In this document: positions 1-50,952 of the stretch, one piece after another
Layout of the letters: each line of letters starts with the position of its first letter
Numbering within the stretch: the first letter of the stretch is position 1
NCBI GenBank assembly: GCA_029263895.1
Contig: JARIDO010000007.1
Location: 1-50,952, forward strand
From: Sporosarcina sp.
GTDB taxonomy: Bacteria; Bacillota; Bacilli; Bacillales_A; Planococcaceae
Reading direction: 5' to 3'
DNA: 50,952 nucleotides
Notes under the pieces: generated by a model
What the model was told of the DNA's origin: nothing
Databases searched by the model: none
What the model saw: only the letters and a program-made list of their open reading frames with translations
Program-made: the position numbers and the translations under genes

Positions 1-420
1 CCCGAAAGCGTATGCCGCGCGCCCGCAAAAATGGAGAAACGCCCGAAAGCGTATGCCGCGCGCCCGCAAAAATGGAGAAACGCCCGAAAGCGTATGCCGC
101 GCGCCCGCAAAAATGATATAACGCCCGAAAGCGTATGCCGCGCGCCCGCAAAACTGATGAAACGCCCGAAAACGTATGCCGCGCGCCCGCAAAACTGATG
201 AAACGCTCGAAAGCGTATGCAGCGCGCCCGCAAAAATGGAGAAACGCCCAAAAGCGTATGCCGCGCGCCCGCAAAAATGGAGAAACGCCCGAAAGCGTAT
301 GCCGCGCGCCCGTAAAACTGATGAAACGCCCGAAAACGTCGCCCGCGCGCCCGCAAAAGTGATGAAACGCCCGAAAGCGTCGCCCGCGCGCCCGCAAAAA
401 TGGAGAAACGCCCGAAAGCA
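1..420. repeat. GC-rich tandem array of 41-bp units
   Basis: The repeat restarts every 41 bp at 1, 42, 83, 124, 165, 206, 247, 288, 329, 370 and 411. This gives ten full copies and a partial eleventh, and the array probably continues beyond the left window edge. A unit is about 61% G+C by count, against high thirties in the surrounding genes. The core runs from cgcccgaaagcg through gccgcgcgcccgcaaaa. A short variable segment reads atggagaa, ctgatgaa, gtgatgaa or atgatata. The copies at 329 and 370 carry gtcgcccg instead of gtatgccg. Because 41 is not a multiple of three, three units make 41 codons, so arginine/lysine/proline-rich frames stay open by chance. No promoter or Shine-Dalgarno sequence supports translation, so I treat it as a DNA repeat rather than a gene. 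Confidence 0.9.
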
Positions 421-453
421 CTTCGCCACCGTACAGTAAACGAACCAAAATAA

Positions 454-487
454 TGCAGTGCGCCATCAACTTTGATGGCGCACTGCA
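454..487 (-). terminator. Rho-independent terminator of the potABCD operon
   Basis: Perfect 15-bp inverted repeat (454-468 with 473-487) around a four-base loop, 11 bp past the potD stop. Read on the minus strand the stem is followed by ttattttgg, a short U-rich tail. It separates the pot operon from the 41-bp array. Confidence 0.8.
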
Positions 488-498
488 GATTTCAGAAC

Positions 499-1572
499 TT
501 ATTTCATATCCATCTTAAATTCGAGAAATAATTCGTTGTAGTGTCCGAGCATTTTCAACCCTAAATCTTTATATACTTCTAGATGTTCTCGCGATTCTTT
601 GTCTGGATAGAAGCGTTCATCTGAAGTGACTTCAGGATCCATTAGCTCGAGTGCAGCCATATTAGGTGTGGAGTAGCCGACAAAGTCAGTGTTTTGTGCT
701 GCGTTGTCTGGATCTAGCATGAAGTTGATAAAAGCGTATGCACCATCGATGTTTTTTACAGTGCGCGGAATAACGATATTATCAAACCATAAGTTAGAAC
801 CTTCTTTTGGCACTGAGTAGTTGATATCCTCGTTTTCGGACATCATATCGGCTGCTTGACCAGACCATGTTAAGGCGATGGCAGCTTCGTTATTTATCAT
901 CAATGGTGTTACTTCATCTCCAATAACGGCTTTAATGTTTGGACTCATTGTTTTTAGTTTGTCAGTTGCTTTTCGCAACTCTGTTAAATTGGTAGAGTTC
1001 AAAGAATAACCCATTGAGTTAAGTCCCATGCCGATAACTTCACGGGCACTATCGACAAGAATAACGTCTTGTTTTAAAGAAGGGTCCCATAAATCATCCC
1101 ATTGCTCAAACGTTTGACCTTCTAATAATGTCGGGTTGTAAGCAATCCCAACTGTGCCCCAGAAATAGGGAAGGGAATAAGTGTTTTTTGGATCAAATGG
1201 TAAGTCGAGAAAGTAAGGGTCAATGTTTTTTACATTTGGAATCTTATTATAATCGAGCGGGATGAGAAGGTCTTTTTCTTGCATCATTTCAACCATATAT
1301 TCAGAGGGCATTGTAATGTCATATGCGGTTCCACCTTGCTCAATTTTCCCCATCATTCCTTCATTTGAATCGAATGTTTCATAAACGACTCTAATACCGG
1401 TTTCTTTCTCGAATTTTTTTAACAGACTAGGGTCAATGTATTCTCCCCAGTTATACACTGTGATGGAACCTTTTGACGTTTTCCCGCTACTCTCATTCAA
1501 TTCCTTATTGATGATAAGAAGAATGCCGGAAATAAATAAGATTAATAACGAAATACGAAGTAAGTCTTTCAT
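499..1572 (-). CDS. potD: Spermidine/putrescine ABC transporter substrate-binding protein PotD
   Basis: 357 residues. This is the extracellular receptor that would deliver polyamines to the PotB/PotC permease. After an N-terminal hydrophobic segment (about residues 5-22) the mature part begins with the family-typical ITVYNWGEYIDPSLLKKFE, followed by the YDITMPSEYMV and LPYFWGTVGIAYNP blocks. It is the last gene of the operon. The ATG overlaps the potC stop by 4 bp (ATGA), and a GGGGTGG ribosome site lies just upstream, so translation is probably coupled. There is no cysteine anywhere in the protein, so the lipobox found on many Gram-positive binding proteins is absent. It may instead stay membrane-tethered by its uncleaved hydrophobic N-terminus. 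Polyamine preference cannot be read from sequence alone. Confidence 0.9.
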   Translation of the reverse strand: MKDLLRISLLILFISGILLIINKELNESSGKTSKGSITVYNWGEYIDPSLLKKFEKETGIRVVYETFDSNEGMMGKIEQGGTAYDITMPSEYMVEMMQEKDLLIPLDYNKIPNVKNIDPYFLDLPFDPKNTYSLPYFWGTVGIAYNPTLLEGQTFEQWDDLWDPSLKQDVILVDSAREVIGMGLNSMGYSLNSTNLTELRKATDKLKTMSPNIKAVIGDEVTPLMINNEAAIALTWSGQAADMMSENEDINYSVPKEGSNLWFDNIVIPRTVKNIDGAYAFINFMLDPDNAAQNTDFVGYSTPNMAALELMDPEVTSDERFYPDKESREHLEVYKDLGLKMLGHYNELFLEFKMDMK

Positions 1573-2369
1573 TTTTCCACCCCCGATGTCGGAGTTTTTG
1601 TACGATTGTTAAGTACATAATAGCCTAGTACAAGTACAATTGTGATGAAGAAAATCAATCCGGATAATGCATTGATTGTCAATGTTATTCCTGCGCGTGC
1701 CATCGAATAGATCTCAACTGATAGTGTGGAGAATCCGTTTCCTGTTACAAAGAACGTCACGGCAAAGTCGTCTAGTGAGTATGTGAGTGCTAGAAAGAAC
1801 CCAGCAAAAATCCCAGGTTTGATGAACGGGATAATGACTCTCGTCAGTACATCACGTTTTGTTGCGCCTAAATCTAGAGCAGCATCTATAAGTGTAGAAC
1901 TCATTTCTTGTAATTTAGGCAATACCATTATGACGACTATTGGAATGCTAAATGCGATATGTGAAATTAATACAGATGCAAATCCTAGTTTGACACCAAT
2001 AATTGTGAATAATATTAGAAATGATGCACCAATAATAACGTCAGGACTAACAATTAAAATATTATTTAATGACAGGAATGCTGTTCTCATTTTTTTATTT
2101 CGCATATAGCGAATGGATAATGCTCCAATAACGCCAATAATTGTGGAAATGAGCGCTGACAGTAATGCGACGATAATTGTATTGAGTAATATGACGATAA
2201 GACGTGTATCTTCAAATACGGCTGCATAGTGTGTTAGTGAGAAAGATTCAAAATTAGACATGCTATCACCTGAATTGAATGAGTAGTAAATCAGGTAGAA
2301 GATTGGGGCATATAAAATAATGAAAATAAGTATCAAATAGATTTTTGGCCATTTACTTAACTTTTCCAT
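1569..2369 (-). CDS. potC: Spermidine/putrescine ABC transporter permease PotC
   Basis: Inner-membrane permease subunit with about six hydrophobic segments, pairing with PotB. The binding-protein-dependent permease signature (EAA loop) is seen as DAALDLGATKRDVLTRVIIP around the middle of the protein. I place the start at the ATG at 2369 (MEKLSKWP) because an AGGGGG ribosome site lies ten bases upstream. An in-frame ATG at 2390 has no Shine-Dalgarno sequence. With this start it overlaps the end of potB by 17 bp, and its own stop overlaps the potD start. The overlaps argue for a single translationally coupled potABCD transcript. Confidence 0.9.
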   Translation of the reverse strand: MEKLSKWPKIYLILIFIILYAPIFYLIYYSFNSGDSMSNFESFSLTHYAAVFEDTRLIVILLNTIIVALLSALISTIIGVIGALSIRYMRNKKMRTAFLSLNNILIVSPDVIIGASFLILFTIIGVKLGFASVLISHIAFSIPIVVIMVLPKLQEMSSTLIDAALDLGATKRDVLTRVIIPFIKPGIFAGFFLALTYSLDDFAVTFFVTGNGFSTLSVEIYSMARAGITLTINALSGLIFFITIVLVLGYYVLNNRTKTPTSGVEK

Positions 2370-3177
2370 TGAGTGATGTCCCCCTTTCATTACTGTTTGT
2401 CAGCAGCATGATTAGGAACATGAAAATAATCAAGAACACTGCGATGGTAGACCCCATTCCCCAATTTTGTGTTACTAGAAACTGTTGTTCAATAGCTGTT
2501 CCGAGCGTAATGACTTTATTGCCTGCAATGAGCCTTGTAATCATGAATATAGACAACGCAGGAATAAATACAACTTGTATCCCTGATTTTACGCCGTTGA
2601 TTGTTAAAGGCAAGATAACTCGTTTGAACGTTGTCCATGAACTCGCACCTAAATCCCTGGCAGCGTCAACGAGTGTTGGATTTAACTTATCAAGTGAATT
2701 GAAAATAGGCAAAATCATAAATGGAATAAAAATATACACTGAAACGAAAACGAAACTAAAGTCTGTAAAAAGAATTTGTTGATTTCCAAGACCTGTTAAT
2801 TCAAGGAAGGCATTGATGGGACCGTATAATCCAAATAATCCAATGAAAGCATATGTTTTTAACAATAGATTAATCCAAGACGGAATAATGATAAGCAACA
2901 ACCATAATTGTTTATGCTTCGTTTTCGTCAAGAAATAGGCAGTAGGGTATGCAAATAGTAAAGAAAATGCAGTGATTAAAAATGCGTACCAAAAAGAGCT
3001 AAGCGTTAACTTTAAATAGACAGATGAAAAAAAGTCTTTATAATTTGCAAGCGTAAAATTGCCAGTTATATCAAAAAAAGAATAATAGACAATTAAGGCA
3101 ATCGGTGTGATGACGAAAAGAAATATCCATGTTAAATACGGTAGGGAATAAAACGAGCGCGACAGTTTATTGTTCAT
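2353..3177 (-). CDS. potB: Spermidine/putrescine ABC transporter permease PotB
   Basis: 274-residue integral membrane permease, partner of PotC. Hydrophobic segments start right after a short basic N-terminus ([20 protein letters not shown]). The EAA-loop signature reads [20 protein letters not shown] at about residues 172-191. Length and topology fit the family. The start overlaps the last 11 bp of potA, consistent with coupled translation inside the operon. Assignment to polyamine transport rests on the neighbouring PotA and PotD. Confidence 0.9.
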
Positions 3178-4276
3178 CTATAGGCACCTCGTATGCCTCT
3201 AGTCGAGCATCGAAATCTTCTTCGGTTTCATTTAAACGCATTACGTGAATCGCTTCAGCATCAAAATCAAGGCCGACTTGTATACCGACTTGTGCCTTTT
3301 TAGTCGAGTGAACAAGCCATTCGTTACCGTCTTCATCGTAAGTGGATAATTCATAGTGAACACCACGGAAAAGTTGTGTATCTACAGTGACATTTATTTT
3401 TCCTTTATCTACAAAAGTAAGTTCTAAATCTTCTGGGCGTATGACGACGTCAATTTTTTCGTTAGGATTAAGGCCTTGGTCGACACATTCAAATGTCTTG
3501 CCTGTAAATTGAACGACATAATCTTCAACCATCACACCAGAGACGATATTTGATTCTCCAATAAAGTCTGCAACGAAACGGTTGAGTGGTTCGTCATATA
3601 TGTCTAAAGGAGTGCCAGATTGTTCAATGACTCCATTGTTTAAAACAAATATCTCATCTGACATGGCAAGTGCTTCTTCTTGGTCATGCGTAACGAATAC
3701 AAAAGTTTTACCTAAACGTTGTTGCAATTCACGGAGCTCGTATTGCATTTCAGTTCGTAGTTTTAAATCTAATGCTGATAAAGGTTCATCTAGAAGGATG
3801 ACTTCAGGATCATTGACTATGGCGCGTGCTATGGCAACGCGTTGACGTTGACCACCGGACATCTCAGAGATTTCACGTTGATCATAGTCGACTAAATTAA
3901 CAAATTTCAAGGCTTCTAGCACGCGACGTTTTACTTCAGCTTGCTTGACTTGTTTAATACGAAGACCGAAAGCTACGTTTTCAAAGACATTTAAATGAGG
4001 GAATAGTGCGTAATCTTGAAATACTGTATTCACTTGACGTTCGTTCGCGGGGACATTATTTACTTTTTTTCCATTAAAGAAAATGGTTCCTGAAGTCGGC
4101 TCAGTGAAGCCAGCAATTAAACGAAGAATAGTCGTTTTTCCACAGCCAGAAGGACCGAGTAACGTGTAAAATTTACCTCTTTCCATTTCAAATGAAACGT
4201 CATTTAGAACGGTTGTATTTTCACTATATGTTTTTGTCACATTTTCAAATTTAATAATTGGTTGAGTTGTCATCAT
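3167..4276 (-). CDS. potA: Spermidine/putrescine ABC transporter ATPase PotA
   Basis: 369-residue cytoplasmic ATPase energising PotBC. The Walker A motif GPSGCGKTT is at 41-49, the Q-loop at [11 protein letters not shown] (about 85-95), the ABC signature [14 protein letters not shown] from 139, Walker B VILLDEP at 159-165 and the H-loop THDQEEA near 195. The last ~110 residues form the regulatory TOBE-type region usual for PotA/MalK-like ATPases. Two adjacent ATGs (4276 and 4273) follow a GGGAGGG site. The second has the better spacing, but both give essentially the same protein. It follows the regulator gene by 34 bp. Confidence 0.93.
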
Positions 4277-4310
4277 GACCCTCCCTTTATATACTTTTAG
4301 TTTTTATGCA

Positions 4311-4853
4311 TTAAAGATAAGATTCTGTAGCAACGAGAATTACTTCACTTTGCCCTTCAAACACATTGTGTAATCGGTGACACTCAGAAGCATCATAATA
4401 GATGGCATCTCCTTGTGAAGCTGTGTGACTAGTATTTCCTAGTTCAATGGAAATTTTCCCTGTTAAAACATAAATAAACGTTTCTGCAAGAGAAGGTTCA
4501 AATTTTTTAAATTCACCTTTTTCTGCAAAGACAATATGGACGGGTTCCATGTCATTCTCGTTTGAACGTGGGACAAGCCATCGAATACTATACTTTAAGT
4601 CATCGTCTGTATAGATAGTTTGATCATCTTGTGTATAGACAACTGTTTTGTTTTTCTTGGAATCATCAAAAAAGTCTTTTGGAGTTGTACCTAATACTTC
4701 TAAAATAGCGAATAATGTCTCAATAGAAGGAGAATTCAAATCGCGTTCTAACTGTGAAATATGTCCTTTTGTTAAGTCGGTTCGTTCTCCTAACTCTTCC
4801 TGTGTAAGTCCTTTTGTAAGACGTAAACTTTTTATTTTGCTTCCAATTTCCAC
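4311..4853 (-). CDS. XRE-family regulator with cupin domain, likely polyamine-responsive
   Basis: 180 residues. Residues ~6-60 are an XRE helix-turn-helix (IKSLRLTKGLTQEELGERT, then KGHISQLERDLNSPSIETL). Residues ~110-178 form a small cupin barrel of the type that binds an effector. This HTH-cupin architecture is that of PuuR-like regulators, which control polyamine genes in other bacteria. Its position as first gene ahead of potABCD suggests it controls uptake and its own expression. The start is GTG at 4853, supported by a GAGGAG site eight or nine bases upstream. The effector is inferred from context only. Confidence 0.85.
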   Translation of the reverse strand: MEIGSKIKSLRLTKGLTQEELGERTDLTKGHISQLERDLNSPSIETLFAILEVLGTTPKDFFDDSKKNKTVVYTQDDQTIYTDDDLKYSIRWLVPRSNENDMEPVHIVFAEKGEFKKFEPSLAETFIYVLTGKISIELGNTSHTASQGDAIYYDASECHRLHNVFEGQSEVILVATESYL

Positions 4854-4904
4854 AATTTGTACTCCTCTACTAAAATAATTAAGTTTATTAATACTGAACT
4901 CTGG

Positions 4905-4917
4905 GTTTACTATAAAC
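4905..4917. promoter_or_regulatory. Palindromic operator candidate upstream of the pot regulator
   Basis: GTTTA-cta-TAAAC is a perfect dyad about 50 bp upstream of the regulator start. A related gtttattaatact lies at 4883-4895. Both fall where the minus-strand promoter would be expected, so autoregulation by the XRE-cupin protein is plausible but unproven. Confidence 0.35.
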
Positions 4918-5066
4918 CTTTTTAATTATACAAAAAAATGAATGGAAAGCAATGCTTTTTGTGAAAAAAATAATTAGTTTTTTGCTATAAAGGCTTTATT
5001 TGCAACGTCAATCATTGTTTTTTTTCTTTTTCGTGTTACAATTATATCGATTAAGGGGGGCTAGCA

Positions 5067-5390
5067 ATGGGACAAAAGAAAGTTTTTTATTTAGACCCTA
5101 ATGAACGTAAATGGACAATGGAAGACCTTGGTCTTTCGTGGGCGGATATTGAACAAACAACTGCTGACAACAAACATATAGAAGGTACTTTTCTTATGCA
5201 TAAAGGGAAAATTCATAAATGGTCAGATTTAGCAAGCCATTGTAAAGTCTGTATGGAAGCATTATCCTATAATGATGAACACGATTCGGTGTTTTGTCCT
5301 ACATGTGATGAGTGGCGGGAATCATCTTGTGCTGATCCTGCGTGTGAGTATTGCTTAGCACGTCCTCAAAAACCATCACAATGTAAATGA
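5067..5390 (+). CDS. Cysteine-rich, probably zinc-binding hypothetical protein
   Basis: 107 residues, family not recognised. The N-terminal half is acidic and mixed and has no signal peptide. The C-terminal half has a regular cysteine pattern: C59-x2-C62, C77-x2-C80, C88, C93-x2-C96. That is enough ligands for two zinc sites and resembles a zinc ribbon followed by a short knuckle. A weak SigA-like promoter (TTGTTT at 5015, 16-bp spacer, TACAAT at 5037) and a strong AAGGGGGG ribosome site precede the ATG. It is transcribed away from the pot regulator and stands alone. Function unknown. A nucleic-acid or protein-binding role would be a guess from the zinc pattern. Confidence 0.75.
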   Translation: MGQKKVFYLDPNERKWTMEDLGLSWADIEQTTADNKHIEGTFLMHKGKIHKWSDLASHCKVCMEALSYNDEHDSVFCPTCDEWRESSCADPACEYCLARPQKPSQCK

Positions 5391-5460
5391 CGTGACTTGT
5401 TCTACTTCTTACGTGTCTTTCGTAAATAGTACCTGTGGTGCGCATAGGTTCGACATAATT

Positions 5461-5495
5461 CAAACGGAGCGCCATTTTTTAAGGCACTCCGTTTG
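5461..5495. terminator. Hairpin between the Cys-rich gene and ykuU
   Basis: 13-bp stem with one mismatch (5461-5473 with 5483-5495) and a nine-base T-rich loop. It lies 70 bp after the upstream stop and 90 bp before ykuU. The U-tail is poor on both strands, so it may be a weak terminator or a structured leader element. Confidence 0.5.
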
Positions 5496-5584
5496 AAATT
5501 TGACAGGATTTTTGCTATTCTGAATTAGGATGTCGAAGGCACATGAGAACCTTTAGACAATAGATTTTTTGGAGGGGTTATATA

Positions 5585-6127
5585 ATGATTGAACGTATGG
5601 TAGGTAAACAAGCACCAGAATTTGCAATGGAAGCTGTTTTAGCGGACAAGTCTTTTGGTAAAGTAAGCTTGGCAGAAAATATGAAGAACGATAAATGGAC
5701 TGTACTCTTTTTCTACCCAATGGATTTCACATTTGTATGTCCAACTGAAATTACAGCAATGTCTGACCGTTATGATGAATTCGAAGATCTCGATACAGAA
5801 ATCATCGGTGTCTCCACAGATACAATTCACACGCACTTAGCGTGGATCAATACAAGTCGTAAAGATAATGGTCTTGAGCAATTGAAATACCCACTTGCTG
5901 CTGACACGAATCATACTGTAGCGCGCGACTATGGCGTTTTAATTGAAGAAGAGGGTATTGCTTTGCGTGGTTTGTTCATCGTTAACCCAGAAGGCGAACT
6001 CCAGTATCAAACTGTATTCCACAACAATATTGGCCGTGATGTTGATGAAACATTACGTGTACTTCAAGCACTTCAAACAGGTGGACTTTGCCCAGCGAAC
6101 TGGAGACCAGGTCAAAAAACGCTTTAA
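5585..6127 (+). CDS. ykuU: Typical 2-Cys peroxiredoxin YkuU
   Basis: 180 residues, the same length as B. subtilis YkuU. It is an AhpC/TSA-family thiol peroxidase that would reduce H2O2 and organic hydroperoxides in the cytoplasm. The peroxidatic cysteine is C52 in DFTFVCPTE. The resolving cysteine is C169 in GGLCPANWRPG. The ATG follows a GGAGGGG site. It is followed by the thioredoxin-like ykuV, a conserved pairing that suggests YkuV is its reductant. A terminator between the two genes means only part of the transcript may continue. No PerR-box was recognised upstream. Confidence 0.93.
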   Translation: MIERMVGKQAPEFAMEAVLADKSFGKVSLAENMKNDKWTVLFFYPMDFTFVCPTEITAMSDRYDEFEDLDTEIIGVSTDTIHTHLAWINTSRKDNGLEQLKYPLAADTNHTVARDYGVLIEEEGIALRGLFIVNPEGELQYQTVFHNNIGRDVDETLRVLQALQTGGLCPANWRPGQKTL

Positions 6128-6163
6128 TAGCAACTCAGAAGGTTAAGAATTCCGAATACAAGT

Positions 6164-6196
6164 CCCCGCGCATACAATGTGTAGTGGGGTTTTTTT
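6164..6196 (+). terminator. Terminator after ykuU
   Basis: Imperfect hairpin (ccccgc … gtgggg with some internal pairing) followed by seven T residues at 6190-6196. It sits between ykuU and ykuV and probably lowers ykuV expression relative to ykuU. Confidence 0.65.
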
Positions 6197-6217
6197 AAAC
6201 CGAAGGAGGAAATGTAC

Positions 6218-6667
6218 ATGAAATTACGAGATCAGCTGCCTGAACTAGAAGGCGCGACAGCATGGTTGAATGGTCAAAAAACTAAAGAGGAACTTGTTGG
6301 AGAAAAGCCTACGCTTATACACTTTTGGTCAATTAGCTGTCATTTATGTAAAGAAGCTATGCCAGAAGTGAATGCGTTTAGAGATAAGTACCAAGATGAG
6401 TTGAATGTCGTAGCGGTTCATATGCCACGTTCAGAAGACGATCTTGATTTGAAAGAAATTACTGCCGTTGCTGCTGAGCATGATATTTCTCAACCTATCT
6501 TTGTTGATAGCGAAGCGAAATTAACTGACGCATTTGACAATCAATATGTGCCAGCTTATTATGTTTTTGATAAAGACGGTCAACTTCGTCATTTCCAAGC
6601 TGGAGGCGGAGGCATGAAAATGCTTGAAAAACGTGTAAACCGTGTACTGGATGAGCTGAAAAAATAA
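6218..6667 (+). CDS. ykuV: Thioredoxin-like thiol-disulfide oxidoreductase YkuV
   Basis: 149 residues from the ATG at 6218. AAGGAGG lies eight bases upstream of this ATG, whereas an ATG at 6212 would abut the ribosome site. The thioredoxin fold carries a CHLC active site (41-44) in LIHFWSISCHLCKEAMP, and a cis-proline region VPAYYVFDKDGQLRHF near 118. The protein matches B. subtilis YkuV closely, including FWSISCHLCKEAMP and VVAVHMPRSEDDLD. There is no signal peptide, so it acts in the cytoplasm, probably reducing YkuU or other oxidised thiols. Confidence 0.93.
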   Translation: MKLRDQLPELEGATAWLNGQKTKEELVGEKPTLIHFWSISCHLCKEAMPEVNAFRDKYQDELNVVAVHMPRSEDDLDLKEITAVAAEHDISQPIFVDSEAKLTDAFDNQYVPAYYVFDKDGQLRHFQAGGGGMKMLEKRVNRVLDELKK

Positions 6668-6674
6668 TGACTTT

Positions 6675-6713
6675 AAAGCCGATTTTGTGAAATATACAAA
6701 ATCGGCTTTTTAT
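6675..6713 (+). terminator. Terminator after ykuV
   Basis: Perfect 14-bp stem (6675-6688 with 6696-6709), seven-base loop and T-run, seven bases past the ykuV stop. Confidence 0.9.
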
Positions 6714-6865
6714 ATGGAGTATAATTACTTCCTAATTAGTCGGAAGTGAAAGGGTAGCGGAGTATATAAACAATATATCTGGTATTTTAGTATATGAAAA
6801 GTATTGTTATTAGCAACATTTGGAAACTAGCAAGCGATTCGAATTCAGTTGATTTTGGGTGGAAT

Positions 6866-6894
6866 TTGAGTGTAGAGGTTCGATATGGTACACT
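6866..6894 (+). promoter_or_regulatory. SigA-type promoter of ktrC
   Basis: TTGAGT, 17-bp spacer, TACACT, ending 36 bp before the ktrC ATG. The rest of the 263-bp gap (6668-6930) after the ykuV terminator shows nothing else I can name. Confidence 0.6.
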
Positions 6895-6930
6895 ATTCGC
6901 ATTCAGCAAGCGGATAGGGGAGTAATGGAC

Positions 6931-7590
6931 ATGAAAAAAGAATTTGTAGTCATCGGATTAGGTCGCTTTGGAGGAAGTATTGTTAGAGAGTTGATTGAAC
7001 TAGATGCAGACGTTATGGCAATTGATAAATCACCTGAACGCGTCGATGAGTTCGCTCAGATTGCTACGCAAGCTGTGTCGGCTGATACAACGGACGAATC
7101 CGTTCTAAGATCACTCGGTATACGTAATTTTGAGCATGTCGTAGTTGCGATTGGTGAGAACATTCAAGCGAGTATTTTAACAACACTCATACTTAAAGAG
7201 ATTGGCGTTAAGAAAATTACTGTAAAAGCGCAAAATGACTATCACGAAAAAGTGTTGCGAAAGATTGGTGCCGACCAAGTTGTCCATCCTGAAAGAGATA
7301 TGGGTATTAGAATTGCTAATAATATGGTGTCTAATAATATATTAGATTATCTAGATTTATCAGATGAGTATTCCATTGCGGAGATTAAGGCGAACGAAAA
7401 ACTGAGTGGTTTTACGTTAATCGATTTAGACATACGTGCTCAGTACGGAGTAAATATTGTAGCCATTAAACGAGGTAAACACATTTTAGTGTCCCCGATG
7501 GCGATAGAGAAGATTCAAGAAGAAGATATATTAATAGTTATAGGTTCTGATGATGACATTCATCGATTTGAGAAAAAAGCGCTACATTAA
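6931..7590 (+). CDS. ktrC: K+ uptake regulatory subunit KtrC (RCK domain)
   Basis: 219 residues. This cytoplasmic gating ring gates a Ktr potassium channel. The N-terminal RCK_N Rossmann domain has GLGRFGG at 9-15 and the acidic ligand-contacting D of AIDKSPERVDEF. The C-terminal RCK_C domain (about 135-219) is the part that binds c-di-AMP in characterised homologues. The start is ATG 6931, eight bases after GGGGAG; the frame is open further upstream but without a ribosome site. It lies next to and convergent with rnjA, as in B. subtilis (ykqB-ykqC), which favours KtrC over KtrA. The channel partner KtrD is not in the window. Confidence 0.9.
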   Translation: MKKEFVVIGLGRFGGSIVRELIELDADVMAIDKSPERVDEFAQIATQAVSADTTDESVLRSLGIRNFEHVVVAIGENIQASILTTLILKEIGVKKITVKAQNDYHEKVLRKIGADQVVHPERDMGIRIANNMVSNNILDYLDLSDEYSIAEIKANEKLSGFTLIDLDIRAQYGVNIVAIKRGKHILVSPMAIEKIQEEDILIVIGSDDDIHRFEKKALH

Positions 7591-7627
7591 AAGTGAAATA
7601 GTAAATAAGTAATATGAAATGAATCTA

Positions 7628-7665
7628 AAAAACCGCCGTAATCAATTGTGATTACAGCGGTTTTT
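7628..7665. terminator. Bidirectional terminator between ktrC and rnjA
   Basis: 17-bp stem with one mismatch (7628-7644 with 7649-7665). A-rich and T-rich flanks give U-tails in both directions. It serves both convergent genes. Confidence 0.9.
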
Positions 7666-7675
7666 ACTATGCATA

Positions 7676-9343
7676 TTAGACTTCCATAATAACAGGAAGA
7701 ACCATAGGTTTACGTTTTGTTTTATCGTATAAGTAAGGTCCAAGATTATCAATTATTTCATTCTTCAGTGCAGCAATATCTGCAGGTGAAGATGCAAGTT
7801 TACGATTCATGTGCTTTGAAAGCATTTGTTGTGCTTCGTAAATCATCGTACCTGATTCTCTCATATAAACAAATCCGCGTGAAATAATGTCTGGCCCGGA
7901 AACGACACGATTACGTTTCATATCAACTGTTGCGACGACAATGACTAAACCATCTTCTGATAATATTCTACGATCACGCAATACAACATTTCCAATATCC
8001 CCAATACCACTACCATCAATATATACATCGCCTGACGGAATGCGACCGGCAACTTTGGCTTCGTCAGCTGTAAGGGAAAGAACGTCACCGTTCCCCATTA
8101 TGAAAGTATTTTCTCGTGGAACATCACAAGAAACAGCGAGATCTGTATGCATTCGAAGCATACGATATTCTCCGTGAATTGGCATAAAGAATTTAGGCTT
8201 AATTAAACGAAGCATCAATTTCTGTTCTTCTTGTGAACCGTGTCCTGAAGTATGAATATTGTTTAATTTACCATGAACAACTTCAGCTCCTGCTCGGAAC
8301 AAAGCATTGATTGTTTTGTTTACGCTCAATGTGTTTCCTGGAATAGGAGATGATGAGAAGATGACAGTATCGCCAGGATGGATTTGAACTTGACGATGTG
8401 TACCGTTTGCGATTCTTGACAACGCAGCCATTGGTTCTCCTTGGCTACCTGTACAAAGAATCATAACTTCGTTGGCAGGCATCTTATTTAACGATTGTGT
8501 ATCGATAAACAATTCCTTTGGAGCGTTAATGTAACCGAGTTCGCGGCCAATCGTGATGGCATTGTCCATACTCCGTCCGAAAACGGCAATCTTACGTCCA
8601 AATTGTTCTGCAGCTTCAATAACTTGTTGAAGTCTATGAATGTTAGACGCGAAAGTTGCAAAAATAATGCGCCCTTCAACATTTCTAAAAATATCATTTA
8701 AACTGTCTCCAACTTTACGTTCAGACATTGTGAAATTTGGAACTTCAGCATTTGTACTATCAGATAGAAGACAAAGCACACCTTCGCTACCTATTTTCGC
8801 CATTTTTGTTATGTTTGCTGGTTCGCCAACTGGCGTGAAATCAAACTTAAAATCGCCTGTGTGAACGATGTTACCAGAAGGTGTTTTTACAACCACTCCG
8901 TAAGCATCAGGAATACTATGAGTTGTCCTAAAGAAAGTAACGGAAGTCTTTCTGAATTTGATAACATCATCTTCGTCAATTGGAATCATTTTTGTTGTAC
9001 GAAGTAATCCGTGTTCTTCTAATTTATTGCGCAATAAACCGAGTGCTAGTTTACCGCCGTATACTGGAATGTTGATTTTTTTTAGAAGATAAGGAATTCC
9101 GCCAATATGGTCTTCGTGACCATGTGTGATGAAAAGTCCTTTTATTTTATCTACATTCCGCTCTAAATAAGTGTAATCTGGAATGACGTAGTCGATTCCG
9201 AGAAGATTATCTTCAGGGAACTTAATACCAGCATCTATCAGGATGATTTCGTCCTGAAATTCAACAGCGTATGTGTTTTTACCGATTTCACCTAGTCCGC
9301 CTAAAGCAAAAACGGCTGTTTCGTTGTTTTTAATAAATTTCAT
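7676..9343 (-). CDS. rnjA: Ribonuclease J1
   Basis: 555 residues. It is a metallo-beta-lactamase/beta-CASP RNase with endonuclease and 5'-3' exonuclease activity, central to mRNA decay and 16S rRNA maturation in Bacillales. The zinc motif HGHEDHIGG starts at 74, with further metal ligands in the HTGDFKFD region. The beta-CASP domain and the family C-terminal domain ([19 protein letters not shown] onward) are present at full length. It lies three bases downstream of rpoY, forming the conserved rpoY-rnjA operon. A GAAGG site precedes the ATG. Confidence 0.96.
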
Positions 9344-9346
9344 AAA

Positions 9347-9559
9347 TTAGGCCTTCACAATCTCGAAATTGGGTGAGTTTTGTTCGTGCTCAAGGAAGCT
9401 ACCTTCAAGAAGTTGTATGAATTCAATATTATATTGATTTTTCTTTAACTTCTCCCGAACCTCTCTCTCCGAATCCGCTTCTACATACACGCTTTTTGTA
9501 TTTTCACGGACAGGTACTTGAAGCGTGTTTTCTTGGTAATAAACTTTATAAATCATCAT
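9347..9559 (-). CDS. rpoY: RNA polymerase epsilon subunit RpoY
   Basis: 70 residues (Rpo-epsilon, formerly YkzG). It is a small subunit bound to the Firmicutes RNA polymerase core. The sequence [19 protein letters not shown] and the acidic C-terminal tail fit the family, as does its place immediately upstream of rnjA. Two consecutive ATGs (9559, 9556) follow AAAGGAG; either is possible. Confidence 0.93.
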
Positions 9560-9598
9560 ATGCTCTCCTTTATACGTTCGTTTGAAATCATTCTCTTT

Positions 9599-9607
9599 AT
9601 ATTAGCA
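9599..9607 (-). promoter_or_regulatory. Extended -10 promoter for rpoY-rnjA
   Basis: On the minus strand TGcTAATAT (TGn plus TAATAT) lies about 40 bp upstream of rpoY. No good -35 is visible, as is usual for extended -10 promoters. Confidence 0.45.
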
Positions 9608-9621
9608 TGACATTTACTTAA

Positions 9622-9653
9622 AATAAAGAAAAGCCCACCAATTCTATTGGCGG
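9622..9653 (-). terminator. Terminator of the small cationic gene
   Basis: Minus-strand hairpin CCGCCAAT-aga-ATTGGTGG followed by gcttttctttatttt, nine bases past the stop of the small gene at 9663-9734. Confidence 0.8.
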
Positions 9654-9662
9654 ACTGCAAAG

Positions 9663-9734
9663 TTAAGCAATTGTTTTTTTGCCGAGTATGCCATTTAGCC
9701 GTTTTAACAGTTTCCGTTTCAGGCGCTTATACAT
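9663..9734 (-). CDS. Small cationic 23-residue protein, uncharacterised
   Basis: Reads MYKRLKRKLLKRLNGILGK followed by KTIA, then TAA. It has nine Lys/Arg and no acidic residue. The spacing of basic and hydrophobic residues would give an amphipathic helix. Support for expression is unusually complete for so short a frame. A consensus SigA promoter lies at 9757-9785 and AAGGAG ten bases before the ATG. The leader would be about 16 nt, and a terminator follows right after the stop, giving a transcript of about 130 nt. It sits alone between def and rpoY. No known family was recognised. A dual-function small RNA, a membrane-active peptide or a ribosome/RNA-binding peptide are all possible. Confidence 0.7.
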   Translation of the reverse strand: MYKRLKRKLLKRLNGILGKKTIA

Positions 9735-9756
9735 GGCTATATCACTCCTTAAAGTG

Positions 9757-9785
9757 ATTTTACCACTATCAGAAACTTCTGTCAA
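9757..9785 (-). promoter_or_regulatory. Consensus SigA promoter of the small cationic gene
   Basis: Minus strand TTGACA (9785-9780), 17-bp spacer, TAAAAT (9762-9757): one mismatch in twelve. It lies just after the def stop codon and points at the 23-codon gene. Confidence 0.85.
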
Positions 9786-9800
9786 GATAGAAAGTTATGA

Positions 9801-10358
9801 CTAAGCTCTTTCTAAAGGGATTGCGTCTGGAATGTCATGAAATGGATTATTTGCATCGATATGATCATAAAACATTACGCCGTTCAAGTGGTCTAATTCA
9901 TGTTGGAAAGCAATCGCTGCAATTCCTTTTAACCTCTTTTTGAATTCATTTCCCTCTAAGTCGAATGCTTTTATTGTAATTCGTGCATAACGTGGAACAT
10001 AGCCCTCAATATCGCGATCCACTGATAAGCAACCTTCGCCAGAAGTGATATATGTTTTTTCAACAGAGTGACTGACGATTTTAGGATTGATGGCAATGAA
10101 GCTGATTGGGTCAATACCTTCATCAGTTATGTGTAAGGCGAACATTCTTTTTTGTTGATTGACTTGTGGTGCTGCTAGCCCGATACCGGGTCTAAGATCG
10201 AATTTTTCACAAAGCTCGTCATCTTGACTATTTACGATATATTCAAGTAAATCTATACCTAATTGGCGATCTGAATCTGAAATTGGAAAAGATACGAGCT
10301 CATTTTTTTTTCGGAGAGCGGGATGCCCTTCTCGAACAATGTCTTTCATTAAAATCAT
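9801..10358 (-). CDS. def: Peptide deformylase (DefB/YkrB type)
   Basis: 185 residues. It removes the N-formyl group from nascent proteins. The three metal/active-site motifs are intact: GIGLAAPQ (58-65), EGCLS (108-112, metal Cys110) and HELDH (153-157, metal histidines and catalytic glutamate). The insert and length are those of type II Gram-positive deformylases. The start is the ATG at 10358, with AAAGGAAG eight bases upstream. The frame is open to 10427 but without a ribosome site. It is divergent from ykyA, matching the B. subtilis ykrB-ykyA-pdhA order. Confidence 0.94.
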   Translation of the reverse strand: MILMKDIVREGHPALRKKNELVSFPISDSDRQLGIDLLEYIVNSQDDELCEKFDLRPGIGLAAPQVNQQKRMFALHITDEGIDPISFIAINPKIVSHSVEKTYITSGEGCLSVDRDIEGYVPRYARITIKAFDLEGNEFKKRLKGIAAIAFQHELDHLNGVMFYDHIDANNPFHDIPDAIPLERA

Positions 10359-10477
10359 CTTACATTCTTCCTTTCTAAATGCCATATAGTTATTAGTATA
10401 ATCGATTGCTAAATTGTGTGGAAGCATTTGATCACTAACTTGAAATAAATCCCTTGAAAAGCTATAGTTTAACTCTG

Positions 10478-10506
10478 TTGACAGTAGTCGATATGTTTTG
10501 TATTTT
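10478..10506 (+). promoter_or_regulatory. SigA promoter of ykyA
   Basis: TTGACA at 10478, 17-bp spacer, TATTTT at 10501, about 55 bp before the proposed TTG start. Confidence 0.6.
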
Positions 10507-10561
10507 GGACAAGAAATGTTTTAATAGAAGGAAGATAGAATTTCCGTATAGGGGGTATAAA

Positions 10562-11200
10562 TTGATATATATAAAATTAGGATATTTGACGATGGTGCTA
10601 TTGTTATTATCAGGTTGTAGCTTAGGAACTTCGACTGAAAAGCAACTTTCGGATGTTATGACAACGATGAATAAGTCTGAAACGGATTACAAAAGTGCAC
10701 AAAAAGAATTAACAAAACTTGAGAAGTCAGAGCAAAAACTGTTTTTTGATACGATGGAGTTAACCCAAGAGCAAATGACAGATTTACAGGACAATGTTGC
10801 TGAAATGAAGAAATCTCTTGCTAAAAGGAAGGAACTCGTGGCAAGTGAAGAAAGCGCCATTTCTAAAGCAAGTAAGTCTTCAGCGGAATTAGAAAATGTG
10901 CAGAAACAGTCAAATGAAAAAGATAAAAAGAACATCGCTAACCTGGAGAAGTCAATTAGTAAGCGATACGAAAATCATACAGCTTTCACATTAGAGTACC
11001 GTGCGTTATTAAAGTTACAAGAAGAATTATATGAGATGCTAAATAAAGAAGAGTCAAATTTAACAAATCTTAAAAGTAAAGTAAAAGAAGTGAATAAACA
11101 AAACGAAGTTGTACAACTCGCCATTGCGGAATTCAATGAGTCGACTGTAAAAGTAAATAAAATTAAAGATGATGTTTTTAAAAGCTTTAAAGAGGAATAG
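10562..11200 (+). CDS. ykyA: YkyA-family putative cell-wall-binding lipoprotein
   Basis: 212 residues from a TTG at 10562, which has GGGGG six to seven bases upstream. The frame extends upstream but without a signal. The N-terminus IYIKLGYLTMVLLLLSGC is a lipoprotein signal with lipobox LSGC, so the protein should be anchored on the outer face of the membrane. The rest is almost entirely charged heptad-like sequence (Lys, Glu, Ser), predicting long coiled coils. The family is conserved next to pdhA in Bacillus. Its molecular role is unknown; wall association is inferred from family naming. Confidence 0.82.
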   Translation: MIYIKLGYLTMVLLLLSGCSLGTSTEKQLSDVMTTMNKSETDYKSAQKELTKLEKSEQKLFFDTMELTQEQMTDLQDNVAEMKKSLAKRKELVASEESAISKASKSSAELENVQKQSNEKDKKNIANLEKSISKRYENHTAFTLEYRALLKLQEELYEMLNKEESNLTNLKSKVKEVNKQNEVVQLAIAEFNESTVKVNKIKDDVFKSFKEE

Positions 11201-11208
11201 TAAAAGTA

Positions 11209-11240
11209 AGGGGTTGGAGAAAATATCTCTAACCCTTTTT
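11209..11240 (+). terminator. Terminator after ykyA
   Basis: Near-perfect stem aaggggttggaga / tctctaaccctt with one bulge and a T-run, directly after the ykyA stop. The remainder of the gap to pdhA holds the pdh promoter. Confidence 0.85.
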
Positions 11241-11371
11241 CTATCTTGAAATAATATTAGTACACGTTTCATTCTATTGTAATACAGTTAGTTCGTTGTG
11301 CTACTACAGAGGGTGGATTTCAGTGTAATCTAGTTAGCTTTGAAGTGTTGATACATAAGGGTCGACAATGG

Positions 11372-12586
<1,215 letters not shown>

Positions 12587-12589
12587 CCG

Positions 12590-13567
12590 ATGGCACAAAT
12601 GACGATGATTCAAGCTATAAACGATGCAATGCGCACAGAGTTGAAAAATGATGAAAACGTCCTCGTCTTCGGCGAAGACATTGGTAATAACGGTGGGGTA
12701 TTCAGGGCAACTGAAGGTCTCCAAAAAGAATTTGGAGAAGAACGTGTTTTTGATACGCCTTTAGGCGAGTCGGGAATTGGTGGACTTGCGATTGGTTTAT
12801 CGTTAACTGGCTTTAGACCGATTATGGAAATTCAATTCTTTGGATTCCTATTTGAAGTAATGGACTCAGTAAGTGGTCAAATGGCACGTATGAGTTTTAG
12901 AAGTGCAGGCGCATATCATGCACCTGTTACGATACGATCACCATTTGGTGGGGGTGTTGCAACACCTGAAATGCACGCAGACAGCCTTGAAGGACTTGTC
13001 GCAGCTCAACCGGGACTGAAAGTTGTTATCCCATCCACACCTTACGATGCGAAAGGACTTCTTATCTCTGCTATTAAAGATGAAGATCCAGTTGTCTTCC
13101 TTGAACATATGAAGCTATACCGTTCTTTTAGACAAGAAGTTCCTGAAGAAGAGTATACGATTCCACTAGGTAAAGCTGATGTGAAACGTGAAGGTAAAGA
13201 TTTGTCTATTATTACTTACGGAGCAATGGTCCATGAAAGTTTAAAAGCGGCAGAAGAACTTGAAAAAGAAGGCTATTCCGTTGAAGTAATTGATTTACGT
13301 ACAATTCAACCAATGGATATCGAAACAATTATTGCATCAGTTGAAAAAACGAATCGTGCAATGGTTGTACAAGAAGCTCAAAAACAAGCAGGAATTGCAG
13401 CAAATATCGTTGCTGAAATAACAGAACGTGCAATTCTAAGTCTTGAGGCTCCTGTTTTGCGAGTGACAGCTCCGGATACAATTTACCCATATGCACAAGG
13501 CGAAAATACATGGTTACCAAATGCTAAAGACATTAGTGAAACAGCTAAAAAGGTTTTAACGTTTTAA
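12590..13567 (+). CDS. pdhB: Pyruvate dehydrogenase E1 beta subunit
   Basis: 325 residues, full length. Transketolase-type pyrimidine-binding domain first ([19 protein letters not shown], then [16 protein letters not shown]), C-terminal transketolase domain from about 195 ([20 protein letters not shown]). It completes the E1 heterotetramer with PdhA. The ribosome site AAAGGAG lies inside the end of pdhA, so expression is coupled. Confidence 0.97.
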
Positions 13568-13601
13568 TCGTTAAACACCGAAAAAGGAAAGGATGAATCT
13601 C

Positions 13602-14951
13602 ATGGCATATGAATTTCGTTTACCAGATATAGGTGAGGGGATCCATGAAGGTGAAGTCGTTAAGTGGTTCGTAGCAAAAGGCGATAAGATTAATGAGGAT
13701 GATATCCTCTTAGAAATTCAAAATGATAAAGCGGTAGTTGAAATACCTTCACCGGTTACAGGTACGGTTGAGGAAGTGCTTGTGTCAGAAGGGACAGTCG
13801 CGATTGTTGGCGATATTTTGATTCGCTTGGATGCTCCGGGTTATGAAAGTCCTGTTAGTCATAAGGATGAACAAGAAGCTAAAGAGGAAACAGAATCACA
13901 AGTTCAGGCGACAGCTGAAAAAGGGCAGTCAATTGACAAAAAAGAAGCACCTCAAGAAGAATCTGAATCTGAGACTTCTCAGAAAGCTAAGATTGAAACC
14001 CAATCAGACGTAGATGAAAATCGACGTATTATCGCAATGCCATCTGTGAGAAAATTCGCTCGTGAGAAAGATGTAGATATAAGACAGGTTGCTGGATCGG
14101 GTAAAAATGGTCGTGTTGTCAAGGGAGATATTGAATCATTCTTAAACGGTGGCAAAGCCCAAAATGATTCCACATCAACTGTTGCTGGAGAAACTACTTC
14201 TTCGGAAGACAATCAGCAGTCAACTGCTCCTATTGTACTTGAAGGTGAATTCCCGGAAACTAGAGAAAAAATGTCTGGTATCCGCAAAGCGATTGCAAAA
14301 GCAATGGTTCACGCAAAGCACACTGCACCGCATGTCACATTGCTGGATGAAGTAGATGTAACAGAACTTGTTGCACATCGTAAGAAGTTTAAAGAAATTG
14401 CTGCTGAAAAAGATATTAAGCTAACATACCTACCGTATGTTGTAAAAGCGCTAGTATCTACATTACGAGAGTTCCCTGAATTGAATACATCTCTTGACGA
14501 TGAGGCACAGGAAATTATTCAAAAGCATTACTATAATATTGGTATTGCGGCAGATACAGATCGTGGACTGTTAGTTCCAGTAGTAAAAAATGCTGATCGT
14601 AAATCGGTCTTTGCAATTTCGGATGAAATCAATAGCTTGGCTGTAAAAGCACGGGATGGTAAGTTGTCACCTGTGGAAATGAAAGGTGCATCTTGTTCGA
14701 TAACAAATATCGGTTCTGCCGGTGGTCAGTGGTTTACACCGATTATTAACCATCCTGAAGTAGCAATTTTAGGAATTGGACGTATTGCAGAAAAGCCAGT
14801 AGTAAAAAATGGTGAAATTGTAGCGGCACCTATGTTAGCATTATCATTAGTATTCGATCACCGGATGATCGATGGTGCAACAGCGCAACATGCGTTGAAT
14901 CACATTAAGAAGTTGCTCGGAAATCCGGAACTTTTATTAATGGAGGCGTAA
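13602..14951 (+). CDS. pdhC: Dihydrolipoamide acetyltransferase (E2) of pyruvate dehydrogenase
   Basis: 449 residues forming the core of the complex. One N-terminal lipoyl domain (lipoylated Lys in [14 protein letters not shown], near 42) is followed by a flexible, Glu/Gln/Ser-rich linker. A peripheral-subunit-binding domain ([17 protein letters not shown] … [14 protein letters not shown], about 143-178) comes next, after a second linker the catalytic acyltransferase domain, ending in DHRMIDGA with the active-site histidine. The start is the ATG at 13602, nine bases after GGAAAGG; the ATG at 13593 would overlap the ribosome site. Confidence 0.96.
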
Positions 14952-14955
14952 TCCA

Positions 14956-16368
14956 ATGGTAGTAGGAGATTTTCCAATCGAAGTAGACACACTTGTTGTA
15001 GGATCTGGACCGGGAGGATATGTAGCTGCGATTCGTGCGGCGCAATTAGGTCAAAAGGTAACCATCGTTGAAAAAGAAAACATTGGTGGCGTATGTCTCA
15101 ATGTTGGTTGTATTCCTTCTAAAGCGTTAATTTCAGTTGGTCATCGTTTTGCTTCGATGAATAGCTCAGAAGGAATGGGTATTACTGCTGGAGAGGTTAA
15201 ATTAGATTTCTCTAAAGCTCAGGCGTTCAAAGACGGCATCGTATCTAAGTTGACAGGTGGCGTTGAAGGGCTTCTAAAAGGGAATAAAGTTGACATCGTT
15301 AAAGGCGAAGCGTATTTCGTGGATGGTAATACAGCGCGTATTATGGATGAAAACTCTGCGCAAACGTATAAATTTAAAAACGTTATTATTGCAACAGGTT
15401 CTCGTCCAGTTGAAATACCTGCATTCAAGTATTCAAAGCGTGTCATTAATTCCACAGGAGCATTAAATTTAGCTGAACTGCCAGGTAAACTTGTTGTAAT
15501 TGGTGGCGGTTATATTGGAACTGAACTAGGTTCTTCATATGCCAATCTTGGAGCTGAAGTGACAATTATCGAAGGCGCGGACGATATACTTGCTGGATTT
15601 GAAAAGCAAATGACGCAAATTGTTAAAAAAGGATTAAAGAAAAAAGGCGTTAATGTAGTCGTGAAAGCTACTGCAAAAGGCGTTGAAGAAACTGATACTG
15701 GTGTAACTGTAACCTATGAAGCAAAAGGTGAAGAACATAAAGTTGAAGCGGATTATGTATTAGTGACTGTCGGTCGCCGTCCGAATACGGATGAAATTGG
15801 ACTTGAAGAAATGGGCGTTAAGTTTTTAGAACGCGGTCTGATTGAAGTAGATAAGCAATGCCGTACAAACTTGGACCATGTATACGCAATCGGTGATATC
15901 GTATCAGGACCACAATTGGCTCACAAGGCTTCATACGAAGCTAAAATAGCTGCCGAAGCAATTTCTGGTCTGACATCTGAAGTGGATTACTTAGCAATAC
16001 CAGCAGTATGCTTTACAGATCCTGAACTTGCGACAGTTGGTTTCAATGAGAAGCAAGCGAAAGGTGAAGGCTATGAAGTAACTGTTGGGAAATTCCCGTA
16101 TGCAGTTAACGGACGCGCCATGTCTCTTGATGCAACGGAAGGTTTTGTGAAGTTGGTTGCCCGTAAAGAAGATGGACTCCTTATCGGAGCTCAAATCGTG
16201 GGAGAAAATGCATCAGACATGATTGGTGAATTAGCACTTGCGATTGAAGCTGGAATGACGCTTGAAGATGTTGCAATGACAATTCATGCGCATCCAACGT
16301 TGGGAGAAATTTCGATGGAAGCAGCAGAAGTTGCTTTAGGAACACCCATTCATATCATTACAAAGTAA
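14956..16368 (+). CDS. pdhD: Dihydrolipoamide dehydrogenase (E3)
   Basis: 470 residues. This flavoprotein reoxidises dihydrolipoamide with NAD+. Present are the N-terminal FAD motif [17 protein letters not shown], the redox disulfide [13 protein letters not shown], the NAD motif [22 protein letters not shown], the second FAD contact [17 protein letters not shown], and the C-terminal active-site histidine in HAHPTLGE. It lies four bases after pdhC and is the last gene before a strong terminator. It may also serve other 2-oxoacid complexes. Confidence 0.97.
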
Positions 16369-16393
16369 GTTTCATAGTTTAACTTAAATAATT

Positions 16394-16432
16394 ACCCACG
16401 AAGCTTTTCATCTTCGTGGGTGTTTGTTTTTT
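16394..16432 (+). terminator. Terminator of the pdhABCD operon
   Basis: 10-bp perfect stem (16394-16403 with 16412-16421) and a T-rich tail, 26 bp past the pdhD stop. Confidence 0.9.
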
Positions 16433-16489
16433 AGTACATACAAAGCCTTTAACATAGTCTGAATGTAAATTAAGTAAAGGGTGTATTTT

Positions 16490-17311
16490 ATGAAGAAAAG
16501 ATTACTCAATTTTGGAATCCTATTAATGCTGCTACTCGCCGCGTGTGGAAATGAAGAAAAAGTAAACACAACTAAGCCGGTTAAAGCAAAATCAATTGAA
16601 GAAATAGTTGATTGGGATGAAGAACGAAAGGAAATGGAAGCCTCAACTGAAACTGAGTTTGTTGAAGAGCTTCAACCGCTTTATAAATTAAACGAAACAA
16701 CTTATGAACTAGAACCAATTGGTGATGCGAATTCTAAAGTGGTATTATTAACAATCGATGATGCGCCTGATAAAAGAGCTTTAGATATGGCGAAAACACT
16801 GAAACACTTAGATGCACCTGCCATATTTTTTGTGAATGGACATTTCATAACTTCTGAGGAAAAGAAAGCGGTATTAAAAGAAATACATGATATGGGATTC
16901 ATGATTGGTAACCATACAAAAAGTCATAATAATTTAAAAAAATTATCTGTGGAACAACAAAAAGAAGAAATCCTGTCCGTCAACGAAAGAGTAGAAGAAG
17001 TAACAGGCGTCAAACCTGTATTCTTTCGAGCGCCATTCGGATCAAATACAGATTATAGTAGTGCTTTAGTTCAGCAGGAAGATATGCTTCTTATGAATTG
17101 GACGTATGGATATGATTGGGAAAAGCAATACAGAACGAAGGAAGCCATAACTACAATAATGATTGAAACAAAAGAACTTCGTGATGGCGCAAATTTATTA
17201 ATGCATGATAGGGAATGGACAGCAGATGCTCTTGAAGACATAATTGCAGGTTTGCGAGAAAAAGGATATGATTTTGTTGATCCTGCTACAATTCTTACAG
17301 CTGCCAACTAG
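16490..17311 (+). CDS. Polysaccharide deacetylase family lipoprotein
   Basis: 273 residues. The signal ends in the lipobox LLAACG, so the enzyme is exposed on the outer membrane surface. The NodB-type deacetylase domain spans about 85-270. Motif 1 is TIDDAPD (family TFDDGP; the two aspartates are kept but Gly is Ala), the metal-binding H-x3-H motif is in GNHTKSHNN, and motif 3 is RAPFG. A late LMHD block also fits. Likely substrate is peptidoglycan or another N-acetylated glycan; this cannot be fixed from sequence. I start at the ATG at 16490 (AAAGGG eight bases upstream) rather than the GTG at 16481. It occupies the place of slp-speA in B. subtilis. Confidence 0.88.
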   Translation: MKKRLLNFGILLMLLLAACGNEEKVNTTKPVKAKSIEEIVDWDEERKEMEASTETEFVEELQPLYKLNETTYELEPIGDANSKVVLLTIDDAPDKRALDMAKTLKHLDAPAIFFVNGHFITSEEKKAVLKEIHDMGFMIGNHTKSHNNLKKLSVEQQKEEILSVNERVEEVTGVKPVFFRAPFGSNTDYSSALVQQEDMLLMNWTYGYDWEKQYRTKEAITTIMIETKELRDGANLLMHDREWTADALEDIIAGLREKGYDFVDPATILTAAN

Positions 17312-17387
17312 AACTAATTAAATTGGATGATTGTTGTTTAATAACAAATGAAACAAATAATTGAATTTAGAACAGGGGGGGTAAGTA

Positions 17388-17669
17388 GTGTTGGAATATA
17401 ATTATCCGATTTTATCTGATTGGACAACAGATGAATTATTAGTTGTCGTTTCTTTTTATGAAGCAATTGAAAAAGCGTATGAAACCGGAGTGGATAAACA
17501 ATATTTATTACAAGTATATAATAATTTTAAAAAAGTTGTTCCGTCAAAGGCGGAGGAAAAAACGCTGTTGAAGGAATTTGAAACGGTTAGTAGTTATGTC
17601 GCATTTAATGTTCTAAAAGAAGCTAAAACAAATGATGACAATATGAAAATAAAAATGCCGCAGCGATGA
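17388..17669 (+). CDS. yktA: UPF0223 family protein YktA
   Basis: 93 residues, cytoplasmic, mostly helical. YNYPILSDWTTDELLVVVSFYEAIEKAYE is split here only by family-typical variation, and the PSKAEEKTLLKEFE block matches UPF0223. The function of the family is unknown. The start is GTG 17388 (GTG-TTG-GAA) after a GGGGGG ribosome site. The last codons and the TGA lie inside a terminator hairpin. It is convergent with yktB, as expected from synteny. Confidence 0.88.
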   Translation: MLEYNYPILSDWTTDELLVVVSFYEAIEKAYETGVDKQYLLQVYNNFKKVVPSKAEEKTLLKEFETVSSYVAFNVLKEAKTNDDNMKIKMPQR

Positions 17670-17683
17670 GCTGTGGCATTTTT
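17651..17683. terminator. Terminator overlapping the yktA stop codon
   Basis: 14-bp stem (17651-17664 with 17670-17683) with one G·T-type mismatch. The five-base loop 17665-17669 contains the TGA of yktA. A-rich and T-rich arms give U-tails both ways, so it may also serve the convergent yktB. 17684-17847 holds nothing else I can support. Confidence 0.85.
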
Positions 17684-17847
17684 ATTTGGTTGTATTATAA
17701 ATGTTATTACTAATAAAGACTTTACTAAAGCTATTTTAAATTACATGGATATAAACAACCACACATTCAGAACGGACATAAAGTCAATAAAGAAAAAATT
17801 CTTGCCAGTTGAAATTGTTCACTACCAAAAAAATGATGAAAAGTCTT

Positions 17848-18477
17848 TTATTGCCTTCCTATAATTACGTCATAGATAGGTAAAAGCTTATCGAAAGTAT
17901 CTTCTGCATATTTCATAAACTGTTTTGTGGACATTGCGGAAGCTTTATCGCGTGATAAATGACGCCCTACTAAAAATTCAGCTTTTTTTACGTTTTGTAA
18001 TCTGTATAGTAAGTTTTCAATATCATGATTATTCATTTCACATAGTGGTGTTGCATCTGGTTTCATATGATCACCTGATAAAATAAAGTCTGTTGGTAAT
18101 TGTTTTAGAGCTTGTCTTTTCGATAATAGCCTTTCAGATATACCTTTTTTATCTGGGTTTTCATAAATTACTGCGATGACTATGAATAAATGTGAACCCC
18201 ATAGGCCAATTTGGAAATGAGGCAATGCTTTATAACCTCTCTTAGCAGGAGCAAGAGCAACCCAGCTATCTTTTGGTGGATTTACTGTACGTCGTGCATG
18301 CTTTGCAACATGTGGAAAGAATTCATCTGTTCCGTGAGCGGATAGTCGCGTTGCGAAATGGTTCCCAAGTTGATGGAATTTTGGTTGGATTTTTTCTTGC
18401 AATGCTGTCATTCTGTTTTCTAAACCGTCTAGAGAGAAAACATCGAAATCTTCTATTTTCCAAAAATTACTTGTCAT
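17848..18477 (-). CDS. yktB: UPF0637 family protein YktB
   Basis: 209 residues, no signal peptide or membrane segment. It carries family-typical blocks such as FATRLSAHGTDEFFPHVAKH, RRTVNPPKDSWVALAP and GYKALPHFQIGLWGSHLF. The biochemical role is unknown. An ATG with GGAGG seven bases upstream fixes the start. Position and orientation match B. subtilis yktB. Confidence 0.9.
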   Translation of the reverse strand: MTSNFWKIEDFDVFSLDGLENRMTALQEKIQPKFHQLGNHFATRLSAHGTDEFFPHVAKHARRTVNPPKDSWVALAPAKRGYKALPHFQIGLWGSHLFIVIAVIYENPDKKGISERLLSKRQALKQLPTDFILSGDHMKPDATPLCEMNNHDIENLLYRLQNVKKAEFLVGRHLSRDKASAMSTKQFMKYAEDTFDKLLPIYDVIIGRQ

Positions 18478-18629
18478 TTTAATACCTCCATTTATGTACT
18501 CACGTTTATCTTAACAGAAAACGGGGAACAATCTTAAATAACAAGGCGCATAACTAGACATAATAAAGAATACGGAATAATCTAAGTATAAGTAATAGAA
18601 AATTCAGATAAAGATAAGGGGTGGCTATT

Positions 18630-18827
18630 ATGAAACAAGTTGTTCATGTAATTCGTAAAGTGGATATTGAAAAAGAATATGTTCATGTTCTTAACCTCGA
18701 ACTTGATTATGAGTTAGCTACATTGTTTGAAGCGATGGAAGACAGTGATAATAATCAAAAGGAAAAAAGCGAAAAAAGACTTGCGGAAATACATCGGGAA
18801 TTGGAGATATTAAATGGTTTTGTTTAA
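18630..18827 (+). CDS. Small conserved acidic protein, YkzI-like by position
   Basis: 65 residues, from the ATG at 18630 with AAGGGG upstream. It is charged and helical, with an acidic middle (EAMEDSDNNQKEKSEKRLAE), and no membrane segment or cysteine. It lies between yktB and the inositol-monophosphatase gene, the place of ykzI in B. subtilis. I cannot confirm homology from sequence alone. Function unknown. Confidence 0.7.
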   Translation: MKQVVHVIRKVDIEKEYVHVLNLELDYELATLFEAMEDSDNNQKEKSEKRLAEIHRELEILNGFV

Positions 18828-18841
18828 CGATTTAGGATTAC

Positions 18842-18898
18842 AAAAATGTGCATCCTACACTTCCTTTGAACAGGGAATGTGTCATAGGGTGCATTTTT
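18842..18898 (+). terminator. Terminator after the ykzI-like gene
   Basis: Long imperfect inverted repeat (aaaaatgtgcatccta … tagggtgcattttt) ending in a T-run, 15 bp after the stop. Confidence 0.7.
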
Positions 18899-18942
18899 CG
18901 TTATACTAGAAAATAGATAGCAATATTAAAGGGGGTGTACGG

Positions 18943-19737
18943 ATGGATTGGGGACTATTGGATCGTTATGCAAAGTCATTGATAAAAGAGGCAGGTCACA
19001 AAATCCGTGTATCTTTTTTCAGTGAGATAGAAATTGATTCAAAAGCGAGTGCAAACGATCTCGTTACTAATATTGATAGACAAGTAGAACAGTTTTTCAT
19101 ACGAAAGATTAAGAATGATTACCCAGATCACAAGATTTTAGGTGAAGAGGGATTTGGAGATGTCGTACGTACTTTAGATGGTGTCGTTTGGTTGTTGGAC
19201 CCAATTGATGGAACGATGAATTTTATTCATCAAAAACGAAACTTCGCAATTAGTCTTGGGATATATGTAGATGGTATTGGCGTATTAGGTTACATTTACG
19301 ATGTAGTAAATGATGAACTCTATCATGCTATTAAGGATGGCGGAGCTTATTTAAATGATGAAAGATTACCGTACTTATCGAGCATTCCGTTAAGCGAAGC
19401 GATTATAGGATTAAATGCTAGCTGGGTAGCTCCAAATCAGTACATGGACCATAAAAAAACGATTGAACTTGTTCAATCGTGTCGTGGAACTAGATCATAT
19501 GGGTCTGCAGCTATAGAGCTTGCTTATGTATCAACTGGTCGTTTAAATTCGTATATTTCAATGCGCTTGTCGCCATGGGATATCGCAGGTGGTATGGTGA
19601 TTGCTAGCGAAGTAGGCGCGGTTGCAACAAATTTAAAAGGTGAGAAACAACAATTGCTAGGACAAGATACTTTCATCGTAGCTGTACCAAGTTTGCATAA
19701 AGATATTTTAGATAACTATATTTCACTGAAAGAATAA
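18943..19737 (+). CDS. yktC: Inositol-monophosphatase family protein (YktC)
   Basis: 264 residues. It is a Mg2+-dependent phosphatase of the IMPase/FBPase superfamily. Metal-binding motifs are LGEEGFG (first Glu), LLDPIDGTMNFIH (DPIDGT) and the C-terminal WDIAGGMVIASEVGA. It matches the family length and B. subtilis YktC/SuhB, which hydrolyses inositol phosphates; the real substrate in this organism may differ. ATG with a GGGGG ribosome site. It is transcribed alone, with convergent ylaF downstream. Confidence 0.92.
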   Translation: MDWGLLDRYAKSLIKEAGHKIRVSFFSEIEIDSKASANDLVTNIDRQVEQFFIRKIKNDYPDHKILGEEGFGDVVRTLDGVVWLLDPIDGTMNFIHQKRNFAISLGIYVDGIGVLGYIYDVVNDELYHAIKDGGAYLNDERLPYLSSIPLSEAIIGLNASWVAPNQYMDHKKTIELVQSCRGTRSYGSAAIELAYVSTGRLNSYISMRLSPWDIAGGMVIASEVGAVATNLKGEKQQLLGQDTFIVAVPSLHKDILDNYISLKE

Positions 19738-19783
19738 TGTAGACATTTTGTTGTGAACTTATAGTACGCATAAAGGGAATCTC

Positions 19784-19969
19784 TTATAGCGTTCCTTGTT
19801 CACGCATTCTTTTTTTTGTTTTAAAGCCGTTCCCCATAATAATGATTAGTGCAATTATTGCTAAAATGGCAAGTGGGATGCTCTTAATCGCTACAGCGAT
19901 ACCGATTGCACACATCGCAGAAACAGCAAGAAGTGAGTGGAGAACAAATATCCATTTAATATTTTTCAA
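19784..19969 (-). CDS. ylaF: YlaF-like small membrane protein
   Basis: 61 residues with two hydrophobic helices (about 5-25 and 27-46) and a basic tail FKTKKRMREQG. The start is TTG at 19969: GGAGG precedes it by a run of eight T residues. Divergent from typA, as in B. subtilis. The function of the family is unknown. Confidence 0.78.
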   Translation of the reverse strand: MKNIKWIFVLHSLLAVSAMCAIGIAVAIKSIPLAILAIIALIIIMGNGFKTKKRMREQGTL

Positions 19970-19998
19970 AAAAAAACCTCCGATTTAAAATAAAATGT

Positions 19999-20027
19999 TT
20001 TAGTATCTCTCTACCATGTGCTATAAT
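19999..20027 (+). promoter_or_regulatory. Candidate SigA promoter of typA
   Basis: A perfect TATAAT at 20022-20027 lies 42 bp before the typA ATG. The matching -35 (TTTAGT, 19999-20004, 17-bp spacer) is weak. Confidence 0.5.
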
Positions 20028-20069
20028 AACACAGTTAAACATATGAAAAAAGAATAATGGAGTGAAATC

Positions 20070-21899
20070 ATGACAATAGAACGCAGTGATTTACGAAACA
20101 TAGCAATTATCGCCCACGTCGACCACGGAAAAACGACGCTTGTCGATCAACTTTTAAAGCAATCAGGTATCTTTCGTTCGAATGAACAAGTAGAAGAGCG
20201 CGCAATGGATTCAAACGATATTGAGCGTGAACGCGGCATTACTATTCTTGCAAAAACGACTGCCGTTGAATACAAGGATAAAAAGATTAACATTCTAGAT
20301 ACGCCTGGACACGCCGATTTCGGTGGGGAAGTGGAGCGAATCTTGAAAATGGTTGATGGAGTTATCCTTGTAGTTGACTCGTATGAAGGATGTATGCCAC
20401 AAACACGCTTTGTTTTGAAAAAAGCGTTGGAAGAAAATATTAAACCAATTGTTGTTGTTAATAAAATTGACCGTGAGTTTGCACGACCTGAAGAGGTTGT
20501 TGATGAAGTATTAGAATTATTCATCGAGCTGGATGCGAATGACGAACAATTGGATTTCCCAGTTGTTTATGCATCAGGTTTTCATGGGACGGCAAGTCTT
20601 TCGCCAGATCCTTCAACACAACAAGATACGTTGGAAGTTCTTTATGATGCAATTCTTGAACATATTCCAGCACCGATTGATAATCGCGAAGAGCCCTTAC
20701 AGTTCCAAGTATCTCTATTAGACTACAGTGATTATGTAGGTCGTATTGGTATTGGTCGTATTTTCCGCGGAACGATGAAAGTTGGCCAGCAAGTAACTGT
20801 GCTGAAGCGTGACGGTTCAACGAAGAATTTCCGTGTAACAAAAATGTCAGGATTCCTCGGTTTAAAACGTATTGAAATCGAAGAAGCTTTTGCGGGGGAT
20901 CTTGTAGCTGTTTCAGGAATGGAAAATATTGATGTAGGTGAAACAATTTGTCCAGTGGATCATTTAGAAGCACTACCTGAATTATTTGTTGATGAGCCTA
21001 CTCTTCAAATGACATTCTTAGTAAACAACAGTCCATTTGCAGGTAAAGAAGGTAAATGGGTAACTTCAAGAAAAATTGATGAACGCTTAAATCAACAACT
21101 ACAAACGGATGTATCATTACGAGTTGATCCAACGGATTCTCCTGATGCGTGGACGGTTTCCGGACGTGGTGAATTGCATCTTTCAATTTTGATTGAGAAT
21201 ATGCGTCGCGAAGGATTTGAACTTCAAGTTTCTAAACCTTCTGTAATCGTAAAAGAAATAGATGGTGTTCGATGCGAACCGGTTGAACGTGTACAAATTG
21301 ATATTCCAGAAGAACATACAGGTTCTATTATCGAATCTATGGGTGAGCGTAAAGGTGAAATGCTAGATATGATCAATAACGGGAATGGACAAGTTCGTTT
21401 AATATTCCTTGTACCAGCTCGTGGATTGATTGGTTATTCAACTGAGTTCTTAACGTTAACTCGTGGATACGGCATTTTAAATCATGTATTTGACTCATAC
21501 AAGCCGATGTCTAAAGGTAGAGTTGGCGGACGCAGAAACGGTGTTCTCGTTTCAATGGAGAACGGAACGGCGACTCCATACAGTATTATGCAACTAGAAG
21601 ACCGTGGAACAATGTTCGTTGAAGCGGGAACTGATATCTATGCAGGGATGATCGTTGGAGAGAATACCCGTGAAAGTGATTTGACAATTAACCTTACGAA
21701 AGCAAAACAAGCAACTAACGTACGGTCTGCTACAAAAGATCAAACAGTTACAACGAAAAAACCACGTATTATGTCGTTAGAAGAAGCGTTGCAATACTTG
21801 GATGACGATGAATACTGTGAAATCACTCCAGAATCAATTCGTTTACGTAAGAAAGTTCTTGATAAGAATGAACGTGAACGGGTACAAAAGAAAAAATAA
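20070..21899 (+). CDS. typA: Ribosome-associated GTPase TypA/BipA
   Basis: 609 residues. This translational GTPase acts on the 50S/70S ribosome during stress and low-temperature growth. G1 is AHVDHGKTT, followed by the switch I block RERGITI, G3 DTPGHADFGGEVER and G4 NKIDR. EF-Tu-like domain II and EF-G-like domains III and V follow, and a BipA-specific C-terminal domain contains the MSKGRVGGRRNGVLVSMENG stretch. Length agrees with B. subtilis YlaG. The ATG at 20070 is preceded by a GGAG site. Confidence 0.96.
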   Translation: MTIERSDLRNIAIIAHVDHGKTTLVDQLLKQSGIFRSNEQVEERAMDSNDIERERGITILAKTTAVEYKDKKINILDTPGHADFGGEVERILKMVDGVILVVDSYEGCMPQTRFVLKKALEENIKPIVVVNKIDREFARPEEVVDEVLELFIELDANDEQLDFPVVYASGFHGTASLSPDPSTQQDTLEVLYDAILEHIPAPIDNREEPLQFQVSLLDYSDYVGRIGIGRIFRGTMKVGQQVTVLKRDGSTKNFRVTKMSGFLGLKRIEIEEAFAGDLVAVSGMENIDVGETICPVDHLEALPELFVDEPTLQMTFLVNNSPFAGKEGKWVTSRKIDERLNQQLQTDVSLRVDPTDSPDAWTVSGRGELHLSILIENMRREGFELQVSKPSVIVKEIDGVRCEPVERVQIDIPEEHTGSIIESMGERKGEMLDMINNGNGQVRLIFLVPARGLIGYSTEFLTLTRGYGILNHVFDSYKPMSKGRVGGRRNGVLVSMENGTATPYSIMQLEDRGTMFVEAGTDIYAGMIVGENTRESDLTINLTKAKQATNVRSATKDQTVTTKKPRIMSLEEALQYLDDDEYCEITPESIRLRKKVLDKNERERVQKKK

Positions 21900-21901
21900 T
21901 T

Positions 21902-21947
21902 AGGTGTGCACCTTTCCGAAAGGAAGTTGCACAACCTTGTTTTTTTA
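21902..21947 (+). terminator. Terminator after typA
   Basis: Inverted repeat aggtgtgcacctttcc-gaaa-ggaagttgcacaacct with a small mismatch, followed by a run of seven T residues. It lies two bases after the typA stop and immediately before the ylaH ribosome site. Confidence 0.75.
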
Positions 21948-21964
21948 TGAAGGGGATGTGTTGA

Positions 21965-22303
21965 ATGGCTGCTAGTGCAGAGAATACTGAATTCGTATTT
22001 GAGCGTATGTCAGGGATATCACGATTTGTATATGAAGTGATGCCATCTTATAATAGCGCAGGATATGTACTTTTCGCCCTTGTCTTCCTCATGTCGGCTA
22101 TCGTTTATAAACTTGGTTTCGCAAGAAAGTTAAAAGCGTCACAAAACCTGGTAATCTATTTTTTTCTTTTTATTGGTTGTTTGATTTTAACATTTCTCGC
22201 GTTTTTCCTTCCGATAGTCGAAGGTCTAATCGTTGCTGCTTTAATATTAATAATTTATCGTGTGCGAAGAATGAATGAAAACAAAGAAGACTCTGTCGTT
22301 TAA
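21965..22303 (+). CDS. ylaH: YlaH-like membrane protein
   Basis: 112 residues with three predicted membrane helices (about 35-52, 60-80, 82-97) and a basic cytoplasmic end RVRRMNENK. Position after typA and its topology match the YlaH family; function unknown. The ATG follows AAGGGG. The stop codon lies within the following terminator stem-loop. Confidence 0.85.
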   Translation: MAASAENTEFVFERMSGISRFVYEVMPSYNSAGYVLFALVFLMSAIVYKLGFARKLKASQNLVIYFFLFIGCLILTFLAFFLPIVEGLIVAALILIIYRVRRMNENKEDSVV

Positions 22304-22319
22304 CGACGGAGTCTTCTTT
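22283..22319. terminator. Bidirectional terminator overlapping the ylaH stop
   Basis: Stem aaagaagactctgtcgt / acgacggagtcttcttt with one mismatch and a three-base loop. The TAA of ylaH (22301-22303) is inside the loop and arm. It would serve ylaH and the convergent ylaI. Confidence 0.85.
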
Positions 22320-22342
22320 GTATGTTATAAATCTTTTGGTAG

Positions 22343-22546
22343 TTAAAATTCTTTTTCAGTAGGGTGTGAACTACGGTGAAACACAAAATTTCCTGTTGCA
22401 ATTCGCTCAAGTGTTTTTTCGGTTATTCGATTATAACAATCGGTGCACATATACGTTTGGATATGACGGTTTCTTAATCGTTTTGCTAATGGTAGGTCGT
22501 CAGGGAGTTTGTCGATAACTTCACATATTACGCATTTAACACGCAT
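22343..22546 (-). CDS. ylaI: YlaI-family small zinc-ribbon-like protein
   Basis: 67 residues from the ATG at 22546, which has AGGAGGGG upstream; the frame continues upstream without a start signal. Two CxxC knuckles (CVIC near 5-8 and CTDC near 36-39) suggest one zinc site, with the basic PLAKRLRNRHIQTYMC block between them. It matches the small YlaI (DUF2197-type) family of unknown function. It follows ylaL by 13 bases, so both are probably on one transcript. Confidence 0.85.
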   Translation of the reverse strand: MRVKCVICEVIDKLPDDLPLAKRLRNRHIQTYMCTDCYNRITEKTLERIATGNFVFHRSSHPTEKEF

Positions 22547-22559
22547 TCGATACCCCTCC

Positions 22560-23060
22560 TCAATCAATTCGTATACCTTCAATATTACGCAATGGATTTT
22601 CAATGTTTGAACCGTCTTTAAATAATACATGAATTGGGCCGTCATCACGTAGTGGTTTTCCTACCTGGCTAAACTTGAAAATGAAGAATTTAGCCTGTTC
22701 CAGAGGGTAAGTATGGTTGTCCCCATTTGTTGTGACGAGTGTAATCGTTGTAGCATCTTCTGACGGTTCGGCATTTTTAAGGAAATGCTCTAACAATATA
22801 CCGAATGTCCCTGTTAACATTTTCGTTTTCTCGTATTTTTTTTCTGTCTTTAATGTAGGTGGAAATGTTGATCCTTCCATTATTTCTCGAGACCAATGCT
22901 TACCGGTTACACGTTTATATTCTTCCATTTCATCAATTTCCACATGATTCTCAGTAAAATATGTATCTAAGTCCAACTTGCGGTCGTCAAATATCCAAAC
23001 GCCTGGATCCAGCGTGATTTTAAATTTTACGTTGCCTGTTATAGGAATGATAGATCCCAA
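22560..23060 (-). CDS. ylaL: YlaL-like conserved hypothetical protein
   Basis: 166 residues, no membrane segment or cysteine motif. The start is TTG 23060 with GGAGG eight bases upstream. Recognisable segments are GNVKFKITLDPGVWIFDDRKLDLD and, near the end, PIHVLFKDGSNIENPLRNIEG. Its place between ylaI and ylaN matches ylaL in B. subtilis. No catalytic motif was seen and the function is unknown. Confidence 0.7.
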   Translation of the reverse strand: MGSIIPITGNVKFKITLDPGVWIFDDRKLDLDTYFTENHVEIDEMEEYKRVTGKHWSREIMEGSTFPPTLKTEKKYEKTKMLTGTFGILLEHFLKNAEPSEDATTITLVTTNGDNHTYPLEQAKFFIFKFSQVGKPLRDDGPIHVLFKDGSNIENPLRNIEGIRID

Positions 23061-23167
23061 TTGAATGACCTCCTGAATGAATGAATACTTATCAATTTAG
23101 TATACCGCTTAGTACGAGTAAGTAAAAGTGTTTGATTTCTTTTTTTAAACTTAAAAAGAGGAAACAC

Positions 23168-23196
23168 TTGCTTTTTATTGTACCAAAAGATACAAT
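23168..23196 (+). promoter_or_regulatory. SigA promoter of ylaN
   Basis: TTGCTT at 23168, 17-bp spacer, TACAAT at 23191, 45 bp before the ylaN ATG. Confidence 0.6.
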
Positions 23197-23241
23197 TTAT
23201 TCATAATAACCGTTTGAAATAAGGTTGATGGGGGCGTCCTC

Positions 23242-23523
23242 ATGGAGATAGAATTACAAGAGACGTATCAAGAAAAAGCATTTAAGCAATTACAGGCTGA
23301 TGCTGATAAGATTGCTCAACTTATAAAAGTACAGATGGACAATCTGACAATGCCGCAGTGTCCACTTTACGAAGAAGTTCTCGATACACAGATGTATGGG
23401 CTTTCTCGTGAAATTGATTTTGCTGTAAAATTAGGATTGATTGAACGGACGAAAGGTAATGAAATTCTTTCGTTATTGGAGAAAGAAATGACTGTACTAC
23501 ACGAATTATATACAAGAAAATAA
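23242..23523 (+). CDS. ylaN: YlaN (UPF0358), iron-homeostasis associated
   Basis: 93 residues, all-helical and acidic. It matches the UPF0358 family ([42 protein letters not shown]). In B. subtilis and Staphylococcus YlaN is needed under iron limitation and has been linked to Fur; that is family knowledge, not visible here. ATG after a GATGGGGG site. Lies just before ftsW, as in B. subtilis. Confidence 0.93.
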
Positions 23524-23530
23524 ACTAAGG

Positions 23531-23559
23531 ACTCAAACTCTTAAAAGTTTGAGTTTTTT
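23531..23559 (+). terminator. Terminator after ylaN
   Basis: Nine-base perfect stem (23531-23539 with 23546-23554) and a T-run, directly upstream of ftsW. Confidence 0.85.
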
Positions 23560-23581
23560 GTTTAATGAAGGAGTAACATGA

Positions 23582-24763
23582 ATGAGTACTTACGCTAAAA
23601 AGATTCTTAAAAACTTTGACTTCCCATTATTTTTCACATATTTTTTATTATGTTCGTTTGGACTAGTAATGATTTATAGCGCGAGTATGGGAACTGCTGT
23701 AAATAGATATTATGCGAAAGCAGATAACTATTTTAATAAGCAATTATTTAATTTAGCAATTGCTTTTCCAGTGTTTTTTCTTGCTGCGATTTTTCCGTAC
23801 AAGAATTACAAACGAAAAGGCATGATGGCGTTATCGCTTTTAGGGATGTTTGTATTATTATTTCTTGTCCATTTTATTGGTTCGGGTGATCATGTTGGTG
23901 CAAATAGCTGGATTAAAACACCTTTCGGTAATATCCAGCCTTCTGAAGTAGCTAAGTTAGTCATTATTATTTATTTTGCAAGTGTCTTCGCTAAAAAATA
24001 TGAATCTGGCACGATTGACAATATTAATCAGTCGATTGGTCCACCTGTCGGCATATTAGTTATTGCTGTAGGATCGATCATGATGGAAACAGATATAGGT
24101 ACATCCTTTATTATCGTCATTGGTGCGTTATCGGTGTTAGCTGCAAGCGGTATTAAAAAACGTACATTTTTTAAAATTAGTGGCATTATTTCATTAGGTT
24201 TATTTTTAGCGGGACTTATTTTATATTTTCAGTGGGATAACATAATGAATGATAGTCGAACAGGAAGGTTATTGTCTTTTTTGAACCCGTTTGACTATAT
24301 AACTGGTTCTGGTTATCAAATTGCGAATGGTTATATAGCGATTGGTAGCGGTGGGTTAAAGGGCTATGGACTTGGAAACTCAATTCAAAAAATGGGTTAT
24401 TTACCCGAACCGCATACAGATGTAATTATGGCTGTTATCTCCGAAGAATTAGGTCTTTTTGGTAGCATTATTGTTATTGGCGGACTAGGATTCATTGTTT
24501 TGAAGGCTTTAGTGATTGCTATGCAAGCAAGAGATCCACATGCTAGAATGTTAGCAGCAGGGATTGGAAGTGTCATTGGAATTCAAACATTTGTTAATTT
24601 GGGTGGCTTAACAGGACTTATCCCATTAACGGGTGTGCCTCTTCCTTTTATTAGTTATGGCGGAACATCTGTCATTCTGCTATCGTTATCATTAGGAATA
24701 TTGATGAATGTGTCAATGTTCGTTAAGTTCGAAAAGAATAATAGAAAAGGAAGTGCCTTGTGA
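23582..24763 (+). CDS. ftsW: FtsW, septal peptidoglycan glycosyltransferase (SEDS family)
   Basis: 393 residues with about ten membrane helices. SEDS-family proteins polymerise lipid II together with a class B PBP. Family blocks seen are MIYSASMGTA in the first helix, GANSWIKTPFGNIQPSEVAKL (catalytic loop region), PEPHTDVIMAVISEELGLFG and GVPLPFISYGGTS near the end. Position between ylaN and pycA identifies it as ftsW rather than rodA or spoVE. AAGGAG lies eight bases before the ATG. The stop TGA shares its last base with the pyc ATG. Confidence 0.93.
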   Translation: MSTYAKKILKNFDFPLFFTYFLLCSFGLVMIYSASMGTAVNRYYAKADNYFNKQLFNLAIAFPVFFLAAIFPYKNYKRKGMMALSLLGMFVLLFLVHFIGSGDHVGANSWIKTPFGNIQPSEVAKLVIIIYFASVFAKKYESGTIDNINQSIGPPVGILVIAVGSIMMETDIGTSFIIVIGALSVLAASGIKKRTFFKISGIISLGLFLAGLILYFQWDNIMNDSRTGRLLSFLNPFDYITGSGYQIANGYIAIGSGGLKGYGLGNSIQKMGYLPEPHTDVIMAVISEELGLFGSIIVIGGLGFIVLKALVIAMQARDPHARMLAAGIGSVIGIQTFVNLGGLTGLIPLTGVPLPFISYGGTSVILLSLSLGILMNVSMFVKFEKNNRKGSAL

Positions 24764-27700
24764 TGGGAAATATTAAAAAAATCCTTGTTGCGAATCGAGG
24801 AGAAATTGCAATCCGTATTTTTCGGGCTTGTACAGAACTAAAAATCCCGACTGTCGGGATCTACTCAACTGAAGATAGTGGATCTTTCCACCGTTACAAG
24901 GCAGATGAATCCTATCTTGTTGGAGAAGGTAAGAAACCAATTGATGCATATCTTGATATTGAAGGAATCATTGAGATTGCGAAAGATTCAGGTGCGAATG
25001 CAGTTCACCCCGGGTATGGTTTCCTCGCGGAAAATGAAGATTTTGCTCGTCGGTTAGAAGAAGAAGGAATCATTTTTATTGGTCCAACATCAAAGCATCT
25101 TGATATGTTTGGAGATAAAGTAAAAGCAAGGGAACAAGCTATTAAAGCTGATATCCCTGTGATTCCAGGCAGTGATGGTCCAGTAACTTCTGTCGAAGAA
25201 GTCGAAAAATTTGGTGAAAAGAACGGCTATCCGATTATCATCAAAGCATCTTTAGGTGGTGGCGGTCGTGGGATGCGTATTGTTAACGCAGCTGACGAAG
25301 TATTTGAGGCATATGAAAGAGCTAAATCAGAAGCGAAATCAGCATTTGGCTCAGATGAAGTTTACGTAGAGAAATACATTAATGAACCGAAGCATATCGA
25401 AGTACAAATACTCGGTGACACACATGGAAATGTCGTTCATTTATATGAACGCGACTGTTCAATTCAACGTCGTCATCAAAAAGTAGTTGAAATTGCACCA
25501 TCTATTTCACTTGAAGATCAGCTTCGTGAAGATATTTGTGCTGCAGCTGTAAAGTTGATGAGCAAAGTGGAATACATTAATGCGGGAACAGTTGAATTTT
25601 TAGTTTCTGATGGTCGCTTTTATTTCATTGAAGTGAATCCGCGTATTCAAGTTGAACATACCATTACAGAAATGGTTACGGGAATTGACATTGTACATGC
25701 TCAAATCCATATTGCGGATGGTATGGACTTGCATGAAGGGGAGTCAGCTATCCCTTCGCAAAAACAAATTCCGTTATTTGGTTACGCAATACAATCACGT
25801 GTAACAACAGAAGATCCATTGAATGACTTTATGCCGGACACAGGTAAATTGATGGTGTATCGTTCTGGTGGTGGATTCGGCGTGCGCTTAGACGCCGGTA
25901 ACGGATTCCAAGGAGCTGTTATTACGCCATACTATGATTCATTGCTAGTGAAGGTCTCTACATGGGGTAAAACGTTTAATGAGGCTGCGAGTAAAATGGA
26001 TCGTAATTTACAGGAATTTAGAATACGCGGCATTAAAACAAACATTCCATTCCTAGAGAACGTTGTAAAGCATAAAAATTTCTTAACAGGGGATTATAAT
26101 ACGAGCTTTATCGATACGACACCAGAATTGTTCTTGTTTCCAGATCGTAAAGACCGTGGAACTAAAATATTGAACTATTTAGGGAATGTTACGATTAATG
26201 GCTTCCCGGGTATCGGTACACAATCCAAACCAGTGTTTCATCCTATTAGAAAACCATCTGTAGATTTACGAACTGCTCCAATGTCAGGAACGAAGCAGAT
26301 TTTAGACGAACGGGGTGCAGATGGGCTTGTTAAATGGATTAAAGAGCAGAATGATGTACTTTTGACAGATACAACTTTTAGAGACGCTCACCAATCACTT
26401 CTTGCGACTCGCGTTCGGACATCTGATATTACATCAATTGCGGATCAATCAGCTAGGCTAATGCCAGATTTATTCTCATATGAAATGTGGGGAGGGGCAA
26501 CGTTTGATGTTGCCTATCGATTCTTAAATGAAAGTCCATGGGATCGGTTAATTAAACTTCGTGAACAAATTCCGAATGTGTTATTCCAGATGCTATTGCG
26601 CGGGGCGAACGCAGTCGGATATAAGAATTATCCGGATAATGTTATCCGTGAGTTCATTAAAGAATCTGCTGATGCAGGAATAGACGTTTTCCGTATTTTT
26701 GACAGTCTTAACTGGATTAAAGGAATGGAAGTTGCAATTGACGCTACACGTAATACAGGGAAAATAGCAGAAGCTGCAATTTGTTATACAGGTGATATTT
26801 TAGATGATTCGCGCGCTAAGTATACGGTTAATTACTATAAAGAGATGGCAAAAGAGCTAGAAGCAACTGGAGCGCATATTCTTGCAATTAAAGATATGGC
26901 TGGATTGCTTAAGCCAGAAGCAGCTTATCGATTAGTATCTGAGCTAAAGGCAACAGTGGATTTGCCAATCCACTTACATTCTCATGATACGAGTGGAAAC
27001 GGAATATTTACGTATGCAAGGGCAATTGAAGCTGGCGTAGACATTGTAGACACTGCGTTAGGTTCGATGGCGGGGCTAACGTCACAACCATCGGCTAGCA
27101 CATTGCATTATGCCTTACAAGGCGGCAAACGATCTGTTCGAACGAATGTTGAATCGCTTGAAAAGCTGTCTTACTATTGGGAAGACGTACGTAAATATTA
27201 TCAGCACTTTGAAAGTGGTATGATGAGTCCTCATTCTGAAATTTATGTCCATGAAATGCCAGGTGGACAATATTCTAACCTTCAGCAACAAGCAAGAGCA
27301 GTAGGACTTGGGGAGCGTTGGGAAGAAGTTAAGCAAATGTACTCTCGAGTGAATATTCTTTTTGGTGATGTTGTAAAGGTTACACCGTCATCTAAAGTTG
27401 TAGGGGATATGGCTCTTTTCATGGTACAAAATGAATTAGACGAGCACTCTGTATTAGTTCGTGGAACGACAATAGACTTCCCGGAGTCCGTTATTGAATT
27501 CTTTGAAGGATATATTGGACAACCGCATGGTGGCTTCCCAGTAGAATTGCAAAAAGTCGTGTTAAAAGAACGTAAAGCAATTACAGTTCGCCCAGGTGAA
27601 CTTTTAGAAGCTGTTGATTTTGTGAAAGAAAGAGAAATCTTAAATGACTTGCTTGGAAGACCTGTCACAAGTCATGAAGTACTTTCTCATGCTCTATATC

Positions 27701-28200
27701 CAAAGGTATTTGAAGATTACACAAAGATGCATAAGATGTTTGGGGATGTTTCTGTAATAGATACACCTGAATTCCTTTATGGAATGCGACTTGGTGAAGA
27801 AATTGAAGTTGAAATTCAAAAAGGGAAGACGCTTATTATTAAATTGGTTTCAATTGGTGAAGCGCAATCAGATGCAACAAGAGTTTTGTATTTTGAAATG
27901 AATGGACAACCGAGGGAAGTTATTATCGAAGATATAAATGTTGAATCGGTTACTGTTCGCAAACAAAAAGCTGACTTGACGAACGATGCGCATATTGCCG
28001 CAACAATGCCAGGAACGGTGTTGAAAGTAGCTGTAGCTATTGGAGCTAAAGTGAAGCGAGGAGAACACCTTCTAATTACTGAAGCGATGAAGATGGAAAC
28101 GACTATTCAAGCTCCATACGATGGAGTTGTGAAAGAAATATATGTTTCATCAGGTGAACCGATTTCAACCGGCGATCTTCTCATTGAATTGGAACACTGA
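24763..28200 (+). CDS. pyc: Pyruvate carboxylase
   Basis: 1145 residues. This biotin enzyme carboxylates pyruvate to oxaloacetate, replenishing the TCA cycle. Domains in order: biotin carboxylase (KILVANRGEIAIRIFRA, ATP-grasp loop GGGGRGMR near 165-172, EVNPRIQVEHT), carboxyltransferase (LLTDTTFRDAHQSLLATRVR from about 530, metal/lysine region AIKDMAGLLKP), and the C-terminal biotinyl domain with biotinylated Lys in EAMKMET. I use the ATG at 24763, nine bases after GGAAG; a GTG at 24760 overlaps the ftsW end. Length agrees with B. subtilis PycA. Translationally coupled to ftsW. Confidence 0.96.
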   Translation: MGNIKKILVANRGEIAIRIFRACTELKIPTVGIYSTEDSGSFHRYKADESYLVGEGKKPIDAYLDIEGIIEIAKDSGANAVHPGYGFLAENEDFARRLEEEGIIFIGPTSKHLDMFGDKVKAREQAIKADIPVIPGSDGPVTSVEEVEKFGEKNGYPIIIKASLGGGGRGMRIVNAADEVFEAYERAKSEAKSAFGSDEVYVEKYINEPKHIEVQILGDTHGNVVHLYERDCSIQRRHQKVVEIAPSISLEDQLREDICAAAVKLMSKVEYINAGTVEFLVSDGRFYFIEVNPRIQVEHTITEMVTGIDIVHAQIHIADGMDLHEGESAIPSQKQIPLFGYAIQSRVTTEDPLNDFMPDTGKLMVYRSGGGFGVRLDAGNGFQGAVITPYYDSLLVKVSTWGKTFNEAASKMDRNLQEFRIRGIKTNIPFLENVVKHKNFLTGDYNTSFIDTTPELFLFPDRKDRGTKILNYLGNVTINGFPGIGTQSKPVFHPIRKPSVDLRTAPMSGTKQILDERGADGLVKWIKEQNDVLLTDTTFRDAHQSLLATRVRTSDITSIADQSARLMPDLFSYEMWGGATFDVAYRFLNESPWDRLIKLREQIPNVLFQMLLRGANAVGYKNYPDNVIREFIKESADAGIDVFRIFDSLNWIKGMEVAIDATRNTGKIAEAAICYTGDILDDSRAKYTVNYYKEMAKELEATGAHILAIKDMAGLLKPEAAYRLVSELKATVDLPIHLHSHDTSGNGIFTYARAIEAGVDIVDTALGSMAGLTSQPSASTLHYALQGGKRSVRTNVESLEKLSYYWEDVRKYYQHFESGMMSPHSEIYVHEMPGGQYSNLQQQARAVGLGERWEEVKQMYSRVNILFGDVVKVTPSSKVVGDMALFMVQNELDEHSVLVRGTTIDFPESVIEFFEGYIGQPHGGFPVELQKVVLKERKAITVRPGELLEAVDFVKEREILNDLLGRPVTSHEVLSHALYPKVFEDYTKMHKMFGDVSVIDTPEFLYGMRLGEEIEVEIQKGKTLIIKLVSIGEAQSDATRVLYFEMNGQPREVIIEDINVESVTVRKQKADLTNDAHIAATMPGTVLKVAVAIGAKVKRGEHLLITEAMKMETTIQAPYDGVVKEIYVSSGEPISTGDLLIELEH

Positions 28201-28225
28201 GTTAGAAATTTCATTTTTAAAATAG

Positions 28226-28265
28226 AAAAGAAGGTCCCCTTTTTAAATAGGGGACCTTCTTTTTT
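28226..28265. terminator. Bidirectional terminator between pyc and ctaA
   Basis: 14-bp perfect stem (aaaagaaggtcccc / ggggaccttctttt) with U-tails in both directions between the convergent genes. Confidence 0.92.
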
Positions 28266-28270
28266 ACGAT

Positions 28271-29203
28271 TTACTTTGTTTGTTTGCTTCTTGAAACTAG
28301 AAGAATCATATACGTTAACAAACCAAACAGCAAAGTTATGAACAGTGAGTGTAGGAGCGCGACGTATAAGTTTAGTCTTGTTAATACAACGGTCATACCA
28401 GTTGTTGCTTGTAACAGTACTAACATAAAAGCAAAGATCCAGCCCCAGTATAACACGCGCTGATCTTTATAATTGCGAATCGCATGAACCATAATGATCG
28501 CTAACCATATGAAAATGACTGCAGCGGCTGTCCGATGTCCCATCTGTACCCATTCAGGCAAGTTCTGTGGAAGGGTGAAGCTATTATTTCTACATAATGG
28601 CCAATCTCTACAAACGAGACCGGAATTCGTATGGCGAACTAACGCCCCTGTGTATACAACAAGATATGAGTAAACAGTTACTCCGATAGTGTGCCATTTT
28701 AACTTTTTACCAATAATTAATTTATCGGCGTCGAACTTTTTATCAACTTCAAAAATAAGCAGTGTTAGTAAGAAAACGGCTGCAAATGAAAGGAGTGAGA
28801 TCCCAAAGTGGAGGGCGAGAATAAAATCTCCTTGTCCCCAAAGGACTTGCGCAGCGCCAATTAACGCTTGTAAAACAAGGAAAAATACTGCCATGAAAGA
28901 GAGGAACTTCGTTTCTCTAATATGTCCTATTGCTTTCCAAGACCAAATGGAGAGGATTAATATGAGAATACCGACAGAACCAGTAACGAGACGGTGTGAA
29001 AATTCGATTAATACTTCTACTGTAATGACATCCGGAATCAATTGACCGTTACACCCAGGCCAATGTCTGCCACACCCCATGCCGCTATCTGTCTTCGTTA
29101 CAAGTGCGCCACCAAGGAGAATAAGCAGCATGCCAATTGTTGATGCGACGCCAAACCATTTTAAGTATCGATTGTATTTCAAGTAAACACCCACTTTATT
29201 CAT
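28271..29203 (-). CDS. ctaA: Heme A synthase CtaA
   Basis: 310 residues, eight membrane helices. It oxidises the C8 methyl of heme O to give heme A for cytochrome oxidase. Extracellular-loop cysteine pairs are present ([11 protein letters not shown] and [10 protein letters not shown]), as are heme-ligand histidines ([32 protein letters not shown]). The ATG at 29203 has no visible ribosome site. A TTG at 29182 (LKYNRYLKW) follows a GTGGG stretch and is an alternative start, shortening the protein by seven residues. Divergent from ctaB. Confidence 0.94.
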
Positions 29204-29300
29204 TATGACTATGTTTTTGTAGTCCTATCTAATTGATGATAGCGAAAAAAGCAATAAAAAACAATGTACAATGAATTGTAACAAGGAATAAGCTATGACT

Positions 29301-29341
29301 TTCACAAATTGTTCATAATATAGACGCTTTAACTTCACAAA
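29301..29341. promoter_or_regulatory. Pair of ResD-box-like sites between ctaA and ctaB
   Basis: Minus-strand TTTGTGAA occurs at 29308-29301 and again at 29341-29334, 33 bp apart, i.e. three helical turns on the same DNA face. TTTGTGAA resembles the binding motif of ResD, which activates ctaA and ctaB in B. subtilis. The surrounding 300-bp gap (29204-29503) otherwise holds only the ctaB promoter candidate. Confidence 0.45.
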
Positions 29342-29439
29342 AGGGTAGGTGAAATGATTTACTATAGATAAGGATTGCAAAAAAGAAGTAGTTAAAACTA
29401 ATCGGAATTGCTAGAAGTTTTGTCTAGGTATAGAAATTA

Positions 29440-29469
29440 TTGAAGAATTTCGATATAGTGGAGTATAGC
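29440..29469 (+). promoter_or_regulatory. Candidate promoter of ctaB
   Basis: TTGAAG at 29440, 18-bp spacer, TATAGC at 29464, 35 bp before the ctaB ATG. The match is moderate, consistent with a promoter needing an activator. Confidence 0.4.
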
Positions 29470-29503
29470 GTTCTACACTTACTTCTTTGAAAGGAGGAGT
29501 TAA

Positions 29504-30421
29504 ATGTCAAACAGTTCAACAATTTCCACTCCGGTGGAAACGAAAGTTGTGCAAACGTCGTTATTGAAAGATTTTCTTGCACTCATAAAAATAGGCATAG
29601 TGAACTCGAATATGATTACAACTTTCACTGGAGTGTTTTTGGCCATACAGTTCACTAATCAGAGTTTTTTGCGCAATCTAGATCTTTTATTTTATGCACT
29701 AGTCGGTTCGGGACTTATTATTGCTGGTTCAGCTGCGTTAAATAACTTGATTGATCGTGATATCGATCCGGTTATGTCTAGGACTAAATCAAGACCAACA
29801 GTAACAGGAAGATTTAAAGCAACACATGTTTTGACACTTGCCTTTACTTTCATCGTTGTAGGTGAAGCATTATTATTCACTGCTTCTTGGCAAGCAGCTG
29901 CATGGGGATTAGCTGGAATCGTTAGCTACGTCGTATTATATTCAATGTGGTCAAAACGAAAGTATGTAAGTAATACAATTGTTGGAAGTATTTCTGGTGC
30001 GATCCCGCCATTAATTGGATGGGCTGCAATAGAGCCAACTGTAGGAATGGGTGCTTGGGCATTATTTCTAATCATGTTTGCATGGCAACCTCCGCATTTT
30101 TATGCGCTTGCAATGCGACGGACCGAAGAATATAGAGCCGCAGACATACCTATGCTACCTGTTGTAAAGGGATTCGCTAGGACGAAAAAGTCAATATTGG
30201 TATGGGTACTGTTTCTTTTTCCAATTCCATTCCTACTAACAGAGTTAGGGACAGGCTTTTTAGTTTTAGCAACCGCATTAAATATTGGTTGGTTAATCTG
30301 TGCAATGAAAGGCTTTCGAGCTAAAGACGATATGAAATGGGCAACATCGATGTTTATTTATTCTTTAAACTATATGACGATTTTGTTTGTTTCAATGATC
30401 ATCTTCTCCATATTCATTTAA
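29504..30421 (+). CDS. ctaB: Protoheme IX farnesyltransferase (heme O synthase) CtaB
   Basis: 305 residues, UbiA-type prenyltransferase with about eight membrane helices. It attaches farnesyl to heme B, giving heme O, the substrate of CtaA. The first Asp-rich motif is NNLIDRDIDPVMSRTKSRP, about 83-101, and the second block is RTEEYRAADIPMLPV. The ATG is preceded by AAGGAGGAG. It starts the oxidase cluster but is separated from ctaC by 185 bp containing a TATAAT (30494-30499) and a TTGTGAA box (30426-30432). Confidence 0.95.
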   Translation: MSNSSTISTPVETKVVQTSLLKDFLALIKIGIVNSNMITTFTGVFLAIQFTNQSFLRNLDLLFYALVGSGLIIAGSAALNNLIDRDIDPVMSRTKSRPTVTGRFKATHVLTLAFTFIVVGEALLFTASWQAAAWGLAGIVSYVVLYSMWSKRKYVSNTIVGSISGAIPPLIGWAAIEPTVGMGAWALFLIMFAWQPPHFYALAMRRTEEYRAADIPMLPVVKGFARTKKSILVWVLFLFPIPFLLTELGTGFLVLATALNIGWLICAMKGFRAKDDMKWATSMFIYSLNYMTILFVSMIIFSIFI

Positions 30422-30606
30422 TATGTTGTGAAAGTTAAAAATTTATTTGCAAGTTAGTCGTTGTTCATCAACGCTAAAGAATATTAAATGGATTATAATC
30501 AGTATGTTATGATTGGAATTCTTTCTTATATTTAGAATTCATATAGAGAGGTCAATAGTCCTCAATACAAGAAAACACTTTTTAGAAAGAGAGGTATCAT
30601 TAAACG

Positions 30607-31692
30607 ATGATGAAAGGACTCAAAAAGTGGCGTCTCTTTTCTCTATTAGCAGCTCTTACCGTGTTCCTAGCGGGATGTGGCCAAGAAGAGCTATCCACGC
30701 TTCTACCTGCCGGTCAGGTTGGTAAGGACCAATTTAACCTATTGTTATTGTCATCAGCAATTATGCTACTTGTTATTATTGTAGTTGTAGCGATTTATGT
30801 AATTGCACTCGTTCGTTTTAGACGCTCTAAAGTAGGAGAAGATCATATTCCTGAACAAGTTGAAGGTAGTCACACATTAGAACTTGTTTGGACAATTGTT
30901 CCAATCCTATTAATTCTACTACTAGCTGTACCAACTGTTTATTACACTTATAAACTTGGTGATGTTACAGCGATGGAAGCAGTAGATGCTGATGGCAACC
31001 CTGAAAATCTAGTTGTAGATGTTACGGCAAAATTATTCTGGTGGGAATTCGAATATCCTGACTTGGGTATCGTAACTGCACAAGAATTAGTTGTTCCAAC
31101 AGATGAGAAAGTATATTTTAACTTAATTGCATCTGATGTTAAACACTCATTCTGGATTCCTGCTGTAGGCGGTAAACTAGATACGAATGTTGAAAACGTC
31201 AACAAGTTTTACTTAACGTTTGATAAAGAATCAAAAAATCTAAAAGACGGTGTGTTCTACGGTAAATGTGCAGAGCTATGTGGTGATTCACATGCGCTTA
31301 TGGACTTTAAAGTAAAAACATTACCGCGTGCTGAATTCGAACAGTGGGTTACGTCGATGAAAGCAACTGAAAAAGCACCTGAAGCTGAAGGAGCAACGGA
31401 TGTTGCAACTGCAAACCAAGGTGAAGAGATATTCAATAAGAGTTGTATCACTTGTCATGCCACATCTGCAGTAGGCGAAAGCGGAGCAGTAGGGCCGAAC
31501 TTAGCTTCATTTGGAGATCGGAATCGCGTCGCTGGATTCCTAGAGCATAATGAGAAGAACTTAAAAGAGTGGATTAAAGATCCACAAAAACTTAAGCCAG
31601 GCAATAAAATGCCAGCTTTCGGACAACAACTTTCAAATGAGGAAATTGATGCACTATCTGATTACCTAATGGGTCTATCAGTAGAAAAATAA
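30607..31692 (+). CDS. ctaC: Cytochrome caa3 oxidase subunit II with fused cytochrome c domain
   Basis: 361 residues. A lipoprotein signal with lipobox FLAGC (Cys24) is followed by two membrane helices, then the cupredoxin domain carrying the CuA ligands in YGKCAELCGDSHALM. The C-terminal cytochrome c domain (about 270-361) binds heme covalently through CITCH, with a later Met axial ligand in NKMPAF. The fused heme marks it as caa3 type, accepting electrons from the membrane or soluble cytochrome c pool. Two ATGs in tandem (30607, 30610) follow GAGAGG at a somewhat long spacing. Confidence 0.95.
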   Translation: MMKGLKKWRLFSLLAALTVFLAGCGQEELSTLLPAGQVGKDQFNLLLLSSAIMLLVIIVVVAIYVIALVRFRRSKVGEDHIPEQVEGSHTLELVWTIVPILLILLLAVPTVYYTYKLGDVTAMEAVDADGNPENLVVDVTAKLFWWEFEYPDLGIVTAQELVVPTDEKVYFNLIASDVKHSFWIPAVGGKLDTNVENVNKFYLTFDKESKNLKDGVFYGKCAELCGDSHALMDFKVKTLPRAEFEQWVTSMKATEKAPEAEGATDVATANQGEEIFNKSCITCHATSAVGESGAVGPNLASFGDRNRVAGFLEHNEKNLKEWIKDPQKLKPGNKMPAFGQQLSNEEIDALSDYLMGLSVEK

Positions 31693-31725
31693 TTATTTGT
31701 TATTTTTGAAGAGGAGGTAAATAAA

Positions 31726-33600
31726 GTGAGTTCAGTTGCTCAAAAGAAAAGTTTTGGCGCAACGTTGTGGGACTGGATGACTACAGTCGACCATAAGAAG
31801 ATTGGTATCCTTTATCTCCTTGGTGGAGGATTCTTCTTCGTAGTCGGCGGTATTGAAGCGATGATCATCCGTATTCAACTTTTACAGCCCAACAACGATT
31901 TCGTCAGTGCTGGCCTATTTAATGAAATCATTACCATGCACGGAACCACGATGATTTTCTTGGCGGCCATGCCAATATTATTCGGTTTTATGAACGCAAT
32001 TATGCCACTTCAAATTGGTGCACGTGATGTTGCGTTTCCATTCATTAACTCTTTAGGTTTTTGGATGTTCTTCTTTGGGGGACTATTCTTAAACATTTCT
32101 TGGTTCGTCGGTGAAGTACCAAACGCTGGATGGACTTCGTATGCATCGCTGTCACTACTATCTGAGGGGCATGGTATAGATTTCTATGCGATAGGTCTTC
32201 AAATAGCCGGTGGTGGTACGTTAATGGCAGGGATTAACTTCCTCGTTACAATTATTAACATGCGTGCACCTGGTATGACTTATATGCGTATGCCATTATT
32301 TACATGGACAACGTTTGTTGCATCTGCAATGATCTTGTTCGCATTCCCACCACTTACAGTTGGTTTGTTCTTCCTAACTTTCGATCGAATGTTTGGTGGT
32401 AATTTCTTTAACCATGCAATGGGTGGTAACACAATCATTTGGGAGCATATCTTCTGGATTTTCGGACACCCTGAGGTGTACATTTTGATCTTACCGGCAT
32501 TCGGTATTTTCTCTGAAATCTTTTCGATGTTCTCACGTAAGCGACTATTCGGATACCCATCTATGGTATTCGCGACTGTGCTAATCGGATTCCTAGGTTT
32601 CATGGTTTGGGCTCACCATATGTTTACAGTAGGTCTTGGCCCGACTGCAAACGCAATATTTGCTGTTGCTACAATGGCAATTGCCGTTCCAACTGGTGTT
32701 AAAATTTTCAACTGGTTGTTAACGATATGGGGCGGTAGTATTAAGGTTACGACACCTATGTTATACGCACTAGGGTTCATTCCATCATTCGTAATGGGTG
32801 GAGTTACTGGTGTTATGCAAGGTGCGGCACCACTTGACTATCAACTTCATGATTCATATTTCATCGTAGCTCACTTCCATTATGTAATCGTAGGGGGAGT
32901 TGTGCTAGCAATTTTAGCGGGGGTTCATCTTTACTGGCCAAAAATGTTCGGTGTAATGCTTAATGAAATTATGGGTAAAATCACATTTGCTTTCTTCTTT
33001 ATCGGATTCCACATGACGTTCTTAATCCAACACTGGTTAGGTTTCTGGGGAATGCCACGTCGCGTATGGACGTATATGGATGGTCAAGGATGGGAACTTG
33101 CGAACGTTATTAGTTCTGTAGGGGCATTATTCATGGCAATCGGTGTAATTGTTCTCGTAGTTAATATTATTATGGCGACGATTAAAAATGCACCTGTCGG
33201 TGATGATCCTTGGGGCGATGGACGTACATTAGAATGGGCGATTTCATCTCCACCACCATTTTATAACTTTGCACAAACTCCATTAGTACGTGGATTAGAT
33301 ACAGTATGGATTGAAAAAATGGAAGGTAACGAATCAGGTCTTACGCCTTCTGAGCCATTACAGGATATTCATATGCCGAATGGTTCAATCATTCCATTCT
33401 TCATGACACTTGGATTATTCATTGCTGGTTTTGGAGCAATGTACCACGCTGAAACAGCTTGGGGTCTACCAGTCTTGATTTTCGGACTTGCATGGACATT
33501 TGTATCTATGTCAGCTCGTTCACTGCAAGATGACTTAGGTTTCTATGTGAAAAAAGAAGATCTTGAAAAAGATTTACAACGAAAAGGGGGTCGCAAGTAA
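31726..33600 (+). CDS. ctaD: Cytochrome caa3 oxidase subunit I
   Basis: 624 residues, about 13-14 membrane helices. This subunit houses heme a and the heme a3-CuB centre where O2 is reduced and protons are pumped. CuB/heme histidine blocks are seen: ITMHGTTMIF (low-spin heme), IFGHPEVYILILPAFG (CuB His and cross-linked Tyr), WAHHMFTVG, and HFHYVIVGG near 390. The start is GTG at 31726 with GAGGAGG eight or so bases upstream. The stop overlaps the ctaE ATG by one base. Confidence 0.96.
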   Translation: MSSVAQKKSFGATLWDWMTTVDHKKIGILYLLGGGFFFVVGGIEAMIIRIQLLQPNNDFVSAGLFNEIITMHGTTMIFLAAMPILFGFMNAIMPLQIGARDVAFPFINSLGFWMFFFGGLFLNISWFVGEVPNAGWTSYASLSLLSEGHGIDFYAIGLQIAGGGTLMAGINFLVTIINMRAPGMTYMRMPLFTWTTFVASAMILFAFPPLTVGLFFLTFDRMFGGNFFNHAMGGNTIIWEHIFWIFGHPEVYILILPAFGIFSEIFSMFSRKRLFGYPSMVFATVLIGFLGFMVWAHHMFTVGLGPTANAIFAVATMAIAVPTGVKIFNWLLTIWGGSIKVTTPMLYALGFIPSFVMGGVTGVMQGAAPLDYQLHDSYFIVAHFHYVIVGGVVLAILAGVHLYWPKMFGVMLNEIMGKITFAFFFIGFHMTFLIQHWLGFWGMPRRVWTYMDGQGWELANVISSVGALFMAIGVIVLVVNIIMATIKNAPVGDDPWGDGRTLEWAISSPPPFYNFAQTPLVRGLDTVWIEKMEGNESGLTPSEPLQDIHMPNGSIIPFFMTLGLFIAGFGAMYHAETAWGLPVLIFGLAWTFVSMSARSLQDDLGFYVKKEDLEKDLQRKGGRK

Positions 33601-34226
33601 TGGATTTGAATAAAAAATTCACTCCTGAGACGTGGCCTGAACATCCAGAAAGAGCAACACTTGAAGCGAAAAATAAGTTTGTTGGTTTCTGGTTATTCCT
33701 AGGCGGAGAAACAATTTTATTCGCTACTTTGTTTGCGACTTATCTTGCATTAAAAAATAAAGGTCCAGCTGGGTATGAATTTACTACACAGGAACTTTAT
33801 CAGTTGCCATTAGTATTTGTCATGACGATGTTACTATTAACTTCTTCATTGACAAGTGTATATGCGATGTATCATTTGAAAAACTATAACTTTAAGAAAA
33901 TGCAACTTTGGTTAGCAATTACTGCTGTCCTTGGTTTAGGATTCCTAGCACTTGAAGTATATGAGTTTGTTCATTATGTTGGTGAAGGTTTTACATTTGG
34001 AAGTAGTGCATTCAGTTCTTCCTTCTTTACACTAGTAGGAACACATGGTTTCCACGTAGCAGTTGGACTTGTCTGGATCACATTACTCATCTTCCGTAAT
34101 GCGAAGCGCGGATTGAACTTGTATAATGCAACAAAGTATTATACATTCTCACTTTACTGGCACTTTATTGACGTAGTCTGGGTATTCATCTTCACTGTAG
34201 TCTACTTGATGGGAGTGATTGGTTAA
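33600..34226 (+). CDS. ctaE: Cytochrome caa3 oxidase subunit III
   Basis: 208 residues with five membrane helices, typical of the short Gram-positive subunit III. Characteristic elements are KFVGFWLFLGGETILFATLFA, ALEVYEFVHYVGEG, LVGTHGFHVAVGL and YWHFIDVVWVFIF. It stabilises the proton-pumping core. The TAATG overlap with ctaD and ctaF shows tight coupling. Confidence 0.95.
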   Translation: MDLNKKFTPETWPEHPERATLEAKNKFVGFWLFLGGETILFATLFATYLALKNKGPAGYEFTTQELYQLPLVFVMTMLLLTSSLTSVYAMYHLKNYNFKKMQLWLAITAVLGLGFLALEVYEFVHYVGEGFTFGSSAFSSSFFTLVGTHGFHVAVGLVWITLLIFRNAKRGLNLYNATKYYTFSLYWHFIDVVWVFIFTVVYLMGVIG

Positions 34227-34573
34227 TGTCAGAGGTCACAGTTTACGAAAAGTCTCCAGCAGAGATGGTATTAGGTAAAAAACGTGCAAAAGAGTCTATG
34301 CGAGCACAAGTAATGATGTTCTCGTTAATGATTTTCATGACACTTATTTCATTCACGATGGTACTTGCATATCAAGCGCAAGTCTCTGGTTTTTCAAGTT
34401 ACTTTGTACTTCCAACTTTACTGCTGTTTGCAGCGGTGCAAGTTGGACTGCAACTGTACTATTTCATGCACATGAATGAAAAAGGTCATGGCATTCCACA
34501 AATGTTCATGTTCACTGGCGCATTATTAGCTTTCCCAGTGGTGTTGACTTTTGTAACAATCATTTGGTGGTAA
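34226..34573 (+). CDS. ctaF: Cytochrome caa3 oxidase subunit IV
   Basis: 115 residues with three membrane helices and the family block LQLYYFMHMNEKGHG. Its ATG overlaps the ctaE stop by one base. It is a small accessory subunit, and its end is followed by the ctaCDEF terminator. Confidence 0.93.
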   Translation: MSEVTVYEKSPAEMVLGKKRAKESMRAQVMMFSLMIFMTLISFTMVLAYQAQVSGFSSYFVLPTLLLFAAVQVGLQLYYFMHMNEKGHGIPQMFMFTGALLAFPVVLTFVTIIWW

Positions 34574-34585
34574 TTTTAAATTGAG

Positions 34586-34623
34586 GAAACGCACAAAGAC
34601 ATTGTCTTTGTGCGTTTCTTTTT
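34586..34623 (+). terminator. Terminator of ctaCDEF
   Basis: Perfect 15-bp stem (34586-34600 with 34604-34618), three-base loop and T-run, 12 bp after ctaF. Confidence 0.92.
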
Positions 34624-34790
34624 GTGTATCCTTATCAAAGATGTTAGTGAATTCACTTCTGCTTAATGTAGAAAGGAATTTTCTTTCATCAACGTCTTTA
34701 ATTGCTCAACTAATTATTTTAGTAGATGTTTATGCCTTTAAATGCTGACTTAAATAGTTTGTGTTTATATAAACTGTCATACTTCATTCA

Positions 34791-34819
34791 TTGTATTGAG
34801 ATACTGTTAGGACTATAAT
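34791..34819 (+). promoter_or_regulatory. SigA promoter of ctaG
   Basis: TTGTAT at 34791, 17-bp spacer, perfect TATAAT at 34814, 34 bp before ctaG. The rest of 34624-34790 shows no feature I can name. Confidence 0.65.
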
Positions 34820-34853
34820 AGAGAAAGAATTCATATAAGGAGAGATGGCATAA

Positions 34854-35768
34854 ATGCCTTTAAGTATATTTGGATTTAAAGCTCTTTGGAGCCCGTGGTT
34901 TGCGATGTCAATACTTATTCTGATTGGTGTCTACTTTGTAGTAACGATTTTATGGCGAGATAAATTTAAAAATTCACAGCCAGTAACACGGAAGCAGATT
35001 CAGTACTTCTTAATTTCAATGGTATTGCTGTATATTATAAAGGGATCACCAGCGGATCTATTAGGACATATTTTATTTTCCGTTCATATGGCACAGATGG
35101 CATTATTATTATTAATTGTTGCACCGCTGTTATTATTAGGTATTCCAAATTGGATTTGGAAAAAAGTATTTGATGTGAAGATTTTAGGCCGAGTACTAGA
35201 GGTTTTTACGAAACCAGTAATTAGTTTAACTGTATTTACGATTATGTTTTCGTTAAATCATTATCCGATGATTCTTGATAATGTAAAACTCAGTATGGTC
35301 GGACATGCGTTATTTACAATTACATTATTTTTAGCTGCTTTGTTCCTGTGGTGGCCTATTGTGAATACGCTTGAGGGACAACCTCACTTACATGGTTTGA
35401 AGAAAATTGGTTATGTCATTTTGAGTGCCATTCTAATTACACCCGCATGTTCTTTAATTATCTTTGTAGACCATCCGGTATATGAAACATACAGCTCAGG
35501 CGAAGCTTGGCTTCAAGCGATGGCTTTATGTGTGCCAGCTGGAACATTGTCCGGACTAACTATATCAGGACCTGAACTCTTTACAAACATGCCAACTTTG
35601 TATGACCAACAATTGGGTGGTATTCTTATGAAAGTTATTCAAGAACTTATTTATGTTTTTGTTATCGGAAAGGTATTCATTACGTGGTATCGTCATGAAC
35701 AGTTAAATGCTGATGAAATCACACAAAGGGATTTATTAGAACGTCAAAAGCTTTCCATGCACGGTTAA
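34854..35768 (+). CDS. ctaG: Cytochrome oxidase assembly factor CtaG
   Basis: 304 residues with seven predicted membrane helices. The CtaG (caa3_CtaG) family is required for copper-centre assembly in the oxidase of Bacillus. Histidine/methionine-bearing blocks such as ILFSVHMAQMALLL, LNHYPMILDN and the LFLWWPIVNTLEGQPHL loop are typical. AAGGAGAG precedes the ATG. It has its own promoter and is followed closely by the DUF420 gene. Confidence 0.93.
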   Translation: MPLSIFGFKALWSPWFAMSILILIGVYFVVTILWRDKFKNSQPVTRKQIQYFLISMVLLYIIKGSPADLLGHILFSVHMAQMALLLLIVAPLLLLGIPNWIWKKVFDVKILGRVLEVFTKPVISLTVFTIMFSLNHYPMILDNVKLSMVGHALFTITLFLAALFLWWPIVNTLEGQPHLHGLKKIGYVILSAILITPACSLIIFVDHPVYETYSSGEAWLQAMALCVPAGTLSGLTISGPELFTNMPTLYDQQLGGILMKVIQELIYVFVIGKVFITWYRHEQLNADEITQRDLLERQKLSMHG

Positions 35769-35808
35769 GAATAACAAGAGATAATGAATATTTTAAAAGG
35801 GGAAAGAT

Positions 35809-36273
35809 ATGATGGGGGTACCTTTTTTACCTACGATAAGTACTTTTTTTATAGTTCTATCAGCTGTTTTAGTCGCTGTTGGATGGGGGTTAATCGTTAA
35901 GAGGAAAATTGAGGCGCATAAGAAGACGATGATTGCAGCAGCTGTGTCTGCGCTTCTCTTTTTACTGATCTATGTATCGAGAACAATTTTGGTTGGGAAT
36001 ACTTCTTTTGGTGGACCTGAAGAATTAAAGATTTATTACACGATGTTTTTGATCTTTCATATTATACTTTCAACATCAGGTGCAGTATTTGGAATAGTGA
36101 CGATTCACGCGGGACTTAAAAATAATTTAGTGAAACATAAAAAGCTAGGTCCAATTACTAGTATCATTTGGTTTTTTGCTGCCGTTACAGGAGTTACGGT
36201 ATACTTTCTATTATACGTATTTTATAAGGGCGGAGAAACAACTTCTATGATAAAGGCAATACTAGGCTTCTAA
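35809..36273 (+). CDS. ctaM: DUF420 membrane protein, CtaM-like oxidase maturation factor
   Basis: 154 residues, about five membrane helices, with conserved histidines in the helices (KRKIEAHKKTM, LIFHIILSTSGAV, VTIHAGLKN). DUF420 proteins include Staphylococcus CtaM, needed for activity of the aa3-type oxidase, and B. subtilis YozB. The gene lies 40 bp after ctaG and ends in a strong terminator, so it is probably cotranscribed with ctaG. In B. subtilis the homologue is elsewhere, so its placement here strengthens the functional link. Confidence 0.87.
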   Translation: MMGVPFLPTISTFFIVLSAVLVAVGWGLIVKRKIEAHKKTMIAAAVSALLFLLIYVSRTILVGNTSFGGPEELKIYYTMFLIFHIILSTSGAVFGIVTIHAGLKNNLVKHKKLGPITSIIWFFAAVTGVTVYFLLYVFYKGGETTSMIKAILGF

Positions 36274-36275
36274 TG

Positions 36276-36308
36276 AAAAGACGCTTCCTCTATGGAAGCG
36301 TCTTTTTT
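36276..36308 (+). terminator. Terminator after ctaM
   Basis: Perfect 13-bp stem (36276-36288 with 36294-36306) followed by T residues. Confidence 0.92.
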
Positions 36309-36379
36309 GGTTCTATAATACTTGTTTCGGTATGTAAACAATTCACAATTAATTTTTTTCTGTATGTGCTTAATAGATA

Positions 36380-36470
36380 ACCGTTTACAGCGCGCTGATT
36401 TTCATTCCAAGCGGATGTGTTCCGTCGGACGTGTGGAAAGCGTTTATCTGGAATAGAAAACAACGGTGTA
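36380..36470. repeat. Possible degenerate dispersed repeat in the ctaM-permease gap
   Basis: Within the 339-bp gap 36274-36612 there is a locally GC-richer patch including gcgcgctgattttcattcca, then gcggatg and ttccgtcgga. It resembles degenerate copies of a short non-coding element dispersed through Planococcaceae/Bacillus intergenic regions. The identification is from memory of the motif, not an alignment. An 84-codon minus-strand frame across it has no start signal and is not called. Confidence 0.3.
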
Positions 36471-36490
36471 TTGAGGACGTATACAAAAAC

Positions 36491-36537
36491 AGGATTGCCA
36501 TCAAAAGTCGGTTGAACTGACTTTGGATGGCAATCCT
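36491..36537 (-). terminator. Long hairpin, terminator of the AI-2E-family gene
   Basis: 19-bp stem with one mismatch (36491-36509 with 36519-36537) and a nine-base loop. On the minus strand it is followed by gtttttgt. It lies 75 bp beyond the stop of the permease gene. Confidence 0.65.
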
Positions 36538-36612
36538 GTAACAAATAAAAATTAATGATAGGCGACTAAAATTCTTTACTATGTTATTTGAATTAGAACA
36601 TTTTTATGGGCG

Positions 36613-37671
36613 TCATATTCTGAAATTCATTTTAATAATTCCTGCTTCTCGAGCCGTCGTAAATAAAATAACAACGAGTGGACCTATGAAGAAGCCTAGA
36701 AAACCAATTAGTTTAAGTCCTATAAACATTGCAATGAGCGTTGGTAGTGGGGATAATCCAATTTGTGCTCCCATAACTTTTGGTTCTACAGTTCTTCGTA
36801 TTATCAGAAGTATGACAGCAAGAATTGCTAACTTTGTACCGCTTGAAACATCACCACTTATAAATGCATATAATGACCAAGGTGCTAGTACAATGATGGA
36901 ACCTAGAATGGGTATCAAGTCAATCAGCCAAATAGTGAGGGACATGATGACTGCGTACTTTGGAGCGATTAGTAATAATCCTACGAATGTAACGGCAAGG
37001 ATAATTAAACTAACTAAGAGCTGAGCCTTTATAAAACCAAAAACAACAGCGTTTAGTTTTGTAATCATATATCTAACCTTTTCAGCAGTTGCAGTTGTTA
37101 AATGACGGAATAATGTCTTTTTAAGTTCAGGAAGTTCTAGCATAAATAGGAACAATGCAATCATAAAGACAATTAAACTAACTAAAAAGTTTGGCACGTC
37201 TGTCAGAATCATCATTATATTGTCGGTACTGATTAAATCTAATGTTGCATCTTTCATTGATTTAAAAATCGTAGTAAATTCTTTTTGAACTGTTTTAACA
37301 ACGTCTTTTGGCATTCCTGCTGTAAATTGAAATACTTTGCCTTGCATTTCAACCCACACAGTAGACAATGAATTTAAATACTCAGGAGCTGCTTTTGAAA
37401 AACTAATAATTTTTCCGATTAGTTGTGTAACAGTGTAGTATAGAATCGAAGTAATCAACGTAAGTATAAAAAGATACACTGAAATGACTGACAGCTTACG
37501 TTTCCATTTGAATCTTTTTTCAGCTAACCGAACAAGAGGGTCGATTATAATCGCTGTAAAGAGGGCAAAAAGAATAGGTATAGAAACGGGAAGGATGTAA
37601 ATTATCGCTAGTATGGCGATAATTAAACTTAGTACAATGATCATATTTTTTTTTGTTAGCAATTTTGACAA
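36613..37671 (-). CDS. AI-2E family transporter (YtvI/PerM-like permease)
   Basis: 352 residues with about seven or eight membrane helices in the family arrangement: two N-terminal helices, a long extracytoplasmic helical domain (about 85-160), then the C-terminal helix bundle containing IWLIDLIPILGSIIVLAPW and the GFIGPLVV-like FFIGPLVVILFTTAREAG. The family includes exporters and the sporulation protein YtvI; which it is cannot be settled. The start is TTG 37671 with GGGAGG eight bases upstream. Transcribed alone, toward a long terminator hairpin. Not at this place in B. subtilis. Confidence 0.85.
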   Translation of the reverse strand: MSKLLTKKNMIIVLSLIIAILAIIYILPVSIPILFALFTAIIIDPLVRLAEKRFKWKRKLSVISVYLFILTLITSILYYTVTQLIGKIISFSKAAPEYLNSLSTVWVEMQGKVFQFTAGMPKDVVKTVQKEFTTIFKSMKDATLDLISTDNIMMILTDVPNFLVSLIVFMIALFLFMLELPELKKTLFRHLTTATAEKVRYMITKLNAVVFGFIKAQLLVSLIILAVTFVGLLLIAPKYAVIMSLTIWLIDLIPILGSIIVLAPWSLYAFISGDVSSGTKLAILAVILLIIRRTVEPKVMGAQIGLSPLPTLIAMFIGLKLIGFLGFFIGPLVVILFTTAREAGIIKMNFRI

Positions 37672-37791
37672 CTAGCATTCCTCCCAACTACCTCACTATA
37701 TCAATTATAGCCAATATAGATCCGATTGAATAGATAATAAATACGTAAAAGAAATAGCACGTCTTAAAAGTAGATTTGTAATTTGAGAAAG

Positions 37792-37829
37792 AAAAAGTGT
37801 TGGAGGTATAAATCCCCAACACTTTTTTT
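37792..37829. terminator. Terminator of the YugN-like gene
   Basis: 12-bp stem aaaaagtgttgg / ccaacacttttt with a short inner pairing and T-rich tails on both strands, five bases from the stop of the minus-strand gene. Confidence 0.85.
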
Positions 37830-37834
37830 AAAAA

Positions 37835-38200
37835 TTACTTTGTTATACAATAAGGTAGTAATTCTTCATTTACGGCTTTTAGTGTAGCGATGCAATCATT
37901 TACAAGACTTTCAGGAAAAACTTCATCTTCACCATACTCGACACCGTGTGGATAATAATGCTTTCCAATAACGGGTTTTTTTAGAATAATGTCTGCATGT
38001 TTTGTACCTACATCACCATCAACCGTATAACCGAAAACGCGCAAGTAGTATGTACCTTCTTTAATAACGTACTTTTTGTCATAAGTTACACGTTCGTAAT
38101 CCCACTGTCCAGCAAGGACGAGGTCATGCTTGGCCATAACTTCACTGATGACAGCAAGATCAGCAACGATATTTTCAATATTTGTATCTTCAATATACAT
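37835..38200 (-). CDS. YugN-like family protein
   Basis: 121 residues, soluble, no signal peptide. Family-typical features are AGQWDYERVTYDKKY, GTYYLRVFGYTVDGDVG and KKPVIGKHYYPHGVEYGE. The function of YugN-like proteins is unknown. ATG with AAGGAGG seven to eight bases upstream. It stands alone, divergent from ylbC. The intergenic 38201-38427 has AT-rich promoter-like sequence but nothing distinctive. Confidence 0.78.
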   Translation of the reverse strand: MYIEDTNIENIVADLAVISEVMAKHDLVLAGQWDYERVTYDKKYVIKEGTYYLRVFGYTVDGDVGTKHADIILKKPVIGKHYYPHGVEYGEDEVFPESLVNDCIATLKAVNEELLPYCITK

Positions 38201-38427
38201 AGTTTATATCCTCCTTATAAATGAATACGGAATTTCCTATACCTATCAATAATAGAACATATCGTGAGCAGTTGCAATGACAACATTGTGTCAACAAAAC
38301 ATTCATTCGTTGAAATTTATTAGTTCACAATAAATACATGCTGAGAAATACTTCAGAAATGATAAGATATAGATAACTTGAATTTTGAATTATACATTTT
38401 CAAATATTTATGAAAGCAGGGCGTTTT

Positions 38428-39498
38428 ATGAAAGTACTATGGAAAATTGCACTTTTATTTATTATCGTCCTTATACTGTTTTTTATTATGGACGATCGCA
38501 TTCAAGAGAATGAGCCATTACAATCTCCCATTAAACACGGTACAGCGATACCACTACCACCTAAAGACGGTGAGATGCCTGCCAATCAAACATCTCGTCC
38601 TGAAATTGGCCTCTCTACTTTAATAGGTAAAGACGTTTCTGAGCTAAAGGAAGAATTGGGACCGCCGAACCGTGTTGAACCTTCCGGCTATAATTATGAA
38701 TGGTGGATATACAAAGGGACTGTAGAAATGATGGTAGGGGTAGAGAATGAAAAAGTGATACAACTTTTTTCAGCTGATCCAGCTGCTGACATGTTTCCTT
38801 TTAAGATTGGCGATAATGTAAAAGATATATATAGATTTACAATTGTTGAATCAGAAGTAAATGTTCAGTTAGGAGATAATAACTACACATTCTCCTTAAA
38901 TAGTGAAGATATGATGAATCGATTACTAATTCGATATGATGATTTGTATGCGCAATTATATATTGATAGTGAAGATGAACAGCTAGATGCTATTCGTTTT
39001 ATTGATTCGAAAACGTTAGTTTCTCATCAACCTTATGATATGGCATATATGGGAGAACTGGTAACTGTGAATCGTCCTTCATCATCGATGCAGATGGAAG
39101 TAGATCGGGCGATGGAAAGACAGTTGCTAGAGCTGACGAATCAATATAGAGAGAATCACAATGAAGCTAAACTTAAAAATGATTATAGGTTATCTTCAAT
39201 TGCACAAAAACACAGTCAAGATATGGCGCTTGAAAATTACTTTTCCAACGAATCACCTGCTAAAGGAAGTCTTGCGGATCGATTGCAGGAAGGGCAAGTG
39301 GAGCAGAAAAAAGCCGGTGAGAATATTGCATTTGATTATGTCGACGCGATTGAAGCAGTTCACGGTTGGTTAAATTCACCTTCCCACAGAAAGGTATTAT
39401 TAGATAAAGAATTTACACATATCGGAACAGGTGTATACGGGAAATATTTCACACAAGATTTAATTCGCAAAACTCCTACTGTAAACGCCAATGACTAA
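38428..39498 (+). CDS. ylbC: YlbC, membrane-anchored protein with CAP domain
   Basis: 356 residues from the ATG at 38428 (another ATG at 38410 lacks any ribosome site; both sites are weak). A single N-terminal membrane helix (about 2-21) anchors the protein outside the cell. A central region (about 55-210) with IGLSTLIGKDVSELKEELG and EWWIYKG blocks corresponds to the CAP-associated domain. The C-terminal CAP/SCP domain (about 230-345) has QLLELTNQYRENHNEAKL, IAQKHSQDMALENYFSN, KAGENIA and HGWLNSPSHRKVLLD. CAP proteins have varied extracellular roles, and none is proven for YlbC. It ends two bases from the convergent aspartokinase-like gene. Confidence 0.9.
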   Translation: MKVLWKIALLFIIVLILFFIMDDRIQENEPLQSPIKHGTAIPLPPKDGEMPANQTSRPEIGLSTLIGKDVSELKEELGPPNRVEPSGYNYEWWIYKGTVEMMVGVENEKVIQLFSADPAADMFPFKIGDNVKDIYRFTIVESEVNVQLGDNNYTFSLNSEDMMNRLLIRYDDLYAQLYIDSEDEQLDAIRFIDSKTLVSHQPYDMAYMGELVTVNRPSSSMQMEVDRAMERQLLELTNQYRENHNEAKLKNDYRLSSIAQKHSQDMALENYFSNESPAKGSLADRLQEGQVEQKKAGENIAFDYVDAIEAVHGWLNSPSHRKVLLDKEFTHIGTGVYGKYFTQDLIRKTPTVNAND

Positions 39499-39500
39499 TA

Positions 39501-40235
39501 TTATGATGGGTAAATCCAAGTACCTTGGACTGTTTCAGAGATTCCTCTAATATACAGAGAAATCTCTTCTTTTTTTGCATGTATTGCAGCACGTTTTTGA
39601 ATAATGGGACGTTTAGTATCCAATAGGGGAAGGAATTCATCGAAAGATAAGTAGTCTAACTTTCTACAATGTTTGTCTATCGTAGGATCAGCGGACATGA
39701 CACCTGCCACATCTTTATAGAATTCAACATGAGATGCGTGTAATGCAGAACACAGTGCGATGGCAGTTAGGTCACTGCCTCCTCTTCCTAATGTTTGTAT
39801 TTGTCCTGTATGATTCATGCCTTGAAATCCAGGTATAACAATGACATTCGTATGCTTGAATGAGTTTAAAATTTGACGAGTGTCTATTTCTTTTATAACT
39901 CCGTTTCCAAATTCTCCGGTTGTTTTGATACCTGTTTGTTCACTATGCAAAACGGTGTTTTTAATGTTTACTTCGGTAAGTTCAGCAGATAATACGGCAG
40001 CAGCAATTAGCTCACCGCATGCAGCAGCAAGATCACTTGCAAGAGTAGGTTTTGAAAAAGCTTCTGTTAGATTAAGTAATGAATCCGTAGAATACGGGTC
40101 GCCATTTCGTCCGATTGCTGAGACGACGATGACGATTTGTTCATGCTCTTTAAGTGCATTTTGTATGTGTTCAATGCACTTCATTCTCATCTCATGATTT
40201 TTCATGGCAATCCCGCCGAATTTCTGGATGATCAA
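39501..40235 (-). CDS. Short aspartokinase-like protein lacking ACT domains
   Basis: 244 residues, an amino-acid-kinase domain close to the catalytic half of DapG-type aspartokinase (IVIVVSAIGRNGDPYSTDSL; TLGRGGSDLTAIAL near 148-161; EFYKDVAGVMSADP). Aspartokinases phosphorylate L-aspartate, opening the lysine/DAP pathway. Two oddities: the protein stops after the kinase domain, without the regulatory ACT pair, so lysine/DAP feedback would be lost. The N-terminal motif normally KFGGTSV reads KFGGIAM (5-11), altering residues usually near the substrate phosphates. The start is probably TTG 40235 (GGGA upstream). The frame is open to 40388 but that would run over the divergent murE-like start. 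It could be a feedback-free or a non-catalytic paralogue. Confidence 0.78.
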   Translation of the reverse strand: MIIQKFGGIAMKNHEMRMKCIEHIQNALKEHEQIVIVVSAIGRNGDPYSTDSLLNLTEAFSKPTLASDLAAACGELIAAAVLSAELTEVNIKNTVLHSEQTGIKTTGEFGNGVIKEIDTRQILNSFKHTNVIVIPGFQGMNHTGQIQTLGRGGSDLTAIALCSALHASHVEFYKDVAGVMSADPTIDKHCRKLDYLSFDEFLPLLDTKRPIIQKRAAIHAKKEEISLYIRGISETVQGTWIYPS

Positions 40236-40276
40236 TATGTTCCCAACTTTCTTCGTGTCGTTCGTTGCGATGTCTT

Positions 40277-40292
40277 CATACGATAAAGTATG
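40277..40292. promoter_or_regulatory. Symmetrical divergent -10-like element between the kinase and murE-like genes
   Basis: CATAC-gataaa-GTATG is a perfect dyad in the 110-bp divergent intergenic region. Read on plus it gives CATAcgaTA and on minus CATActtTA; both fit the CATAnnnTA form of mother-cell sigma (SigE/SigK) -10 elements. On the minus strand aACg lies 17 bp upstream, resembling a SigK -35. No good -35 is seen on the plus strand. It could equally be an operator. Confidence 0.35.
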
Positions 40293-40345
40293 TTCGCTCT
40301 CAATATATTCGTTTGAGCAAAAGAATGTGCGGGAAGGGGAGAAGT

Positions 40346-41788
40346 GTGCTGCAATTAAAGGAACTATTAAAAGACTGGCCTTGCACAATAAGTGGGGGAG
40401 ACTTTACAACTCCTATATTTGGTATTACAGAAAATGCCTCCAATGTAAAAGATGGCTTCATCTTTGTCGCGAGAAAAGGAAAGCGAGAGGATGGAACCTT
40501 CCATGTGGAAGAAGCTGTTCGTAGAGGGGCATCGGCACTAGTTGTAGACCGTTCAGATAGCTTAGTATATCCAGTAGATATACCACTCGTAGTTGTAGCG
40601 GATTGTAAGAAGTTTATATCACACGCGAGTGCACAACTTGCGGGTCATCCTTCCAGTAGGATGACCATTATTGCAATCACAGGCACGAACGGGAAAACGA
40701 CAGTATCTCATTTCATTGGACAGTTGCTCAAAGCATTCCATATACGAGCTGCGGTCATTGGTACGACAGGTGTCTACATCGATGGGATCGAAGTTAAATA
40801 CGAAATGCCATCGATGACGACTCCATTAGCTGAGTACTTACATCCTTTATTACGTAGATGTGAGGAAGATGGTGTTTCCCATATCGTTCTTGAGGCCTCA
40901 TCAATCGGACTTGAAATGAATAGGCTGGATCATTGTGAAATTGATTTAGGTGTTCTTTTAAATATCGGGACTGATCATTATGAAGAGCATGGAAGTAAAC
41001 AACAATACATTAATGCTAAAAAAAAATTGATAACTCTTTCAAATAAAATGGTTGTCAACAAAGATGACAGTGAATGCTTTCATATGGTTGCTAATAGCCA
41101 TACTCCTGTCTGTTATTTTGGTTCGAACTGTTGCAAAGAATTATGTTCCTTAGATGAGGATATCACTCTAGCCTTACCGGGTAATCATAATAAGATGAAT
41201 GCCTTAGCTGCAATTTCAGTAATGAAAGAATTAGGTTTTCCTATTGATAAGATGCGTCAACATATCCATTTATTAAAACTACCAGAAGGCAGACTTCAAC
41301 GATTAGACAAAGAAGGGGTAGTTGTCTTCGTTGACTATGCGCATACACCTGATGCACTTCGCGCGGTATTGGAAACACTTACTGCGCGTTGCTATGGAAA
41401 TTTAATTACCGTTTTTGGATGTGGGGGAGATCGTGACAAAGGGAAGCGAAAGGAGATGGGTGAGTTAGCTGTGCAATTTTCCTCAAGCGTGATATTGACT
41501 ACTGATAACCCGCGAACAGAATTACCGAGTCAGATTATTAATGATATTATGGAAGGGTTTGGAGGGGATTGTTCAACAGTAGAATCCATTATGGACAGGA
41601 AAACAGCTATTCGAAAGGCAGTCTTTTCTGCTGCACCAGGAGACATTGTTCTCGTTGCAGGAAAAGGACATGAAAAAACACAACATACGGCAGATGGGAT
41701 ATTCCCTTTTTCCGACTTACATGAAGTTAGGCAAGCTTTAGAGGAAAAGTTGGTTAAGGCTATTATTGAAAACGAGCAGCTTAATTGA
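40346..41788 (+). CDS. MurE-like UDP-N-acetylmuramoyl-tripeptide synthetase paralogue
   Basis: 480 residues, three-domain Mur ligase. The ATP loop GTNGKTT is at 113-119, the central block has TTPLAEYLHP, EASSIGLEM and GTDHYEEHG, the carbamylated-lysine region is YINAKKKL, and the C-terminal domain begins near 320 with KLPEGRLQRLDKEGVVVFVDYAHTPDA kept in family form. The residue-3-specificity motif is DNPR at 387-390, the form associated with meso-diaminopimelate addition. The usual EVSSHAL and RDH residues are altered, so this is a diverged paralogue. The start is GTG 40346 with AAGGGGAG just upstream. The ordinary murE is expected in the dcw cluster, not here. Divergent from the kinase gene. 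Confidence 0.8.
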   Translation: MLQLKELLKDWPCTISGGDFTTPIFGITENASNVKDGFIFVARKGKREDGTFHVEEAVRRGASALVVDRSDSLVYPVDIPLVVVADCKKFISHASAQLAGHPSSRMTIIAITGTNGKTTVSHFIGQLLKAFHIRAAVIGTTGVYIDGIEVKYEMPSMTTPLAEYLHPLLRRCEEDGVSHIVLEASSIGLEMNRLDHCEIDLGVLLNIGTDHYEEHGSKQQYINAKKKLITLSNKMVVNKDDSECFHMVANSHTPVCYFGSNCCKELCSLDEDITLALPGNHNKMNALAAISVMKELGFPIDKMRQHIHLLKLPEGRLQRLDKEGVVVFVDYAHTPDALRAVLETLTARCYGNLITVFGCGGDRDKGKRKEMGELAVQFSSSVILTTDNPRTELPSQIINDIMEGFGGDCSTVESIMDRKTAIRKAVFSAAPGDIVLVAGKGHEKTQHTADGIFPFSDLHEVRQALEEKLVKAIIENEQLN

Positions 41789-41886
41789 CTTTAAACGAAG
41801 TTGAATTGATCCGTCTCAAACAACCTTATACTTATTCTTGACAGCAATAAATCATCTTGAATAGGTGCAAGAAGAATGTGATGTCT

Positions 41887-41894
41887 GCTATAAT
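41887..41894 (+). promoter_or_regulatory. Extended -10 promoter of ylbF
   Basis: TGcTATAAT (TG at 41886-41887, TATAAT at 41889-41894), 24 bp before the ylbF ATG, without a clear -35. Confidence 0.6.
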
Positions 41895-41918
41895 AGGGTG
41901 GATAGGAGTGATCAATCC

Positions 41919-42362
41919 ATGATAATGACTGACGAATGGAACGCTATCATTGATAATGCGGAATCTCTTACTGCGATGCTATTATCTTCAGATGCAGTTG
42001 CTAATTACCGTAAAGCATTTGATGCCGTCTATTCAGATGAGAAATTGGCAAGTTCTATCCATGCGTTTACAGCCATGAAGGAACGCCATGAAGAAGTTCA
42101 ACGTTTCGGGAAATACCATCCCGATTACAATATAGTGATGAAAAGTATCCGTGTACAAAAGCGTGAATTAGATCTCAATGAGAAAGTGGCAACGTTACGG
42201 ATTGCTGAAAATGATGTCCAGTATATTCTGGATGAAATCGGGTCTATTGTTGCTCAATCAGTATCAGAGTCGGTTAAAGTACCAACGGATAGTTTGTTTT
42301 CGACAGGGTCATCTTGTGGAAGTGGTTGTGGTACGGGTGGAAGTTGTTCATGTTCTGCTTAA
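41919..42362 (+). CDS. ylbF: YlbF/RicF, RNA-maturation and development regulator subunit
   Basis: 147 residues, mainly helical (DUF964/YlbF family). In B. subtilis YlbF forms the Y-complex with YmcA and YaaT, which binds iron-sulfur clusters and promotes RNase Y-dependent maturation, affecting sporulation, competence and biofilm. A cysteine-rich tail with four cysteines among Gly/Ser (last ~16 residues) agrees with the cluster-binding C-terminus of YlbF. The start is the ATG at 41919 (AGGAG ten bases upstream); the frame extends upstream over the promoter without a start signal. Confidence 0.92.
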   Translation: MIMTDEWNAIIDNAESLTAMLLSSDAVANYRKAFDAVYSDEKLASSIHAFTAMKERHEEVQRFGKYHPDYNIVMKSIRVQKRELDLNEKVATLRIAENDVQYILDEIGSIVAQSVSESVKVPTDSLFSTGSSCGSGCGTGGSCSCSA

Positions 42363-42375
42363 CAAAAAATGGTTG

Positions 42376-42428
42376 AAAAAAGGTTGTATGATGGACGGAA
42401 TAATCCGGCTACTCATACAACCTTTTTT
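42376..42428. terminator. Bidirectional terminator after ylbF
   Basis: Perfect 16-bp stem aaaaaaggttgtatga / tcatacaacctttttt with a 21-base loop, between ylbF and the convergent GDPD-like gene. Confidence 0.85.
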
Positions 42429-42477
42429 ATTCTTTATTCGACAAATGACCGTTAACGAATCTATTTTTATGAACAAT

Positions 42478-43389
42478 TTACTCTGCACTATACTGCTGAA
42501 CAACTTTCATCGCCTCAATTGGATTATCTACGATAAATCCAGCAGCACCTATAGCCATTAGTTTTATAAGTGACTTTTCACTATTAACGTGTTTAAAATA
42601 AACAGGAATATTTCTTTGGTTTAAAAAGTGTATAAAGCTTTTAGAAGCTAAAGGAAAAACACCAATTTTTTCTGGCACGATGAATACATCGGCACTCGGA
42701 TTTAATAAATGACCAAAAGTACTTTTAAATGTGGCATATGTCTTTTTTACTTCATCATTACCGGCACCAGAAGCTAGCTTGTTTTGAGCATATAAATTAA
42801 AACGGTCAATCTGATCATCGTAGGAGCTCGTAACGACTACACGTTCTTCAGCAGCGAGTTCCTCTAGTAGTCTCCAAAGTTTCGACGGCATTAAGCTACC
42901 TTCGTACGTATCTGGTGAATCCATTAGATTAAGAACAAAGAATAGTTGTGGAAACTTTTCAAGTACCTCTCGGAGTGTTAGCACTCGCTCTCCTTGTCCG
43001 CGGTATTTAAATTCTCCTAATTCATCTACATAGGAATAACCAGCATCAGCTTTTTTTAATTCGTTAAAAGTGAAATCTGCAACTTTTCCCGTTAAATCTG
43101 TTGTTCGATTAACATATTCGTCTGAAAAGACAACAATTTCTTCATCTTTTGTTAGTCTAATATCAATAAAGAACCCGTGAACGCCGAGTTCTGCTGACTT
43201 TGTAAAAGCGGCGTCCGTGTGTTCCGGTGCAATTGTCAATCCACCACGGTGTGCAAGAACAACTGGATGCGTAAATGCTAACGCCTTTTTTCTTTCGCGT
43301 TGTATCGGTTTAACCATTACTTTTGTAGCTGCCCATGCTGTTACACCGGCTGCGCCGAATGAAAATATCATCTTTGTCTTTTTGCCCAT
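42478..43389 (-). CDS. Glycerophosphodiester phosphodiesterase-family protein with degenerate active site
   Basis: 303 residues. An N-terminal hydrophobic segment (about 7-26) probably anchors the protein, with the TIM-barrel domain outside or at the membrane. HRGG (47-50) and LTKDEEIVVF are typical of GDPDs. However the usual E-x-D metal pair is F-I-D (74-76), PENT is PEHT, and the catalytic HD after the second strand is SD (89-90). Loss of the acid/base histidine and a metal ligand suggests a non-hydrolytic binding role or a changed chemistry. The ATG has AGGAGG upstream. Between ylbF and ylbG, an insertion relative to B. subtilis. Confidence 0.83.
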   Translation of the reverse strand: MGKKTKMIFSFGAAGVTAWAATKVMVKPIQRERKKALAFTHPVVLAHRGGLTIAPEHTDAAFTKSAELGVHGFFIDIRLTKDEEIVVFSDEYVNRTTDLTGKVADFTFNELKKADAGYSYVDELGEFKYRGQGERVLTLREVLEKFPQLFFVLNLMDSPDTYEGSLMPSKLWRLLEELAAEERVVVTSSYDDQIDRFNLYAQNKLASGAGNDEVKKTYATFKSTFGHLLNPSADVFIVPEKIGVFPLASKSFIHFLNQRNIPVYFKHVNSEKSLIKLMAIGAAGFIVDNPIEAMKVVQQYSAE

Positions 43390-43597
43390 TTTATAACCTC
43401 CTAAGAAAAGTTTTATAGTCGTTGGAGCTTCGGAATTTGAAGTTGTTGACTTGTATACTGACTTTTATATAGAAATAACTTTAGATTTTTTATGCTTTTT
43501 ATTATTATAGTGCAAAGGTTTGACAATGTCAGCAATGTTCGGTTGCAGCCTATTTCTCTACTATGGTATTGTAGGAGTAGGAAAAGAGGGGAAATGC

Positions 43598-43870
43598 ATG
43601 ATTGAACGACAAGGAGTAATCGTTTACCTCCACCATTTAAAACAAGCTAAATCTTTCCGTAAATACGGTCATGTTCACTATATCTCACGTAAAATGAAAT
43701 ATGTCGTACTTTATTGCGACCAAGAAGATGTTGAATCAGTAGTCAATAAAATTGAACGACTCCCATCTGTCAAAAAAGTTTTAACTTCTTATAGACCATT
43801 TGTGAAGACCGAGTATGAGAATGCTAAGCCAGATAAGGCAAAGGAATACGATTATAAAACGGGATTGTAA
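43598..43870 (+). CDS. ylbG: YlbG (UPF0298)
   Basis: 90 residues, the B. subtilis length. Family blocks are [37 protein letters not shown] and [13 protein letters not shown]. Cytoplasmic, function unknown. The ATG at 43598 has AGAGGGG eight bases before; the frame is open further upstream but without a start signal. A candidate promoter TTGCAG (43543), 18-bp spacer, TATTGT (43567) lies just upstream. It ends two bases from the convergent gene. Confidence 0.92.
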
Positions 43871-43872
43871 GA

Positions 43873-44268
43873 TTACCGTATTGGTGGCAATAGGTTATTT
43901 AACCTAAGAATTCCCGTTACATAATGATAGAATAATTGTTTGTCGGAAAATTCGTCTGAATGTTTTAATTCGATTTGTACAGGCGTTTTTCCTGCTTGCT
44001 TTGCTGCATCGTTAAATAAAGTCTGACGCTTTGAAATCGTGTTATCATTTTGAGGAATTCCTTCTCTACAAATATAAATTGGCATGAAGTGACTGTTACC
44101 TGCTGGTTCAAATGCAGCCGCAATCGAGATTGAACGCCCATTTTGATTGTCTGATTGTAATAAGAATGTTTTGTGAAGACGATGTTGATTCGTTCTAATT
44201 AATTCACATAGTTCAAAAACATCTCCATATCCTTCACCGAGTTCTATAAAGCTTTGATTCAAAATCAT
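43873..44268 (-). CDS. Conserved hypothetical protein next to ylbG
   Basis: 131 residues, soluble, no cysteine cluster or signal peptide; I cannot name its family with confidence. The N-terminal part (ILNQSFIELGEGYGDVFELCELIR) and the stretch SISIAAAFEPAGNSHFMPIYICREGIP look like a compact alpha/beta domain. The ATG at 44268 lacks a strong ribosome site. Convergent with ylbG with two bases between stops and no terminator, and divergent from the stalk-domain gene. Confidence 0.7.
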   Translation of the reverse strand: MILNQSFIELGEGYGDVFELCELIRTNQHRLHKTFLLQSDNQNGRSISIAAAFEPAGNSHFMPIYICREGIPQNDNTISKRQTLFNDAAKQAGKTPVQIELKHSDEFSDKQLFYHYVTGILRLNNLLPPIR

Positions 44269-44333
44269 ACATAATACACTGCCTTTCCTGAAAACAATTT
44301 AATATTATCATACCATGTGATGAGGTGTAGAAC

Positions 44334-45769
44334 TTGAAATTTATTGCTAGAACGATTATATTACTGTTGCTTATTAACGGATTTCTTCTTTATGTACATT
44401 ATAACGACGCTGGAAATGTTAAAGCGCAGGAGGAAGTAAAGACGTATTATACACAAGAAATTGAAGTGACAAATAGAATAGATGCACTTTATATTCGACA
44501 TCATTTCCGAGGTCTATCTGACAAACAACTTGATATAAATTGGTCAACAGATAGCACGGAACGGGGTTGCGTGTCCCGAGATGCAGATTCGTGTGAACGT
44601 TTTAATGAAGGTGCAACTGCATTTGTAGCCAATGAAAATCAACAGCAAACCATTACATATAAAATACCCAAGACAACTGACATGCAAAATGAAATGCTAT
44701 TTAATAACATTTTTGCAACACTTCAGGGGTCTATTGCCCAGTCGACAATTCTCCATATTACGGACGAAGTAGGCATTGGTGGAATGTGGGTTAACGGTTT
44801 AAGGAAAGTTGGTACAGAAAGTAGGGAACTCATTACCTATTCACTGTATCGAGGTGCTGGCGGGGTTGAAGATTTATACTGGCAAAAGAATGATTTAGCA
44901 TTGTTGTATAACGGTGAAAGGATTGCTGTCTATGGAGAGCAAGGTGATCTTGAAAAGTTTAAAGAAACAGATGCACAGCTACAAAATGTTTCAAGTACCC
45001 ATTCAACAGTAGTCTTTAGTGACACCTCGACCCCGATGACATCTAGCCGTTTTATCATTGCGAATGAAAACGAAATAAAAGGTGCAATGGACCGTTTAGT
45101 GACAAACAGTATTTCAATGAAGTACTCATTTACTGAAACTGATCATTTACTAAAAGAGGTTGTCTCTTCAATTTTAAGTGGACAAATGATGGGGACAAGT
45201 ATTGCCCAAGCAATTTATACGGAGTGGAATGACACTTTAAATGAAGAGGAGCATACTGACTTTATTAGCTTACTTAGAAAAATGAGCGGCAAGACTTTGG
45301 ATGCTGAAGATTTGGATGGAATCGTCAGTCAAGTGACTGGACATGATACTTCCTTTTTCACTCGAAATATTACCGAACAGCGTTCAACGTATCCATTCTT
45401 GCTTGAAGATGAGCGAAGTGTAACGTTAAACGGTGAAGAACAAACGGATACACATGTAATATTAAAGGATGGAAAAGCATTCTATTCCACAACTGAAATA
45501 TTAACACCTTTAGGATTTACGGTAACGACTAATGAACAATCGATTTATATAGAATCAGCAGATAGAAAGTATAGATTCCCAAAAAGAGAATTATTTTATG
45601 TATTAAATGATCGAAGATATAAAGTTAATACAACTCCTTTTGAAGAAATTGATGGAACATTCTATTTTGAAGAAAACGCATTTAAACGACTGTTTTTATT
45701 AAGCATTGACAAGACGGATGAAAACATTGCGATAATACCGATCTCGTCATTAATAAAGGAGTATGGCAA

Positions 45770-45773
<4 letters not shown>
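44334..45773 (+). CDS. Membrane-anchored protein with C-terminal stalk-like domain
   Basis: 479 residues. The N-terminal hydrophobic helix (about 5-21) is a signal anchor with no lipobox. The body has no motif I recognise. The last ~120 residues (VILKDGKAFYSTTEILTPLG, then YIESADRKYRFP, PFEEIDGTFYFEENAFKRLF) have the strand-turn pattern of the copper-amine-oxidase-N-terminal/stalk domain common on Gram-positive surface proteins. The start is TTG 44334 after GAGGTG. Its end overlaps the rsmD start by 4 bp (ATGA), so it is cotranscribed with rsmD-coaD. Not present at this place in B. subtilis. Confidence 0.8.
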
Positions 45774-46808
<1,035 letters not shown>

Positions 46809-46820
46809 TACAACGTATTG

Positions 46821-46853
46821 AAAAGCTATGATGAAATTTTATCATAGCTTTTT
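46821..46853. terminator. Bidirectional terminator between coaD and ylbJ
   Basis: Perfect 12-bp stem (46821-46832 with 46841-46852) with A/T-rich flanks, between convergent genes. Confidence 0.88.
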
Positions 46854-46857
46854 ATAT

Positions 46858-47778
46858 TCAGTAAATGAGATAGAAGATGAAAGGAACAAAGAATATACTC
46901 CATAATCTCGCAAGAACATATGGTGACATCGGAATTCGAAATGACTTTGCAATAACGAACACTTGCATATGGATGCTTAACCCGTTAAAGGAGACAATCA
47001 TTGCTATTAAGAATGGGTATATTACCATACTTGAGAAATGGTCAGTTGCTGATTGCACACCTGAAGTCATTTCAAAAATAGTAAGTGCAATTGTTTTTGA
47101 AATACCCATTTCGACTGAAAATGTTGACGTGATCACATTGGCTAACACGGTACCTAATGCCGAAAAGAAAATGACCGTTGTCGCGACCAAAATTATAACC
47201 GTTGAACTTTCCTTTAAAGCATCTAGGAATGGTGTAGTGGAAATGATGGGGCGTTTAAGAGAAGAGCTTAAAGAAAGTTCTTTATGATTTGAAATGAAAA
47301 GAAATGATAAAATGAAGAATAATAGATTTGACAGATGGATAGCGATAAGTAATTTCCAACCACTAGACACATCAGCAAATAATTCAATGCCTATAAAGCC
47401 AATAATGAACATAGGACCGGGCGCATGACAAATTGCCAAAAGTAGACTGCTGTATTTACTGGAGATTTCACTATTTTTAAGCATCTCTGTAACGGTTACA
47501 GCTCCTACAGGGAATCCTCCGAATGAGCCAAGTATGTATGCTTTAAAAAAGAGTTTCCATTGAGATTTACCATTCGTATGCCCGGGGATTTTTAAAAGCC
47601 ATTGTGTCAAAATTATATACGGTAATAGATAAGGGAGTAATGCATGTAGAAAAAGTTGTGCACCCGCTTCTGCACCTGCATGTGCAACTCCAGGTTTGAG
47701 AATAAATAAAAATATCAATGCCCAGATAATTAGAATGGTCATTGTATGATAATGGCGTGAAGGCATATTTACGTCCAC
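46858..47778 (-). CDS. ylbJ: YlbJ-like sporulation integral membrane protein
   Basis: 306 residues with about eight membrane helices. YlbJ is a SigE-controlled protein needed for normal spore cortex and heat resistance in B. subtilis. Position between coaD and ylbL and blocks such as LLPYLLPYIILTQWLL, GSFGGFPVGAVTVTEML and AICHAPGPMFIIGFIG support it. The protein is about 100 residues shorter than B. subtilis YlbJ (408). The start is GTG 47778 with AAAGGAG eight bases upstream. Its presence is the best single hint that the organism sporulates. Confidence 0.82.
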   Translation of the reverse strand: MDVNMPSRHYHTMTILIIWALIFLFILKPGVAHAGAEAGAQLFLHALLPYLLPYIILTQWLLKIPGHTNGKSQWKLFFKAYILGSFGGFPVGAVTVTEMLKNSEISSKYSSLLLAICHAPGPMFIIGFIGIELFADVSSGWKLLIAIHLSNLLFFILSFLFISNHKELSLSSSLKRPIISTTPFLDALKESSTVIILVATTVIFFSALGTVLANVITSTFSVEMGISKTIALTIFEMTSGVQSATDHFSSMVIYPFLIAMIVSFNGLSIHMQVFVIAKSFRIPMSPYVLARLWSIFFVPFIFYLIY

Positions 47779-47907
47779 TCACTAAGCTCCTTTCATGACA
47801 AACAAGTATTGATAGCCTGACGTTAAATCCTTTGTCAGTCATAAATACGAGTGCTACACTTATATATATGTATTAAATGTACAGGCTATTAACAGAGGAG
47901 TGTAAAA

Positions 47908-48954
47908 ATGAAAAAGAAACAACTTAGTATGATAGGGATTTTCCTCGTGTTCATAGCTGTGCTGTTCGTCTATCCATTAGATAGTTATGTTTCACAACCA
48001 GGCGGTGCGTATCAATTGGAACCGCTTGTGAAAGTCGAAGATGGGGACGTAGACAGAGAAGGGACTTTCAGATTGATGACAATATCGGTTGGAAAGGCGA
48101 CACCTTTATCTTATGTGCTTGCTAAGTTTTCAGAAACCAAAAAAATTCTACCTGCGAGTCATGTAAGGAAATCGGGAGAAAGTGATAAAGACTATAATGT
48201 CCGTCAAAAAAGACTGATGTCTAGTTCTCAATTTAATGCTATTACTGTTGCGTTCGAAAAAGTAGGGAAACCAGTCGATGTAACATATAATGGCGTTTTT
48301 GTTGCTACAGTACTGGAACGTGGTGCAGCTGAAGGGATTTTGGAAACGGGAGATATTATTAAAGCGGTAGACAATGTGAAATTGGAAAAGGTAGGTCAAT
48401 TTTTTGAATTGATAGGGAATAAACAACTTGGTGATGAAATTACACTCGCTATAAATAGAGACAAGAAATCGATTGATGTGCGAATCACGTTGAAGGAGAT
48501 TCCTGATAGTGGGGGCGTTATCGGATTAGGTGTCATGTTTGAAGAAGATAGAACTTTGAAAACCAATCCTAAAGTCAACTTCCTAACTTCTAATATTGGC
48601 GGGCCATCAGCAGGTCTGATGTTCACGTTAGAAATCATGGATCAGTTAATCGAAGAGAATCTCACTAAAGGATATAATATTGCCGGGACTGGTGAAATGT
48701 TGGAAGATGGAAAGGTTGGTCGAATCGGTGGAGCGGATTTCAAAGTAGTCGCTGCGGATCGAGAAGATGTAGAGATTTTCTTTGCGCCAGATGATGATTT
48801 ACCTGAAGAAGTACGTGCCGCGAATCCTGGCATTAAAACAAATTATGAAGAAGCACTTGAAATGGCGAAAAAAATAGGCACGAAAATGAAAATCGTGCCA
48901 GTGAAAACAGTTGATGATGCAATCAAGTATTTAGATGAACTTGAAGCAAAATAA
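47908..48954 (+). CDS. ylbL: YlbL, membrane-anchored PDZ / Lon-like serine protease (SepM family)
   Basis: 348 residues. One N-terminal membrane helix (about 7-24) puts the enzyme outside. The PDZ domain covers about 125-200 (VFVATVLERGAAEGILETGDIIKAVD). The Lon-type proteolytic domain follows, with catalytic Ser234 in GGPSAGLM and Lys279 in GRIGGADFKVVAA. In B. subtilis YlbL works with CtpA to remove the cell-division inhibitor YneA. ATG with GAGGAG upstream. ylbK (patatin-like) is missing between it and ylbJ. Confidence 0.93.
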   Translation: MKKKQLSMIGIFLVFIAVLFVYPLDSYVSQPGGAYQLEPLVKVEDGDVDREGTFRLMTISVGKATPLSYVLAKFSETKKILPASHVRKSGESDKDYNVRQKRLMSSSQFNAITVAFEKVGKPVDVTYNGVFVATVLERGAAEGILETGDIIKAVDNVKLEKVGQFFELIGNKQLGDEITLAINRDKKSIDVRITLKEIPDSGGVIGLGVMFEEDRTLKTNPKVNFLTSNIGGPSAGLMFTLEIMDQLIEENLTKGYNIAGTGEMLEDGKVGRIGGADFKVVAADREDVEIFFAPDDDLPEEVRAANPGIKTNYEEALEMAKKIGTKMKIVPVKTVDDAIKYLDELEAK

Positions 48955-48963
48955 TTCTACTAG

Positions 48964-50178
48964 TTACTTCAATATAATTGGTGATGTTGTATAATCGCTC
49001 CCAATTAAAGGGGATGCAGTATTAAGACCAAGTGCATATAAATCTGATGCACGTATATCCATCGTAAGTGATACATCTGAAAAGGCGGCTGCTTTACTAA
49101 CTAATGGTAGCTTTAGCCTTTTTTTATGTTCATTTAGATACTGTCTTCCAGCAGACGTCATACCTAAAAGTCTTAAATAGCTGGGCTCATGTATCTGCTT
49201 ACGCAAATCGTACGTGAAGCCTGTATAGATATGTGTAAGCATCCGTTGGATACGTGTCCACGTATAGCGCTTAGATTTAACTTGGCGCATGAAACCATCG
49301 AATGTATCATGAGAGAGCGCTGCTCTGTACAATAAGTTTTCAATACCTTCTGTAATATCAGCTATATCACTAATCTTTTTTGGTCCTTCTCGTAAAATAA
49401 TGAAGCGTAGTTGCGAATAGAATTGCTGCCAACTGCCAAACGTATGATTATTTTTTTCCCATTCTCGTAAAGTGTTTGCAGTAGAAGTTGGGATGAAGTC
49501 AGAAACAACATTCAGAGTCTCTGCTTCAAAAAACGATTTACGAATACCTGTTGCACTAGCAATGGAATTCCCTTCGATTGCTTCGTCATGATATTGCGCA
49601 ATAATCCTCCGAACTGTAACAGCTTCAATTGATGATTGAAGCTGTTTTGCTGCTTCTATGTAATGAAAGCCTAAAATGTTATTTGGCTTAGACAAGTCGA
49701 CAAATGTACCTTCGTTTTCTTGACCAGTAAGAACCTCTGAATAAGCTTCATTAAGAGCTTGTGGATAACTGAGTCCACGTTTAGTTGCATTTTTAATGAG
49801 GTCTTCATAGGAGTTTCCGGCTTGTTCAATTAAACTTAAAGTATTGTAGAACGGCTTAATATTGCCATCCTCACTTCCGAAACAGAAGGAATGACATAAT
49901 GCTGCATCTAGAAGGCGAATAGCCCCAGAAGCGAAGCTAGGAGCGTTTGCAGTTGCGAATGCATAAGGCAGCTCAAAAACAATGTCTACTGATGAGGCTA
50001 AAGCCATTTTTGCACGGTGCCACTTGTCAATGAACGCGGGTTCACCGCGTTGAAGAAAATTACCACTCATTACAGCAATTACAATATCAGCATTAGTAGC
50101 TTGTTTAGCTTGTTGGGCATGGTATAAATGTCCATTGTGAAAAGGATTATATTCAACAATAATTCCTACGGCTTTCAA
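48964..50178 (-). CDS. tmcAL: tRNA(Met) cytidine acetate ligase TmcAL (YlbM)
   Basis: 404 residues. It uses acetate and ATP to form N4-acetylcytidine at the wobble position of elongator tRNA-Met. The nucleotidyltransferase signature GIIVEYNPFHNGHLYHAQQAK is at the N-terminus, followed by MSGNFLQRGEPAFIDKWHRA and ELPYAFATANAPSFASG. The start is TTG 50178 (giving MKAVGIIVEYNP) because AAAGGAG lies eight bases upstream; a GTG at 50187 would overlap that site. Convergent with ylbL, nine bases between stops. Confidence 0.93.
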   Translation of the reverse strand: MKAVGIIVEYNPFHNGHLYHAQQAKQATNADIVIAVMSGNFLQRGEPAFIDKWHRAKMALASSVDIVFELPYAFATANAPSFASGAIRLLDAALCHSFCFGSEDGNIKPFYNTLSLIEQAGNSYEDLIKNATKRGLSYPQALNEAYSEVLTGQENEGTFVDLSKPNNILGFHYIEAAKQLQSSIEAVTVRRIIAQYHDEAIEGNSIASATGIRKSFFEAETLNVVSDFIPTSTANTLREWEKNNHTFGSWQQFYSQLRFIILREGPKKISDIADITEGIENLLYRAALSHDTFDGFMRQVKSKRYTWTRIQRMLTHIYTGFTYDLRKQIHEPSYLRLLGMTSAGRQYLNEHKKRLKLPLVSKAAAFSDVSLTMDIRASDLYALGLNTASPLIGSDYTTSPIILK

Positions 50179-50249
50179 AGCGACCACTCCTTTGATATAA
50201 TATAATAAGATTATATCCTATGCTGCCTATTGAGTGACAAGAAAATATC

Positions 50250-50278
50250 TTGACATCCCTTTTCGCCCATTATATAAT
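50250..50278 (+). promoter_or_regulatory. Perfect SigA promoter of ylbN-rpmF
   Basis: TTGACA (50250-50255), 17-bp spacer, TATAAT (50273-50278), 27 bp before the ylbN ATG. It is the best match in the window, as expected for a ribosomal-protein operon. Confidence 0.92.
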
Positions 50279-50305
50279 CAACATTGTTGTCTTGAGGTGA
50301 TAGAC

Positions 50306-50839
50306 ATGAAATGGTCCATTCATCAATTACAGAAATACAGGCAAGGTGCGATGCCGCTTGACGAAGCTGTCGACCTTGAATCCGTCAAAAGACGGAATCC
50401 GGAAATCCGGAATATCACGCCTGTCCGAGTGACCGGAAGTTGTATAATCGGCTCGAAAACATTAACTTGTCGATTCCGGCTCGAAGGTACACTGACACTG
50501 CCTTGTTCCCGCACATGGGAAGATGTTGAGATGCCGTTTTCAATTGAATCTGATGAAGAATTCAGTTGGGATGAAGCGGTTCTTGCGACAAACGATGAAA
50601 TACATCCGGTAACGGGTGATGTAGTCGATCCTACCCCTGTCTTTGAGGAGCTCGTCCTCCTAGAAGTGCCACTCCAAATAATAGGCGAAAATGCCGAGAA
50701 GATGGAGCAGGCTGAAGGAAAAGGCTGGTCATATACGACCGACGAGGCTTACAATATCCGGCTCCGAGAGGAAAAGGAAACGAAAGTGGATCCAAGATTT
50801 GCCGATTTGGCAAACTTCTTTGAATCCAAGGACGAATAG
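50306..50839 (+). CDS. ylbN: YlbN / YceD-family (DUF177) protein
   Basis: 177 residues, acidic and soluble. YceD/DUF177 proteins are conserved upstream of rpmF and are linked to accumulation of 23S rRNA. Typical elements are the central [21 protein letters not shown] strand region and the C-terminal [13 protein letters not shown] with nearby acidic residues. The ATG at 50306 has GAGGTG upstream; the longer open frame from 50234 overlaps the promoter. G+C is about 49% over 50341-50820 by count, against about 37-40% for its neighbours. Confidence 0.92.
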
Positions 50840-50862
50840 GCGATCGTAAGGAGGTGCCCCAG

Positions 50863-50952
50863 ATGGCTGTACCAAAAAGAAGAACATCCAAAACAGTGAA
50901 AAACAAGCGCCGTACGCATTATAAATTGCAAGTACCGGGAATGACTACTTGT
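50863..50952 (+). CDS. rpmF: Ribosomal protein L32 (5' part, cut by window end)
   Basis: First 30 codons of L32: [17 protein letters not shown], then [13 protein letters not shown] at the window edge. The final cysteine belongs to the zinc-ribbon (C+) form. AAGGAGGTG lies seven to eight bases before the ATG, and the gene follows ylbN by 23 bp on the same transcript. The remainder is outside the window. Confidence 0.95.

Follow-up and report, generated by a model that had tools for sequence, protein, structure and literature searches.

Some spore formers have lysine in the growing wall and meso-diaminopimelate (meso-DAP) in the spore cortex, which is an old biochemical observation. In Bacillus (Lysinibacillus) sphaericus, a sporulation-induced meso-DAP-adding enzyme was reportedly described by Tipper, Pratt and Linnett in the 1970s. 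This species has a lysine-type vegetative wall, a DAP-type cortex, and a separate DAP ligase for sporulation. The enzyme was known as an activity in extracts, and we infer that murE2, the ligase gene described here, may be its gene. A gene for the sporulation DAP-adding activity was not found in searches of an open-access collection, which misses most subscription papers. A truncated DapG partner, a family-wide lack of full-length DapG, and a match to spoIVA were likewise not met in the open-access literature on the DAP-adding ligase. The DAP-adding activity is old knowledge, and a specific candidate gene for it is given here.

The MurE enzymes of Escherichia coli (1e8c) and Mycobacterium tuberculosis (2wtz), both DAP ligases, are similar to MurE2 in having the DNPR motif and the GKGHE block, and the homology extends over most of the length. 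These two are the main MurE of their cells, while MurE2 is a second copy that is located in the ylb region and is tied to spoIVA. The L-Lys-type MurE of Staphylococcus aureus (4c12) is also of this family and, among solved structures, is the closest to MurE1, the other MurE of our genome, while MurE2 is far from it. As for the kinase gene next to murE2, its product groups with the catalytic half of DapG of other Bacilli, but the ACT half is gone (244 of about 405 aa) and the gene is divergent from murE2.

We analysed a 50,952-nucleotide stretch of Sporosarcina sp. DNA (the window) together with related genomes; genera and genomes are given by our own g and G numbers. It is quite probable that MurE2 is a sporulation-specific meso-DAP ligase for the spore-cortex precursor, that vegetative MurE1 adds L-lysine, and that an ACT-less DapG assists. 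Gene anatomy, motifs, distribution among genomes, synteny, promoter-like sites, and tree placement were observed directly, while the substrate choice, the time and place of expression, and the freedom from feedback are inferred. During growth, MurE1 (DDPR) would build the lysine-type wall. During sporulation, the mother-cell sigma factor E (or K) would turn on murE2, and the DNPR pocket of MurE2 would bind the extra carboxyl of meso-DAP, giving a cortex stem peptide with DAP. Where the divergent ACT-less DapG is present, in roughly half of the genomes, it would simultaneously open the aspartate pathway.

The divergent gene pair and the motifs of MurE2 and MurE1

The features of the locus are listed in Table 1. 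A sequence-only reading of the window had described a Mur ligase with DNPR at residues 387-390 that is back-to-back with a kinase. Both points held, since D387, N388, P389, and R390 were read exactly there and the two genes are divergent and 110 bp apart. The divergent pair recurs in 57/57 family genomes with a search-found short kinase (our own genome counted), and G020 has one further, more diverged copy of the pair. Therefore, the arrangement is not due to chance. MurE2 and the kinase are separated by about 110-130 bp, except in G021 and G066, where the gap is about 190-200 bp. A mechanical ORF caller started the kinase at 40388, which was rejected as too far upstream; the TTG start at 40235 corresponds to an ATG at the same position in relatives. 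A ylbC-like gene adjoins MurE2 (or the pair) in all 11 loci inspected, and a ylbF-like gene is the first or second gene on the other side of MurE2 in 10 of them. The exception is L073 (g5), in which other genes occupy the 2 kb downstream of MurE2. Sporosarcina highlanderae, the one named member of the family recovered in a named-genome scan whose patterns fit MurE in general, also encodes a DNPR MurE2 with a divergent short kinase and both the ylbC-like and the ylbF-like neighbours.

Table 1. Features of the murE2 locus, in positions of the window
Feature	Position	Strand	Remark
ylbC-like CAP-domain gene	38410..39498	+	conserved left neighbour
ACT-less DapG-type aspartokinase	39501..40235	-	244 aa, TTG start
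Divergent intergenic region	40236..40345	.	110 bp; predicted overlapping promoters
GTCGTTCG	40257..40264	+	predicted -35, exactly 12 bp upstream of the -10; matches weakly in our genome
CATACGATA	40277..40285	+	predicted -10 of sigma-E/sigma-K (mother-cell) promoter of murE2
GAATATATT	40302..40310	-	conserved block (GAATRYATT), predicted part of kinase promoter
murE2	40346..41788	+	second MurE-type Mur ligase, 480 aa, GTG start, T-T-D-N-P-R; stop at 41788
DNPR codons	41504..41515	+	MurE2 residues 387-390
ylbF-like gene	41865..42362	+	usual right neighbour; ATG start slightly inside ORF

MurE2 scored over the cut-offs of the MurE models TIGR01085 (403 bits, cut-off 257) and NF001126 (410 bits, cut-off 373), and the P-loop TGTNGKTT and the GKGHE block are kept. 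With DNPR in the window, it carries the DN-x-R motif of the meso-DAP-type MurE. When its own genome (2.3 Mb, 79% complete) was searched with MurE2 at E <= 1e-50, there were two matches, MurE2 itself and MurE1 on contig C24. MurE1 reads TTDDPRDEP. The comparison with the main MurE that the sequence-only reading had proposed thus gave DDPR, not DNPR, in the same genome. The motif TTDDPR was present in 26/26 MurE1 loci read, which came from 17 genera, and DN-x-R was present in MurE2 of 56/56 family genomes read and of S. highlanderae, with N and R invariant. Forty-nine of the 56 have DNPR and seven have DN(A/S/C)R, the latter all from genera g13, g18, and g19.

Among PDB chains, MurE1 matched 4c12 best (428 bits, over nearly the whole length), followed by 8f5d (324), 1e8c (287), and 2wtz (252). 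MurE2 matched 8f5d, a MurE-MurF fusion chain, with 269 bits, 2wtz with 248, and 1e8c with 195, and 4c12 was the lowest of the MurE chains with 146. In sequence likeness, MurE2 is closer to the DAP ligases and MurE1 is closest to the L-Lys ligase. The NCBIfam models were rejected as an arbiter of specificity. Both MurE2 (410 bits) and MurE1 (528 bits) are over the cut-off of the DAP-ligase model (373), and thus this model does not discriminate; it admits MurE1, a DDPR enzyme whose nearest relative is a lysine ligase. Neither of them passes the L-Lys ligase model NF010628 (cut-off 536; MurE2 253.7, MurE1 392.8). Since MurE1 also fails, this model may be narrow, and its result is not evidence against MurE1 adding lysine.

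In the DAP enzymes, the N and R of DNPR (the second and fourth residues) make the contact to the free carboxyl of meso-DAP (PMC3829189). S. aureus MurE reads DNPA in the same source, whereas MurE1 reads DDPR. The P408A mutant of S. aureus MurE was the most active one, suggesting that the proline of the motif is dispensable (PMC3829189). DNPR given to S. aureus MurE did not confer DAP activity, so the motif is not the sole determinant, and the lysine choice of S. aureus owes much to pool size (PMC3829189). That the motif alone does not set specificity would allow MurE2 to be linked to sporulation and still add lysine again, or ornithine, for example for mother-cell supply or for the germ-cell wall, and the DN(A/S/C)R motifs of three genera point the same way. 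We consider this quite unlikely, since MurE2 resembles the DAP ligases more closely and the Lys ligase least of all, and its N and R are kept in 56/56 genomes as opposed to DDPR in 26/26 MurE1 loci. Among the best 80 named MurE relatives (S. highlanderae included), 77 have DNPR and three have DNSR. One of the DNSR records is from Bifidobacterium breve, a member of a genus with Lys/Orn walls, which calls for caution with the seven DN(A/S/C)R MurE2s.

In the tree, the MurE1 rows formed one group (100/100) that joined the MurE of Fictibacillus, Halalkalibacter, and Lentibacillus only at 87/72. The MurE2s formed a group of their own (95/77 without the long-branched G020 copy); the MurE2 of G020 was drawn at the root on a very long branch, and its placement is unsure. 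Since the tree sets MurE1 and MurE2 in separate groups, we rejected a recent duplication of MurE1 as the origin of MurE2. Genera g4 (16/16) and g2 (4/4) had zero MurE1-type matches at E <= 1e-90. They encode a third MurE type, whose copies read carry DDLN, or DDRN in G038 and G054, and which is probably the vegetative ligase there. Both genera retain MurE2 wherever spoIVA is intact. We also scored a class sample of 398 genomes with the MurE2 profile, with at most three candidates scored per genome. Twenty-four family genomes scored 618-738 bits and all others <=449 bits, and no MurE2 orthologue was seen outside the family among these candidates, with the limit that the G020 copy is also below the family range, so an equally diverged outside copy would be missed.

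Co-occurrence of MurE2 with spoIVA

Among 151 family genomes, spoIVA was found in 117. It was broken in G001, G038, and G054, which left 114 genomes with unbroken spoIVA; the spoIVA of G099 is cut by a contig end and was counted as present. With spoIVA as the sole sporulation marker behind this split, MurE2 was present in 114/114 genomes with unbroken spoIVA and in 0/37 genomes with spoIVA absent or broken. By this marker it behaves like a sporulation-specific gene, present with the spore machinery and absent without it. The sequence-only reading had held that the pair should not occur in non-sporulating relatives, and the second MurE was found in none of the 37, which agrees with this. Of the 114 MurE2s, 107 were called by homology, at 39-100% identity to the window MurE2 (MurE1 matches were at 31-36%) and with the motif read in only part of them. 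The MurE2s of G018, G052, G099, and G106 were matched by the first 260 residues only. The others came from further searches, which found MurE2 in six further g4 genomes and in G020, and g4 and g2 were thus rejected as exceptions to the spoIVA rule.

MurE1 was present in each of the 34 genomes without spoIVA. These genomes also had 34 extra MurE-like hits, none of which carried DN-x-R; all were DDLN or DHPG, and the extra hits of the spoIVA-negative genera g7 and g12 were therefore rejected as MurE2. In the three broken-spoIVA genomes MurE2 was not found, and the matches read were DDLN, DDRN, or a type without the motif; this reading leaves out one weak match each in G038 (179 bits) and G054 (181 bits). 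The contrast is seen within a single genus, g2, in which G020, the sole genome with intact spoIVA, keeps MurE2 and the kinase, while no MurE2 was found in the three broken-spoIVA genomes.

Using the MurE1 rows of the tree as a stand-in for the species tree, we found the spoIVA-negative genera (g7 with g12, g8, g9, g6, and g16) in five places. The lineage of g7 with g12 branches first. The other four places are nested among spoIVA-bearing genera, and they look like separate losses. MurE2 could also be an ordinary spare MurE without a link to sporulation, whose correlation with spoIVA reflects shared ancestry, as all MurE2s come from a single family and group together (95/77 when the long-branched G020 copy is left out). 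This is very unlikely, since MurE2 and spoIVA are missing together in at least four nested lineages and within g2, and since other MurE paralogues (DDLN, DHPG) persist in spoIVA-negative genomes. If MurE2 is the cortex DAP ligase, its presence in all 114 spoIVA-bearing genomes would make it possible to test directly why a DAP-type cortex is required, and MurE2 is a candidate genomic marker of the true spore formers in the family.

Promoter-like sites between the two genes

Expression of murE2 is predicted to be under the mother-cell sigma factor E or K. The sequence CATANNNTA was found within 150 bp upstream of MurE2 in 27/33 family regions (1.86 expected from shuffles) and was missing from 6/33; these 33 regions are not independent because they are related. 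Upstream of MurE1 it was found in 0/15 regions (1.43 expected from shuffles), the 15 being the long-enough regions of 26 loci. In g3b the CATANNNTA match falls outside the aligned block, where g3 and g11 for the most part have CATACGATG. This -10 is common to sigma E and sigma K, and the -35 of sigma E is 8 nt long and works best at a 12-bp distance (PMC517825). The -35 element of relatives reads GACATTTC, GTCATTTT, GACATATT, and similar. A G(A/T)C... element at 12-bp spacing was present in 19/19 kinase-bearing rows with a parsed aligned -10 (S. highlanderae included) by plain count; g17b was parsed at another site, and g1c had no match in range. In genera that lack the kinase, the -10 lies at a shorter distance from murE2 and its spacing varies more.

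On the kinase strand, GAATRYATT was present in 15/21 kinase-bearing regions (0.16 expected) and in 0/13 kinase-lacking regions. Another candidate, CATACTTTA as the kinase -10 on the kinase strand of the window, was rejected because it is absent from the sequences compared from other genera, while GAATRYATT recurs in several genera. Within the window, 5/45 genes have CATANNNTA upstream, and the window site alone would not convince. No CATANNNTA was found within 150 bp of the called start of the ylbJ-like gene in the window; in B. subtilis, ylbJ is controlled by sigma E (PMC3533761).

The short aspartokinase beside MurE2

The short kinase contains Pfam AA_kinase only, while a full-length aspartokinase of the same genome has AA_kinase and ACT_7/ACT_9. 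Its best family match was NF006068, the DapG-type aspartokinase family. The match covers residues 1-241 only and scored 245.7 bits against a cut-off of 474, and thus neither the score nor the domains are those of a full-length DapG. In the tree, the short kinases and the DapG enzymes of other Bacilli formed a group (100/100) that excludes the full-length enzymes of the family itself. By likeness, the short kinase is a truncated DapG, and the sequence-only reading, which had seen in it the catalytic half of DapG without ACT domains, was right on this point. Full-length DapG over the cut-off was found in 0/151 family genomes, compared with 84/121 class-sample genomes. Of the 114 unbroken-spoIVA genomes, 58 have the short kinase (57 by search at E <= 1.9e-50, and G020) and 56 lack it; in all 58 it is divergent from MurE2.

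The S, T, E, and R of the aspartate site are kept in the short kinase (alignment to aspartokinase 3aaw), with roles assigned from the C. glutamicum aspartokinase. The full-length enzyme of our genome reads KFGGSS, which is altered to K(F/Y)GG(I/V/A)A in 23 of 24 aligned short kinases and to KYGGWA in one. Together with the lack of the short kinase in about half of the spoIVA-bearing genomes, this could mean that it is a non-catalytic or regulatory DapG remnant and not a working aspartokinase. Such a remnant is unlikely, since the GE and VSA blocks are present in 24/24 short kinases and GRGGSD in 23/24 (ERGGSD in G020), and since the open reading frames are preserved from genus to genus.

DapG of B. 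subtilis is feedback-inhibited by DAP. Having lost its regulatory half, the ACT-less DapG would no longer be inhibited by DAP or lysine, and it likely supplies DAP free of feedback, which would serve the cortex and possibly dipicolinate. The proposal in the sequence-only reading that the kinase feeds DAP at sporulation agrees with a DapG type without ACT domains, but cortex DAP need not be the exclusive product, as dipicolinate is also possible. It could be that MurE2 is the cortex DAP ligase and the ACT-less DapG mainly feeds dipicolinic acid, since the same mother-cell pathway yields both. Dipicolinic acid accounts for 5-15% of spore dry weight and is made in the mother cell (PMC5629000), and the kinase is dispensable for having MurE2 (58/114). 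However, the kinase is divergent from MurE2 in 58/58 genomes, and we regard this alternative as somewhat unlikely.

For the history of the family, we tentatively suggest, with rather more doubt than confidence, that a family-wide developmental switch of wall chemistry by two MurE isozymes let the family leave DAP, and that DapG was cut to an unregulated sporulation kinase beside MurE2. With MurE2 guarding the cortex DAP, the ordinary MurE could have changed from DNPR to DDPR, or given way to a DDLN type, and lysine or ornithine would then have entered the vegetative wall. DapG would have been trimmed and placed back-to-back with MurE2 to form a module for DAP supply, with no full-length DapG surviving in the family.

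Since MurE2 is present in every spoIVA-bearing genome and the kinase in 58/114, the ligase would be the switch and the kinase an accessory. The idea that the pair as a whole is the lysine-to-DAP switch is thus kept for the ligase (114/114) and given up for the kinase. The genera without the short kinase (g10, g13, g14, g15, g18, and g19) form one MurE2 clade (100/99), suggesting that the kinase is probably ancestral and was lost a single time.

Annotation of MurE1, full-length DapG and a ylbJ-like gene

The other MurE of the genome, MurE1 (predicted vegetative L-lysine ligase), scored 528 bits and passed the NCBIfam DAP-ligase model NF001126. The nearest PDB relative of this DDPR enzyme is the L-lysine ligase 4c12, and since such an enzyme passes a DAP-ligase model, automatic annotation likely misnames MurE1. 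The full-length DapG cut-off was passed by none of the 151 family genomes and by 84 of 121 genomes in the class sample. In the window, a gene that we take to be ylbJ-like lies 5 kb from MurE2, the predicted spore-cortex ligase. No copy of CATANNNTA, the -10 sequence common to sigma factors E and K, was found at 150 bp or less from the start called for this ylbJ-like gene.

Features and loci of the MurE analysis
Feature	Location	Strand	Motif
MurE1	L001:952-2436	(-)	DDPR
Presumed ylbJ-like cortex gene	window 46858-47778	(-)	
DDLN-type MurE, genera g2 and g4	L200, L204, L210, L212, L214		DDLN
DDLN-type MurE, genera g7 and g12	L243, L244, L246, L248, L251, L256-L260, L268-L270, L281		DDLN
DHPG MurE-like paralogue, genera g7 and g12	L242, L245, L247, L249, L250, L252-L255, L261, L271-L280		DHPG

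Apparent loss of sporulation in genus g2

Genome G020 retains the sporulation marker spoIVA, MurE2 and the short ACT-less aspartokinase, the latter two highly diverged. In G001, G038, and G054 spoIVA is broken and MurE2 was not found. These sister genomes, a case that includes locus L224, are apparently in the course of losing sporulation.

Other MurE types

A third type reads DDLN where other MurEs read DNPR or DDPR. It may be the main MurE of g2 and g4, where no DDPR-type enzyme was found, and it is an additional copy in the spoIVA-negative genera g7 and g12. Its substrate is perhaps L-ornithine or L-lysine. A further paralogue carries DHPG at the motif site. The GKGHE block was absent from all 10 DHPG sequences examined for it, and a fumarase-like gene adjoins the paralogue at all three loci with neighbours examined (L242, L245, L247).
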